Assembly (NCBI GenBank): GCA_009829735.1
Contig: CM020619.1
Coordinates: 12,391,777-12,455,776 of the forward strand
Source: Pyropia yezoensis
Taxonomy: Eukaryota; Rhodophyta; Bangiophyceae; Bangiales; Bangiaceae
DNA length: 64,000 nt
Reading direction: 5' to 3'
Position 1 is the first letter of the stretch; each line of letters opens with the position of its first letter. The notes below the pieces were generated by a model. That model did no database searches, was not told where the DNA came from, and saw only the letters and a list, made by a program, of their open reading frames with translations. This document shows positions 1 through 64,000 of this stretch, piece by piece. The position numbers and the translations under genes were made by a program.

Positions 1-188
1 TCGCGGCCACCTCTTCCCCTCCCCCCCCACCCGCGCTTCCTCCTCCTCATATCCCCCCCTCGCCGCCCCCCACGCTTCCTCCTCCTCCTCATCTGCCCCC
101 CTCGCCGCCCCCCCTCCTCGCCGCCGCCCTCCCCCCCCTCCTCGCCGCCGCCCTCCCCCCCTCCTCGCCGCCCCCCCCCCCCCCCTCC
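1..188. other. C-rich low-complexity sequence downstream of the first gene
   Basis: This stretch consists of imperfect repeats of CCTCCTCGCCGCC with long C runs. It contains no open frame with varied composition. It lies just downstream of the stop codon of the minus-strand gene at 189-1361, so it may include that gene's 3' UTR. Nothing else is recognisable. Confidence 0.5.
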
Positions 189-1361
189 TCAGTTGGACTC
201 AGAGTCGTCAACCACAAACGAGACGGTCTTGGCCGGCCCCCGCTCCCCCCGCCAGTCCTCTGCGTGCGCGCTGACGGTGTGGCGGCCGAGCGGCAGGCGG
301 GCCGGCCAGATCAGCCCCGGGGAGGCGGGCGCCATCATGTGCGGGCGCTCCCCCTGCTCCAGGTGCGCGTACTGGGGGGGCGCCGTGAAGCGGACGGCCA
401 GCCCGTCGCCCGGCCCGTAGGCGGCCTCGATGGACCACCGCCCCACCGACGCGGCGTCGAGGACCATGCCGTCGAGCAGCCGGAACAGCCGCTGCCCGTT
501 GGTCGGCCGCGTCGTGTCCGCGTCGACCACCCAAAAGTCCGTCACGGGCGGAAAGACGACCGTAAAAGTGACCGACGCAGCGGGCCCGCGCCCCCCGTCG
601 GGGGTGAGCACGTACGCGGAGACGGTGTGGAAGCCCGGGCGGAGGAAGACCGGCTGCGGCGCCCCGTCCGTGTCCCAGCCCAGCAGGAAGGGAGTGGACA
701 CCTCGGTGTGCGCGTACTTGGCCGGCGACGTGAATGTGACGCCCCCATTGATGCCCGTCGACGGGACGGCGGCGATGGAGTAGGCGCCGAGCGCCGCCGG
801 CGACAGCACCGTCGACGGGGTGAGGGGGAAGAGCCACCCGCCGCTCGTCGCGTTGAGCACCCAAAAGCCCAGGATGGACGGCGCCGCCGTTGCCGACGAG
901 TCCCCCGTGGGGGGGGGCGTCGCACCGGGCGGCCCACCGGGGGCGGTCGTCGGCATTGGCGTCGCGCCCGGCCCGGTGGCCGGCGCAGGGGACGCCATGG
1001 GCGGCACCGCCGTTGGGGTGGGGGTGGCCTCCCCCGTGGGGGGGACCCCGCCGGGCGTCGCGCGCGGTTGGCCCGCCGGCATGGCCATTGGTGTGGGGAC
1101 GCCGGCGGCGGCAGCGCTGGCGGCGGCGGCGGCGGGCGCGGCGGGCGCCGCCGCCGCCATTGTTGGCACGGCCACCATGACCGGCGTGGCGGTGGGGGCG
1201 GGGGTGGCGTAGGCTGCCCCCGTTGGCGCCAGCGGGGGGGTGGCGGCTGGCGCGGCACCGCCGGCCGCCGGGGGTCGGGGCTGGGCCGCCGCCAGGGCGG
1301 CGACCAGCAGCACGACGCCCGTGACGGCCGCCGACGCGGCAACAGCCAACCGGGGGGCCAT
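189..1361 (-). CDS. Predicted secreted protein with two tandem repeats of a beta-rich extracellular domain
   Basis: The frame encodes 390 residues from an ATG at 1359-1361. Residues 1-26 are a typical signal peptide (Arg near the start, then an Ala/Val/Leu core ending AALAAAQ). Residues about 27-160 are a Pro/Thr/Ala/Gly-rich linker like those of extracellular matrix proteins. After it come two similar blocks of about 110 residues. Each starts with F-W-V-(L/V)-(N/D)-A, has an SI(A/E)A strand and a hydrophobic V.FT(S/A)P segment followed by (K/Q)YAH.E, and ends with a strand of the type HTVSA....G.RGPA.(S/T)V.F.VV. This pattern resembles the extracellular repeat of many bacterial and algal secreted proteins in which a 'lvnadt...pL.dG..ldla' segment is followed by a closing tFtVv strand; the resemblance is by eye. 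Function is unknown; a cell-wall or matrix role is inference. The varied composition of the repeats supports real coding. Confidence 0.7.
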   Translation of the reverse strand: MAPRLAVAASAAVTGVVLLVAALAAAQPRPPAAGGAAPAATPPLAPTGAAYATPAPTATPVMVAVPTMAAAAPAAPAAAAASAAAAGVPTPMAMPAGQPRATPGGVPPTGEATPTPTAVPPMASPAPATGPGATPMPTTAPGGPPGATPPPTGDSSATAAPSILGFWVLNATSGGWLFPLTPSTVLSPAALGAYSIAAVPSTGINGGVTFTSPAKYAHTEVSTPFLLGWDTDGAPQPVFLRPGFHTVSAYVLTPDGGRGPAASVTFTVVFPPVTDFWVVDADTTRPTNGQRLFRLLDGMVLDAASVGRWSIEAAYGPGDGLAVRFTAPPQYAHLEQGERPHMMAPASPGLIWPARLPLGRHTVSAHAEDWRGERGPAKTVSFVVDDSESN

Positions 1362-3513
1362 GACACCAACCGCGTGGGCGCGAGGGGCGGCAGTGGGTTA
1401 GGGGGGGGGGGGGGGGGGGTCGGGACGGAGTCGCAGAAGCAGACGAGCGGGAAAGGGATGACCGTCGGCTTGACGGCGCAGGGGGGGGGGGGGGGGAAGG
1501 GAGCCAACCGGCTAGAGGTGAGGGGACGGGCGGCGACGGCGACGGCGCCGGCTAAGAAGGGAGGATGGGCGGCGGCGGCGGCGGCAGCGGCGTCGGCGGA
1601 CGGGACGGCGGCGGCGGCGGCGGCGGCGGGGGCGCCCCTTTAATGCGACCGCCACGTCCGCGGCCACACCCCCCATCCAGTCGTACCTAGAAGCGGTGAT
1701 GACAGGGGGGACTGGGGTTGCTGGGGTGGGGGGGCAGGGGGGACCAGCGCAGTGTCGCGATGTCGCTCAACGCCCTGGCCAGGGCGTGCGGCGGCGCCGC
1801 GGTGGCTGGCGGCTCCCCCCCCTCCCCCACCAGGGGCTTGGCCTGCACGCCCTGCAGCGGCCAAGCTGCCCGGCGGCCACCCCGGTGCTGCTGTGTGGGG
1901 GTGGTGCGTGGTAGGGGAAGGGCAGCGGGTAAGAGGGGAGGGGGAGCGCGGAGGGTGCGTGGGGGGGAGGGGAAGGAGGGTTGGGGGAGCCCCGTGGAGG
2001 TCTATCGTGTCAGGACAACGTGGCCACCAGTGGCGGTGCGTCCATGACGGCTGAGCTGGGGTCGGTGACGCCCATGACGGTCGCCCACCCCTTCCCCCCT
2101 CCCCCCCCCCCGATTCCCCTGCCATCAGCCCGCCCTCGGCAACCCGACTACGCCACGTGCGCGTGTGTGCGTGTGACTTGGGAGCATGCGGGAGGGAATG
2201 GGGGAGGAAGAGGATGGAGGGGGCGGGGGGCGGGGGGCCGGGGGTGGCACCGGGGGTGGCGTTGGCGAGTCAATGGCACATCCCCACCCCCTCCGCGCCG
2301 TGGCGCTGACAATAGGGTGCGCCTGCCCCCCCCGGCGCCGCCCCCCACCCCCCCCCCCCCCCCCGCACCCTCACCAGCGCGCACGGCCGCCACCGCCGCT
2401 ACCGCCACCACCGCCACCACCGCCACCACCGCCAACCGCCGTGGTGCCCCGCGGGTCGGGGCTTGTGCCACGGCCGCGGTGCCGCCCGCCCACTACCGCC
2501 GGGGCGGCACGCGGCCGCGCACCGCCTCCGCGGCGGGACGGCCAACTTGGCCGCCCCATCTTGGGCGCGTCGGGCTGGCCCCCCCTCCCTGCGGGGTTGG
2601 CGGTAGCAAGGCAGAGGGCCCACGTATGTTTTCCTATTCGTACGCTCTGCTCCACGGTGGGGGGGGAGCGGAGGCGGGAGCGGGGGGGGGGTCCTTGGCC
2701 ACGACCGCTGCCCCGCGCGCACGGGCACGCGTGCCGTGCGTGGGCGCCGCCGCCTCCTCGTGGGGCAAACGGCAATTCCGAGGCGCGAAGCGCTCTCGAG
2801 GGTGGTACGTGGGCGCTGCCGCCTCGTCGTCGTGCAAAAAACGGCAATTCCAAGGCGTGAAGCGCTCTCGAGAGTTGTGCAGCGCCGCCAGCGGCGTGCC
2901 GTGCACGTATGCCAGGGCGTGATTGGCGATGTGGGGTGCTACTTTATGGACTCGAACTGCGCAATGTGGTGGACCGAAAAGAAGAGCATGAAAACGTGCC
3001 GGCCCCCATTCCTGTGACCTGTGGGCAACCCAACACCCCACGCGCCACCCGCACCGCGGCGGCCGAGCGGGCGGGATCCGTCTCGGCCGGGCAGCGGGGA
3101 GTGGCGGAACACCGCCTTCGATCGCCCCCCTCGCGCCGCTGTCATGGGCGCGCGCCGTCCCCCCCCCGTCGCCTTCCGCGGCGCCGCGGTCGGCCGCCCG
3201 TTGACAGCGCGGGCGCGGCGGTGGCGGTCCCCCGCCTCCACGACCGTGGCAGCGTCGCCCCCGTGGGTGCCCGCCGCGGCCTCTTCCCCCACTTTCCCCC
3301 ACCTCTCCCGGCGGTTGCCGGAGGGCCAACCCCCGTGACTGGCACCCCCCCCCCTCCTGCCCCCCAACCCCCCCCCCCCGCCTCTCCCCATCCCCATCCC
3401 ACCCAACCCTTCTTCCGCGGCGTCTGCGCCATGGTCTCCCCCCCCCCCCCACCCCCCCTCCGCCCACCCGGCCGTCGCCTTCCCCTGCAGCGTCCCCCCC
3501 GCCGCCCTCTTCC
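1362..3513. other. Intergenic, low-complexity, between the secreted-protein gene and ARP8
   Basis: The stretch is dominated by G runs, C runs and GGC/GCC repeats. Long frames exist on both strands but all are compositionally biased and mutually overlapping, so none is called. The only distinctive structure is the 69-bp tandem duplication at 2740-2877. It should contain the promoters of the two flanking, divergently transcribed genes. Confidence 0.5.
2740..2877. repeat. 69-bp tandem duplication (two diverged copies)
   Basis: Copy one starts at 2740 (GTGGGCGCCGCCGCCTC) and copy two at 2809 (GTGGGCGCTGCCGCCTC). Both contain AACGGCAATTCC followed by AAGCGCTCTCGAG. The copies differ at several positions and by small indels. 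Confidence 0.8.
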
Positions 3514-6500
3514 ATGGCGACGCCGACGCCGTCAGCTGCGGCGGCGGCGCCCCCCCTGTCGCGGGCGTCGGTGGCGGCGGCGGCCGCCGCCGCCGCCGCG
3601 GCGGGCCGCATTGAGCGGCGGGCGGCGCTGCTGGATACGGCGCCCAAGCCGGCGGACGTGCTCGTCCTCTCGCCGGGCTCGTACGCGACGCACTATGGGC
3701 CCGCCGCGGCGCACAAGCCGCGGCGGATGCGGACGGTGGTGGCGCTGCCCGGCGGGCGGGGAGGGGGTGGGGGTGGGGGGGGGGGTGGGGGGGGGGGTGG
3801 GGGAGGGGGTGGGGGAGGGGGTGGGGGGGCATGGGCCACCGGCGCCGGCGGCTCGGACGCGTGGTGGGACGCCGCCCTGGGGGTGGACCGCCGGGCGGTG
3901 GCGACCGGCGCGACGGTGGCGCCAGGCGGTTCGCTGGCGCCAACGGTGGCGGGGGTGGTGGAGGAGGTGGCGCTCGGCCGCCGCCGCCGGGGCGGTGGCA
4001 AGCCCGTCCCGTGGGCAGCCGACATTGTGCTGCTGCCGCCCGAGGATGAGGAGGTGGCCGGCGGCGGCGCGGGGGGGGGGCGGGGGGGGGCGGCCGCGGC
4101 GGGTCGGTCGACCGACGGTGCGGGGGGGCGGGACGCGTCGCCCCCGCCCGCGTGGGCGGGGGTGACCGTCACCAGCGACGACTCGGACTATGAGGAGGCG
4201 CCGGCGGTGGCGGGCGGCCTCCGCCGCGTGTACGCGCCCGCCACGTGGGACCCGCCGGCCGCGTGGGCCGAGGCGGAAGAGGAGGCCGACGCGGCCGCCG
4301 CCGCCGCCGCCGCGGCGGCGACGGCAGCGTCGTCGTCCGAGGCGACCGCGCCGACGACGACGGCGGCAGCGGCGGCGACGGCGGCAGCGGCGGGCGCGGC
4401 GGGGGTGCCCAACGGGCACACCCCGCCGGCCAATGGGGACGGCGTGCCGCCGCCGCCTCTGGGCGGCACCGGCTCCCCGCCACACGCGGGGGAGGCGGCG
4501 GCAGCCGCCGCGGCCGCCACTGCCATGGGCATGACCCCGCTGGCTGACGCCGCGGCGGCCGACCGGCCCGCTTCGGCGCCCGGGACGGAGGCGGCCGGGA
4601 CCGCCGCTGGCGGCACACCTTTGGCGGCCGCGGCCGCGGCGACGGCGGCGGCACCCGCTGCGCCTGTGTGCGTCGTGCCTCGGCCTCGGCGCGCTCCCCC
4701 CCCCCCCGTGCTGGTCGGCAACGCGGCCGCCCGCCTGCGGCCGCCCGCCGCTGACAACTACACGGTGGTGCGGCCCGTGTGGGGCGGCCGCCTGCAGACG
4801 GCCCGGTACGGGCAGGCGGCGGTGGATGCGGCGCTCGCGGCGATCGTCGCCGCCGCCTTGGCCGCCACTTTCCCCGCCACGGGGCCGCCGTCGCAGGGCG
4901 CGGCGCTCGCCGGTGGGGGGGAGCCGGAGGGCGGCGGCGGGGCGGCGGGGGGAAGTGGCGACCTGCCGGGCCGCCCGTCCAAGCGGCCGAGGCGGTCGGA
5001 CGATGCGTCGGCCGGCGGGCGGGGTGCGGCGGACGCGGGCACCCCCGGCCCGCTGGTGCCCACCCCTGGGGAGGGGGGCGACGGTCGCCCCACCCCCCTC
5101 CGCCACCGCCGGCGGGTGGCGGTGATGCTCGTCCTCCCCGAGGAGGCCTCCCGCGCCGACGCGGCCGCCTGGGCGCGCGCCGTGTGGGCGGCGTGCCCCC
5201 CGCCTGGGGTGATGGTCTCCCGGCTGGCCGTCCACCACGCGGCGGTGGCGACAGCGTACGGTGCGGGGCTTGGCAGCGCGGTGGTGGTGGACGTTGGCCA
5301 CGCCTCTGCGTCTGTGACGGCCGTGGACGAGGGGGCCGTCGTTGGGGGGAGCCGCGTTAAGCTCGGGGGGGGGGGCACCGCCGCGGCCATTGCGGCCATG
5401 ACGGCGCTGCTTGTGACACACGCGGGGCGGGTTAACGGCCTCGGTCGGGGGGTCGTGATTGGCACGCCCCCTCCGCCGGTTGCGGCGCCAGAGGAAGAGG
5501 GGAAGGCGGTGAAGGACGAGGCAGCGGCAGAAGGCGCCGCGGCGACGCCGGTTGCAACGCCTGCCGTTGTGGCCGCGACCACTGGCAAGCCGACGCCTCT
5601 GCCGCCGGCGGCAGCCCCCGCCGCGGCGGCAGCAGCGTCGGCGCTACCTACGCCGTCGGGCGGCACGCCGTCGCCAGCATTGGGTGGTGCCACCACGTCG
5701 GAAAGGGCGGGCGCACCCGCCCCCATTGCCAGTGAGGCCGCGGGCGCCTCGGCAGCGGGAGCAACGGCGGCGAGAAAGGCGGCGGAGGCCGCTGCGGCAG
5801 CACCAGCGGATGCTCCCACAACGTTGGCGGCCGTGGCGGCTGGCGCGTCTGGGGCGACCAAGGCGGAGCCGGCGGCGGGGTTGACCAAGGCCGAGCGGCC
5901 AGCGGCGGCAGCCGAGGCGGCGCCCTTGACGGGCAACGCGGGGGCGCCGTCTGTGGACAAGACGGGGGGGGTGCCGTCTGCCAAGAAGGCAACGGCTGAG
6001 GGCGGGGCCAAGACCGAGCCGCCGCCGGCGTCTGGGGGTGAGCCCGCCGCCGCGGGGGCCACGGGGGCAAACGCGGCAGCGCCCTCGGTGGCGACAGGCG
6101 CCGCACCGTCGGATGCAGGCGCGACGGCGCCGTCGGCGGCGGCCACGGGTGGCGTGGCGTCGGACGCTGGACCAGGGGTCGCGGCGGCGACACCGACGAC
6201 GCCGGCCGCATCTGCTGCTACGGGAGGCGGCGCCGCCTCGACGGCCGCGGCGGCAGCCGTCGTCAACGACCCGGCGGGGGGGGTGCCCATGGACGTGGAT
6301 TCCGGCGCGCCTGCTGCGGCGGCAGGCAGCCCCGCCGAGGCGTCGGCGGCAGCGCCGGCGGCGGTGTCGGCCGACCCGCCCGCTGCGTCTGCGTCTGCAC
6401 CAGCTACCACCGCCGCTGCTGCTCCCACCCCCACTGGCGCCCCCGCCGCGGCCGCGGACGCGGCCCCCATCCCCGCCCCGGTGGTGCCCCCCCCCGTCCC

Positions 6501-7259
6501 CCCCCCAGCCCCTCCGGCCCCCCCCCCCCCCCCCCCCGCCGCCCGGCGCCCCGGCGGCCACCCCCGCGCCCCCCCCCCCCCGCCCCCGGTTCTGCAGACG
6601 CGGGCGCCCCCCCCGCGGCCGACGGTGGCCACGGCGGCCTGACCGCCGCGGCGTGGCGGTCGCTTGGCCACAAGGCGTTTTTTGACCTCGCCTCGTGCTC
6701 GGTCGTCACCAATGATGAGACGCGGACGGTGGACGTGGTGCTCGGCGTGGCGGCGGCGGCGACGCCCACCCTCGGGGGGGCAGCCGGCGGCGTCGGCGGC
6801 GATGGGGCCTTGGTCGGCGCCGGCGCTGGCGCCGCCGCCGCCGCCGCCGTTGCCCGACGCGCTGCGGCGGTGGCGGCGGCGGACCGGGACGCGGCGGCGC
6901 CCGGGGTGCCCGCCAAGCGGCGCCCCCCCCCCCCAGCCTCCTTTGCGGTCGTTGCGGCGGCGGCGGCGGCGGCGGCCGCCCGCCGGCCGCCGACCGTCCC
7001 CCGCCCGCGGCTGCGGGTGACGGCCGGGGCGGGCACGTACGCCATCCCCGCGCTGCTGCTACTGGGCGCCCGCGGCGGCGCCGCGGGCGGCGCCCGGTGG
7101 CCCCGCCCCATGGCGGTGGAGCCCCTGGCGGGGGACCCCGACGATGCGCACCCGACGCACACGTTTGGGGAGGGGGTGCGCGCGAGGCACGCGGCGGGGA
7201 GCTCCCCTCTGGGGTGGTTTCCCAATGTGGATGGAGTGGGCGGCACCGCCCGCGCGGCG

Positions 7260-7291
<32 letters not shown>

Positions 7292-8134
7292 AGACGATGG
7301 CGCCGACGCTGACGATGGCGCCGACGGGGAGGACCCGGTGGCAGCAGCGGAGCTCAAGGGGCTCTTCCCGAAAAAAAAGAGCCACAAGAAGCAGGTGGCC
7401 AAGGGCGCGTCGGTGACGCCCACGCCGACGCCGGGCTCCCCCGCGCCGGGGGGCTCCTCCGCGGAGCTCCCCACCCCCGACGGCAAGGCCGACGGCGACG
7501 GCGGACCCCCCCCCACCGCCCCGCCCCCCCCCCCTTCGACGGCGGCGCTGGTGGCGGCGGCGGTTGCCCCCCCCCCCCCCCCCCCCCCGACGTGGACGGC
7601 GCCACCCTGGCGGAAGCGATTGTGTGGGCGGTGGAGCGGGCGGCCACGTCGGCGGCCGTTGGTTTTGTCGGCACCGCCGCGGCGACGGCGTCGTCCATCA
7701 CCACCCCCACCGCGGGCGCCGCCGACGCGGCGCGGCGGCGGCTGTACGGGGCGCTGCTGCTGGTGGGCGGCGGCGGGGCGGTGGCGGGCCTCGCCGCCGC
7801 CCTCACCGACGCCGTCCGCGCGGCGGGCGGCGGCGGCGGCAGCGGCGGCCCCGTGCCGGTGGCGGTGGTGGAGGCGTCGCCCGACGCGGGGGGCGCCGGC
7901 GGCGCGCCGGGGGCGGCCAGCCTGGGGCGCGGCCGCTGGGGCAGCGCCGCGGGGGGGGGCGGCGCCACCGGCGCGGCGTCCATCCTCGAGCCCCTCCACC
8001 CGTCGCAGCTGGCGTGGAAGGGGGGGTCGGTGGTCGCGGCGGTGGAGACGGCGGTGGAGCTGTGGGTGGGGCGGGAGGAGTGGGACGCCCGGGGGGGGCG
8101 GACGCTGCGGGAAAAGGCGGCGTTTTACTGGTGA
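3514..8134 (+). CDS. ARP8: Actin-related protein 8 (INO80 chromatin-remodelling complex subunit), expanded, frame broken at two poly-C tracts
   Basis: ARP8 is a nuclear actin-fold subunit of the INO80 remodeller that helps bind nucleosomes. Three colinear blocks match it. Block 1 (3514-about 6520) has the start ATGGCG, then VLVLSPGSYATHYG (first actin phosphate loop), GNAA.RL..P..N..V.RPVWGG, and VVVDVGHASASVTAVDEG...SRVKL (second nucleotide-binding segment). Block 2 continues in another frame (from about 6595, AAWRSLGHKAFFDLASCS). Block 3 (7592-8134) has LYGALLLVGGGG and the family C-terminus QLAWKGGSVVAAVE...EWD..G.RTLREKAAFYW. Frame changes are needed in the C runs at about 6500-6590 and 7569-7588. 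The protein would be about 1,540 residues against roughly 600-900 in other eukaryotes, because of long Ala/Gly/Pro inserts. Identity is firm; the exact reading path through the C runs is not. Confidence 0.88.
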
Positions 8135-9385
8135 CGCGGCGTTGACGTGGGCCGCGGGCAGGTGGTTGCGGGTGGCGGGAGGGGGGGCGGGGTGGAGCGG
8201 GTGAGGGAGGTCGGGGGTGGTGGGGGGGGGGATGGGGGGGGGGTGGGGGGGCGGGTTTGCCTACGGACGCGCTGGCGGCTTGTGGCTGTGGCCTCCGAGC
8301 CGGCGGCCGGCCGCGCGTGGCTGGTCGGCGGCCCGCCGCCGTGTGCGCCGCTGCCGCGGCCCCCCGGCGGCGGGGCGCTTGGCGGCGGTCTGGGCGGCCG
8401 GCGGCCGCCGTCGCTGCAGCAGCGGGCGGCTGGCCTGCCGCGGCACCGGCGCCGACCCGCCCTCTATGACCGTGTGTGCGGTAGGTACCTCTTCATTTGG
8501 TCATTGCCCCCATGTCGGTGAGGAGCGCCATGCGGGTGTGTGGTGCCAATGGTCCATGAGCCCCCTTCCTCTTTTGGTCTGCCCCTGTGCGGGTGTGGCC
8601 GTGTGCGTGGGCCGGGGGGGGGGGGGTGGGGGGGCGACTGCACGCGCCGCGCGGCCGTCACAGCGCCATGCCGCCGCCGCCACCCACACAGACCCCCGCC
8701 GGCGTCAACGCACGCGGCCCGCAGCGGCCCCAGAGCGTACCGCCCGCCGGGCCCCCCCCCCCGGACGGCCCCACCGCCTTGGCCGCCTCTCGGGTGGCGT
8801 TGGCGGGGGGACCCCGCCGCCGCTGCCGCCGCGGCGGGGGCGGCCAGACGCGGCGGCGGCGCCGCCCTGCGGGGTCTCCCGGCAGAGCACCCACGGGCGT
8901 ATCCCCCCACCGGCGGCCGCCGGCGGCCGCCGGTGGGGCGGCACGCGCGGGGGCGGCGGGGCAACCAGACCGGCGCGCGCCTTGCGCGAAGTCAAGGGGG
9001 GGCCCCCGCTCCCCGTTGGCCGCCCCCCCGGCCGTGCTGCCGTGCCGCCGGGTGCTGTCCCAGCGGCCGTCGCACCCCCCCCCCCCCCCCCCCCTTGCCG
9101 CTCTGCTGCACAGCGCCGTCGCGCTGCGCCCGCGCCGCTGGCCGCCGACCCTCTCCCCGCTACCTACAGCCCTTTGGCAGACGGGCAAACGGGGGGGATC
9201 GGCGGGCAAGCGGCGCTCACGCCCTCCCAGGGGGACGCTGCCCGGTGGGAGGCGCCCCCGGTCTCAGGCGGCTCGCCCGGCCTGGTGGCGCGGGTGGCCA
9301 GCCAGGTGGTCAGTCAGACGTGCGCACCACCACCGTCGGCGGCGCCGTTGGGACGCCCGCGGGCAGCCGCTGGGGCCCGCCGGCC
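8135..9385. other. Intergenic stretch between ARP8 and the GmrSD-like gene
   Basis: GC-rich sequence with several G and C runs. Overlapping frames are present on both strands but have shadow-like Pro/Arg/Gly composition. It should hold the ARP8 3' end and the promoter of the next plus-strand gene; I see no clear motif. Confidence 0.45.
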
Positions 9386-11757
9386 ATGGCGTTTCTCGCC
9401 CCCCCGGCTTGGCGCGTGGCGGGGCACCACGCGGGGGCGGGGTGGGCCGCCCGCCGGGGGCGCCCGCCGCCGCGGTTGGCGGCGGCAGCCGCGGCGGCGG
9501 GCCGGCGGGCGCGTGCCCGGGGGGGGTCGGCCGCGGGCGTGCGCTGCTCGGCGGGGTCAGGGGCGTCACCGAGCGCCCGCAAACTCAAGGAGGTACGTCC
9601 CGACCGGGGGGGTTCCGCCGCGTGGGGAGAGGCGTCGACGCGCCGTGGGCGCACACGGGCGCCTCCCGGATGGTGGGCCGTGGCGGGCTGCAGGGGGACT
9701 GACGCGCCCGCGCACACGGTCACGATGCGGCTGTGTGGCTTGCCCTCTGCGTGGGGGCCCCCGTGTGGATGGTGACCCCGCTGTATGGTGGTGGGTGGCC
9801 TCCCCAGCTGTTTGCCGATGGGGTCCGCTACGTGCTGCCCCACTACCAGCGCAACTACTCGTGGGACGTTGACCGGGTGTCCCAGTTCCTTCAAAAGCTG
9901 TTGGTGGCCGTCAAGACCGGCTACGAGGAGCTGCTGGCCGCCGTCCCCGCGGGGGGGGCGATCCCCAAAGAGACCCTCCGCGACTGGCCGGCGACGCAGG
10001 ACGCGGAAAACTTTGGCTTTATGGTCCTCTTCCAAGACCCCACCGAGGACGGCCTCTACGGCGTCGTCGACGGCCAGCAGCGCATGATCACCCTGTCGTT
10101 CATCCTCGCGGCGCTCCGCGAGTGCTTCCTCGCCTCAGACGCCCCCGGCGACGCCGAGTGTGCGGGCGAGATGCACGGGGTCATTGAGCAGCGGGCGCAG
10201 GTGTCCCGGGGGCTCGACGCGGTGCCCCGCGTGACCGTCCGTGGGGCGGACGCGCCGCTGTTCCGCGCCCTCTCCCTGACGCCCGGCGCCATGCAGGCGG
10301 CGGTGGCGGCGGTGGAGGACGGCCGCGCGGCGGCGGTGGCGTCCAAGTCCCAGGCGCGGATGGTGGCCGCCCAGGGGGCGGTGTTGAGGGCGCTGCAGGG
10401 GGAGCCCCGCGGGGTCCTCCGCCTGCTCGCGTCGTACCTCCACGAGTGCCAGTGCGAGACGATTGTGTGCACGGAGCAGCGCACCGCGCACAAGCTGTTT
10501 GGGACGCTCAACTTTGTGGGCAGCCTGCAGCTGGAGCCGCTCGACCGCTTCCGCAGTGCCGTCATCATTGCAGACGAGCAGCGGCTGATTGAGCAGCACG
10601 CTGTGCGGCGCAAGGCGTCTGCGCTGGAGGTGGGATCGCGGGGGGCGCTCGCGGCCGTAGCGTCCATCCAGTCGGCGCTGGAGCCAACGTGGGACGCCTT
10701 GGAGGGCCGGCACGGCCGGAAGACCCTGTCGGATGCCATCCTCAACTACATCCAGTCCCGGCGGGGCCTGCATCTCGTCAAGAACGTTCGTATCGACGAT
10801 GTCCACCCGGACCTGCCGCTCCTGTACGAAGAGGAGGCGGGGTGGCTGCTGGACATGGCGGGCGGCGGGGCAGAGACCTTTTTGGACGACAGCTTTACCA
10901 CCCTCCTGGCGCACTACCGGACGATCACGTCGGCTGGGGACGGCACCCCGCCACCCGCGGCGGGCACCCGGCAAGGGCGGACGGCGGCGCTGCTCGCGTC
11001 ACTCCGCGACTGCTACCAACTGCCGTGGGCGCCGGTGGCCGCCGCCTACCTCCGCCCCCGCCTGGACCACGAGGGCGTCGCCCTGCCCGGCCTGGTGCCC
11101 GCCGTCGACGCCTTCCTCGCCGCCCTCGATCGGTACGTCTTTTTCCTGCTGCTCACGCAGTCCAAGACGGTCGGCTGGGAGCGCCTGGACGTGGTGCTCC
11201 GCGACGTCCACGCAGGGGCCGACCCGCTGCTGACCATGCGCCTCGGCGGCGGGGACCTGCGGCAGCTGCGGGAGGCGCTCGCGGACCCGCGGCTGGGGGC
11301 CAAACAAAAGGGCGTGCCGGGGAGCGTCTTACGACGCGCCGAAGCGGCCCTGCGGGCATCACGGGCCCACCACGGGGTGGCGGCGGCGGCGCCCGGGGGG
11401 GCGCCTGTCAACGCCGCCGCTGCTCGCCCCGGCGGTGGCCACGGGTGGACGGTTGAGCACGTGCTGCCGGTGACCGTCAAGGACGGCAGCGCGTGGGCGC
11501 GGGCGGTGGCCGACCCGGCGGCGGTGCGGCAGTGCCTGGGCAACCTGACGCTCCTCGACGTGGGCACCAACAGCCGCGCCAGCAACCGGTCGTTTGGGCA
11601 CAAAAAGGCAGAGTACGAGCGGCGGGAGGGCGACCGCATGGCCGCCCTGACGGCAGAGGTGGTGTCCGAGGCCACGTGGGACGAGCGGGTCATCCACCGC
11701 CGACGGGATCGGCTCATCGACTTGCTGCTCGAGCCGTTCTTCGACGCCTCGTCCTGA
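9386..11757 (+). CDS. GmrSD-like DUF262-DUF1524 nuclease with predicted plastid transit peptide (two exons)
   Basis: Exon 1 is 9386-9592 and exon 2 is 9808-11757, joined by a GTACGT donor and a CCTCCCCAG acceptor; the product is 718 residues. The join produces ARKLKE/LFADGVRY and restores the DUF262 opening VLPHYQRNYSW. Next comes the nucleotide-binding signature VVDGQQRMITL (residues about 155-165), then a helical middle. The C-terminal DUF1524 HNH-type domain has EHVLP, LGNLTLL and N..FGHKK. In bacteria and archaea this architecture is that of NTP-dependent type IV restriction enzymes (GmrSD, BrxU) that cut modified DNA. Exon 1 starts MAFLAPPAW, with Phe at position 3, is rich in Arg and Ala and almost free of acidic residues; this is the form of red-algal plastid transit peptides. 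Plastid targeting and nuclease activity are inference. A bacterial origin by transfer followed by gain of an intron and a targeting exon is the simplest reading. Confidence 0.88.
9593..9807 (+). other. Intron of the GmrSD-like gene
   Basis: 215 bp with donor GAG/GTACGT and acceptor TCCCCAG/CTG. Splicing joins two different frames at a codon boundary and gives a continuous DUF262 N-terminus. The alternative of starting inside the intron (a frame opening at about 9733) would lose the ARKLKE lead-in. Confidence 0.8.
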
Positions 11758-14025
11758 GGCTCTTTTGAGGCGGTCCAGAAGCGTGGTGCGCCGGGTCGTG
11801 CCGCGTGCTGCCCACTTGTGGGGGGGACTGCAGCGCTGCACTGCTGATCGCGTGTCATGAAACATGACTTGTTTAGTCAAGCACGATCCTGGCCGTGCAT
11901 CTGCTTTTTGATGCAATGCCCTGCTCGAGCGAAAACAAGGCAGTTGTCGCGCAGCGGCTTGTTTATTTTGTTCCATGACAATGAATTAGGAGACAAAATA
12001 TTGTCAAAATTTATATTTACTGTCGTCAATGTAATTGTCTCAGCGATATTTCCATGAAAACGAAGCCTTGCTATCAGACGAATGAAAAAGATATCCTATG
12101 GTACGTTGCACAAAAAAGATACATGGAGGTTTTGCTCGGCTCGGGCCCGGGCTCCACACCGGCCGTGGCGGGGTCCACGGGCGCCATGCTGACAGAAGGA
12201 TCACAGAGCCCCATACGAACTCATGAGGTCCTTGGGTCCCCGGGACGGCGTACCGCTTTCAGGGACACCCTGGGTGGACCGGCTGCTGTCGACCCTGAAA
12301 TGGGGGCATCCTTTTCGCATTGATTTGCCCGGCTCGGGGGTCGGTCCTGGCCTACGTGCTAACTGAGGCTTGGAAGAGGGGTAGTCGATTTTAGAGAGGA
12401 GCCATGGGACGGCTGGAGGCCATTGTTTTGAGGACTTTTTTCCGTGTGCGGGTCACCGTTTTTGAGATCGCCGTTCTTGGGGTAAATGTTCCATGTCATG
12501 GGGTCGCCTGATTGGTCCACGAAGAAGCCTGGTCCTCATGTGTCCAGTGCCCGTTGTGGCATCTTGGGCAGGTGCCCCTCATGCTCCTGATGAAGCGGGC
12601 CTCTCCCCCCCCTTCCCCTCGTGGACCCCTCTCCTGGACCAGGCACATCAGGGAGGCAACCCCCCCCAGCCCGCTTCCCTCTGGCGGTTCCACTTTTGGC
12701 AGGTGGAGTGCAGTGCGGGGGGGCATACCCAGGTGGAGTGGGTTCTCGACAGGCGCGGACAGTGCACGGGCCCAGGAGGCAAGGTGGAAAGCGTCTCACA
12801 TGTGCGTGGCGTGAGGGGGGGTCATGCCTCGAGCAGGGGCGGAAGTGCACGACATCGCATCAAGGCACTTAATCCTTTGAGCACGAAGTGCCTCGATGCT
12901 GTTTGGCCTATCGGGCAGACCATCCCATGCCCCCCCCCAAAATCGGCCCGCACGACGCCCTGCACCATCCCGACACCACCTTCCTCCCTGTCCTGCTGCA
13001 CCAGAATTTACCCGCCCCGTCCCTCATATCCCTTCTGCCCAGTGGAGCCACCGCGCCTGCCCCCCTGCGCCCGCAATGGAAAGAAAAGCGCCTGCGCTGA
13101 CGCGGGCGCCGGCGCCGGCGGCTAGCACCAATGCCACTGTTGTCGCCGCCACCCGCTCCAGTCCAATTCAAACAATGACTTTACCCTGCCCGTTTCTCCT
13201 TACGCCTACGGACCCTCCCCCCGCCCCCCCATCCAGCTATCGAACCGCCCGCCATCGCCGCAGCCGCCCTTGCCCAAACAAAACGCCGCCGCCATGCGTC
13301 ACTAGAATGCCCCCAACGCAGAAAGCCATCAACGTCCCCAGCCCGCCCCCTCCAAAAATGGGCAGCTACCAGCCCTTGGAACCCTCCCCCTCCACCCCCT
13401 GGCGCTGCTACCGCCACCACACCCCCCAGCGAAAAAAACCGACCTCGCCGTCCCCAGCGACCTGCCCGACCCCCTCACAAAGCGTCCCCACCGTCCCCCC
13501 ACCCTCCCCCTGCGAACCGTCCCCGCGGCCGCCTGCCCCCCTGCTCTCCCTCTCCCGCAACGGCGGCGGCACCACCGCCGCCCAAAAAAACGTGGCCACA
13601 TCTTCCTGTGGCCTGCCTCACCCCCACCAAAAAGTCTACACGGCCGTCTGCCCGCCGCCCCCCCCCCCCCCCCCCCAAAACACCGTCCCCGCCTCCTCCC
13701 TCCCCCAAACACGTTACCACAGCCGCCTGTGGCCAGGCCGTCTTTGCGACCGCCTCGATGGCTGCCGCGGCGGTCGCCGTGACCGCCGCCTCTTCAATGG
13801 CCACCGCCGCCCCCGCGTCGACCGCCGCCGTGGTGACCGACGTCGTCACCGCCGCCGCCGCCGTCACCACTGCCGCGCTATCGCGAGCACCCTCCCTCGA
13901 TTAAAAACCATCCCCACCGCCGCCACCAGGCGCCCTCCCCTACCCCCCAACAAAAAAGGCCGTCAACCTCTTCCCCTGTCCCCCCAAAATTCGTAGCCAT
14001 CACCGCCGCTGCAGCCGCGGTCAAC

Positions 14026-14729
14026 ATGGCCGCCTCGTCGGCCACGGCGGCCGCCACCATGGGCACCGAGGTGCGCGGGGTCGCCGGCACCGCGGGCACC
14101 GGCACAGGAAGGGTGGCCACCACCTCCGCCTCGGCCGCCGGGCCGGCCGCCACAGCAGCCGACGCCACCAGCGTCGTCGCCGTCCCCGCCGCCGCCTTCA
14201 TTGCCGCCGCCGGCCCTCCCCCCCCCCCCCCTAAACACGCCGTCGTCGCTGCTGTCGTCCATTCCGCCGCCGCCGCTGACGTCGCCGCCGCCGTCCCCAC
14301 CCTCCCCCCCAAAAAACTCGTCATCGCCGCCGCCACCGCCGCCGCCGCCATCGCCGTCGCCGTCGCCGCCCACCGCCATGGCAGCCTCGTCGGCCACGGC
14401 GGCCGCCACCATGGGCACCGAGGTGCGCGGGGTCGCCGGCGCCGCGGGCACCGGCACCGACAGGGTGGTCACCACCTCCGCCTCGGCCGCCGGGCCGGCC
14501 GCCACAGCAGCCGACGCCACCAGCGTCGTCGCCTTCCCCGCCGCCGCCGCCATCGCCGCCGCCGCGCCCCCCCCCCCCCCCCCGCAACACGCCGTCGTCG
14601 CTGCTGCGGTCCATTCCGCCGCCGCCGCTGACGTCGCCGCCGCCATCCCCCCCCTCCCCCCCCCAAAACTCGTCATCGCCGCCGCCACCGCCGCCGCGGC
14701 CATCGCTGTCGCCGCCGCCGCCACTGCCG
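14026..14729. repeat. 352-bp tandem duplication
   Basis: Two copies begin at 14026 and 14378. Both start ATGGC(C/A)GCCTCGTCGGCC and share a long stretch including ACCGAGGTGCGCGGGGTCGCC. Near-identity over about 150 bp is followed by triplet-repeat drift. The first part of each copy reads as an Ala-rich peptide (MAASSATAAATMGTEVRGVA) on the plus strand, but no complete gene is convincing. Confidence 0.85.
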
Positions 14730-14852
14730 TCCCCCCCCTCCCCCCCCCAAACTCGCCGTCGTCGCCGCTGCTGCGGACGTGGCCACCGCCGCCGACGTTG
14801 CCGCCGCCGCCGACGACGCCGCCGCCGCCAACGTCGCCGCCGCCGCCGACGT

Positions 14853-14883
<31 letters not shown>

Positions 14884-16802
14884 ACTGCTGCTGCCGCCGC
14901 CGTCGTCGCCATCGTCGTCGTCGTCGTCACCGTCGTCACCGTCGTCGTCGCTGTGCAGCACCGGCCCGACCCCCCGTGTCGTGGCCTACCCCACCGCGTG
15001 TACCCCCCTCCCGCTGTCCCACTTGATGAGCACGCTCGCAGGGTTTCCCGAAAGGGACCCACCACCGTTAAGGGGGGGCCCGTTACACCGGGGCATACCG
15101 TCAAGGCACCTGATTGGCTCAGGCCTGTGGCCCAAAGGTTCTCGGAGGAATGAGAAAAGAGCGCTCCGTGTATCTTTTTTCTGCAACCTACCATAGTTAA
15201 CTCCGGTCTGAGATGTATACTGTACCGAAGCAGAATATGCCTGGCCACGATCGCTGTGACCGTCGCGGATCACGGTTCCGGAGCGGGCTGCCCGAATCGC
15301 CAGGCACGCAAGCCATTGGCCGAGCCGAACCTATACGAGAAGGGTGGCCACGTTGTAAATACTCCATGCACCTGAGGACCGCACGAGCCTTCGTGGGTCG
15401 ACGCTGGCAGCAAAAACGGTCCGCGCCGTGCGCGACGCGGCGCTTGCCGTCCGCGCGCGCGTCGCGTGCCGTTCGACGCACCGTTTCCCTGCCGTTACCT
15501 ACCTCCTCGATTCGCGCCGGGGATCGGCGAGATCCCGCTCGCACCGCACCAGGCGTCGCCGCCGCTCCCCCCCCCCTCGCGGCGGGCTGTGGCAGGGCAA
15601 CCCCCTTCCCGCCACCCCTCCCTCCCCCTCCCCTTCCTCCCCCTCCCCTTCCCTCTGCCCCCCGCCCCTCTGCGCCTTCGTTATGGCATTTCCCCTCCCC
15701 CCTCCCCTCCCATCCCCCCCCCCCCCCCCCCCCCCGGCCCACTCGCTCCTCCTCCCCCCGCCCCCCTCTTCGCATCCGGGTGCGAGCAAACTGCTTTCGC
15801 CCCGACGCTTCCGGCAGCGCGCGGGAATTTTTTTCACGCCCCACCGCAGACGCCTCCCCCCTCCCCACGCCCCAAGCCGCCCCCCCCCCCCCCCCGCCCC
15901 CCCCCCCCCGGCCGGCCCCCACCCCGTAGCCGCCGCCCTTGCACCGCCAATCGCCACTGCTGCCGCTGCTGCCGCCGCCATGCCGGCAGGCGGCCGCTGA
16001 GGCGGCTGCTCTTCCCCCCCCTCCCCACCCCCCTCCCCAACACCGGCGGCGGGGTGCGGTGGGGCGCGCGCGCCCCCCGTGCCAAGCAGAAGAGATTGAG
16101 GGGGTGGGGCAGGGTGGGAGGGAGATTTTGGCGGCAGACGCGCCAAGCGCCGGGGGTGGAAGGAAGGTGGGAGGAGGGGGGGGGGAGGGGGGGGGGTGGC
16201 GGGGGGGGGTGGGGGGAAGAAGGTTGGGGGCGGCGGCAAGGTCCCTGCACCCTCCCCACGGCGGCTCTCCTCCTCCTCAGCGGCCGCTCTCCTCCCCCCC
16301 GCCAGTGCTGGTCTGACGCAACCCCCCTCCGCACCCCCCCGCCCTTCCCCATCCGTGGGTCCCTCTTTTCGCGCCCTCCCCCCCCCCCGCCGTCTCCACC
16401 CGCCAAAAGAGAAAAACAGGCTTTGGTACCAAGGTGCCGCGCCATGGGCCACCAAACAGGGGCCAGCGGCAGCGCAATGGGGGAGAGAGTGGGTGTGTGT
16501 GTCATAGGGGGGGGACTGGGTGCGTGGCGGGGGCGGTTGGTGGCCCTTGGCGAGGAGGAAGCCTCCTCGCCCCCCCCCCCTCTTCTTCCCTCCTTGTCTA
16601 GGCGCACACGAGGAGGGGCGGCACAAGGGGGTTGTGTCGAGGGGGGAGAACAAGACGACCCACCGGCCGGCCGCTGCGGCAGACCACACGGGCATATTCG
16701 CGTGTGGGGGGGGGGGGAAAAAGAATAGGCAGGAGGGGGGACGGCCGCCAGTCCCGGCCTGCCCGGCGGCGCGGCCGCCCGGCGGCGGGCGCCAACGGCA
16801 GT

Positions 16803-16834
<32 letters not shown>

Positions 16835-17123
16835 GGCCAGCGGCGCCCCCCGCTGGCCGGCCGGCCGGCCAGCCCACGCCGCGCCGGGGGAGAGAGGGGG
16901 GGGGGGGGGGGGTGGTGGCGCCCCGCGCGTGCCGCCGCGGCGTCGCCCCGCCACGCGGGCGCCGCGCGGCCGGCCCCGGCCGCGTGGGGGGGGGGGGGGG
17001 GGCGGCCGTCTTTTTGGGAGGGACGACGGATCCGGCGGGGCGGCCGGCCGGCGGCCGCCGGTGGCCTAGCACCCTACCGCCACTCCCCCCCCCCCCCTCC
17101 CCCCCCCCTTACCCGCCACGTGT

Positions 17124-17158
17124 GTACAGTACGTAGGTACAGTACAGTACAGTACAGT
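17124..17158. repeat. GTACAGTAC direct-repeat cluster
   Basis: GTACAGTACGTAGGTACAGTACAGTACAGTACAG is an overlapping array of the unit GTACA in an otherwise G/C-only region. The same core recurs in several intergenic places in this window (near 15219, 28584, 32589, 43399 and 56612). Confidence 0.6.
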
Positions 17159-19126
17159 CCCGCTGTGGGGGGGGCCGCCGCCGCCCTGGGCGGCGCCGGC
17201 TCAACACTGGAGGGGAGGGGGGCGGAAAAGGAGCGCCGTAGGTACGTTTGGCCTTTTTTTGGCAGCGGGAGGGAGGTGGAGGGGGGGGACCCCGACCACT
17301 CCCCCCACACGCCATGCTTGGTTCTACAGGGGCACCACCCCCCCCCCACCACACCCCCACCCCACCCCCCGGGTGTCAGCGACACAGCAGCCGCCGCCCT
17401 CCTGCCGGGCCTCCCCCCCAGACACCAGATGCAAACACAACTGCCCCCTAGGGCGGGCGCCGGAGGACCTGGGGGGGGGACAAGGCGACGACGGCCTGGC
17501 CGCCCCCGCGCGCCCCGTGTAGCCCGTGCGCTTTGCCGCTGCCACACACACACACCCCCTGCCGCCAACCCCCCCCCCCCCCCCCCCTCCCCCTCCTCCT
17601 CCTCCCCACCCCCCCCCCCTCCCCCCCACCCCGCCAGCACCACCTGGCCAAAAACGGCAGCACAGCACAGAGACGGGGTGCGCGCGCGCGTGGCGCGGCG
17701 CGAGGGGGAGAGGGGGAGGGGGGGTGGAGGGTTCCCACCCCCCCCCCCCCCCCCGCCGTCCACCCCTTTTGCCGACCACCCTTCGACGTGTGGTGGGGGG
17801 GAGGGCCGCGTCACCCGTCACACACCCCCCCACGAAGAGTTGGGGGCGGGGGGAGTGGAGGGGGGGGGGGGGGGGGGGGGGGGGTGGCGGCACGCCGCCT
17901 CCACCTTGGCAGCCTGCCGCCCCCCACCTCCCCCCCCCCACCTACGCCCCCGCCCCCGCCCCCCCCCCCACTCCCCCCCCCCCCCCGCGCGCGCGCGCGT
18001 GCGGTCGCTCGCCCCCCCGCCCGTCGCCCGGTGCACGGCGCCGCTTCCACCGCCCCCCCCCCACCCCACCCCCCCCCACCCCCCCCCTCTGGCAGGGGAC
18101 GGCGGGTGTGGTGGGCGTGCGTGACGCGGCGGCTGCCGCGCCCGTCCACCCGGGCGGCGTGGGCGGGTGGTGGGGTGGGGGGCACACACCGGGGGGCGCC
18201 CCCGCCGCCGCCGCCGCCGCCACCCCCGCCGCCGCCGCCGCCGCCTCGGCCACCCCCGCGTCCCCCTCCCCCCGCCTCCGCCGCAGCTCCCGTCGCGCTC
18301 GGCGGGCGGCCGGCACCGCTCCTGGCGCCCCGTTGCCGCCGCGGCCGCCGCGGCCGCGGCCGCCGCACCGGCCGGCCGCCGGCCGCCACCCCACCGGGCC
18401 GTGCGTTTCGTCCCTCCCCCGCCCCCGCAGGACGGGGTGCGCGCGCGCCCCCGCCGCCGCCACCCCCCACCCCCACCCCCCGCCGCCACCCCCCCAAGCC
18501 ACCCACCCACCCACCCACCCACTCATCCGCCCGCCCGCCGGAACCAGGCCAGGAACTCTTCCACCCCCTTCCCCCCCCCCCCCCCCGGCACCGCAGGGTG
18601 CCCAAAAGCCGCGCGCTGCCGTCCGCCGCGGCCGCTACTTTGGGCCGGCTCCCCCCCCGCCCCCCTCCGCGCCCGCCCCCGCCCCCGACCCCGCCGCCAC
18701 CGGCGCGTCGACGACGCCGCCTCCACGCCGCCGTCTGCCCCCGTCGTCGGCCGCGTCGGCAGCCGCAGCGTCGGCCCCCTCCCGCACCACAACCACCACA
18801 CGCACGCCCGCCGTGCGGTGTGGTTGCCGCCGCTGGGGGGGCTTCACCACCCGCGCCGCGGCGCGCACCCGTCCCCTACCCGAGAGCTGCACCACCACCA
18901 GCTGGGTGTCGGGGAGGCCGCCCTCTGCCTCGTTTATCTCTTGCTGCTTCTCTTGTTTTTTTTTTCCTTCCCACTGCGCCGTCGACGGGGAGAGAGCCAC
19001 CACCCCCCTCGTCGCCGCCCCCCGCCGACGCTTCTTCCCGCCTCCCCGGCCGTGGGGTTGTGCGGGGGGTGAGGGGCGGCGGGTGCCGCTCGGCTGCTCG
19101 TCCCCTCTGGCTACCACCCGACGACG

Positions 19127-20545
19127 ATGGAGAGCCCGCCGCCGCCGCCGGCCGGGGCAAACCCCGTGGGGGACCCGCCGCCGCCGCCGCCGCCGTCGCC
19201 CACCCCGCCCCCGCCGGCGGGCGGCGGCGGCGGCGGTCACCCCCCCGCCGGTGCGGGGGGTGGTGGTGGCGGCGGCGGCGGCGGCGCCTCCTTGGCCGGC
19301 GCTGACGGCGACGGCGGTGACGGCGGCGACAGCGGGGACGGCGGCGGGGGTGGGGACGGCGGCGGCGGCGACGGCGGCGGCGGCGGCGGCACCCTCCACG
19401 CGCCCGACGACCTCCGCGGCATCCTCCGCTCCATGCGGGGCGACGCGGCGCTCCGCACCCTCTGCGACCTGACCCTCCACGTGGGCGCCCGCTCCTTTGC
19501 CGTCCACCGGGCGGTGCTGGCGGCGGCGTCGCCGGTCTTCCGCGCCATGTTTGTGGGGCCGATGGTGGAGGCGTCGGCGCCCGCCGTGCGGCTGTACGAC
19601 GTCCACCCCGCGTCCATGGCGGTGGCGCTCGAGTTTATCTACACCGCCGCCGCCACGCTCGGCGGCGTCGCCGACGCCCTCCGCGCGCTCGGCGCGGCGC
19701 GGATGTACCACCTGGGCACCCTCGAGGCGTGGGTGGAGGCCTACCTCGTCGGCCGGCTGGGCCCGTCCAACGCCGGCCGCCTGTGGGGCGTCGCGGAGGT
19801 GTACAGCCTGGGGGGGCTCCGCGACGCGGCGGAGGCGTACATGCGGTCCCACTTTCGGGCCGTCACCCGGGGGGCCGAGTGGCCCCGCTACGAGGGGGGG
19901 CTCGTCCTCCGCCTCCTCCGCGCAGACGACCTGGTCGTCTGCTCCGAGGTGGACGTCTTTGACGCCATTGTGCGGTGGGTCGACGGCCGCGGCCGCGCGC
20001 GGCGGCGGCGGCGGCGGCGGCGGCTGCTGCGGGCGGCGACGGGGGGGGGGGGGGGGGGTTGTCAGAGGGGGGGGGGCCGGGGGGGGGGGGTCCGCCACCC
20101 GCGCCCCCGTCGCCCGACCCCGCGGTGGAGGAGGAGGGGGGCGTGGTGCCGGCCGCAGCGGCGGGGGTGGCGGCGGCGGCCGCCGCCGGGACGGGCCGTG
20201 GTGTGGCAGCGCCAGCGATGAGGAGGAGGGCGACGCGGTCGCCGCGGCGGCGGGCGGCGGTGGCGGCCGCGGCGGCGACGCCAGCGGCGACAGCGGCGCA
20301 GACGGCGACGGCGGGGAGGGGCTGACCGACAGCACCGCCACCAGCGACGATGACAGCGCCGACGAAGAGGAGGAGGAGCACCACGACGACGACGAGGACG
20401 CGCTCGACACGGACGGCGACGGGGGGTACCGTCGGGTGGGCGCCCGACCGCGGGGGGGTGGGGGGCGCGACGATGGCGGCGGGGACCCGATGGAGGACGC
20501 CGACGGGGGGGCGCCGCCGGCAGTGGCGGCGGCGCCCCCGCCGGC

Positions 20546-20578
<33 letters not shown>

Positions 20579-20791
20579 GGTGCCCGCCGCCGCCACCCGG
20601 CGGCTGCGGTCGGGCCGCGCCCGCGGGGGGCCCCCCGTGGTGGCGTTGCGGCAGGTCGCCCCGCCGGCGCCCGCGCCGGTCGCCGCGGATGGGGACACGC
20701 CCATGGCCACGGGCGACGGCGGCGGTGGTGGTGGTGGCGCGTTGGCCGCCGCGGCGGCCGCCGGGGCGTCGCCGTCGCCAACCTTTGGCGG

Positions 20792-20822
<31 letters not shown>

Positions 20823-21910
20823 GGCATCGGCGGGGTGGGGTGGCCGCGGCTCCCCCCCCCCCACCCCCCGCCGCCCCGCCCCCCCCCCCCCCCCCCCTCT
20901 GCGCTCACACTCCCCGCGCTGCTCACCCACCTCCGCCTGGGCGCGCTCTCCCACACGGACCTCCTGGCGCTGGCGGCGTCGCCCGCGGCGGCGGCGGTCC
21001 CCCCCTTTTGCCACGCCCTCCTCACCGCCCTCGTGGCGGCCGCGTCGCCGCCCCCCCCCGTGCCGGCGCTGCTGTCGCTGCACGCGCACCTCAAGCCCCA
21101 CCCCCGGGGGGCGGCCGTCTACTCGTTCTCCTACGTCCTCCGGGGGGCGTCGGGGGCGGCGCTGGCCGCCGCCGCAGACGATGAGGAGGTGGTGCGGAGT
21201 CCGTGGGCGGCCGACCCGACGCCGGGGGGGAACCGCCTGTGGCGGCTCAAGGCCTACCCGAATGGGTATGGCAAGGCCCGGGACGCCTACTTCAGCATTT
21301 ACCTGCAGGCGCGCGCCGCCGAGGCGGGCGTGGGGGGGCACGCCGCCGCTGCCGCGGCGGCGGCTGCCGCGGCGGCCGCTGCGGCGGGGGGGGGGGGGGC
21401 AGGCGCGCCGGCGGCGGCGGCTGCAGCGCCTGCCGCCGTGGCGGCGGCGGGCGCGCCTGCGGCGGCGGCGGCAGCGGCGGCGGCGGCGGCGGCGGCGGCG
21501 GGGGGGGGGGGTGCCCCCGCAGCGGGCGGCGGTGGTGGTGGTGGTGGGGGGGGTGGGGTGGCAGCGGCGGCTGCCGGCGGTGGCGGCGGCGGCGGCGGTG
21601 GGGGCGGCGGCGGCGGCGGCGCGGCGGCGGGGGCGGGTGGTGCGGCGGCCCCCCCCCCCCCCCACCCCCCCCCGCGGTGGCGTCCCCCCCCTCGCTGTCG
21701 CTGGACGCGTCGTTTGACATTTGGGTGCTCAACCGGCGGGACGTGGCGGCGTCGGTGGTCTACTCGTCCCGCCACACCTTCACCCCCGCGTCAGACCACT
21801 GGGGCTTCCACCGGGCGCTCGCGCTGGGGCGGCTGCGGTCGGCGGCGGAGGGGTTTTGGGATGAGGCGACGGACAGCGTGGTGGTGGGGGCCAACGTGTA
21901 CTTTGGGTGA
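19127..21910 (+). CDS. BTB/POZ-BACK-MATH domain protein (frame changes at a poly-G and a poly-C tract)
   Basis: BTB proteins of this type usually serve as substrate adaptors for cullin-3 ubiquitin ligases; MATH domains bind the substrate. The start ATG is at 19127, followed by a Pro/Gly/Asp-rich region to residue about 90. The BTB domain (about 108-210) shows LCDLTLHVGARSFAVHRAVLAAASPVFRAMF. The BACK domain (about 215-310) shows A.R.W...E.YSL..LRDAAEAYM.SHF and ADDLVVCSEVDVFDAIVRWV. The frame then shifts in the G run near 20041-20058 to an acidic/Gly/Ala-rich stretch with another BACK-like helical segment (ALTLPALLTHLRLGALSHTD). MATH-like strands follow: YSFSYVLRG, NRLWRLKAYPNGYGKARDAY (about 21229-21288), then, after a second shift near 21650-21662, FDIWVLNRRD, HTFTPASDHWGFHRAL and GFWDEATDSVVVGANVY to the stop. 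The two shifts cancel, so start and stop are in the same frame. Domain identity is strong; the exact middle sequence is not. Confidence 0.82.
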
Positions 21911-22920
21911 AGACGGGCACGGGCAGCGGAGGGGTGGGGGGGGGGGGGGTGGGGGGGGGGGATGGGGCGCCTGTGTGGGGTGGCGCGCGCTGTTTTTTTT
22001 TGGGCGGGGGGGGGGAAGAGGGTCGTCGTGTGGCCTCTTGATTTGGGAGGCGTGAGGGGCGTGACGGGCGCGGCCGCCGCCACGGGGTGGGCGTCGCACG
22101 CGTCTCAAACTCTTTTGGCCTCCCCCGCCGCCGCCGCCACCGGCGGCCCGCCGCGGGGGTGGGGGGAGAGAGGGGTTGGGGCGGCGCCGGCGCCGGCCGC
22201 CGAGGCGGCCGGCCACGCCGCGCCGCGGCGGGCCCCGCGCCCCCCCCTCCCCTCCCCCTCCCGTGGGGTGGGCGGCGCTGACAATGACAGAAAGAACAAA
22301 AAAAAAAGGTAAAAAAAGAAGAGAATAAAAACGTACCCGCTGCCACTGACACTTGACCTTGACTTGCACACAAGACGCCCCCCCTTGCCTTGACTTCTTC
22401 CGGCAATCTTGGAATCCCCACCTTCTCGTAGCCTTGCACGCCCTGTGTGGCGAAAGCACCCTTGGTTGACACCCCACAGCGAGTCGCGCCAGCGCAGGTG
22501 CTCACAGGCAGGTAGAGCAATTTTTGGGGGTTCTCCCATGCAGTTGAGTGCGCTCCCCCCGAAGGTGCTCCCGAGGGCCGTAGTGCAGAGGGTCAGCGGG
22601 GAGGGGAAGAGGGAGACATGAACCGACAAGGTTAGTTTTTCAGTTTTATAGTCATCGCGACCGCTCGCCTTTGTGTTTCGAAGGCTCGGGCGTTGACCGT
22701 GCCAGGGATGGGGGCGCGTGTAGGCGGTACGGGCATCGTCCCTGCGCGTCGTTTGCTCTTTGTTGTCAGCAAAGCTCGCGCTGTCTGGGTACGAACAGAT
22801 TTGCGCGCGTGGGGGCCGCGACACGCCTCGCGCTCGTGCCAGGGCGAGTACCGGCAGGGATAGAGAGGGGGGAGAGCGCAGCGGGGCCGCTACCCCCTCC
22901 ACCCCCCCCCGCCAGACGTT
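21911..22920. other. Convergent intergenic region between the BTB-BACK-MATH gene and COG4
   Basis: The left half is G/C-rich. From about 22285 to 22330 there is an A-rich patch on the plus strand (AACAAAAAAAAAAGG, AAAAAAAGAAGAG, ATAAAAACG), which could lie in the BTB gene 3' UTR. 22330-22900 has balanced base composition but no supported frame. Both flanking genes end here. Confidence 0.45.
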
Positions 22921-25900
22921 TTACAGCTCCAGCCCGCGCACCTCACTCACCTCGGCGGCGCTAAACTCGACGCGCCCCGCCAGCACACGCCGCACCTCGG
23001 CCGGAGAGAGGCGCCAAAGCCCCCCCCCACCGCCCCCCCCCCCGCCCGCCCCCCCCGCCCCGTCGCCGCCGCCGCTGCCGCCGCCCGCCTCGGCGACGGC
23101 GGCAGCCGCCTCGGCCAGCGTCTCGGCGTTGGCCACCCCCGCTGCCTGGCCTAGCCTCGCAAAGACGTCGCGCACGCCTCCACGGCGGGCGCGGGCGCCA
23201 AAGAGCGCCGCCACCTTGCGTACGTCCCGCTCCAGCACCACCGCGCCAACGGCGTTGAGCCAGCCGCCGCCGCTACCGCCGCCGCCGCCACTGCCACTGC
23301 CACCGCCACCAGCGCCGCGGGAGGCACCGCCGCGGCCGCCAAAGACCAGCGCCTCGAGGCGGGCGGCGGTCCACTCGGCTACCCCCCGCACCAGCGCATC
23401 CCAGTTGTCATCCACGAGGCCCGCCTCGAGGGTGGGCCCCAGCACCCGGCCCAACACCGCCGACAGCGGCGCGGCCACCCCCGCCGTGTCCCCATCGTCA
23501 TCGAGCGCCGCGTCAGGGAGGACGTACACCGCCGCGCCGAGCAGGTCGTCGATTCCCCGCGTGACGGGCGCGACGAGCGCCGACACCAGCGCCGCCACCC
23601 CGGCGTCCGCGTCGTCGGCCAGGCAACGGGCCGCGTCGCCGAGGCCGCCCCCCGCCGACAGCGCGCGGTCCCCCGACGTGCCCTGCGCGGCCGCCGTCGC
23701 GGCGGCGGCAGCCTCGGCGTCGGCGCGGAGGCGGTGGGTGTAGGCCGCCGCGACGCGCAAATTGTTGAGTGCCGTCAGCAGGTCATAGGGCGGGCCCGTC
23801 GGGGCAGACGCGTTGCCGCCCGCGGCGGAACCGCCGCCACCCCCACCACCGCCGCCGCCGCCGCCGCCACCGCCACCGCCGCTGCCGCCGCCCCCACCGA
23901 CGCCCGCGCCTGTGGCCGACGCGGACGTAAACAGGCTGCCGCTAACGTCGTCACCAATGCGGGCAAGCTCCCCCAGGTAAGACAGCGGGATGGACGACGC
24001 AGAGGAGGACATGGCGGGTGCGGGCGCCGGTGACGCCGGCGGCGTCGGCGCCACCCCCCGCGGCAGCGGCGCAGACGCCGCGCGGGAGGCAAGGAAGGGT
24101 GCCACGTCTGCGGCCAGGATCAGGTGCGCGTGCGTCATAATGGCTGACAGGGCGTCGGTAGTGTCGCCATAGGTGGCCGCCCGGCGGACGCACTTTTGGA
24201 GGACGAAAAACACATCGTCGACGGCGGTGGACACTTGCGCGGCGCCCACCCCCGCGTCAGCTGGCAGTGGGTCGGCGCTGTCCATCCGCAGCGCCACCGC
24301 CGCGTTGGCCCGCATGCAGTACGCCTCAATGGTGATGTACTTGCTGGTGAGGTCAGCGGACCAGCGGGAGAGCGCCGACGCCGCGAGGACGGCGGGGAAA
24401 GCCCCACCGGCGGGAGGGGTGACCGCCCGCAGCCGTCCGTCAGCGTCCACCACGCACCCATCCTTGTCGGGGGTGGTGGCCGACGCGGGTGGTGGCGGTG
24501 CCGCAACGACCGCGCCGGCGGCCGCCGCGGCCGACCCGGACTTTTTTGTCACGTAGGATGGCGTGCCACCGCCACCGCCACCACCCCCGCCGCCGCCACT
24601 GCTAGCGGTGGCGGCAGCATCCTTCCCCCCCCCCTCCCGTGGCGAGCCGCCGTCGTCCCCCCCCCCTGCCGCCTCGGCCGCGTGCGCGTCGGCTGCCTCG
24701 ACGCAGCGCGCCACCAAAAACGCGCTATACGCGGCGGCCCGGCCGGCGAGGACGCCCAGCTCGTCGAGCAGCCCGTCCAGGTCGCGCGCATCGGCCGACT
24801 CGGCCGCCACCGCCCGCTCCACGTCGGGGAGGCGGCGGGCCTCGGCCCAGCGGGAGAGGATCGCCTCGACGCCCGCGTCGGCAGAGCCCTGCAGGCGGGT
24901 GGCCAGGCCGACCATGCCCCCCCCGCCGAGGGCGGCGGTCAGCCCCGCGCCCGCCGCCTCGTGCGCCACCCCCGCAACTGCTTCGTACAGGCGGGTGAGG
25001 GCGACAATGTGGACCTCCTCCTCGGGGGGGGCCCCCACTGGGGCAGCCGCCGCCGCCGCAAGCAGCCCCCGCACGTCGGCGGCAACGCCCGCATCCACCC
25101 CCGCAACCGCATAGGCCGACAGGATGGCCACCGCCTCCCGCACCCGGCCGAGGGGCACCAGCAGGGCGGCGGCGGCGAGCACCTCGGCCAGCCGCTCCCC
25201 GCCCGTGTCCACCCCGCTGGCACCCGTGCGGCGCACCACCGACGTCGCCGCCACGGCCGCGTCATCAACGCCCGCCACGTACTCGGCGTCCTCGAGGCGG
25301 GCGTCGTCGGGCTCGGCATCGGCCGCCGTCGCCGCAGCCGTCGAGGCACCCCCGTCGGCGGCGAGGAGGCCCGCCAGCTTCCGCCGCACCGCCACGACCA
25401 TCTGGCGGCTGGCACTCGACAGGCCCCCCACGGCCGCCGCGGAGCTGGCATCCCCCCGCACCCCCCCGCCCAGCCGCCGGTAGGACGCAACGTAGCCGCC
25501 GACTGCCGCCCAGTCGGCGCGCGCACACGCGGCACGGGCGCCCTCGGCACATGCACGAAGGGCGAGTACATCCTCCACCCGCGCCAGCGCCGCGGTCGCC
25601 CGCGCGGAGCGGGCGTGGAGCGCCCGCACGCGCTCCGCCACGGGCGCAACTGGCCGGTGCGCGTCTGCGAGGGTGGCCCCAATAGTCGCCGCCGACCGTG
25701 CGGCGGTGGCCGCCAGCGCCGCCGCAGACCTGAGGGCGTCCGCGTGGCCGGGGCGGGATATCGAAATGCGGTCGAGGAGGGAGGCGGTGGACGCCGCGGC
25801 GGCTGCCGATGAGGACCGCGTCGCGGCGAGCGCCGACGCGACCGCCGCGTCCGTGTCGAGGTCCTCAATGGCCACGTCGTCCCAGGTGGAGGAGGTCTGC

Positions 25901-25944
25901 GTAGGAGCCGTCGGTGTGGGTGGTTGGGCCATAGTGGCGCTCAT
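22921..25944 (-). CDS. COG4: Conserved oligomeric Golgi complex subunit 4
   Basis: COG4 belongs to lobe A of the COG tethering complex, which captures vesicles recycling Golgi enzymes within the Golgi. The frame gives 1,007 residues from ATG at 25942-25944 (MSATMAQPP); an upstream in-frame extension to 26007 exists but looks like leader sequence. The N-terminal part has a heptad-like Ala/Leu/Arg helical region (HARSARATAALARVEDVLALR) as in COG4 coiled-coil regions. The C-terminus is diagnostic: LWRLSPAEVRRVLAGRVEF followed by a short tail, matching the conserved end of COG4. Poly-Gly and Ser/Gly inserts at several places explain the extra length relative to the roughly 750-800 residues usual elsewhere. 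No intron was needed. It sits upstream of nothing functionally related; the next gene on the same strand starts about 1.8 kb away. Confidence 0.88.
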   Translation of the reverse strand: MSATMAQPPTPTAPTQTSSTWDDVAIEDLDTDAAVASALAATRSSSAAAAASTASLLDRISISRPGHADALRSAAALAATAARSAATIGATLADAHRPVAPVAERVRALHARSARATAALARVEDVLALRACAEGARAACARADWAAVGGYVASYRRLGGGVRGDASSAAAVGGLSSASRQMVVAVRRKLAGLLAADGGASTAAATAADAEPDDARLEDAEYVAGVDDAAVAATSVVRRTGASGVDTGGERLAEVLAAAALLVPLGRVREAVAILSAYAVAGVDAGVAADVRGLLAAAAAAPVGAPPEEEVHIVALTRLYEAVAGVAHEAAGAGLTAALGGGGMVGLATRLQGSADAGVEAILSRWAEARRLPDVERAVAAESADARDLDGLLDELGVLAGRAAAYSAFLVARCVEAADAHAAEAAGGGDDGGSPREGGGKDAAATASSGGGGGGGGGGGTPSYVTKKSGSAAAAAGAVVAAPPPPASATTPDKDGCVVDADGRLRAVTPPAGGAFPAVLAASALSRWSADLTSKYITIEAYCMRANAAVALRMDSADPLPADAGVGAAQVSTAVDDVFFVLQKCVRRAATYGDTTDALSAIMTHAHLILAADVAPFLASRAASAPLPRGVAPTPPASPAPAPAMSSSASSIPLSYLGELARIGDDVSGSLFTSASATGAGVGGGGGSGGGGGGGGGGGGGGGGGSAAGGNASAPTGPPYDLLTALNNLRVAAAYTHRLRADAEAAAAATAAAQGTSGDRALSAGGGLGDAARCLADDADAGVAALVSALVAPVTRGIDDLLGAAVYVLPDAALDDDGDTAGVAAPLSAVLGRVLGPTLEAGLVDDNWDALVRGVAEWTAARLEALVFGGRGGASRGAGGGGSGSGGGGGSGGGWLNAVGAVVLERDVRKVAALFGARARRGGVRDVFARLGQAAGVANAETLAEAAAAVAEAGGGSGGGDGAGGAGGGGGGGGGLWRLSPAEVRRVLAGRVEFSAAEVSEVRGLEL

Positions 25945-26299
25945 GGTGGGAGCGCGGATGGGTAGGAGAGTCGTGTCCAGACAATGGAACCGTGTGCTGC
26001 CGGGCAACGGCAGGAAGCAGACCCGTCCACGACAAAGGCCAAGGTGCGGATTCCCGACTGGAGTGAGACCTCATCGCAATGCTTGTGTCAGCGGATGATA
26101 CCCAGTGAACAAGTCAGATTTCGCTGCTCAGGTTGGGGAGGGAACATTTGGCTTGAACATACTTTCGCACGGGTGTATTTGCGTACTTATCAATGTGCAA
26201 AAGCTTTACGCACCGTTCGATGTGCCCGTTTCTCACCAGTACCCTTGCCCTTCACTTCGCTCGTCTCACCGTCTCCGAGCGCAGGCCACCCTCCCCGCC
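25945..26299 (-). promoter_or_regulatory. Probable COG4 upstream region
   Basis: 355 bp between the COG4 start and the stop of the upstream gene on the same strand. Its base composition is balanced, unlike the coding DNA. No TATA box or known element could be assigned. Confidence 0.35.
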
Positions 26300-26476
26300 T
26301 TAGTCCTCGTTGCTCAGCTTGGAGTCCCATGTGGGCCACAGGTCGTCGACCATTACGGGAGACGTCGCCGGCGCCGCTGTAACCGAGCTCACCTCGTCCC
26401 TCCGCGTCCGCCCGCTGCTCACGTCGCTGTAGACTGGGCTGAAGGGCACCCTCCCAAAGCCGCCACCGCCGCCGCC

Positions 26477-26571
<95 letters not shown>

Positions 26572-27703
26572 CGCTGCCGCACGAGCCGCTCCCCCGCGAC
26601 GATGGCGGCGCGCCACTCCCCGTCGATCCGTCGCGCGGCGAGGCCGTCGACGACGATGGCCGGCTGCCGGCGGCGCCAGACGTCGGCACCGACGACGACC
26701 GCCGGGTGTCATCGTCCCAGCTAGACGGGCAGGGGTACGCCACCGGTGGCGGGGGGGGCGACGGGAACAGCTCTGGCCGGCCGTCGCTAAGGGGGGAGGG
26801 CGGCGGCGGGGGGGAGCCCGCCCACGCGCCCCCCGCGGGGGGGTGCACGCCCTTGGCACCCGCCGCACCCCCCTCCCGCCGCAGCCGCCGCCGCCGGTAA
26901 TCCCATACCGCCGCCACCACTGCAAGGGCGGCGGCCGCGACGGCGCCCGCGGCGGCGGCGGCGGCCACCCCCACCGACAGCCCGCGGCCGCCGCCGCCGT
27001 CCCCGCCGCTGCCGCCGCCGCCGGCCACCGGCGCGTCGGCCGACAGCGGGTCGGCAGACAGGACGCACAGCGGCGCCCTTGCGATCATGAACAGGAGGTG
27101 CCGGCGGCCCGCCTGCAAGGGCACCACATCTCCAACGGGCTCGCCCGTCACTGGGTCCCTGACGGTCACGTTAAAGGCGGCGTCCCCCCACAGCGCGAGG
27201 GTGTCTGCCGCCCACGGCGCCGCCGCCCCGCACGCCAGGGTGCCCACGTTGAAGCCCACCACCGACGCCCACTTGACATTCTCCCTGAGGGCTCCCGACG
27301 AGACGAGCCGGCGGGTGCCGTTGGGCAAGCCCAGGTCCGTCATCACGTCCAGCTGGAGCGCCTCCTGGCCGTCGACCGCCACTACCGCCCCGCTGCTGCC
27401 GCACCGCTGGGCGTCGGCGGCGAGGTTGGCGCCCTTAAACAGCAGGGCCACCCGCTCTTCCACCCCGTCGACGACGGGCGTGCCGCCAGAGATGGAAAAG
27501 GAGCGCGGGCAGGGCGCGGCGGCTCTGCTGTTCAACACCCACTGGGAGGTGTACGTGCCGCGGACGGTTGGGGGGGCGAGCGCCCGCGCCGTCGTGGGCA
27601 ACAGCCGGGGCGGGGCGGGGGGGGGGACGGACGCGCGCGCGCCAGCCGCTGCTGCCGCGACCGCCGCGGCCGCCAGCACCGGTAACGCCCGCCGAGGGGC
27701 CAT
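26300..27703 (-). CDS. Predicted type I membrane protein with Ser-Gly6 repeat tail
   Basis: 467 residues from ATG at 27701-27703. Residues 1-24 form a signal peptide (MAPRRALPVL, then an Ala core). Residues about 25-240 are an ectodomain with five or six Cys and possible N-glycosylation sites (NGT, NVT); it begins QWVLNSRAAAPCPRSF and includes VALLFKGANLAADAQRCG. Residues about 242-266 are one transmembrane segment (SVGVAAAAAAGAVAAAAL) followed by a stop-transfer cluster DYRRRRLRR. The cytosolic tail of about 200 residues is Pro/Ser-rich, then carries about five SGGGGGG heptads, and ends with an acidic, hydrophobic-spotted segment (VMVDDLWPTWDSKLSNED). I do not recognise the ectodomain. Topology suggests a surface or endomembrane receptor-like or sorting protein; this is inference. 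The heptads come from a 21-bp repeat at 26460-26570. Confidence 0.65.
26460..26570. repeat. 21-bp minisatellite encoding SGGGGGG heptads
   Basis: Plus-strand GCCGCC...GCT triplets form a 21-bp unit repeated about five times (GCTGCCGCCGCCGCCGCCGCC). It lies in frame in the tail of the membrane protein, so length changes in whole units would be tolerated. Confidence 0.8.
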
Positions 27704-28921
27704 GGCCGCCAGCGACCCGTCAGGCCGGTCGTGGGGAGCCACGGGTGGGGGGAAGGGGTGGGGGAGAGCGTCGACGGGCAAAGAGGTCGCAAGGGGGAGA
27801 GGGAGAGGGGACGGCCCTGTCAGCGCGCGGGCCCTGCCGTGTGCACGGCAGGACCGGGGCACACCAGCGCATAGACCCCTACTGTCGGGGTTCCAGCGGC
27901 ACCGCTGGGCATCAGGCGGGGCGGTGCGCTTTGGGCTGGATGAGAGGTGAGGGGGGGTTTCTCCCGACAACCCATGCCCCCCCCGCCCCCACCCAGGCCT
28001 CTGCCACGCAGGGGGTGTCGCACGCGGCGACCTCACCGGGCAGCACGATTTCCACAGCCCATCCGTAACGGGGCCCACAGCTGCGGCCCGTCCACCGGTG
28101 CGGCAGGTCAAGCATCACTGGGCCGCCGCCGCGACGCGCCAAGCGCTGCGGTGCGATCTGGGCGGGGCCCGACCGGGGCCACCTGGCGTGCGCGGGGCTG
28201 TGCCCGGCATCATGCCTATGATAGGGTGGACCACCAGACGAGGTGGCGGCGGTCGGTCCCCCGTTCGTCTGACAGCCCTATGTCCTCCACTACGAATGGT
28301 GGTGCGGTATCTAGGTTCATGTGGCGCTGACCACCAATTGCTTGCAGGCATCGCTGTGAAGATACCATAGGCGCGGGAGGGACGTGCCCGTTGACAGCAC
28401 CGCTCTATCGCAATGTTGACAGTGGACCGCCGCCGCTGTCGCGTTCCCATCCCTGATTGCGGCCCGCCTCGGTCGCCACCGCCGCTGCCGCAGCCGCAGA
28501 GCCACGTCAGGGGAGGGGGGGGAAGGGGGGGAGGAAGGGGTGAGGGAGGGAAGGGCCTATCGCCGCGCGTCCCCGCGGGGATGTACTGTACTACTACCCC
28601 CAAAACGCGCCACCAATACGGACCGCGGCTGCACGTGGTGTGGTGGGGGGAAGCGGCGGCGGTGGGCGGCGGTGCAACCACGTGCCACCGCCTGGGGGGG
28701 GAACGGGGGTGCACAACAAGCCCGCGACACAAAGAGGAGACGAAAAGGAGACCCTGACAGGGAGCGATGGAAACTACCGCTCACGTACGTGAAGAAAAAG
28801 AAAGAACAATCCGGATGGGTCTGCCCCCCAGCGGCACGCGGACGGAGCAAGCGCGCGTAACGCATTCCAACGGGCGCCGCGAGCACCCGCCTCCTCTCCC
28901 TACCTCAACCCATCTCCCCCG
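27704..28921. other. Intergenic region between the membrane-protein gene and ValRS
   Basis: About 1.2 kb lying 5' of the membrane-protein gene and 3' of ValRS, both on the minus strand. It is moderately GC-rich with no supported frame. A G-rich tract lies at 28509-28550 and a GTACTGTACTAC motif at 28583-28594. The membrane-protein promoter should be near 27710-28100, but I see no definable element. Confidence 0.4.
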
Positions 28922-31900
28922 TTATGCGTGGCCACCCATCATGGACCGCATCCGCTCGGCCAGCTGCTCCATCGTCGCCACCTCCTCGTCGTACTTGGCC
29001 AGTCGCTCCGCGTCGGCGGCACGCTGCCGCTCGGGCACCTTGGCCGCGTACGCCGGCGCCGCCACGCGCGCGCGCGTCTTGTCGGCGAGCGCCCGCTTCT
29101 CCGCGGCGGCGGCGGTGAGCTTGGCCACCTCCACCGCAAAGTCCACCAGCCCCGACAGCTGCACGTGCACCGCCAGCGTGTCGCTGACAACCGCCACGGC
29201 GCTGCCCGGCGCAACCGCCGCAGGCGCGTCGTCGGTCGCGACCGTCGCGGAGACGGTGCCGAGGCCGGCCAGGGCGGCCACGTAGTCTGTCTCGACGGTG
29301 GGGGGGGGGGTGCCGCCGTCGCCCCCGCTGGTGACCACCACCACGTCGGGCCGCGCCGATGGGGGGAGGGAGTAGCTGGCCTTCAGCGACCGGCACGCGT
29401 GCACCAGTGTCGTGACCGTGTCCATAGCCGCCTCGGCAGCGGGGGATTGCCAGCCGTCGCGGGAGACGGGGAAGGGCGCCACCATGATGGACGGCACCGA
29501 CCGGGCAGCTGCGCCTGGCAGACGCTGGTACAGCTCCTCTGTCACAAACGGCATCATGGGGTGGAGTAGCCGCAGACCAACGTCCAGGCACTCGTACAAC
29601 ACGTGACGGGTGGCGGCCACGCGCGCCGCGTCGTCGGCGTCCGTGCCCGAGATGACGCGCTTGGCCAACTCCAAGTACACGTCGCACAGGTCGTAGAGCC
29701 AAAAGTTGTACGCCGCGCTCACCGCGTCGGCAAACGCGTACGTGGCAAACGCAGCGTTGACGGCCGCAACCGCAGCGTCCAGGCGTGAGAGAATCCAGGC
29801 GTCGGCAGTGACATTCGCCGCGCGAGCAGCGGCCAGACCGTCAGCCGACGGCACAAAGTCGTCACCCAGCTTGGCAAGCGCAAAGCGGGTTGCGTTCCAC
29901 AGCTTGTTGCAAAAGTTCCGGTAGCCGACAACGCGGCCCACATCCAGGTTGACGTCCCGGGTCTGAACCAGGTAGGCAAGAAGGCCAAAGCGCAACGCGT
30001 CAGCACCGCACTCGGGGATACCCGCGGGGAATTCTGCGCGGGTGGCGTCCGTGGCACGCGCCATCTCAGCGGGCGCCACGTTGCTGCCTGCTACCTTGGC
30101 GAGCATCCCCTCCAGCGTCGACCCCTCAATGACCTGCAAGGGGTCGACAACGTTGCCCAGAGACTTAGACATCTTGCGGCCGTGCTTGTCCCGCACCATC
30201 GGATGGAGGAAGACGGTTGAGAATGGCAGCCGCCCCGTCAGCGTCTGGCCAAACATCACCATCCGAGCCACCCAAAAGAAAATGATGTCGTGGCCCGTCT
30301 CGAGCAGCGTCGTCGGGTAGAAGGCGTCCATCTCCGAGTCGGCCTCCTCATTGGGCCAACCAAAAGATGAAAAGGGGAAGAGGCCAGACGAGAACCACGT
30401 GTCCAGCACGTCCTCGTCTTGCTTGAGCTCTACCGCAGCAAGCGCCTCAGGCGAGAGGCCCCCAGAGGCCACCAGCGCGGCTGCTCCCTCGTTGCCAGCG
30501 GCAGCAGCCTCGGCTAGCTGCTCTGGCAGCGCAGCGCGCGCTTCTGCCTCGTCACGACCGACAACCATGACCTCATCAGTGAGACCAGGTAGGAGCACAT
30601 GGTAGGCCGGGATGCGGTGGCCCCACCACAGCTGACGCGAAATACACCAGGGGTGGATCTCAGTCAGCCAGCTCGTCCATGTGGACCGGAACGACTTGGG
30701 CTGGATGTCCAGCTCCCCAGCGTGCAGGTCGCCCGACACACCCGCCTCACGCGCCGCCTTCACAGCCGCGGCCGCGTCTTCCTCAGAGTCCGTCTTCATC
30801 GCCGCTACCGCCCGCAGGGCCATCCCGCCACAGTTAACGTACCACTGCGGCAGCAGGCGTGGCTCAATGACGTCTCCCGTGCGAGAACAAACGCTGAGAA
30901 CCATCTTGTTGGGCTCCTTACCGCGGAGCAGGCCCTTGGCTTCAAGTGCCTTCTCAACAGCCACGCGCGCCTCATAGCGGCGCATGCCTGCAAATTCGGC
31001 GCCGTGCTCCGCATTGAACCGCCCGTCATCGTCCAACAGCGAAAAGGCAGGCAGTCCGTTGCGCTGGCCGCATTCAAAATCGTTGGCGTCGTGTGCGGGA
31101 GTGATCTTCACCGCGCCCGTCCCGAAGCCCATCTTGACCAAGATACCATCAGCAATGACCGGGATGGTGCGGTCTGCAAAAGGGTGCTGCAGGCGGCGGC
31201 CCACCAGGTGCGCGTATCGGGTGTCATCAGGGTGAACGGCGACGGCCACGTCGGCCAGCATCGTCTCCAGCCGGGTGGTGGCCACGACCAGCTCAGTGAG
31301 CTCGCCTTCAGCCGCCGCCGGGTCAGGCACGAAGCGGTAGGCAAAGTTGGTCAGCACCCCAAACTCGACCGGCTCGTCATGGTCGGGGACTGCTCGGAGG
31401 GTGCGTCCAGGGATCTCGACGCTGTCCACCTCAATACTGGACAGGGCAGTGCGGAGCTTGCAGCACCAGTGGACCAGTCGCTTCTTGCGATACACCAGCC
31501 GCTCCCCAGTCTTGCCGTCACGCATGTTGTACAGCCGGAAAAACGCCTCTGTGACGGCGTGGGACAGCTTGGGGGACAGCGTAAACTGCTCCCGGGACCA
31601 GTCCAGGGACGAGCCAACACGGCGCAGCTGCGAGCAGATCTGCGAGCCGAACTGCTCCTTCCACTTCCACACCTCCTCCACAAAGGCGGTGCGGCCCAGG
31701 TCATGGCGCGTGATCCCCTGCTCCCGCATCAGTTTTTTCTCGACCACCGCCTGCGTCGCGATACCCGCGTGGTCCACCCCCGGCACGTACAGCGCAACAC
31801 GGCCATGCATCCGGTGCCAGCGGGTGAGGGTGTCCTCCACCGCTGCCATGAGAGTGTGCCCCAGATGCAGGGAGCCCGTCACGTTGGGTGGCGGGATGAC

Positions 31901-32431
31901 CATGACAAACCGCCCATCTGGGCCGGCCTTGCGTCCTGCTTCAGCCGACGCTGAGAAGAAGCCCTCCTTCTCCCACCACTGGTACCAGGCAGACTCGACG
32001 GCACGTGGCTGGTAGGCCGCCGCCATAGGCGCGTCCATCCGCTTCTTCTCCCCCACGGGGGTGTCGTTGACAAACGACGCCGCATCGGCCGCATCCTTCG
32101 CAGCCAGGGACGCAATCTTTTTGGCAGCCCGCCCGCCGCCGCCCCCCTTCTTGGCAGCCCCCTTGTCCGCCGCCTTGCCGCCCGCGTCGGGGGCAGAGGC
32201 GGCTGCGTCGGCGCGGGCGGCCTTGCGGCGGGCAACGTCGGCCAGCTTGGCCAGCTTCTTTTGGCGTGACCGCGGCAGCGCCGCACGCTGCTCCTCCGTC
32301 ATTTTCAGGTACTCGTCCAGCTCCACGACCGGTGCAGCCGCGGGGGCGGCTGCAGCCGCCCCGTTGGCGTCGCCAGTTGACGCAGCGTCGACGGCGGCGG
32401 CCGCCGACGGCACCTCTGCATCGACGGCCAT
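28922..32431 (-). CDS. VARS: Valyl-tRNA synthetase
   Basis: A class Ia aminoacyl-tRNA synthetase that charges tRNA-Val and edits misactivated threonine. 1,169 residues from ATG at 32429-32431. After an Ala-rich, Lys-rich N-terminal extension (about 1-130) come the catalytic motif PPPNVTGSLHLGH (HIGH-type signature), the CP1 editing domain (VVATTRLETMLADVAVAVHP, GAVKITPAHDANDFE), DTWFSSGLFPFSSFGWP, the second signature GRKMSKSLGNVVDP, the anticodon-binding helical domain, and a C-terminal coiled-coil arm (LTAAAAEKRALADKTRARV; ERLAKYDEEVATMEQLAERM), which is typical of ValRS. Length fits eukaryotic ValRS (about 1,000-1,260). No introns inside the coding region. An in-frame upstream extension to 32581 starts only with GTG, so organelle dual targeting by that leader is not supported as it stands; an upstream exon is possible. 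Confidence 0.97.
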   Translation of the reverse strand: MAVDAEVPSAAAAVDAASTGDANGAAAAAPAAAPVVELDEYLKMTEEQRAALPRSRQKKLAKLADVARRKAARADAAASAPDAGGKAADKGAAKKGGGGGRAAKKIASLAAKDAADAASFVNDTPVGEKKRMDAPMAAAYQPRAVESAWYQWWEKEGFFSASAEAGRKAGPDGRFVMVIPPPNVTGSLHLGHTLMAAVEDTLTRWHRMHGRVALYVPGVDHAGIATQAVVEKKLMREQGITRHDLGRTAFVEEVWKWKEQFGSQICSQLRRVGSSLDWSREQFTLSPKLSHAVTEAFFRLYNMRDGKTGERLVYRKKRLVHWCCKLRTALSSIEVDSVEIPGRTLRAVPDHDEPVEFGVLTNFAYRFVPDPAAAEGELTELVVATTRLETMLADVAVAVHPDDTRYAHLVGRRLQHPFADRTIPVIADGILVKMGFGTGAVKITPAHDANDFECGQRNGLPAFSLLDDDGRFNAEHGAEFAGMRRYEARVAVEKALEAKGLLRGKEPNKMVLSVCSRTGDVIEPRLLPQWYVNCGGMALRAVAAMKTDSEEDAAAAVKAAREAGVSGDLHAGELDIQPKSFRSTWTSWLTEIHPWCISRQLWWGHRIPAYHVLLPGLTDEVMVVGRDEAEARAALPEQLAEAAAAGNEGAAALVASGGLSPEALAAVELKQDEDVLDTWFSSGLFPFSSFGWPNEEADSEMDAFYPTTLLETGHDIIFFWVARMVMFGQTLTGRLPFSTVFLHPMVRDKHGRKMSKSLGNVVDPLQVIEGSTLEGMLAKVAGSNVAPAEMARATDATRAEFPAGIPECGADALRFGLLAYLVQTRDVNLDVGRVVGYRNFCNKLWNATRFALAKLGDDFVPSADGLAAARAANVTADAWILSRLDAAVAAVNAAFATYAFADAVSAAYNFWLYDLCDVYLELAKRVISGTDADDAARVAATRHVLYECLDVGLRLLHPMMPFVTEELYQRLPGAAARSVPSIMVAPFPVSRDGWQSPAAEAAMDTVTTLVHACRSLKASYSLPPSARPDVVVVTSGGDGGTPPPTVETDYVAALAGLGTVSATVATDDAPAAVAPGSAVAVVSDTLAVHVQLSGLVDFAVEVAKLTAAAAEKRALADKTRARVAAPAYAAKVPERQRAADAERLAKYDEEVATMEQLAERMRSMMGGHA

Positions 32432-32882
32432 GATGACCAGCTGCAGACACCGGGCTTGGAACAGGCGAAGTCCCTGAGAAGGAGGCGCAGTCCTCAACGC
32501 TGCCTCCTTACCTAGCGCCGTCGACGGCCGCGCTGAGGATACACTGACGTGGCGAGTATTTGCGCGCAAACCACTGGTCACAAACTTACTGTACAGTACA
32601 GCATGAGTGACGTGGGTTGCCGTCAGTGCGTTCGAACTTTGTTAAGTACACTTTTCGAATTATGGGATCACTGACCATGATCAACTCCTCTTCAGCGGGC
32701 GGCGGTAGTCGGGGACCAGTAAGACGAGCGCATCCGCATCCATGTGCTACACGCTCCCCTCTCAGGCAGCGCTACTGCTTTGACAGACGACACCATCTGT
32801 CAGTCTCAGCTGTCTACCTCATTCTTGTTTGTTCGCTCCTGAACTCTTTCCCTCCTGAACTCTTTCCCTCCATCCCCTCTTC
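32432..32882. promoter_or_regulatory. Shared divergent promoter region of ValRS and RRP41
   Basis: 451 bp separate the start codons of two housekeeping genes on opposite strands. It contains an ACTGTACAGTACAG motif (32588-32601) and a pyrimidine-rich tract with a repeated CTCCTGAACTCTTTCC (32836-32870) just before the RRP41 start. On the minus strand CA/GTAAGT (near 32593-32600) and GTGTCTGCAG (near 32442-32451) could flank a leader intron of ValRS. Promoter role is inferred from gene orientation. Confidence 0.5.
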
Positions 32883-33734
32883 ATGGCTTCTTCGGGCGCC
32901 AAGAAGAAAGGCGGCATTGGCATCCGGGGCCCTGAGCACCTGTCACTGGGTGGCCTACGCGCCGACGGCCGGTTGCCCGCAGAGGCGCGGACAATGGTCA
33001 TCTCCCTGGGTGTCCTTCCACATGCTGATGGCTCTGCGGCCATCCGTCAAGGCAACACCTGGGTGCTCGCGTCGGTGAGTGGGCCCCACGATGAGCGCGG
33101 CGGTGGCGGTGGTGGGGGTGCTGGCGGCAGCGGCGGCGGCACCACGACGACTGCCACTGGTGTTCCACAAGGAGCCCACACCGAAGACGCTGGCCTCGTC
33201 CGCTGTACCGTCACCACCGCCCGTTTTTCCACCCCTGCCGGCCGCAAGCCGTCCGTCCGTAGCGGCGGGGACATTGCCGATGCGGTGGCGTCGACGTTTA
33301 CCGCGGTGGCCTTAACGGGCCTCTTTGGCCGCTCCATCGTGGACGTGCACGTGCAGGTACTGGTTGATGATGGCTGCGTGCGTTCCGCGGCGATCAACGC
33401 CACGGCTGCCGCTCTGGCCGATGCGGGAGTGGCCATGACGGACCTGGTGGCGGGCTGTGGGGTGGCCTTTGTGGGCGGGGTGGCACTCGTGGACCCGACA
33501 GCCGCCGAGACGGGGGGGGGGGAGGGGGGGGGGGGGCTGACGGCGGTCGTGGCGGTGGGCAGCGGGGATGTGGTCAGCGCCGACGTGGACGGCAAGATGG
33601 CCAGTGTGGGTGTGCTCGCCGAGGGGCTCGACGCCGCGAGCGTGGGGGCGGAGCAGGCGGCGTTTGCGATGAGGGAAGCGCTGCGGAAGTACACTCTGGG
33701 CTTGATAGACGCGCGGGGGCACGTTGCTTTTTAA
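32883..33734 (+). CDS. RRP41: Exosome complex component RRP41 (RNase PH fold)
   Basis: RRP41/EXOSC4 is one of the six RNase PH-like ring subunits of the RNA exosome, acting in 3'-5' RNA processing and decay in nucleus and cytosol. 283 residues from ATG at 32883. Family features in order: LRADGRLPAEARTM, the strand LPHADGSAAIRQGNTWVLASV with GPHDER, a Gly/Ser/Thr insertion (about residues 69-92), CTVTTARFSTPAGRKPS, DIADAVASTFTAVALTGLFG, VDVHVQVLVDDGCVRSAAINA, and ALADAGVAMTDLVAGC.VAFVGGVALVDPTA. The overall order and the VDVHVQVL.DDG and INA.A.ALADAG segments fit RRP41 better than RRP42, RRP43, RRP45 or MTR3. The Gly insertion is coded by an imperfect GGC/GGT tract and is probably a surface loop. 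Convergent with the next gene; stops are about 190 bp apart. Confidence 0.9.
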   Translation: MASSGAKKKGGIGIRGPEHLSLGGLRADGRLPAEARTMVISLGVLPHADGSAAIRQGNTWVLASVSGPHDERGGGGGGGAGGSGGGTTTTATGVPQGAHTEDAGLVRCTVTTARFSTPAGRKPSVRSGGDIADAVASTFTAVALTGLFGRSIVDVHVQVLVDDGCVRSAAINATAAALADAGVAMTDLVAGCGVAFVGGVALVDPTAAETGGGEGGGGLTAVVAVGSGDVVSADVDGKMASVGVLAEGLDAASVGAEQAAFAMREALRKYTLGLIDARGHVAF

Positions 33735-33923
33735 GGAGGGGCGGCAGTTGGGGGCCGGGGAAAAGACGTGGACCGCATCCAGCCGCGGTAATTGAAGACG
33801 TGAGCCCAAAGTCTTGACAAGAAACCCGACGGCACTGACACACACTCGCAAACCGCAATAAAAATGGGCAGAAAACTAGAGAGTTGACGGCTCAGACCCA
33901 GTCGACAGGCAGGCTCACCTACA

Positions 33924-36099
33924 TCACATGGAGTAGGCCTGCGCAAACGTGTCTGGGTTGATCTTGTTCTTCTCCTCCACAGCGTGGCCCATGACAAACT
34001 CCTCCACCCGGTCCACGTCCTTACTGCTGCCAACAAACAGGGGCACGCTCATTTCAAACGACCACGCCGACAGCTCCAGCAGCGGGCGCTTGCCAACACT
34101 CGCCCGCCCGCCCGCCTGCCGCGCGACAAACGCCAGCGGGGCAGCCTCGGTGAGGTAACGCGCAAGGTCCGCCTTTTGCGGTCCCGGCAGCATCAGAATG
34201 CCCCCCCCAGTGAGCACCGAGTGGAAATTGGCCACCAAGTTGCCATTGTGGCGGAACACTTTGGTGGATCCTGGAGCCTCCAGCTCCGCCACGTACTCCG
34301 CGACACCCTCCACCACGTGCGGCAGCACCGCTGTATCCACAGAGTAGATGCGGCCCTCGTCGGGAGTGTGGATGTGCTGCGACGACAGCACAAAATGACC
34401 GCTAATGGTGTCCAGGGTGAACAGGTGGACGCCATAACCCATTGAGAAAACCAAGAAGGTCGATGCCCCAAACATGCAATACCCTGCTGCGACCTGCTCG
34501 TAGCCGGGACGCTGGAGCAGGTCCGCCGAGTCGCCCTCCTTGCCTGGCGCGGATTTCCGGTAGTAGACCGAAAAGGTGGAGCCCAGCGACGCACCAGGCA
34601 CACCCATCAGCGGGTTGAACACGACAATGTAGTTGCCGACGTCGGTGCCCGCCTCCAGCTCCATCACTTCGTTGGTCAGACTTGAAAAGATAAGGCAACA
34701 CAGACCCGACGACGCCAGGGACGCGTGGATCTGTTGGTTGGAAAACGCGGCAAGCGCAGAAAACTGGGCGTTCGGAGCATCGCACAGCTGCGCGCGCACG
34801 CACTTGTACGCAACGCCAAGCTCAGTAATGAGCAGAGACAGGTCATTGGAGCCATGGGGGAACTTGCGCTGCAGCTCAGTACAGAAGCGCTTGATCGTCA
34901 CCATAGGTCGGATTGCGTCCAGGTCGGGGTCGTCGTCCCGGTCGAATGACGGCGGAGGGATGTGCGCGGTCATGTCCGCCAAGGAGGACGTCTTACGCAG
35001 AGACATTGCCGCCGCGTTGGCTCCACGAGCAGCCGCCGACGCGGCCGTCGCATCTACGTCGCGCTGAATAAGAGCCGACGCGTCCTCCACCGACATGTAC
35101 GCAGGAACCGCCGACAGAGTGGTGTTGGCACAGTCATGGTTCTTGTGACTCACCTGGCCAGTGATCAGCTTGCGCCAAGCCTGGTGGCACTCTTCGATAA
35201 TCTCCAGTGCGTAGTGCGCCGGCTGCACTTGCTCCCGGAACGCGAACACATTGTGTGCCTTCCCGTCCGGCACCTTGTACGTACGAAACCATGAGAATGT
35301 CGCGTGGAGGAGGCCGGGGAGGACACGGTAGAGATCGTCAATGTCGTTCATCTCCGACGCCAGCCGGTCGTTGATGTCCACCACAATGACTTTCCAGTCC
35401 ATTTCCCCCTCGTCGATCATGCCGAGGACGCCCAGTACCTTGACCTGCTTCACTTCCCCAACCGTCGCAGCAGCCTTCCCAATCTCACAAACATCCAGAG
35501 GGTCCCCGTCGCCAAGAGCTCCCGTCTCCATGTGCACCTGGGACGGGTCCTCCCAGGTTTGCGGGAAACAGCCATAATTCCTGAACAGGGAAGCAACATT
35601 GGAGAGATGGGAGGACGCCCACGGCGGTCGCAGAGAGGCAACAGACGTACAGAGTCAGCACAAGGGCCGTCACAGAGTAAATGGCCAGCAAACAGAGGTG
35701 TCACGGAGACCAGCGGCAAATGCAGACCAGAGGCCCTCAAGCACACGACCAACCGACTCAACCCGTAACGCACCAAATGTAGCCCTTGTACGGGAAGACG
35801 TTGTGTACGAAGCGCTTCTTCCCCTTCTTCTCATCCTGCACAATGGGCGCCAGCGGGGCCTTCGTCTTCAGCTCCAGCTTAGCGTTGGTCCACCGCGGAA
35901 TTTCCACCACCATGTTGAACACATTCTTCTTCTTGTCTGCATACAGCGGGATGTCGTGCAGAGGGTTCACAGGTCCAAAGCCCTCCTTGTTGTAGTAAAT
36001 GCGGAAATCCCCGGTATCCGCGTCGGACGGATCCCGCACCTCCGTCAGCGTGTAGATGCCATCGCCCGTCTCAACCGCCCCCAGGTCCGAGCCTCCCAT
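33924..36099 (-). CDS. Fusion of soluble family I inorganic pyrophosphatase with a degenerate fructose-1,6-bisphosphatase domain (two exons)
   Basis: Exon 1 is 36099-35774 and exon 2 is 35580-33924; donor TTG/GTGCGT and acceptor TTCAG/GAAT give 660 residues. Residues 1-about 275 are a eukaryotic soluble pyrophosphatase (PPi to 2 Pi): [20 protein letters not shown], the splice-restored [16 protein letters not shown], the metal signature [18 protein letters not shown] and [10 protein letters not shown], with all usual catalytic Asp/Glu/Lys/Tyr present. A Ser/Ala linker (about 276-345) leads into an FBPase-like domain (about 345-650): [49 protein letters not shown] and [14 protein letters not shown]. 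There the metal site is lost: the family DPLDG reads NPLMG, the SEE before it reads SSL, and the SND reads SNQ. So this half is probably a non-catalytic sensor or scaffold. No targeting peptide is seen, so the cytosol is likely. I recall no described example of this fusion. Confidence 0.93.
35581..35773 (-). other. Intron in the pyrophosphatase domain
   Basis: 193 bp, GTGCGT donor and TTCAG acceptor on the minus strand. Removing it rebuilds the conserved [17 protein letters not shown] segment of family I pyrophosphatases, which neither exon encodes alone. Confidence 0.92.
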
Positions 36100-36718
36100 C
36101 GTGGTGTGATCGCTGGTCGCCTACTACACTCGTCCCTAAGTCTGTCCGGAGAGCGCTGCTCACCGCTACCAGCCTCTACTGCCGTGCGTGCCGGCGGCGG
36201 CTGTGGCGGTGGCGGTGACAGTGGAGACGACGCGGATGGCCAAGGCTGGCGATGCCGCCAAGACCCCTGTGTGGCTCAGGCACGCACTACTCAGTCCGTG
36301 TGGGGTGGAGAGGCTCTCCGCTTTACACAACCGACAGCGTCAGATCCCGACCTGAGGCCACAAATGTGTCTGAATGTGAACAATTCACGTCGTTGTGATT
36401 CAGAGAGCTGAAAAGCTCATTTCGAACACAATTTCTCTTTGTTCGAAACGCACACTTAACTGGCTCTGTCATACCTCCAAGTCCGGCAGGGCGCACGTGG
36501 GAAACACGCCGACCTTCAACCAGCCGGGCCCGATCCGGGCCCTCGTATTTAGAAGGGTGGCCACACAGCGGCCGGTGTCGCCGTCCGCGCTCTCGCTGGC
36601 TCCCGTTGCACGCCAACCCGCCATCGCTCACACTGCCCCGCCGTTCCCGCCCGCGTCTTGTTGCCAGAGCTGCTGGGCAGGCACCGTCCGTGGTGAGCCC
36701 TGCAACCCTGCCGCCGAG
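36100..36718. promoter_or_regulatory. Shared divergent promoter region of the pyrophosphatase fusion and VDAC
   Basis: 619 bp between oppositely oriented start codons. The stretch 36360-36470 is lower in GC than the flanks (GTGAACAATTCACG palindrome at about 36376-36389; TTCGAACACAATTTC). No standard element is assigned; the regulatory role follows from orientation. Confidence 0.45.
36376..36389. promoter_or_regulatory. Palindrome GTGAACAATTCACG in the divergent promoter
   Basis: Near-perfect dyad (GTGAA.AATTCAC) in the 619-bp spacer between two divergent genes. It could bind a dimeric factor; this is inference from symmetry only. Confidence 0.25.
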
Positions 36719-37936
36719 ATGTTCGTCTACGGGGACCTTGGCAAGGCTGCCAAGAGTGCGTTGATGTGTGGATCTTGCTGCGTACTGCGCAGTGTCGGGG
36801 GCCGCGTTTTGAGGGGTTTACGCGCTTGTCGCCGCTGCGGGTTTTTTCCGGCGTCAGCAGTGCAGTGTGAGTGGCGATCCGGTTTCACCCTGGTCGTGTG
36901 TACCTGTGAAGGTGCATTGAACCGCCCGGTGACCTTGATGGAGCCAGCTCGGGCACTAATACTGACGGTGGCGTGTTGATTATTGCACTTCCATCCTCTT
37001 TTGGCCGATGACCCTCCACTCGATGTGATTCACTGGTCTGGTCACCCCATCGGACTATGTGCGGTACTGCCGTGGGTTGATGAATCAATCTTGGCCCCTC
37101 GCCCCCTGACCACCTCTACGCCTTGGTTTCCACAACCGATAGAGCTGCTGACGGACAACTACACCTCGGATCAGAAGCTGACCTTCAAGACCACAACTGC
37201 CCAGAAGGTGACCTACACCGTCACTGGTGTGCAGGATGCGGACACCAACCTGATTGCCGGGGATGTGTCCATGAAGATGGGCGTGGCTGGCCACGCAGTT
37301 ACCACTAAGCTGTTTACTTCTGGCAAGCTGACGTCTGAGGTGACGCTCGACCGCCTCGGCGTGGAGGGCCTGTCTGTCAAGGTTCTGGGTGCGCTCTCCG
37401 ATTCGGGTGCTGCGTCTGCTGGGGCCAGCGCGGAGTGGAACACGCCGTCGGTTTCGGCGACGGTTGCGTCGGACCTGTCGTCCAAGCCCACTCTGCGGGC
37501 GACGGCGGTGGCGGGTCACGGCGGCGTCTATGTGGGCGGCGAGACGGCGTACGATACGGCGAAGAACGAGACTACCGTCGCGGATCTTTCCGTGAGCTAC
37601 GCGGACCGCTTCGAGTCGGAGATTAATGTGCAGCTCCTGAAGAAGGGCACGCGCGCTCTGCTGAGCTATGGCCACGAGGCTGCCCCGGGCTTTGCTGTTG
37701 CTGCCCAGTACGCGTATGACCTGAAGTCTCACGAGAGCGTGCTGACGGCGGGCACAAACACGCTGCTGGCCGATGGGGGGTCCTTCAAGGTCAAGGTCGA
37801 TTCGCTGGGCCTGCTGTCGGTGGCGCTGAAGCACACGCTGCACACCAACACGACGCTGGTGCTGAGCACGAGCGTGGACCTCAAGTCGGAGGTGAAGCAG
37901 ACGTCCAAGGTTGGGATTGCCCTCTGTATTGAATAG
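36719..37936 (+). CDS. VDAC: Voltage-dependent anion channel (mitochondrial outer-membrane porin), two exons
   Basis: VDAC is the 19-strand beta-barrel that passes metabolites across the mitochondrial outer membrane. Exon 1 is 36719-36755 (MFVYGDLGKAAK plus one base) and exon 2 is 37143-37936; the GTGCGT donor and GATAG acceptor give 276 residues, the normal family length. Exon 1 supplies the amphipathic N-terminal helix motif (Y.DLGK.AK), then LLTDNYTSDQKLTF with alternating polar and hydrophobic strands throughout, VSASVASDL-like strands, DRFESEINVQLLKKGTRALL, and the C-terminal beta-signal SKVGIALCIE used for insertion by SAM. Ser/Thr-rich composition and lower GC than the neighbouring repeats are normal for this family. 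Starting inside exon 2 would remove the helix, so the spliced model is preferred. Confidence 0.93.
36756..37142 (+). other. Intron of the VDAC gene
   Basis: 387 bp, AAGA/GTGCGT donor and ACCGATAG/AGCTG acceptor; phase 1. Splicing joins the N-terminal helix codons to the barrel and gives the standard length. Confidence 0.85.
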
Positions 37937-39963
37937 TGTGCGTGCGTGTTTGTGGCTTTATTCCCTCCTCTCTCCCCCCAATTCCCCCCCCCCCCTCTTT
38001 AGATGCCGTCGCGCAACCCCATTCTTTTTTTGTTTGTTGTGATGGCGCTGCTATATGGGCCAGAGTCTTTTGCACCCTCTTCGCTCGTCAATTCTCCCCG
38101 CCTGTCCTGTCGGCCAGCCTGCGCCGCCCGTTGTTCGCTTCCCTCCTCGGATACCACCAGCGGCACCCAGTATGTCACCAAAATCCATCATTCGGTCGGC
38201 GGGAGTTGGTGGCGGGGCCTGCCGCGGCCCTCCCGCTGCGGTCGCCTGCCCGCCTGCCGCGGCGTCGTCTGCTCAGGTGTACACAGGTGCGCAACGGGGC
38301 CTGTCTGCGCCTCCGTAGTCTGGAGGCCACCGCGTCAATGCGGGTGCGCAAGCGCGTGGCCGCGTGGGACTCACCGCGTGTGGGCACTTCGGGCGCCCAC
38401 ATCCCACGGGGCAGGTACCGTTTGCACAAACTTGTAAGACCGCCGACGGCTCCTCTTGCCCAGGCACACTTCAGAGGGGCCTTTTTGCGGTCATCTGGCT
38501 TTGTGCCCCGCAAAGCAGCATGAAGCACGGGCGATGAAATATAGCAACAATGCGCACAGAAGTGAGGAGCTCATAGCACATCTGATGGTGTTTGGCACGG
38601 GTGTATACATTCTGCAGTCAGACTGGCCTCAGGCGCCGGTGTGTGTCACTATATATCGCGCGGCCTTCATCCCTCTCTCTGGGTGTGGTTGCCTGGGGTT
38701 CTCAGTCAATGAGGCGAGTGTGTTTGACCCAGAAGACCGCTCTAAATCGAGCCTGTGCCTCGTCTGCAATCGATGATATCATATGTAGTGCAGCAGAGGA
38801 AGTCAAACACCCAACGTCATTGAAGCATCGTCGGTCACCACCCAAGTACATATTTGCATGGACATTCCCATCTGCAAAGCTTGCTGATCCAACTGCGCGC
38901 GGCGCTTGGACGGGCGGTCCACCGCGACCCCCTCGGCAGACCCCGCAGCGGCACCTACAGCCGACTGTCGGGCCTGCGGCGTCCCCCGCCCTCACCCCCA
39001 TCCCCACCCCCTCCCCTTCTCCCCCCACACCCCCCGCTGCGGGCGCCGCCGCCGCCACCGTCAGTGGCCAGCCTGGCCGGCCGGCCGCCGCCTCTGCGGC
39101 AGCGGCTGCTTCCGGCGGGCGACGGCTGCCGACGCGCCGCGCCGCCATGCCGTTGGCAGCCGCAGCGGGACACGCCCCCGCGGCTGCCGCGGCAAGTAGG
39201 CCAGACGCGGTAACCGGTGGTGCCGGGGGCGTCGGCGGTGGCGGCGGCGGCGGCGGCGTCATCGTCGGCGGCGGCGGCGTCGGCGGCGTCGGCGACGGCG
39301 GCAGCAGCGGCTGCGTCGGCGGCAGCGGCGCGCGGCCACTGGCGGTGGCACCCGCGGGCGCCCGCGGTATGGTCGCCGCTCCCCCCCCCCGCCCTCCTCC
39401 CGGCTTTGGCTCCCTTCACCCCCCCCCACTCTATTATCCAGGCGCTCCCCCCCCCGCCTCTCCCCACCCCAGCAGCGGCGACATGGCGCCCCGCTCACCT
39501 CTGCCCGCGTCTGCGCCCGTGGCGTCCCCACCACCCCCCCGCCGCCGTCAACGGGGCGGCGCCACTTGAACACTCTCCGCGGCCGGCCGACCCCCCCGCG
39601 GGTAGCGGCCGCCGCCCTGCCCGGCGGTGCGTCCTGGACGGCGTCAACCACCCATCGCACGGACCGCGTGGGGTGTACCCCCTGTCCTCCCCCCGCCCCG
39701 CCTCTCTGGGCCTGCCGTCTCTTTTTCCGTCTTGTCTCAACAAAGGCGGGCGTAGGTGCACTCGTTCCCTCGCTCCCTGGACCACTCCCACCCCTCCCAA
39801 CCCCCGAGCCTTGTCTCCCTCTGCCCAAACTCCTCGCTCCCTGCCTTGCCCTTCCCCCCTACCCGCGTTCCCCCTTGGTCGCTCCCCCCTCGTCGGTGAG
39901 AGCCGGCGGCTACCGTCTCGCTGGTGATCACCCCATCAGTTGCCGCTCCATTCACACCCCACG
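37937..39963. other. Intergenic region between VDAC and the carrier gene
   Basis: The first 900 bp have balanced composition. A frame at 38003-38437 begins with a signal-peptide-like segment, but it overlaps the probable VDAC 3' UTR and is not called. 38860-39570 is a Pro/Ala/Gly-rich plus-strand frame of uncertain status. The rest is C-rich. The promoter of the carrier gene should be in the last few hundred bases. Confidence 0.4.
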
Positions 39964-42746
39964 ATGGCGCGGGCGCGCCTGGGGGAACCGCCAACCTCCC
40001 GGTGGCGCCACCTAGCCGGTGCTCATGGCGGCAGTGGCAGCAACGGTGGCACAGGATGCAGCGGTGGTGATGACGGCAACGACAGCGGCAGCGGTGCCGG
40101 CGGCGCCCCCCTGCCCCACTGTTTGACCGCTGACGCCGGGCGGGGCGCCCCGGGCTCCCGCCCGCGCGCCCCCACCCGCGGTCGCACCGCCACGCTGGCT
40201 GCCGTCATCGCTGCCGTCGCCACGCTGACCGCCTCGGGCCCCGCGGCGACTGCTGCCGTTGCGGTCCCCCCTTATGAGACGTGGCGTGGACCCCCGCCGG
40301 CGCCTCCGGTTGGCGTTCCCCTTCCCCCCGCCGTCGCCGCGGCCGCTGCCGCGGCCGCCGCTGCGGCCGCCACGCCCACCACCATCGACAACGTCGCTGC
40401 CGCCTCGCCCGCCGCAGCCTCGCCCGCCGCAGCCGCTGTCGCCGACGGCGCCACTCCTGCAACCCGCGAGGACGCCGCCATCGCTGCTGCCGCGGCCGTC
40501 GTCCCCTCCTCCGACGCGGCGTCGGCCGCCGCTGCCGCCGCTCCCGACGGGGCGACCTCTGTCCCCTTGCTGCTGCCCCCCCCCCTCTGACGCGGTGCCG
40601 CTGCCGCCGTCGATGCTGCTGCCGCGGTCGCCGCGCGTGGCGGCGGCAGCGGCGCCCGCCGCCCCCCCCCCTCCCCCCGCGCCCATCCCCGCCGTCCACC
40701 CTGGCCACACCCACGGGTCGGATGCCCCCCCCACCGCGTCCCCCCCGCCGCCGGCCGACGAGGCCGGCCGCGCGGCGCATGTGGCGGCCGCCCGCGCGGT
40801 CGCCGCGGCGTCGGCGGCGCAGCTCGACGCCGAGGCGCGGCCGGTGGGGCCAACCACCATGGAGCGCCTTGACGCGTGGCTCCCGCCGGCGGCGCCGCCG
40901 CCGCCGGCGGGTGCACGCGTCATCGGCGCATCGTCGTCGACGGGCGTGCCGCCAGCAAAGGCGGCCAAGGCGGCGGCCAAGGCGGCAGCCAAGGCGGCAG
41001 CCAAGGCGAAGGCAAAGGCCAAAGCCAAGGCGGCCGAGCGCGCCGCCCGCGACGCGCGCATTGCCAGGGCGGTGGCGGCGCTGCCGCCGCCGCCGGGCAC
41101 CCCGCGGGCCGCCCCGCCGGCGGTGGCGTGGGTGCTGGGGGGGGGGTGCGTTGCTGCTCGCCGCCGACTGGCTGGTCGTCCTCGTCACGGGTGGGTCCGC
41201 GGGTGGGGGTGCCGGCGCAGGGGGGGTTGGTGTGGGCGGTGGGGGTGCCGGCGGCAGCAGCGTCGGTGCCTTTCGCCGCGGCCGCTCCCCCGTTGGCTCC
41301 ACCGCGCTGCGCGTGGCGGCGTCTGCGTCGGCGGCCGCCGCCGCGGCGGTGGTGCGGTCGGTGGGCGCGCCCGCCACGCGGCGGCGGCTGGCGCGCCTGT
41401 CCCCCCGTGCAGCCGCCCTCCCCGCGGGCGTCCTTGTGGCGGTGGGGGTGGTGGTGGGCGCCCTCGCCGCGGGGCTGATGCGCCTCACCGCCCGCCTCCT
41501 CGTCGGGCAGGTCGGCGGGGGGTGGGCGGCGGGCTGGGGCCCCGACGGCGTCCTCCGCGCCGGCGCCATCCACTTTGCCGTCGGCGGGCTCTGTGCGCTC
41601 GCCACCCACGCGGCGGTGGTACCGCTGGACGTGGTCAAGACCCGCCAGCAAACCACCAGCGACGCCATGGCCGCGGCGGCTGGCGGTGACGGGGGTGGTG
41701 GTGGCAAGGCCGCCACGGGCGGGGGTGGTGGTGGTGCAGCCGGCGGGGGTGCTCGCCCGTCGGCGGCGGCAGTGACGCGGTCCATCCTCGCCACCGACGG
41801 CCCCGCGGGGCTGCTCGTTGGGCTGGGCGCCACTGCGGTCGGCTACTTCGCGCACGGGGGGGTCAAGTTTGCCGTCTACGAGGCGCTCCGCGCGCGTCTG
41901 TCTGCCGCCGCCGCGGGCGCCACTGGGGCAGCGGCGACGGCGGGAGGGGGGGGGGGCGTGCCCCCGTGGGCAGCTGCCGCCTCGGCGGCCGTCGCCGAGA
42001 CGCTCGCCTGCCTCGCACTGTGCCCCATGGAGGCGGTCCGCATCCGAGCGGTGGCGTCGCGGGCGCCGGCCAAGGGGGGGCCCCCCCTCATCGCCGCCAC
42101 CACCACCCTCGCGTCCGGCTCTGTGGGCACCCCCTTGTCCTTCTCGTCACCGCCGTCGCCCGCGGCGCCGTCGCCCGTGACGCCGTCGTCGTCGTCGGGG
42201 CTGGCGTCCTCGCCACTGGTGGGGGCGACCCGGTTGACCCCCCGTGACCATGGCGGGGGCACCCCCCCGCCCCCCCCCCTCAGTGCCCTCCCCCACCGGG
42301 CCCCCCCCGGCAGCCCGTCCACGCCCGCCTTTCCCCCCGGCCTGTGGGCGGGCGCGGCGGCGCTAGTGGCCGAGGCGGGCGTCCGCCGGGGGCTCTACCG
42401 CGGCCTCCCCCTCCTCCTCCTTCGGCAGCTGCCCTACACAGTGACCACGTTTGTCACCTACGAGGCGCTGGTGGGCGGCTTCCGTACCGCCCTCGCGGCC
42501 GCCGCCCCGGGTATGGGTGGGGGGGCGGGGCCGCCACCCGCCCTTGCCGCAGCGCTGGCGGGTGCCGCCGCGGGGGCAGCCGCGGCGGTCGTCTCCCACC
42601 CGGCCGACTCGCTGCTGTCGGCGGTGGCGTCTGCGACGCCGGGGGGGGGTTGGAAGCGCGGGCATCCGGGTGTGCCGGCGGCCGGGGGCACCCCCCGCAG
42701 CACCGCGGGCAGCACCGCCGGCGTCGGTGGAGGCAGTGGTGGTGGA

Positions 42747-42805
<59 letters not shown>

Positions 42806-43193
42806 CACACCGAGGGTGACGGTTAGCAGCCTGGTTGGGGCGGCGGCCAGCCTGGGCTGGGCCGGCCTCTGGGCGGGCCTTGCCCCCCGCACCGCCGCGG
42901 TGGCGCTGATGCTAGGCACCCAGCTGGGCGGCTACGAGGCGATCAAGGCGGGCCTCGGCGTGGGCGTCGCCGCGTCTGCCGCCGCAGCCGCTGCGGCGGC
43001 GACGGGAGGGGCTGGGGGGGGTAGGGGGTCTGCCGCGGACCGCCTCGCGGCGGTGGTGCTTGCCGCGTCAGAGGGGGGGGGGGTGGGCCGCGGGGGAGGC
43101 GGGGCGGGGGCGGGGGGCGGGGTGGCGCGCGTTGGCGCCAGGGTGGTGGGGGAGGTGGTGGTGGCGGCCGCCGCCACGCAGGGGCGGCTGTAG
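39964..43193 (+). CDS. Mitochondrial carrier family protein of the phosphate-carrier type with a very long N-terminal extension (frame changes at poly-C and poly-G)
   Basis: The C-terminal part (about 41560-42960) has three carrier repeats. Their signatures are THAAVVPLDVVKTRQQ, CLALCPMEAVRIRA and VVSHPADSLLSAV. The third lacks the usual basic residue and has Ser in its place, which is characteristic of mitochondrial phosphate carriers (PiC), so phosphate transport across an inner organelle membrane is the likely role. Repeats are separated by large Gly/Ala/Ser inserts, one at 42730-42810 being almost pure Gly. Upstream, an Ala/Pro-rich region, a Lys/Ala helix (KAAAKAAAKAAAKAKAKAKA, about 40960-41035) and two possible extra membrane segments (ALLLAADWLVVLV; GVLVAVGVVVGALAAGL) precede the carrier core. 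The reading path uses ATG 39964, then changes frame at the C run near 40576-40585 and the G run near 41140. A total of about 1,070 residues contrasts with about 300-350 for the family. Carrier identity is strong; the extension is less sure. Confidence 0.78.
40957..41036 (+). repeat. Lys/Ala minisatellite within the carrier gene
   Basis: AAGGCGGCCAAGGCGGC-type units of about 12-15 bp repeated six or more times, encoding alternating Lys and Ala. In frame, so unit-number changes are tolerated. Confidence 0.65.
42736..42805 (+). repeat. GGC/GGT triplet tract within the carrier gene
   Basis: About 70 bp of GGT then GGC triplets encoding a poly-Gly loop between carrier repeats. The antisense reads GCC. 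Confidence 0.8.
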
Positions 43194-43782
43194 CGCGTTG
43201 GGGGGGGGATTATCCTCGGCAACAAGCGCCTCGGACCCTTCCCAAGTGCTTTCTTTCTTTCCAACAGCTCTTTCTTGCGCTCCTGCAATGGGTGGTGCAG
43301 GGCGCACGAGGGATGGCGCTATCCACCGTCAGGGACCCCGCACTGCGCGAGAGAGCCGACACTCTGCACAGACGAGTATTCCAACAACTATGCGTACATA
43401 CTGTACAGTACGGCGCATAGAGTGCTGTACGCGGGACGGCCACGCTGGGGGCACACCCCTGCCGGCACGCACGTGCGGGGCACGTGAGCAACGCGTGCCA
43501 CCGCGGAGCCAACGCGAGCCAGCGTCCACCCCAGGCGGGCTGATTCGAGGGGCCCCCCGCGGGCCACCGGGTCCGTTTCGACGGAGCGGCCCCCTCCCGA
43601 ACGCATCCCGCCCACATTGGCCGGCGGGTGCTTGCATGCAAATCGGTAGACTTCCAGCCTCAATGGCTCGTTCCGGGCCGCCATCCCCAAAAGGGTCGTG
43701 TGCCGCGGCCTTGCATCAGCGATACGCCCTGACCGATGACAGCACAGGTGTTCCTATCCCTGTCGGAATACGAGGAGGGGAC
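43194..43782. other. Carrier 3' region and left flank of the transposon
   Basis: About 590 bp with no supported gene. It contains the palindrome TACTGTACAGTA at 43399-43410. Confidence 0.45.
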
Positions 43783-43806
43783 ATCGTCGCTAGGGCCCGA
43801 AATCGC
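43783..43806 (+). repeat. Left terminal inverted repeat
   Basis: 24 bp starting ATCGTCGCTAGGGCCC, identical to the reverse complement of 55978-56001. The match continues as (A/C)TCGCA for six more bases with one mismatch. Confidence 0.92.
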
Positions 43807-43950
43807 ATCGCAACGCCCTCGCAGCGTCGCAGCCTCGCAGACCCCCCCTGGCGGCATATTCAAGGGTGGTCGCAGATCCGATCGCAAACCGGAGTTGAGC
43901 GGTTTGCGAAGACCTGCTGCGAGCTGCAACGGTGTGCTTTTCGAGCGAGG
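43803..43950. repeat. Subterminal TCGCA / TGCGA repeats, left end
   Basis: Repeated TCGCA motifs (43803, 43808, then in CCTCGCAGCGTCGCAGCCTCGCAG, GTCGCAG, GATCGCAAACC) and inverted copies (TTTGCGA, CTGCGA). Similar motifs occur at the right end. These are probably binding sites for the element's transposase; role inferred from CACTA-type elements. Confidence 0.6.
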
Positions 43951-44676
43951 CGCTCCACAAAGGTCTCGTGTGTGCTTCTCTTATGGGTTTTGATTGGCTG
44001 TCCCAAGCTGTCACACTCGATCGAGGCGCTCAAGTCTCGTCTTGAAGAGCTCGAGAGGAGTCTCCCTCTTACAGAAGAGTACTGCCAACCAGCGTCAAGA
44101 GGCTCAGCTTTGAGTGGTCATTCGCAGGTGGGCTACGCTGCACGGGATGCGAGCGTTTAAGCCAGTTGGGCCGCCCCGTTAGATCCCACACGCTCTGGCG
44201 TGACGGCTGCGGCGATCCGCCCCCCCTCGTAGTGCTATCCTTAGCCAGGTGACACCTTCCCCGACCACTTGTTCGCCCTCATCTTCGCTCCACTTCTCCC
44301 CCCCACCCCCCACCCCCCACCTCCCCCCTGGCGCCTCTCCCCCCCGGCGACTGGGCACGTGGTCCCAGGGTGTGCGACCGAGTGGGGCGTGCCTGTTGGC
44401 GGGGGTGCATGCACCCTGCCACTCACGCCCCGCACGATTGACGTCGCTTCTGTCCACCACGGCCATCCCGTCCTTTCTACCTTCACGGCAAGCCATGCTT
44501 GTAACGATGAACGAGGCGCGCGTTTGCAACCCAATTCCCGTTGCTGGCGCTTCGCATCGTCCGGACCACCCACCGCCTACTACTTTCTACGTGCAGCAGC
44601 GTTGTTCTCTCTTGCGGCGGCGGACGTCGCCGCCTTCATCACGCTCCTCGCCGCAAAGGATGGCGCAACGGCAGCC

Positions 44677-45178
44677 ATGGTCTTTGAGTCACTGGAGGCT
44701 GCTCGCCCCTCTGCAAGGGCAGCTTTCGCGTCGCACCGTCGCCATGAGGAGCTCGCTCGGCCATTATCAACATCCCGAAACCCGCCAGCGGCTGCGGTCT
44801 CCAGCACCGCCGGTGCCACCCTCGATGGCGCTGCGGAGTGTACGTCCCACAAACCTTGGACTCCCTGTTATCAACCGTGTCTTTCGCCTTTCACCCGGCC
44901 GCTTCAAGAGCAGTGAGCGTTGACGCGCAATCGAATGTGCAGACCTCGCCCGACTGCTCGAGCTTGTGCGTCACATCCGCTACAGGGCTTTGCTTGACGC
45001 CACGAACACCTCGCTGCCCACCTGGCGGCTGTGGACTCCCGTCTGTCGGCAGGTCCAGCACTGCATCAACCGCGAACTTGTGGCTCTGCCTGCGGGCGTG
45101 CTCGTCGGGGCCAAGAGTCACGATCACCTCCGCTTCTCCGCACGACGTCCTGAATTGCGCCGCGTTGTGCTTCTGTGA
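44677..45178 (+). CDS. Small transposon-encoded protein of unknown function (at least two exons, 5' end uncertain)
   Basis: Exon A ends at 44839 and exon B is 44943-45178. The GAGT/GTACGT donor and GAATGTGCAG acceptor join AAEY to LARLLELVRHIRYRAL in frame, giving at least 132 residues from the ATG at 44677 (MVFESLEAARPSARAAF). The open frame continues upstream of that ATG (AAALFSLAAADVAAFITLLA), so the true start may lie earlier or in another exon. Exon B reads TWRLWTPVCRQVQHCINREL and ends RRPELRRVVLL. Helical, with no recognisable domain. Lies on the same strand as and just upstream of the SET gene, inside the terminal repeats, so it is probably part of the element. Function unknown. Confidence 0.5.
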
Positions 45179-45437
45179 GGCGGTCTACATTGAATCCGAC
45201 TAGCGTCGCCACCACCACGACGACAACCACCACCACCACTACCCCCTACCTCCCCCTCGGAGCTCTCGGCCCTGTCTCTCCCCCCCCACCTCCCCCCCCC
45301 CTCCCTCTGCATCGCGCCGCCTGACCAGTGACTCTGCCGCTGTACTTGCATGCAGTCCTGCTCGAGTGGACCCCTGTTTTTGTCACGCTCGCGCCGCACA
45401 ACGCGCCACTGAGAGCGGAGTTCATCCGTTGTGCGCG

Positions 45438-46280
45438 ATGTCGCTGACGACACCGGGGTGGGAGCCTCCCTTCGGCATGCCACCTCATTCGCGTCTTCCT
45501 TCCTCAGTCATGAACGACTTGTACAAGCACACTGACGTTCAGGCTGTCGCTGGTGGCGTCAACCTCAAGCGCCTTCCAGTGCACGAGTGGCCGGAGCGCT
45601 GTCGGTCCATTTACAAGTCGGAGCTTCGAGACGTCGATGACGCTGGTGCACCGTGGCTTCTTCATGCTGACGCCGCTGCCTACGGAACGGAGGTGCGGAC
45701 GTCTAGCATTCGTGGTGCTGGGCTGGGAGTTTTCGCCACGCGCTTTATCGAGAAGGACGAGGGCATTCTTCCTTATTTCGGGCAATTCGTGTACCATGAC
45801 CTGCAGGTGCCAGCTAGGTCGCGTAGCGCGCGCCTTTCTGGCGCGAGCTACGGAGCAAAGGCTGTCTCGTCCGCGCTGGCGACTACGGCGCGCCGTTGGC
45901 AGGAAACGGCGCTTCAAATTCGGACGGGCGGTGAGCTCTGGCAGGGGTCATCCTCTGCGGAGGCTATGGCGTCTTTTGTGCGGACACCATGTGACGCTGC
46001 TCTGAGATCGGGGACGGCGCAGGTATCCTCTCCGGTTTGGGTCGTCCCAGCTGCCTGTTGTGCGGGTGGGAAAGTCAACGACCCGTACCCCTACCTTGTC
46101 GCCAATGCTGAGTACGAGCAGCAGCGCGAGTCTGTCTGTACGAAGAAGGACCTGGTGCGCGCGGGCTGCGGCTTCTTGCGCGTCACTAAGGATATCGACA
46201 TCGGTGAAGAGGTTGTGGTGTCGTACGGGCGTCGACATCCTGTTCACGCGCGCGTGCGTGGGTGGACTTCTGCGTCGTGA
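45438..46280 (+). CDS. Transposon-encoded SET-domain protein
   Basis: SET domains usually transfer methyl groups from S-adenosylmethionine to lysines of histones or other proteins. 280 residues from ATG at 45438 (MSLTTPGWEPPFG). Conserved pieces in order: SSIRGAGLGVFATRFIEKDE with ILPYFGQFV (first SET half, residues about 93-123), then KVNDPYPYLVANAEY in the position of the cofactor-binding N-H-S-C.PN-like motif, and FLRVTKDIDIGEEVVVSYG (catalytic-tyrosine segment GEE...YG). There is no pre-SET Cys cluster. Between the halves a less conserved stretch (about 45806-46020) is flanked by CTGCAG/GTGCC and GGCGCAG/GTATCC, so it could be an in-frame intron of 215 or so bases; both versions remain open. 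Position inside the transposon suggests a role in the element's chromatin state or in escaping silencing, which is inference. Confidence 0.72.
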   Translation: MSLTTPGWEPPFGMPPHSRLPSSVMNDLYKHTDVQAVAGGVNLKRLPVHEWPERCRSIYKSELRDVDDAGAPWLLHADAAAYGTEVRTSSIRGAGLGVFATRFIEKDEGILPYFGQFVYHDLQVPARSRSARLSGASYGAKAVSSALATTARRWQETALQIRTGGELWQGSSSAEAMASFVRTPCDAALRSGTAQVSSPVWVVPAACCAGGKVNDPYPYLVANAEYEQQRESVCTKKDLVRAGCGFLRVTKDIDIGEEVVVSYGRRHPVHARVRGWTSAS

Positions 46281-46756
46281 TTGATGTTGCTTTTGTTGTG
46301 CTGTGAGTGGCTGAGAGCGACTGTATGAACGGTCAGTTAGGACACTGCTTGCTTTTTGCTTCCTGTTTGCGTAGAAAACTTGCTTGATGCCCATGCACGC
46401 GTGATTTTACTCTGCCTGTTGTACAACTTGAGCAACACGAGTCAAATGCCATGTATGTCCACCCCTCAAATCCGCCTTAACGCTGCAACATAGAGGCAAT
46501 ACTCCAGGCAGCGGCGACGGCGGCTCCCCAAGGTTCTACGTTCCCCATGCATATCCCACGATTCCCCGTCTCCCCTTCACCCTGCTCCCCGTGCTTTCCG
46601 GCCACTGCGCTCCACATGCTTCCCCACTGACTACCCGCGACTACAGCGCTTACATTGCCAGCGACGGAGTCGCCGTAGCGCGGCGTAGACGCCCACAGTG
46701 TGGCGTGCGTCTATACCATGGATCGGCATTGCCATGCTTGGCGCCAGCATTCGCGG
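46281..46756. other. Intergenic region between the SET gene and the transposase 3' end
   Basis: Convergent gene ends inside the transposon. No frame or motif is supported; it should contain both 3' ends. Confidence 0.45.
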
Positions 46757-49700
46757 TCACGTGCGACCGTCGATGTGCCACGGGTGAAAGTCGTTCACAA
46801 ACATCCGCTCCTTCAATCTCTCACCTGGGTCTCCTTCGCAGCTCAACGGGACAGCGGCTACACCACGACGTGCGGTGAGGTCTGCGAAGTCCGGCATCAG
46901 CAAGAGCAGCCGACGGATTGACGACACTGGAAAAAGGCGAAGGGCGACTCGCGATCTGCCGGGGATAACCCGCCACGCAAGCCTCGCGCAGCCTCTCGCA
47001 CTCAGCGGGCAGCCTGGATCTGCCTCCACCTCTTCCATCTCGGCGATGATGGCCACGTCGCCATAATCTTTCCGCAGTACAGCACGCACAACTCCGACAC
47101 TTGCAGTATCTGACGCACTGCCGTCTGCCTGGTACAGCACAGCATCGTACCACGCTGAGCCGTAGAAGGAGTCCGACACATGCATCACCTGCACGGTTGG
47201 CGTGCCGCAATCCATAACAGCGCGGAGCTTAGAGCTCGAAACCAGGCGCACCTTAGTGCTTGCAGGCTGACCCAAAATCTCCGCAATCCCCACCAGGTCT
47301 GGACGAGCCTCGAGCTCACCAACAGTTGCTTGCTGAAGATTGTGAGAGGATGAACCACGGGACCTTGACGCGGGTTCTTCAACACCAGTCGGTGCAGCAC
47401 GAGCACCTTGTCCAGCGAGAAACCGTTCCTGCCCATCTCGAGGAGCACGTGATGCAGCGCCGCGAGTCAGTCCATCAGCATCGTCCAGGCGACGGAGGAT
47501 AGCATGCGAACCGCGTGCGTGGACAACGAGCTGCCGCGTAAAGTCGCCCAAGTGCTTGTTAGTCCGTGAATAGAAAGGCTTGTCGTGCTTGTGCTCCGAC
47601 TCGTTGCTCGCTGTGTTCCCGTTCTGGAGGTCGCCGTGCCACCGGATGGCCGACATGATGTGACAAAGCAGCTTGTGGACCTTGGTTGAGTGAATCTCCC
47701 CAAGAATGGGGTTGACGTACAGCGTGACGAACCGAGACGCCTGCTCCGCAATGGAGAGCCCCCGCGCAAGGGTCATGGGCGGCGGCACAGTAGAGCGCAC
47801 TTGTCCGCTGATGCGGGAGTATAGAGACGCGTACTCGGCAAACAAAGCCGTCACAGCACGGTCATACGGGGTGTTTGCCCACGCGGCGTGGTATGCCGCC
47901 CAGTCGAAGCAAAATCTTTTCCGGACATCGACCGCTTCCGCTTCGTTGTCGGCGTCATACTCGTCCTCGTCGGAAGGGCCGTCGTCTTCGTTGCACACTA
48001 TCAGCCCGGGCGTGCCATCCACAGGCAAACGTGGTGCCGCAGGAAGTTCTGTGGGCGCGCACGGTTGGTCTGCAAAAGCAAACAAACCAGGTACAATAAA
48101 CGGCAGCGCTGCGATGCCGTCTCGCTGCTGCTTCCCGGTGAACACTGCTTGTTTTCCTTCCGTCAAGTACCTTCAAGGTTCGAGAGGCAGACGTCACGAC
48201 GCCAAGGCACGCAATAAACGGAAAAAGATGTCAGCATAAGAACGAGGCCACAAGCACCGTGTTGTCTCACGAACAGGGCACGGCGCGGCGTACGGCAAAG
48301 ACGAGATTGAGACACTTACCCCGGCTTTGTTGTGCACGCTCTGCTGCGTCGATGGAGGTGATCTAGGCGTTTGTTCCCAATACGTAGCGCGTCAGCTGCA
48401 GTTCCAGCCAGAGGGAAACGCTCGCGGCACAAGTGTGTAAACAACTTGCTAAGGCGTTGCACAAGCATGCGCGTCAGGCCAACGTCGAGCGCCTATAGTT
48501 GGAAACATTCATTGCAGGCACGAAGGGGAGGCAAGTTGGTTCTGGTTAGTGTCCAAGCCTGCAATAGAAGCCGCAGAGAAACGCACGGCAAGGCATGATA
48601 GAGTGAGCGTGACGTACATGCAAGATGTCGAACCCGATCATGTTGAAGAGCAAGTAAGGTGCCGTAGACAGCCCCGCCATACAGGCCAGCGCGGGTGGCA
48701 CGCTGGTACTGCTGTCCACAGCCTCCAACGCCAGTCTTCGCTGGCGCATCCGCTTGTCCCGGCGACATCGAAACCCCTCTATCTGCCGCTCCAATGTGGA
48801 AATCACTGCACGATCGCGGGCGCGTAGGGCCTCCGCTCCTCCCAGGACCGACACGTGCACATGGCAGTTGGAGCATGGGTGGGTGCACTTTCCCGACTTC
48901 AAGCCCAGCACAGCGCGTTCTTCGGGTTGGTCGCAGACGTACATGAGAATGCGCGGGAATGCTGTCACTGTGCGGTCGCCATGACGAAGTCGAGCACCGA
49001 CATGACTGGCCGCAATAGAGGAGCGAAAAGCCGAATAGAGCATCCGCTGCAGCATGCCACAGCGCCTGACGCGGCCTCGCTCACCCGCCGAGCGCTCTTG
49101 CTCTGTTCGCACAACTGGAATATATGCTACTGTGTGCCACTCCGCGTGGCCCGAGGTGTCATTCACCAGCTTCACGCGCACAGGGTACAGCTTGTGCGCT
49201 GCGGAGCGACATACAAACATTCAATGAGAGGACAAAACTTGGTAGCCACTGGGCGTACTCAGTTAGATTCCATCACTCGGCGTTGCTGTCCCAAACGCAC
49301 TTCGGCCCAGCCCTGCAGACGCTCCCTAGGCATCCCCACGAGTCTCTCCGAAACGCACCGCCTGACCACGACAATAAACTGGCGTCGCTGTACACATGTA
49401 TGCCCAAGATGCACGAAGAAGGGCCGTTGTCAGTGACGACTTCTGCCTCGCTTAAACGGAATGCGTCGCCATCCATAGCTGACTGCCGCCTGTCCGTGGG
49501 AGGCGCGGGACCCGTCAAGCCGCTCCACAGCTGCACGCCGAACGCGTGCGCCATGCACATGATAACGTCCAGTACAGGGCGGAAGTAACCCTCGTACGTC
49601 ACCCCCCCCTCCGTCAAGCGGATTCGCTTCCATCCAAGGTGCAGTACGGCCACCGCAATGTCGTCCTTCACAGCGTTGACAATTGACTGCGGCGTCGGGA

Positions 49701-50559
49701 ATACGTCGCGTAGCTTCTGCTCGTGCCCATCGTCAACGACCATTCCAGGACGTGTGCCGTCCCAGGTGTCCAAGAGCTCGTACAGAAACATGAGCTCACG
49801 CTCAGACAATCCCGAGCCCCCAACGCGCATCACAAAGCGGAGCACCGCACGAGGCCGCGTCGTGCTGAACAATCCTGGCCTTGCACCCTTTCGCTCTTCG
49901 ACAGTGCACGTGGCCCTCTCGTAGTCTCTCAGCGACTCAAACACCGCTCGTAGCTTTGTTGCCAGGGATGAGTAGTCGTAGGCAGACGGCAGCATGTGCA
50001 GCGGGATGGGCTGCCCGTTCTCGTCAACGCGATCAGTGCGTGTCATCTCAAATAGCTCCTGCAGCACCATTCTCGCGCTCTCATCGAAGCAACCGCGCTC
50101 GTCAGCCTCGAGCGGATCTGTACAAGCACCGCGCTCCTGTTCACCAGCATCGGCGCCATCTGGGAGGCGTCCACGCTGCTGTACGGGTACCTCCTCTGGT
50201 CTGCCATCTCCAGCACGCCCCCTACTGCCCATAGCATCATTTCGAGGAAGAGCGTCATCCTCCCACGAAGCATTAGACCGACCAGCTCCGTCAGAGTTGC
50301 CGTTGCTGGCGTCTGACGCAGCTTCGTCGCCGTTGCCGCTGTTGCTGCCACTTGCGGACAGGCGCCTCCGCTTCCAGCGGGAGCGACGAACGTGAAAAGG
50401 CACTCCTCGGCCGTGCACTGCCAGATGGTGACGACGAAGTCCTGCCAAACGCACCGTACAAAAGCCGCACACCGCGCACTCCATCTGGCGCACTTGTATG
50501 CGGTGAAGGGCGGCCATATCCATGGCTAGTGGCTCGCCCTCGCCGGCGTCGGTGTGCAT
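46757..50559 (-). CDS. Plavaka-like transposase with N-terminal C2H2 zinc finger (four exons)
   Basis: Exons are 50559-49359, 49198-48618, 48492-48320 and 48170-46757. Donors are GTGCGT, GTACGT and GTAAGT; acceptors are TCCGCAG, AACTATAG and CTTGAAG. Together they give exactly 1,123 codons (1,122 residues). A classical C2H2 finger (CAVC...HHLAVH) lies near residues 25-50. The DDE-type core has GIHVYSD..LLSWSG joined by splicing to AHKLYPVRVKLVND, then PRILMYVCDQPEERAVLGLK with a Cys pair (CTHPCSNCH), then FDILH joined to ALDVGLTRMLVQ, then FTGKQQRDGIAALPF, and a C-terminal STKVHKLLCHIMSAIRWHG and TASNESEHKHDKPFYSRTNKH. This order matches the fungal Plavaka group of CACTA-related transposases (...YSD...G..PV....ND; DxPEq; LH; LPF; ...E..H...K..Y..TNKK). 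It should cut and paste the element by binding its ends. Splicing restores all motifs, so the gene may be active. Confidence 0.85.
49199..49358 (-). other. Transposase intron 1
   Basis: 160 bp, GGCG/GTGCGT donor and CTCCGCAG acceptor. Joins the YSD..L.SWSG half-motif to KLYPVRVKLVND. Introns 2 (48493-48617) and 3 (48171-48319) are 125 and 149 bp. Confidence 0.85.
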
Positions 50560-52315
50560 GACCTCCACAAGGGCGCACCACCGCCACGCGTTGTCGCCCA
50601 GGGACGTACAGAGGAGCTACGCGCAACACGGAAGCTTAGACGGTCCGAGGAGATGCCACGCCGACCAGAAGAGAGATCATCAGGGGAACGTCGGTCGACA
50701 CGAGGACAAGAAGAGAACGGCCCCACAGCGGCGGGACCGTTGGCTGGCGGCTCCACCACATGCGCGCCGGAAAGCTCGCTGGCGAGAAGCCGCCGGCTTC
50801 GTCAACGGATAGAGCGGCGTGGGCGGCCGGCTGGAGAGCTCCCCCCCCCCTTCACGTGATCGGAGAGAGGATGAAACAAACGGGCGACACGCGTCAAACG
50901 GAGCACAGCGAAGCGTACGCCCGTCGGTCAAGAAGTTCAAAGCCACCCCGTGAAAGCAAGCGACCTCCCGGTGGTCGCGGCGTTGCGCGGTCGACGTCAC
51001 GGGCGCGTCTTGCAACGTGAACCGTTCACGGGCGTGACGTTGCGCCGCCCCTCCCCAGAACCGGGAGTCCCCGCCCACGTAAAACTCTCCTCGAAGACGG
51101 ACACGACGTACCACGTCGGAGAGCAGCGCCGGGCGCTCGGCCGGCGCGATTCTCTTCGAGAACGTCCCAGAAGGCCGGGCGCTGAGATTGATGTGGTCCT
51201 TCGAGCTCGACTGGTGGCCCCACACCTGCGCTTGGAAGATCTCGACGCAATCTTGCTGACACTGACTTTTCCGACGCCTGTCGCTCTGTGCGCTGTGACG
51301 TAGGAAGCGCTGCCGCCAAAAATACATCTGTCAGCGGTCAATTTCATATGCGACGAAGTTACCTCTCACGATTGCTCACTGAACAGCCGTGGTTGACGTA
51401 TTGTTGTGGCGGATGCCTCACCAGATTACGGAACACAGTCCAATCTGCCGGGCTAAGTTGGGCCTCATGTCAGTGCGCGCTCTGAATCTCGCGCAGGGGT
51501 GCGCCACCTGGCGTTCTGACGGAACGGCCCGACTTGGGGCGTCACGGACAGCGTGGCCGTGTCCTTCACCATCCGTCGGACCGACTCCTTACGTTCTTGC
51601 TCCCAACCTCCCTAGCGCATGCGTTGATGCTCTTCACAATCATGGAGGCCCCTTGACACTCAATCGTGGTCGATGTGAGGCGCCTACGTTCTTCATTCTC
51701 GTGCGAGGTTTCCTGTGGATGCGCTGTCACACTTTCCTCCGCCACAAGCTGTCGCGCTGCCGACCTGTTGCCGATGATCTTTTCCCAAGCTGACCAGCCG
51801 AGAACTGTATACCCCTCGGTGTGGGGCCTGAATGGGCGTTTGTTCTAGGACGGTGAGTGTTCTTCAGGTCTCCATGCGGGCAGAGTGCCCGCGTCCGTCC
51901 TCAGACCGAGAGCCAGTAGTGCTTGCCTTGTGCAACATGTTCTTGAGGGGATTCTTTCCTTAAGGGGGCGCGTCGCTCTAGCGTGGGGTACTCTCTGGTC
52001 GCGCGTCACGCCGTCAAGAGCGCACCCGTTGGCACAACATCTGAAGGCCTCACTGGAATCTGCACGCTCTGTGGACTGTTCTCGTGTGTCTTTCTGTGCA
52101 ACTGAAGACACGGTGTGTGCCGTTGAAGTCGAGTATGTTGATAGTGCAGCTCTTGTTCCACGTCACGTCCTGCTCTTGTGTGCGTGTATGTCTTGTGCAA
52201 CTTCGTGCTCGCGTCTTAGGTGCATTTGGATGTTATTTGGGCTACTGAGGTGCGCATGGAACTGACTGGCTCGTTCTCCTGATCGTGGTGTCCCCGACTC
52301 TCTTTTGCTGGTGCC
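50560..52315. promoter_or_regulatory. Divergent spacer between transposase and accessory gene
   Basis: 1.76 kb between start codons on opposite strands, inside the transposon. Several short frames on both strands (around 50750-51330) have ambiguous composition, and two overlapping plus-strand frames near 51130-51300 both look weakly coding; none can be tied to a family or a splice model. 51350-52310 has balanced composition and no supported frame. Probably includes promoters for both genes. Confidence 0.4.
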
Positions 52316-54439
52316 ATGAACAAACTGTGCGTCATGCTCTTCCAGGCACCTTCACATTGGATTGTCATGGATCGCTCTCGGCACACCGACAACTCACAGG
52401 ACGGTCGACGACAGCCAGCGCAGCCGCCTACGTCGTCCATTGGAGCTTCTTACGCACACGGTCGACAATCGCAAGCTGCTCAAGGTGGTCTTCCCCCCTT
52501 GTTTCCTAGCCGTTCGAGGGGTGTCCTTCCCACGCTCTCTGACGTGAGGCGCCCCCGAAGTGGCACTCCGTCTGCTCCCGGGCAGCGCGACGCACCACCT
52601 CTCTACAATGTGGAAGAGAGTGGACCGATTTCACGCGATGTGCTTCTGCATCCTGTTGCAACCCCTCCCCAGGCGTACTACACCGCCGCTCATGGTTTTC
52701 ATCGTCCTGTGATTGCTGGTGAGCAACGTGGTCGACCATTGAGTCAGCCCGCATTGGACTTGAACCTGCTGGCGAGCACGGCCGCTGATGTGCCGCCTGC
52801 GTCATTGCTCCTAGAGACTCCCGAGGAAGACGAGGTGCCATGCCCTCCTTCTTTCGGACCATCGCAGGTCGAGGTCCGGCGTGGCACGCATGCATCCGTT
52901 CTGGGTCACAATGCCGCAGCACTGCCTGCAGCCAACTCTTCCCTGGCCTCCGCGGCCACCTCTCCCTCCTTGCCTCAACGGGCGGCACAGCCGCAAGCAG
53001 GCGAGCCCGCTGCCGCGCAACGGCGTATGGGGCTTGTGACACCAGTGCTACAGGAGCGTCTGGCGGCTGTATCTGCTGCGAGTGGATCCCGTACAATGAG
53101 CATTGGCGCATCTCCGCCAACCTCTTCTTCATTGACGGTCGCGTCTGACCAGTCGGCCGGCACTTCTCCACGTCAACGTGAACGACCAGTGGGAACCCCT
53201 GTAGGGCCACCAGCTGCACGCGCCCGACCTGTGGACGCTGACCTGTCACCAGAGAAGGTCATCGTGAGGTCTCGTGCTAGAAGGCGGGGGGCCACTCCGG
53301 GTACGACTGACGTGTGGTCCTTACCTCCGCGAACGGCTGGCAGTGGAACGCCCAGAACTGCTGCCAGCGCTTTTGTCCCTACAATTGCTGAAGCACCACC
53401 AGTAAGAACGGGCAGTCCTCCTCCTCCAACTCTTCCGCCTGTTGCTTCTTCAAGCGCCCCTCCCGCTCCGTGGGATGGTCTCATGCCTAGCCCGCCGGCG
53501 CCACGTCCTCTGCGACCTCGTACGCGGAAGCGCGCTGCGACACCATCACAGGGTGTTGCGGCGGAACCGTCACTTCGTCTTGCTGACGTCCTTGAGGTAG
53601 GTGCCTCGGCCGCCGAGTATGCATCACCAGGAGCTTCGGGATTTTCCGGTCCGTCGCAAGGCGTACAACTGACCGAAGCTGCGGGAGGGCTCATCAAGGA
53701 AGCTGTATCGAAGGGTCTGCGTGACGGCTTGCGCGGCGTGCATTCGGAGCTTGCCGGGCTACGCAAGGCTTACGACTCCATGAGCGCAACGCTCAACATT
53801 TTGTGCACAACGGTCAACAACCAAGGGGTCGGTAGCGAGCGCACTGCACAGGCACTGCAGCGGCTCCAAGGAGCGGTTCGCGGCGGCTTTTCTTCTCTCG
53901 TGCCCGCTACTGACGCGCTTTCTCACGCAGACTGCGGGGAGGCGCTCGCCGCGCCATTGGGCGCCGCTGCTGCTGCTGCCGCTCCTGCATTGCCGAACAA
54001 GAAGTGGGTCGATCTACCGCTGGCGGAAAAGCAGAAGGTGGCCTCCCGAAACCTCGACACTTTGAGTTCTGTGCGAGACATGTGCAAGGAAACGCTCGTC
54101 AATACTATGATTAGCTCGGACGTGAGCGCCGAGGCGTTGCCGGACGCTGTTGAGACGAAGGAGCACGTACATGCAGCCGTGCGTGCCGTTCTTAACGTTG
54201 CTGAGGATGACGTCCAAACCTACTTGGACAGTTCCCTCTTTTTTCCTGCGCGACAGCTTACAAGCGAGCCAGTCACGGCACGCGTGTCTTCCAAGCTTGG
54301 CCTGGTGCTGCCTCATCTTTTACAAGGACTTCGGCGTCACATTGTTCCCGTGTACTTCAAGAAGCTGCGGGTGTCGCTTTCGGAGATCGATAAGGCCGTG
54401 AGCGACCAGTGGATCGAGGACAACAAGTACACGAACTAG
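52316..54439 (+). CDS. Transposon-encoded Pro/Ser-rich accessory protein, followed by an in-frame continuation after TAG
   Basis: 707 residues from ATG at 52316. The first about 450 residues are disordered: Ser/Pro/Ala/Thr-rich with scattered Arg clusters (RPRTRKRAAT, RSRARRRGATPG). Residues about 455-530 look amphipathic and helical (LIKEAVSKGLRDGLRGVHSE; LRKAYDSMSATLNILCTTV). Then comes a folded-looking C-terminal part (KKWVDLPLAEKQKVASRNLD; VTARVSSKLGLVLPHLLQGL; SLSEIDKAVSDQWIEDN) with no recognisable domain. A single TAG at 54437-54439 is followed in the same frame by 151 more codons of similar character (AIAEALKSLYRRWGAG; VGTYALVSLLVRNHLEDVIV) to a TGA at 54893-54895. So the stop is either an inactivating mutation, a readthrough site or a sequencing error. 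Same role might be served by DNA-binding second proteins of CACTA elements; that is only an analogy. Confidence 0.68.
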   Translation: MNKLCVMLFQAPSHWIVMDRSRHTDNSQDGRRQPAQPPTSSIGASYAHGRQSQAAQGGLPPLFPSRSRGVLPTLSDVRRPRSGTPSAPGQRDAPPLYNVEESGPISRDVLLHPVATPPQAYYTAAHGFHRPVIAGEQRGRPLSQPALDLNLLASTAADVPPASLLLETPEEDEVPCPPSFGPSQVEVRRGTHASVLGHNAAALPAANSSLASAATSPSLPQRAAQPQAGEPAAAQRRMGLVTPVLQERLAAVSAASGSRTMSIGASPPTSSSLTVASDQSAGTSPRQRERPVGTPVGPPAARARPVDADLSPEKVIVRSRARRRGATPGTTDVWSLPPRTAGSGTPRTAASAFVPTIAEAPPVRTGSPPPPTLPPVASSSAPPAPWDGLMPSPPAPRPLRPRTRKRAATPSQGVAAEPSLRLADVLEVGASAAEYASPGASGFSGPSQGVQLTEAAGGLIKEAVSKGLRDGLRGVHSELAGLRKAYDSMSATLNILCTTVNNQGVGSERTAQALQRLQGAVRGGFSSLVPATDALSHADCGEALAAPLGAAAAAAAPALPNKKWVDLPLAEKQKVASRNLDTLSSVRDMCKETLVNTMISSDVSAEALPDAVETKEHVHAAVRAVLNVAEDDVQTYLDSSLFFPARQLTSEPVTARVSSKLGLVLPHLLQGLRRHIVPVYFKKLRVSLSEIDKAVSDQWIEDNKYTN

Positions 54440-54895
54440 GACGCCGGTACCGACGCCATTGCCGAGGCTTTGAAGAGTCTGTATCGGAGGTGGGGCGCGG
54501 GCCACCGTGTTGTGAGCAAGCCGCCTGTCGGACAGCATCCTCACGTGAACACTACCGTGGGCACGTACGCTCTTGTCTCTTTGCTTGTGCGCAACCACCT
54601 CGAAGACGTCATTGTCAGCATGTCCCAGGCTGAAGAGGAGGACGCGAAGAAGCCGCCCGTGTACCAGCAATGGCAAGTGGAGCTGGCGCGCGTCAGCCGC
54701 TTCTTACCCTGGGATGATAAGGTCCACAATGGGCTTCGGTTAGTGGACGGCGCTGATCCCAACCGTGACGCAGCGGCAAATACCGGTCAAGAGCGAACGC
54801 GCGGCGACGAAGACAATGTTGGAGAGGTACGGAGTAGTTTCATGCTAGCACGTCAGCGTGATGACTTGCTTGAGGGGGGTACCATGAGTGGATAG
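54440..54895 (+). pseudogene. In-frame continuation of the accessory gene beyond the TAG stop
   Basis: Begins DAGTDAIAEALKSLY and ends LEGGTMSG, with no stop for 151 codons. Amino-acid mix and helical pattern resemble the upstream C-terminal domain, so the original protein probably had about 859 residues. No splice pair can remove the TAG: the only nearby GT/AG would make a 12-base intron. Confidence 0.5.
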
Positions 54896-55084
54896 CACAG
54901 CTGTTTTTGAGCGTGTGAGGGCCGTCGACTTCGCACGTACGTGGGTATTCATTCTTTTCTGCGATGGGCTTCTGAGCTGCAGCAAGGGCCAGAACGCATC
55001 CATCCATGCGGTGAGCCCACGAAGCGCACAGGATCAAGGGCATGGCAGACCGTACTACCCGCGTGGTGATTGAAGCAGTACCAA

Positions 55085-55730
55085 AGGAAGCAAGCGTCGC
55101 ACAGCCGCGTAAGTCGGACGAGCTGCCCCGACGCAACGGGAGGCGCAGGTAGTGAGGGTAGCGGCTGGGGAGGCTGCAGCGCCGCGACGGGAGGCGCACG
55201 CAGGGAGGTCGGTGGCCGGAAAGGCGGCGGGGCCGCGCCCCAGGAGGCGCAGGTAGAGAGGAGAGCGGCCGCGGATGCTGCGGCGCCGCGACGGGAAGCG
55301 CAAGCAGAGAGTGCGGTGGCCGGGGAGGGGGCGGGGCCGCGCCCCAGGAGGCGCAGGTAGAGAGGGTAGCGGCCGGAGAGGCGGCGGGGTAGCCCCAGGA
55401 GGCGCGGGTAGAGAGGGTAGCGGCCGTGGAGGCTGCGGCGCCGCGTCGGGACGCGTAGGCAGAAAGGACGCAGGCCGGGGAGGCGGCGCCGCCACCGCTC
55501 GTGGCGCAGGAAAGAAGGGTGGCGGCCAGGTAGGCAACGGCGCCAGCACGGGAGGCGCAGGAAGGGAGGGTAACGGCGGTGGCGTCCGCGGCGCGAGCGC
55601 GGGGCAGGTCGGCACAGGCAGGGTGGGCGACGCGCGCGTGCGCGGGCGGGCCACGGCAGCCAGGCAGGCGGGCCACGGCAGCCAGGCAGGCGGGCCGGGC
55701 GCTGTGGCGGTGCAAGCGTCGCGTGTCGAG
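55085..55730. repeat. Imperfect minisatellite near the right end of the transposon
   Basis: Tandem units of about 48 bp built on GGAGGCGCAGGTAGAGAGGG, GTAGCGGCC and GGCTGCGGCGCCGCGACGG, repeated roughly ten times with drift, then a shorter CAGGCAGGCGGGCCACGGCAG doublet (about 55660-55700). It reads as EAQVERVAAGEA-like peptides in one plus-strand frame but is interrupted by stops. A tail of a coding minisatellite or purely structural DNA are both possible. Confidence 0.75.
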
Positions 55731-55879
55731 CCAGTCAATTTACTGTAAGAGTTCATGTCGTTCGTCGCGTTCAAGTGGTCAACGTGTCGCCTCTTAGTCG
55801 CATCCTCGTTGGTCAAAATTGAGTTGTCCATGTCTCGTGTCAGGGAGAGATCCTCGGACGGCTCGCTGCCATCAAAGGC

Positions 55880-55977
55880 CTCGCAGACCATCACAACTCA
55901 ATCGCAAGGTGCCCCGAATGGCTTCTCGGGGCCCTGATTCGTGGCCTCGCAAAAAGCATCGCAAACCCCCCTGCGAG
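55880..55977. repeat. Subterminal TCGCA / TGCGA repeats, right end
   Basis: Copies of TCGCA (in CTCGCAGACC, AATCGCAAGG, CCTCGCAAAA, CATCGCAAACC) and CTGCGAGGCG precede the right terminal repeat. Mirrors the left end. Confidence 0.6.
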
Positions 55978-56001
55978 GCGATTTCGGGCCCTAGCGACGA
56001 T
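55978..56001 (-). repeat. Right terminal inverted repeat
   Basis: 24 bp ending GGGCCCTAGCGACGAT, the exact reverse complement of 43783-43806. Confidence 0.92.
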
Positions 56002-57424
56002 CAGGCGCGGGGATCTCCCGGCCCAGCGGCCCACCCACCAAGCGTGCACAGACTGCCACCGCACTCCGCTGCGCAGGGCAAAAATCACGGCCGCCACGGC
56101 CTCGTGCAACGTTGGATCACGCGGGGCCCCGCCGAGGCCGACGGTGGCCGCAGGGGCCAGAGCCTGGGGCCAGCCACGTCGCCAACGCCCAGGGGCGTGA
56201 ATCCCGCGCTAGCCACTGTGGCCGCTGCCCACCCCGACCCAGCCCAACGGCCATCATGCGGTCATTTCCAGCCACAGCTCTGGGGTCAATGACAAGAATT
56301 GAATCAGGGGAGGAGTACCCACCCCAGCTCGAAGGGTCGCACCCTTCCCCTTCTCCGCTCGCGTTTGAGGCTGGCGGGGGAGGACCGCCGGGAGAGATAG
56401 CCAGCGAGATGTGGCCGAGACCGCTCCCGGCTGCAGGCGCGCCCCCCGCCGCCCGCTGTACCCCACACACGCGTGAATGGATGGTCCCCAGAGAGGTTGC
56501 GAGGGGGGAGGTTCTCGGGGGATGCGTCCTCCGCGCCTTGCCAATCGAGATTTTTGTCAATCCACAGCCGGGGGGCGCGGCGCACACGCCGCTCAGTGTA
56601 TCCATATCCATATACAGTACATGTGTATCCCCGCTGGGATGTTTAGGCACGCTGACAGGGACACTGCCCGCGAGGAGAGACCGCCGAACGCTGGGGAGAC
56701 AACCTGTGCGTTGCACAATGCCACGGGTGTCGTGATTGGAGACGATGGCGCGGTATTTCTTGCTCGTGCTCTGTCTTCTCCCAGCTCTTTGCCACGCCAC
56801 TGCGCCTGCCACACCAACCACGCAGGGGCCCCATGGGGAAGAGAGTGTCGGGGACAGCAAGTGGGGGGGGGCGGGTCTGGGGTGTATCTCTCCAGAGGGA
56901 GAGGCGCCCGGCTGGGGGATCCGCTCCCCTGGTGGTCACGTCCGTTGACGGACCCGCCGCGGGCGGCGGTGTGCCCGACCACCGGGCGTCCCCATTCCGA
57001 CGCCCCCCCCCCACGGGAGGCTGTCTGCCCAGGGGCCCATTCGCCCACACGGCTCACGCCGTCGTAAGGCGGCCGCCGCCCCTCCCATGCCCGCCCTCTC
57101 TCTCACACACCTTCCCGCCATTCAGCGGTGGCTCGCCGCCACCGCCCCACTACCGCACAGGCCACCTCTCACTGGGAGGCCCTGCCAGGCACAGCCGTCG
57201 ACGCGTTGGCGTGAATCTCGTCTTCTCCGTCGGGCTTTTTGTTGTTGGTGTGGTGGGCGGGGGCTGTGCGGCTGGGTCTCGCGGGCGACCGCCGTGACGG
57301 CTGTGGCGTGTCAGCGCTCTCATCACATGCCACCCGCACGGTGGGACGTCTTTTGGCACTCCGTCAACCCCCCCCCCCCCCCCGGCTTACCCCCACCTCT
57401 CACCAGCCCGCGTGGGCGACACGA
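56002..57424. other. Host sequence right of the transposon
   Basis: No supported large gene. TATACAGTACATGTGTAT lies at 56611-56628. 56745-56948 is a short secreted-peptide frame listed separately. The rest is GC-rich with scattered short frames and includes the probable promoter and leader of the CCT gene. Confidence 0.4.
56745..56948 (+). CDS. Possible small secreted peptide or first exon of a secreted protein
   Basis: 67 residues from ATG at 56745. Residues 1-18 (MARYFLLVLCLLPALCHA) are a textbook signal peptide with a good A-x-A-like cleavage site (CHA/TAP). The remainder is Gly/Pro-rich with no recognisable domain and stops quickly, so it could be exon 1 of a longer gene or chance. Included because such signal peptides rarely arise by accident in this base composition. 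Confidence 0.35.
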   Translation: MARYFLLVLCLLPALCHATAPATPTTQGPHGEESVGDSKWGGAGLGCISPEGEAPGWGIRSPGGHVR

Positions 57425-59631
57425 ATGCTCTCCACCCGCCCCCCGCCGTCCCTGCCGTACCCCCAGCCCAGTCACCGCACCCACCTGACGGGCACCTTCC
57501 CGCCCATGGCGCTGCCAGACCCGCCCCACATGGTGACAGCGCCGCCAGTGACGACGACGGCGGCGGCGACGGCCACCCCCCCGCCGCGGGCCTCCGCCTC
57601 CGTGACGCCCGGTGCGCCGCCGGCCGGCGACCTGCGTGACTGGTTGTCCTCCTCGCCGCCGACAACGCCGCCGCCGCCGCCACCCCCCGGTGAGCTCCCA
57701 GGTGCCGCGCCCACCGCGGGTGCCTCCGCGTCACCGCCACGCCCCACTGCCAATACCGCCAACGGTGCCGCCGCCGGCAGCAGCGGCGGCAGCAGCGGTG
57801 GCGACGTCGGCGACGGCGGCGACAGCGGTGACCGCCACGGCAGCGGCAACGGCCGCGGCAGCGGTGGCGGTGGTGGTAGCAGCGGTGGTGGTGGCAGTGC
57901 GGCCGCCGCGCGCGTCGCCGCCCGCGGGGCGGGGGCTGCACCGCGCCCCACGCCGGCGCGTATCCTCCCCTGCCCCCCGCCGGGGGCGCTGGCGCTCTAC
58001 CGGCCGGCGCTGCTCCCCCCCTCCCCCATTCCCCTTGCGCCGGGGGGGGGCGTTGCTCTCGGTGGCGCCCCCCCCCAGCGCACGTGCACCTGTGGCTGCG
58101 GCGGCGGCGGCGGCGGAGCCGTGGGGCTGCCGCCACCGCTGCTGCCGGCGCCGCCCCCCCCCCCCCCCCCCCCACCACCCCCTCCCTCCTTTTACAGCGG
58201 CTGGCTTCCTCTGAACCAGCCAGTAACACCCGCCGCGGCAGCCGCCGCGTTCGCCGCCGCCGCCGCCGCGACGGGCGGGTGGACCGTGTTCCCGCCGCCG
58301 CCGCCGCCGCCACCGCCGACGCCCCTGTCCGCGGCGCCGCTGGCGGCCCTGCCGGCCGCCCCCGCGTCGGCGGCCGCCCTGCTTGTGCGCCCGCCGCTGC
58401 TGCCGCGGCCGCCGCCGCCGTCGCTGCCGTCCACGCCGCTACCGCCGCCTCCGTCGGCCGGCCCGACGCCGCAGCCGCCGCCGTCCTCTGCACCGCCGGC
58501 AATGTCGGCGGCGGCGTCTGCGGGCGCGCCCACTGCCGCAGCGGCGGCGGCGGCGGCGGCGGTGTCGCCTCGCCCCCCCCTCCGGAGCTCAGCGGCCCCG
58601 CAACAGTCCGCTCCACCCTCTGGGGTCACCCTCCCCCCACGGTCGCCGTCCGTCCCCCCAGCCGCCTCGGCAGAGGCGGGCGCCTCCCCCGCCGCCTCGC
58701 GGGCGCTGCTCAACGCCGCCGTCGCGCGGGAAAAGCGGGCGGCGGCGCTGCGGCGCTTCCGCCGGAAACGTCCCCTAGGGAGGGGCGGCTGGGGGGGGGC
58801 GGGGGCGGGGGGGCGTGGCCACGTTGGGGGGGGGGGGGGGGCGGCGGGCTGCCCGGGCGCCATGGCAGTGGTCCCGGCGGTGGGGGGCGTGGCGGCGGCG
58901 ACGGCCGTGGGGGGGGGGGGTCGGCTGGCGACGGCCGGGGGGGCGCCGCCGCCGCCCGCGGGGGGACCCCCGCTGAGCGTGCGCGCGCTGGTGGCGCGCA
59001 AGCGCAAGCGCCTCCACGGGCGGTTTGTGGCGACCGCGCCGGTGGGGGGGGCGGCGGGGGGGGGGGGTGGCGGCGGCGGCGGCGGCGACGGCGGCGGCGG
59101 CGGCGACCGCGGCCGCGTCGGCAATGCCGGTGGGGGTGGAGGCTCCCCTGGGTGGCGGCCAGGAGGAAGGGGCGGGGGGGGGGGGTGGTGGTGGTGGGGG
59201 GGATCCTCGCCCCGCGGCTGGCCGCCCCCGCGGGGGGGGGGGGGGGGGGGGCTGGGGAGGCCAGGGGGGGGGGGGGGGGGGGTGGCGGCGGCGCCGCGGG
59301 GCCCGGCCTGGCGCCCCGGGGGGGGGTTTACTATGGACGTCTGGGGCCGGCGGCGGCGGCTGCGCCAGCGGCGGCGTCGGCGGCCACGGCGGCGGCGACG
59401 GCGGCGGCGACAGCGGCGGCGGCGGCGGCGGCGGCAGCAGCGGTGGCAGCCTTTACCGCGCCGCCGCCTGTGTCGGCAGCGTCTGCGGCGTCGGACGTGA
59501 CGGCGGCGACTGCGGGGGGCAGCCGCACCGGCGGCGGCGGCGGTGACGGCGGCGGCGGCGGGGACGGCGGCGGCGGCGGCGGCGGCAGTGAGGATGACCA
59601 CCCGCAGGGCCTAACCGTCGGCAGCGCGTAG
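57425..59631 (+). CDS. CCT-domain (CONSTANS/TOC1-type) protein with a Gly-rich insertion splitting the domain
   Basis: CCT domains occur in plant and algal light- and clock-related transcription regulators and bind NF-Y partners or DNA. The likely start is ATG 57425 (MLSTRPPP), or 57506 (MALPDPPHM). About 420 residues of Pro/Ala/Gly-rich sequence precede NAAVAREKRAAALRRFRRKR (58712-58771), the basic first half of a CCT domain (R..AL.RFR.KR). A Gly-rich stretch of about 65 residues (58776-58968) follows, then SVRALVARKRKRLHGRFV (58975-59028), the second half (S.R...A.KR.R..GRFV). The insertion stays in frame; it could be a real loop or an unrecognised intron. After about 59250 the frame must change in G runs to reach the last segment, which is Ala-rich and then Gly/Asp-rich and ends SEDDHPQGLTVGSA. 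No B-box or receiver domain is visible. A nuclear regulator is likely; its target process is unknown. Confidence 0.65.
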
Positions 59632-61278
59632 GGGTTGGGGGGGGGGGTGGGGGGGGGGATGGCATTCCTCCCCCTCGTCCACCCCCTTCCCCCCCGCTCA
59701 TCGCTCCCCATTCCTGGTATCTGTTTTTTGGGGGGGGGCGCGTGGACGATCAGCGCTTCCGGCAGGTGGGTCTTGGCAGGGATGGTGGGCGGCGGCGGGG
59801 GGCTCAGCGCCGTGCCAGCGGCGTGGCGAATAAAGTGGGTGGTGAGCGGCCGGGGCGCCTCTACTGAGGCGGGAGGCAAGACACACACCCTTCCTGTCGG
59901 CGGGGGGGCGGCTCGGGGCGGCGGGGGGGGGGGGCACGGCTTGGCGGGGGTCGTTCTCCCCCCCCGCGGTAATATTTTTTTCCTTCATGTGGTTTTTTTG
60001 GGGGGCAGCGCTGGCGCGCGGGCCACCATGGCGCCGTCGTGGTGGCGGCCGTGAGCGGCGGGGGTGGTGCGGGGGTTGGGGGCGTGTCTGTAGCACCTCC
60101 GCTGCTACTTTTTTCTTTCCTTCTTCTTCGTGGGTTTTTGCTCGATGGGGTGGCGGGTTGGGGCGGCGGAGGCTGCCTATCCTTGCCATCCTCTCTTTCC
60201 TTCTTCATGTCCTTCCTTGTTCTTCCCGTTGTTCATGGCGGCGTTGCTGTTTTTTTATTGTTTTTGTGCCTTCCTTGTTTGTCTATGTTTTTTTGGTGTT
60301 GTTTTTTTGCTGGCTGCCGGGGGCGGCGGGACAGGGGAGGGGGGCGAGCGGGGGCTGGCCCCCTTTCCCAGTAACATTCTTTTCCTCTGTGCGTCTGCTT
60401 TGGTTGTGGGGGGCGGGGTGAGTGTTGGTGGGGGGGTGGTTACGGCGCCGCTGCTGCCGTGTCTGTTTTTACGCCCACCCCCCCGCCTCCAGGCCGGAGC
60501 GGTAAGCTCACGGGGCGTTTGGGGGTACGGTCCCCCCCCCCCTCCCCTCTGCCCGTTCCAAGTAAGATCCGACAGCGGCGGGCACGGTCGGGTCGTCCAC
60601 GGCCGCCGGCAAGGCCGGCCACCGCCGCCGCCCGCCCGCCAGAACCACACGCGGCGCAGCTGCAGGCCATCGACCCGATGGCATCGCCCACCGCATCGCC
60701 ACCATCTTGCTGCGCCTTGGCTACCCCCCACGGACAACTCGCAGTCGCCCGCAGGGGCAGCAGAGGAGAGACAGGCATCCCCAACCCCCACTGCCTCGCC
60801 GGGGTAGCTACTACTGCCGCGCCGGCGTAGATCTTGCTGCGCCTTGGCTACCCCCCAAAGACAACTCGCAGTCGCCCGCAGGGGCAGCAGAGGAGAGACA
60901 GGCATCCCCAACCCCCACTGCCACGCCGGGGTAGCTACTGAAGGAACGACGCTGCCACTGCAGCGGCAGAACCCACCGGACCGCGGCCGGCCGACGGGCC
61001 AGGCGGGTCAAGCCGGCCCTGCGATGGGTCAGAGCCTCCTCCCACGCGAGGGGAGGACCACCCCACGAGGGGAGGGAGGAAGGCGTCGTCAACTGTCGAC
61101 GCCGCGTCGCTCGGAGAAGCGCGGGGGGGGCTCCCCGCAGCGGGCTCCCCGCCGGCGCCCCCACGGCCAAGCGCGCGCGCACAAGGAAAGGAGAGCAGCG
61201 CGGGGAGGGGGAGAGAGGAGGAGATACCCGCAGGGGAACAGCGATGCCGCCGCCCGCCGGGTATAGGGGCCGGGGCAG
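59632..61278. other. Convergent intergenic region between the CCT and XRCC2-like genes
   Basis: No supported gene. 60100-60320 is T-rich on the plus strand (TTTTTTCTTTCC, TTTTTTTATTG, TTTTTTTGGTG). A 127-bp tandem duplication lies at 60704-60941. The remainder is GC-rich with shadow frames. Confidence 0.45.
60704..60941. repeat. 127-bp tandem duplication
   Basis: Copies start at 60704 and 60831, each beginning ATCTTGCTGCGCCTTGGCTA. They differ by only a few bases over about 110 bp (for example CCACGG versus CCAAAG; TGCCTC versus TGCCAC). The second copy is truncated at about 60941. Recent duplication. Confidence 0.9.
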
Positions 61279-62576
61279 TCAGCCCCCCTCCTCCACCCAC
61301 CGCACGTCCACGGCACCGTGGCCAAGCACCCACCGGCCGGCGGCGACAAACGCCGCGCCCCCCCCCCCCCCGACCGCCGCGTGCGGGGGGGAAGGTCCGC
61401 GGCGACCCACCGGCGGGCGCCCGGCGCCGCGGCGTAGAGGGTGACCCGCGCGGCGGGGCGGAGCGCCCACGCGGCGGGCATCCACTCCACGTGGGGGGGG
61501 GGGCGCGGCACGTCGGGCCACGGCCACCCGCCGCCGCCACCCCCACCCCCACCGCCGCCGGCGCGACCACCGCCGCCGCCGCCGCCCCCACCCGACAGGA
61601 CGGTGCGGCCAACGAGGACGGGCACCCCCTCCCCGCGCGCAAAGTTGACAAGCGCCGTCAGCAGCTGCCGCTCGAGGTCATCCCCCGCCCCGCCGCCGCC
61701 GCCGCCGCCGCCGCCGTCCCCGCCGCCACCGCCGCCACCACCGCCGCCGCCACCGCCGCCGCCGCCGCCGCCTCCACCACCGCCATCCCCCCCCCCCCCG
61801 CCCCCCCGGCGGCGCTCCCCCCAGTGCCACCCCCCCACGTCATCCACCCCCACCAACGCGGGCGGCTGCCCCCCCCCCCCCCACGCCGCCGACGCCGCCG
61901 TCCGGTGGTACTGCAACGCGGCCATGACAGCAAGGGAGCCCGGCGCGGCGTGGACGGTCAGGCGGGCGGTGGCGGCGGCGACAGCGGCGGCGACGGCGGC
62001 GTCAGCGCCCCCCCGGGCGCCCCCCCTGGCAGCGCTGGGCGGCGGCGGCGGCGACGGCGGCGGCGGCAGCCGGGCGGCGACCGCGGCGCCCAGCGGCGCC
62101 GGCTCAAACCGCCCAAGCTGGTGAAACCACACCACCGGCGCCGCCGCCGCCGCCGCTGCGGCCGGGCCGCCCCACCGCCCAACCACCCCGGCCTGCGGGG
62201 CGGTGAGGGCATCGGCGACGGCGGCGGTGAGGAGGGTGGTCTTTCCCGCGTTTGGCGGGCCCACCACCTCCACCACCTCCCCGGGGCGGACCGACAGGAA
62301 GGGCACGGACGGGAAGGAGAGGGGGGGCGGGAGGAGCAGCGCTGCCGACGTGCCGTCACCGCCGCCGCCGCCGCCGCTGCCGCCGCCGCCGCCGCCGCGG
62401 GCGGCCGACGGGGGGCCAGTGGTCGCCGCCACGCCGCCGCCGCCGCCGCCGCCCGACGGGGGTGCCAGCAGCAGCTCCCGCAGCGCGGGGTCCACCGGGG
62501 GAAGGGCCGCCGCCGCCGCACGGAGCGGCGACTCGGTTGGCGGCGGCGGCGGCTGGGGCGGCGTGGCGCCGACCAT
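61279..62576 (-). CDS. XRCC2-like RAD51 paralogue (RecA-fold ATPase), frame change at a poly-C tract
   Basis: RAD51 paralogues assist homologous recombination. From ATG at 62574-62576 (MVGATPPQP), a Pro-rich start and LPPVDPALRELLLAP lead to GEVVEVVGPPNAGKTTLLTA, a Walker A motif in the context typical of XRCC2 (G-[DE]-[IV]-[LV]-E-x-x-G-P-x-x-x-G-K-T). Then come the Walker B-like strand ALVGVDDVGGWHWGER, where XRCC2 has a hydrophobic strand, Asp and a W-x-x-R, a helix LERQLLTALVNFARGEGVPV, and MPAAWALRPAARVTLYA, resembling the XRCC2 segment around A-W-x-x-L-V-x-x-R. A long Gly-rich insert (61690-61800) separates Walker B from the helix. The frame must change in the C run at about 61358-61371 to finish with AAFVAAGRWVLGHGAVDVRW and stop at 61279, which resembles the family C-terminal strands. 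A bacterial-type RecA or DMC1/RAD51 is ruled out by the missing conserved core. Moderately sure. Confidence 0.6.
61690..61800. repeat. CCG/CCA triplet tract encoding poly-Gly in the XRCC2-like protein
   Basis: About 110 bp of CCGCC and CCACC triplets on the plus strand; antisense it encodes almost only Gly with occasional Asp. Length-variable in principle without breaking the frame. Confidence 0.75.
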
Positions 62577-62984
62577 CCTCGGCCTCCCCCAGCGCCGCGT
62601 CTGTCGAGAGGAGGCGGGGGCGGGGGAAGGACGATGCGATGGAGGGAAGGTGAGAGGGAGGGGGAAATGGAAGAGGGCGTTGCACCCAGTGGCACTGACC
62701 AGTGCAGGGCGCGTGGTGATGTAGCTCACTCAAGACACACTGCGTAACGTCCCCTCTTTCGATTGAGCTGAAGTTTGTCGGAATCTATGGTCCGTAACGC
62801 TCAGTTTACTTCATAAGTATGTGGGAGCATCGAATCGCAGATCAGGCTTCGAGTCGCACTCGAAGGTAGAGACGTTCAGCAGAGTTAGACTAACTCCAAA
62901 TTGACAAGAGCCACAAAAGTGATGCATTACATAATATTCATTGGTCATGCGCCACACATGTTCTGGACTCAAGCACTTAGAGGC

Positions 62985-63083
62985 GTTCCAAGACACGGTT
63001 GCGAGTTTGTGGCGTGAGTTTGTGGCGTCACAAAATCGGCGCCACAAGCGCTCAGGCAGTCCAAGACACCTGAGTTTGTGGCG
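62985..63083. repeat. GAGTTTGTGGCG direct repeats with an inverted copy
   Basis: GAGTTTGTGGCG occurs at 63003-63014, 63016-63027 and 63072-63083, and the inverted partial copy CGCCACAAG at about 63040-63048. The first and third are each preceded by TCCAAGACAC. This looks like a small footprint or remnant of a repeated element. Confidence 0.7.
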
Positions 63084-63747
63084 CGGTGGTAGATACAATT
63101 GCTTCCACTTAATATTACAAACGCGTATTGTCTACCCGACGTGCCGCAACGGATATGTGGGTAGGCAGAGCTCTTTCAAGCGGTCCCTGTCTGGAGCCGT
63201 CCATAGGCAGCGCCAAAGCTCCACAGACGCACTGGCTGAGTCGCCACACCGACGATGGCGAGTGCTCTTGAGTTAAGGACCTGCGGCGTGATCCGCCGCG
63301 GCGTGGGCGCCGGGCCACGCTTTCCACTCTCCCGCCCCCGTCCGTATCGCCCCGCCCCACCGAGACTACTCAGCGCCCCCCCCCACACAGGAACCCCCCC
63401 CACATACGCCGAGGCCCCCCCCCCCCCCCATCCCAGCGCGCGACCCCCCCCCCGACCGCTGGAAAATCCATCCTGCAACCCGCCCAGATGCCCGCCCCCT
63501 CAGTCCGTTCAGACAATCACCGGGCGACCCCCCGGCAACCCGAGCGTCTCTCGCCCTCCACCGCAGGAACTCCGTTCTCCGGTGCTGCTTCGCGCGAAAG
63601 ACACCCTCGGCCGGCGTTGTGGACGGAGAAGAAGGGTCACAGCGTACGATGGGACCGGGCTAACGGTGGGCCGTGGGATAAGAGGGAGCCGGACGGTTCA
63701 AAAACCCGCGCCAGATCGTGACGGGGGCGGCGGGAGGTGACGATCTA

Positions 63748-63810
63748 AAGGTGGATTCCATGTAGCCAACGGTGGATTCCATGTAGCTAAAGGCCCATTC
63801 CATATAGCTA
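63748..63810. repeat. Three tandem 21-22-bp repeats
   Basis: Three units of the form AA(A/C)GGTGGATTCCATGTAGC, the third diverged (AAAGGCCCATTCCATATAGC). Antisense they would read as YMEST-like peptides but no gene is evident. Confidence 0.8.
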
Positions 63811-64000
63811 GTCACCTGAGGAGACCCAACTTTATATCCCCTGCATAACACAGTGCATCACGGGAGCCGCCAGGTTCCTTTTTTCCTCGAGTACAGTGCT
63901 CATAGGCATCATTTAGCACTATTTATCTGTCTTTTTGGTCATGGTTCCGTACGCTCAAAAATAAAACACTCCGTTCGTAGGCAGGACCGCCGCGCATACC

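Follow-up and report, generated by a model that had tools for sequence, protein, structure and literature searches.

Eukaryotic family I inorganic pyrophosphatases (PPases) of the yeast IPP1 type and class I fructose-1,6-bisphosphatases (FBPases; PF00316/PF18913) are the closest described counterparts of the two halves of a gene that we analyzed here from the red alga Pyropia yezoensis, within a stretch of 64,000 nucleotides of contig CM020619.1 (assembly GCA_009829735.1; herein referred to as the window). The first half of the encoded protein is homologous to the yeast enzyme (1huk) from residue 10 to residue 251 and shares its 14 active-site positions, whereas the protein as a whole adds a domain of ~300 residues and a linker. 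The second half is homologous to class I FBPases over the whole domain and keeps their effector loop and Tyr113; however, E97, D118 and D121 are missing from it, the catalytic dynamic loop is largely gone, and its score falls below the NCBIfam equivalog cut-off. Among PPases with additional parts, the trypanosomatid acidocalcisomal enzyme (5c5v, 5cuu), found here as a structure match, is a family I PPase whose extra part is presumably an N-terminal extension and not FBPase-like. Bacterial CBS-domain family II PPases carry an attached nucleotide-sensing regulatory module and may provide an analogy for how the algal protein works, with a catalytic fold and a regulatory domain that are both unrelated to those found here. 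No description of the fusion was found among the matches listed from open-licence PubMed Central papers, in keeping with an initial sequence-only reading of the window that knew of no published example; however, one NCBI entry (P0006) already names it, as 'inorganic pyrophosphatase fused with fructose-1 6-bisphosphatase [Gracilaria domingensis]'.

The single intron and the length given in that first reading were borne out by joining the exons, which yields 1983 nt or 661 codons including the TGA (660 amino acids; table 1). The intron has the termini GTGCGT...CTGTTCAG, and only one splice pair among the listed open-frame pairs restores the 15-residue PPase core signature. Exon 2 (551 amino acids) is one open frame in which PF00719 (123.2 bits, cut-off 23.5), PF00316 (96.7 bits, cut-off 34.8) and PF18913 (78.7 bits, cut-off 27) all pass, confirming the fusion of PPase and FBPase domains in one minus-strand gene; exon 1 alone scores 19.2 bits against PF00719, under the cut-off, as expected of a fragment. 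A 659-amino-acid database protein (P0001) is 99.4% identical to the window protein over 659 aligned residues and crosses both the intron and the linker positions without a break; its source tag is 'lgn', where the longest contig measures 2535 bases, and it probably derives from spliced RNA. With the linker in one open frame as well, the earlier view that no gene boundary falls within it stands. Both domains are also joined in P0036, P0038 and P0086, whose labels bear MMETSP, the mark of a transcriptome project. The two-domain gene is neither a chance product nor an assembly artefact.

Table 1. Features of the PPase–FBPase fusion gene, in window coordinates.
Feature	Position	Strand	Content or basis
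Exon 1	35774..36099	-	Met1 to residue 108 plus 2 nt of codon 109; PPase domain, N-terminal portion
Intron (single, 193 nt, GTGCGT...TTCAG)	35581..35773	-	Exon joining; P0001 continuous here
Exon 2	33924..35580	-	Remainder of PPase, then linker and FBPase-fold domain up to the TGA
PPase domain, residues about 43-265, split by intron	35112..35973	-	14/14 active-site positions kept
Linker, residues about 266-334	34905..35111	-	Sequence comparison with relatives
Conserved linker motif, residues 303-312, around Ser308	34971..35000	-	Phi-x-[R/K]-x-x-S-x-x-x-Phi
FBPase-fold domain (PF00316 and PF18913), residues about 336-640, without catalytic residues	33987..34901	-	Profiles and alignment
N-terminal effector loop, kept, residues 346-359, counterpart of FBPase AMP loop	34830..34871	-	Alignment
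Site of shortened catalytic dynamic loop	34749..34781	-	Human residues 50-74, 25 residues; here 11
NPLMGVPG replacing metal-binding DPLDGSSN, then 4-residue deletion	34593..34616	-	Asp118 to Asn, Asp121 to Met

Seen from one window, the fusion could have been taken as particular to this species; instead, red algae and glaucophyte-like sequences share it as a conserved gene. Our searches gave at least 50 clusters with both PF00719 and PF00316 on one chain. A search with the FBPase part returned 85 proteins (P0001–P0085): both PF00719 and PF00316 are present in 48 of P0001–P0050, the exceptions P0043 and P0046 having the FBPase part only (they may represent a partial transcript and a truncated gene model; the name of P0046, a Cyanidiococcus protein, is 'inorganic pyrophosphatase' all the same), and no PPase domain is listed for P0051–P0085. 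Two more fusions, P0086 and P0087, were added from the best 120 of 1220 matches of a profile search, and a third search gave no further complete fusion among the matches listed (the best 120 of 3073). In each of these searches scoring was limited to the 8000 candidates with the most words in common, such that the number of two-domain clusters may be higher. Named organisms among these mostly red algal proteins include Gracilaria, Agarophyton, Porphyridium, Rhodosorus and Galdieria, and P0049 is suspected to represent a sister lineage of the red algae; no fusion is named as green plant among the matches listed. The gene name of P0087 (tig00000944_g5952.t1) has the style of a Cyanophora paradoxa gene named in PMC12449267, and for this reason we read it as a glaucophyte sequence; P0086 is 77% identical to it. 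Single profile scans with two short PPase peptides gave 11 pattern matches in prokaryote contigs and 31 in viral contigs, with no relative in either, which we regard as weak negatives.

The PPase half is complete, as first described: PF00719 passes, exon 1 matches 1huk residues 10–90 and a 160-amino-acid piece of exon 2 continues the match from residue 92 (E 2.7e-57). The yeast active-site positions E48, K56, E58, R78, Y89, Y93, D115, D117, D120, D147, D152, K154, Y192 and K193 are all unchanged in the fused proteins (43/43 or 44/44 of the rows with a letter there, 44-row alignment A2). Judged by these residues the active site is intact, and the PPase half is for that reason expected to hydrolyze PPi. 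The fusion protein probably serves as the principal PPase of the cytosol, because a search of the genome (by a family profile over six frames only) gave just one further PPase locus, L001, a 310-amino-acid frame whose N-terminus is of plastid type by eye.

The FBPase-fold assignment of the initial reading also stands, in that the full fold is recovered by profile (PF00316 98.6 bits, cut-off 34.8, and PF18913 79.8 bits, cut-off 27, for the domain alone; best solved-structure match 2gq1, E 8.8e-40); however, the loss of its catalytic residues had gone unremarked. We compared 49 fused sequences (the window protein; P0001–P0049 without P0043, P0046 and P0047; P0086 and P0087) with 33 stand-alone FBPases (P0051–P0084 without P0082), with human FBP1 aligned as well; the fused set includes N-terminally incomplete rows (such as P0006 and P0049) as well as P0001, nearly the same as the window protein, and P0050 was excluded on account of a C-terminus that appears to be out of frame. 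The metal ligands of FBPase include E97, D118, D121 and E280 according to PMC3785478. E97, E98, D118 and D121 are all absent in 48 of the 49 fused sequences and kept in every stand-alone enzyme; taken singly, E97, D118 and D121 occur in 0/49 and E98 in 1/49 (P0037), against 33/33 each. D74 (0/49 versus 33/33) and K274 (0/49 versus 32/33) are likewise lost, whereas the metal ligand E280 is retained in 43/49 fused and 32/33 stand-alone sequences and R243 in all of both sets. The stretch equivalent to human residues 50–74, which holds the catalytic dynamic loop (residues 52–72 in class I FBPases), spans 9–12 residues in 49/49 fused sequences and 25–26 in 33/33 stand-alone ones. Rows outside the two sets agree for the most part: P0043, P0046, P0047 and P0050 are likewise without E97, E98, D118 and D121, P0082 keeps all four, and P0085 (847 amino acids, 26% of the query covered, poorly aligned) reads E97 and E98 and not D118 and D121. 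Against the NCBIfam class 1 FBPase equivalog (NF006778) the domain scores 211.1 bits, below the cut-off of 368. The FBPase half looks catalytically dead, and we infer that it no longer hydrolyzes fructose 1,6-bisphosphate because the metal ligands, the catalytic loop and most substrate residues are lost.

The dead FBPase domain is nonetheless strongly conserved. With P0001 as a stand-in for the window protein, comparison with P0002, P0010 and P0020 gives 81.6–84.2% identity in the FBPase part and 77.7–83.5% in the PPase part, against 21.9–28.6% in the linker. The PPase is the better conserved half in deep comparisons, at 75–76% versus 55–58% for the FBPase part in P0040, P0042 and P0048 and at 64–65% versus 48% in P0086 and P0087. 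We then asked where this constraint falls, using 18 diverse fused and 18 stand-alone sequences and nine AMP-contact positions taken from PMC3785478. Among the fusions, the AMP-contact positions have a conservation of 0.876 against a domain background of 0.743 (resampling P 0.019, a modest value from a test that takes columns as independent and ignores kinship), and five metal positions lie at background (0.724, P 0.59); in the stand-alone enzymes the metal positions stand at 0.965 (P 0.002) and the AMP positions at 0.824 (P 0.13). A wider residue set points in the same direction (AMP-site constraint P 0.00085); of the two tests, we base our reading on the weaker one, with its positions from the paper. 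These values lean towards a shift of constraint from the metal site to the AMP-effector pocket, and the effector loop itself, QRxxPHG[S/T]N[D/E]L[S/A]LL, is among the well-conserved parts of the fused domain.

The pocket has not been preserved unchanged. Ser31 is found in 46/49 and Tyr113 in 48/49 fused sequences, Lys112 is replaced by Asn in 48/49, position 28 (Gly28) is Asn in 46/49, and the Arg140 column holds Tyr in 46/49, in an alignment that may be off by one there. Mammalian AMP inhibition requires Ser/Thr31, Lys/Arg112 and Tyr113 (Gao et al., as quoted in PMC5639204), and the same paper describes a Leishmania FBPase with Asp112 that AMP still inhibits, weakly (Ki 63.8 uM). The notion of an intact AMP site was given up, Lys112 being Asn. 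Binding of AMP by the pseudo-FBPase is possible, though we do not predict it with confidence, and a phosphorylated ligand other than AMP is equally possible.

The linker, described at first only as a Ser/Ala stretch, carries a conserved motif in red algae. Overall the linker is only 18–35% identical between P0001 and ten red-lineage relatives compared; Phi-x-[R/K]-x-x-S-x-x-x-Phi nevertheless occurs in 46 of 49 red-lineage linkers (P0001–P0050 without P0049) against 2.0 expected in shuffled linkers, a figure that carries no significance level because the sequences are related. P0026, one of the 46, first matched at an adjacent spot and has the motif too, and the three linkers without the full motif (P0038, P0041 and P0043) still have [R/K]-x-x-S. 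Ser308 is present in 41/41 aligned red-lineage rows. P0086, P0087 and P0049 do not have the motif, which is therefore not ancestral to all fusions. Its form resembles the substrate consensus of AMPK/SnRK1/CDPK kinases.

We hypothesize that the protein is a PPase with a built-in regulatory pseudo-FBPase effector domain, a reading to which we give a roughly even chance. Internal control of this kind would be the most economical model because the PPase is intact, the FBPase is dead but constrained, selection leans to the effector loop and the linker serine is conserved. In such a model the FBPase half would have been retained for oligomerization and effector binding. The effector pocket that survives between its helices 1 and 2 would bind a ligand, most probably an adenylate or some other phosphorylated metabolite; binding would alter the subunit arrangement and in this way tune the PPase to the cellular energy state. 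A likely second input, in red algae, would be phosphorylation of the linker serine that is conserved there. We infer the ligand, the direction of control, the phosphorylation and the cellular location of the fusion protein. Several observations sit uneasily with this model, namely the altered AMP site (Asn112 and the changes at positions 140 and 28), the retention of E280 mostly and of R243 wholly from the old active site, the modest result of the constraint test and the missing linker motif in P0086, P0087 and P0049. The sequence-only reading had suggested that PPi hydrolysis is coupled to a carbon-status signal; regulatory coupling is still the best kind of reading, but energy status would fit better, because the adenylate effector pocket is kept better than the metal and sugar-phosphate site. 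We know of no other case of PPase regulation by a pseudoenzyme module. Whether reactions of UDP-glucose, of floridean starch and of PPi-dependent glycolysis run forward or backward is set by the level of PPi, and starch synthesis in red algae is cytosolic; a regulated cytosolic PPase in these organisms would be an unexpected control point, and the fusion would be a clean natural case of catalysis lost with a regulatory site still under selection.

High conservation without catalytic residues would also be expected if the FBPase fold served as a scaffold, making a higher PPase oligomer or stabilizing or docking the PPase with no small effector bound. R243, a residue that extends into the adjacent subunit in canonical FBPase, is invariant among the fusions, and several fusion-specific invariant residues (including H504, P576 and W615) lie outside the effector loop; however, a scaffold leaves the conserved effector loop and Tyr113 unexplained, although helix packing might account for both, and we consider this explanation unlikely without dismissing it. 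Distinctly less probable in our view is a dead active site that still binds fructose 6-phosphate, fructose 1,6-bisphosphate or fructose 2,6-bisphosphate and reports carbon status, which is close to what was first proposed: E280 and R243 are accompanied by G122 in 47/49 and Y244 in 11/49 fused sequences, but K274 and Y264 (0/49 each), N212 (3/49), Y215 (1/49), S124 (1/49) and N125 (0/49) are nearly all gone, the dynamic loop is shortened and the metal and catalytic-pocket positions are conserved no better than background.

The remaining two alternatives were rejected. A bifunctional enzyme hydrolyzing PPi and fructose 1,6-bisphosphate on one chain is suggested by the two sets of Pfam domains over their cut-offs and by the JGI name of P0012, 'fructose-1,6-bisphosphatase/inorganic pyrophosphatase'; the loss of the metal ligands E97, D118 and D121 and of the loop region in all 49 fusions, with which the four left-out fused rows agree, together with the shortfall against the NCBIfam equivalog and the presence elsewhere in the genome of further FBPase frames in which DPLDGSSN is intact (L003, L004 and L005), makes it very improbable. 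An erroneous join of two neighboring genes, through misassembly or a missed stop or intron, might have been entertained for an observation first made in one genome window, with P0043 and P0046 having the FBPase part only, but its probability is close to nil given the open frame of the linker and the breadth of the architecture, which includes 50 clusters with both domains on one chain and transcriptome-labelled relatives among them.

To place the fusion in an evolutionary context, we consider the trees of both domains. In the FBPase-domain tree (48 rows), 18 fused domains form one side of a branch (support 99/98, 200/200 bootstrap trees), within which the glaucophyte-like pair splits first, then P0049 (98/84) and then the red-lineage rows; long branches (L010, the SBPase-like outgroup and P0049) make this branching order less sure than the grouping. 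The PPase tree (60 rows, quick method, no bootstrap) likewise unites the 18 fused domains in one group (99), apart from 41 other PPases, without resolving which of P0049, the glaucophyte-like pair and the red-lineage rows branched first. The simplest reading of these topologies would be one fusion event before the split of the sampled lineages. More tentatively, and in our view less likely than not, a eukaryotic PPase may have captured an FBPase ahead of the divergence of red algae and glaucophytes, with the catalysis of the FBPase lost and its allosteric pocket kept, giving rise to an energy-charge sensor controlling cytosolic PPi to which red algae later added the linker kinase site. If so, the fusion would be a rare genomic marker for early plastid-bearing eukaryotes (presuming that it was never gained or lost in green plants), and further-degraded remnants would survive in other lineages (P0162, P0164 and P0170). 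How Archaeplastida branched early on is disputed, and a derived fusion shared by red algae and glaucophytes would be relevant to that question.

These three proteins are PPases of 401–427 amino acids with C-terminal tails like a degraded FBPase N-terminal domain, which were first picked out by eye and then tested. Among 111 further proteins (P0088–P0198) they alone match the fused-FBPase profile at E < 1 (0.005–0.024; next best 3.4, best reversed control 9.1), and their tails keep a helix and the effector-loop sequence (SPHGVSDLS, HPHGRSSLS). Profile comparison gives 93.7% probability against the fusion alignment A2 and 15% against stand-alone FBPases; Pfam reports no FBPase in the tails and a PDB search returned nothing. 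We treat them as a weak lead to possible FBPase-domain remnants.

Elsewhere in the same genome, L010 (C2:5351591-5352079) is a stand-alone, highly diverged FBPase-like frame of 422 amino acids. Its branch in the FBPase-domain tree is very long (2.46) and groups with the fused domains (99/97); it scores 134.5 bits with the fusion profile, somewhat above the 115.5 bits of the stand-alone profile. In L007 (C3:20913400-20913894) and L008 (C2:13038566-13039063), two further FBPase-like frames of this genome with the C-terminal tails RRSRSID and RRTHSID, DPLDGSSN is replaced by DPLTGLADPP (Asp121 to Thr) and the dynamic loop is shortened, yet E97, D118 and E280 are kept; both are possibly further pseudo-FBPases. 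P0088, P0157 and P0158 are tandem double PPases with two PF00719 stretches per chain. Four proteins (P0035, P0036, P0037 and P0038) have Lys/Arg-rich N-terminal extensions that are NLS-like by eye, and the window protein is without one. The frames neighboring the fusion gene are ordinary: on the minus strand a class I aminoacyl-tRNA synthetase, of valyl type by eye (28922-32641), and on the plus strand an RNase PH family protein with Gly-rich runs (32859-33734) and a eukaryotic porin (Porin_3; 36980-37936).
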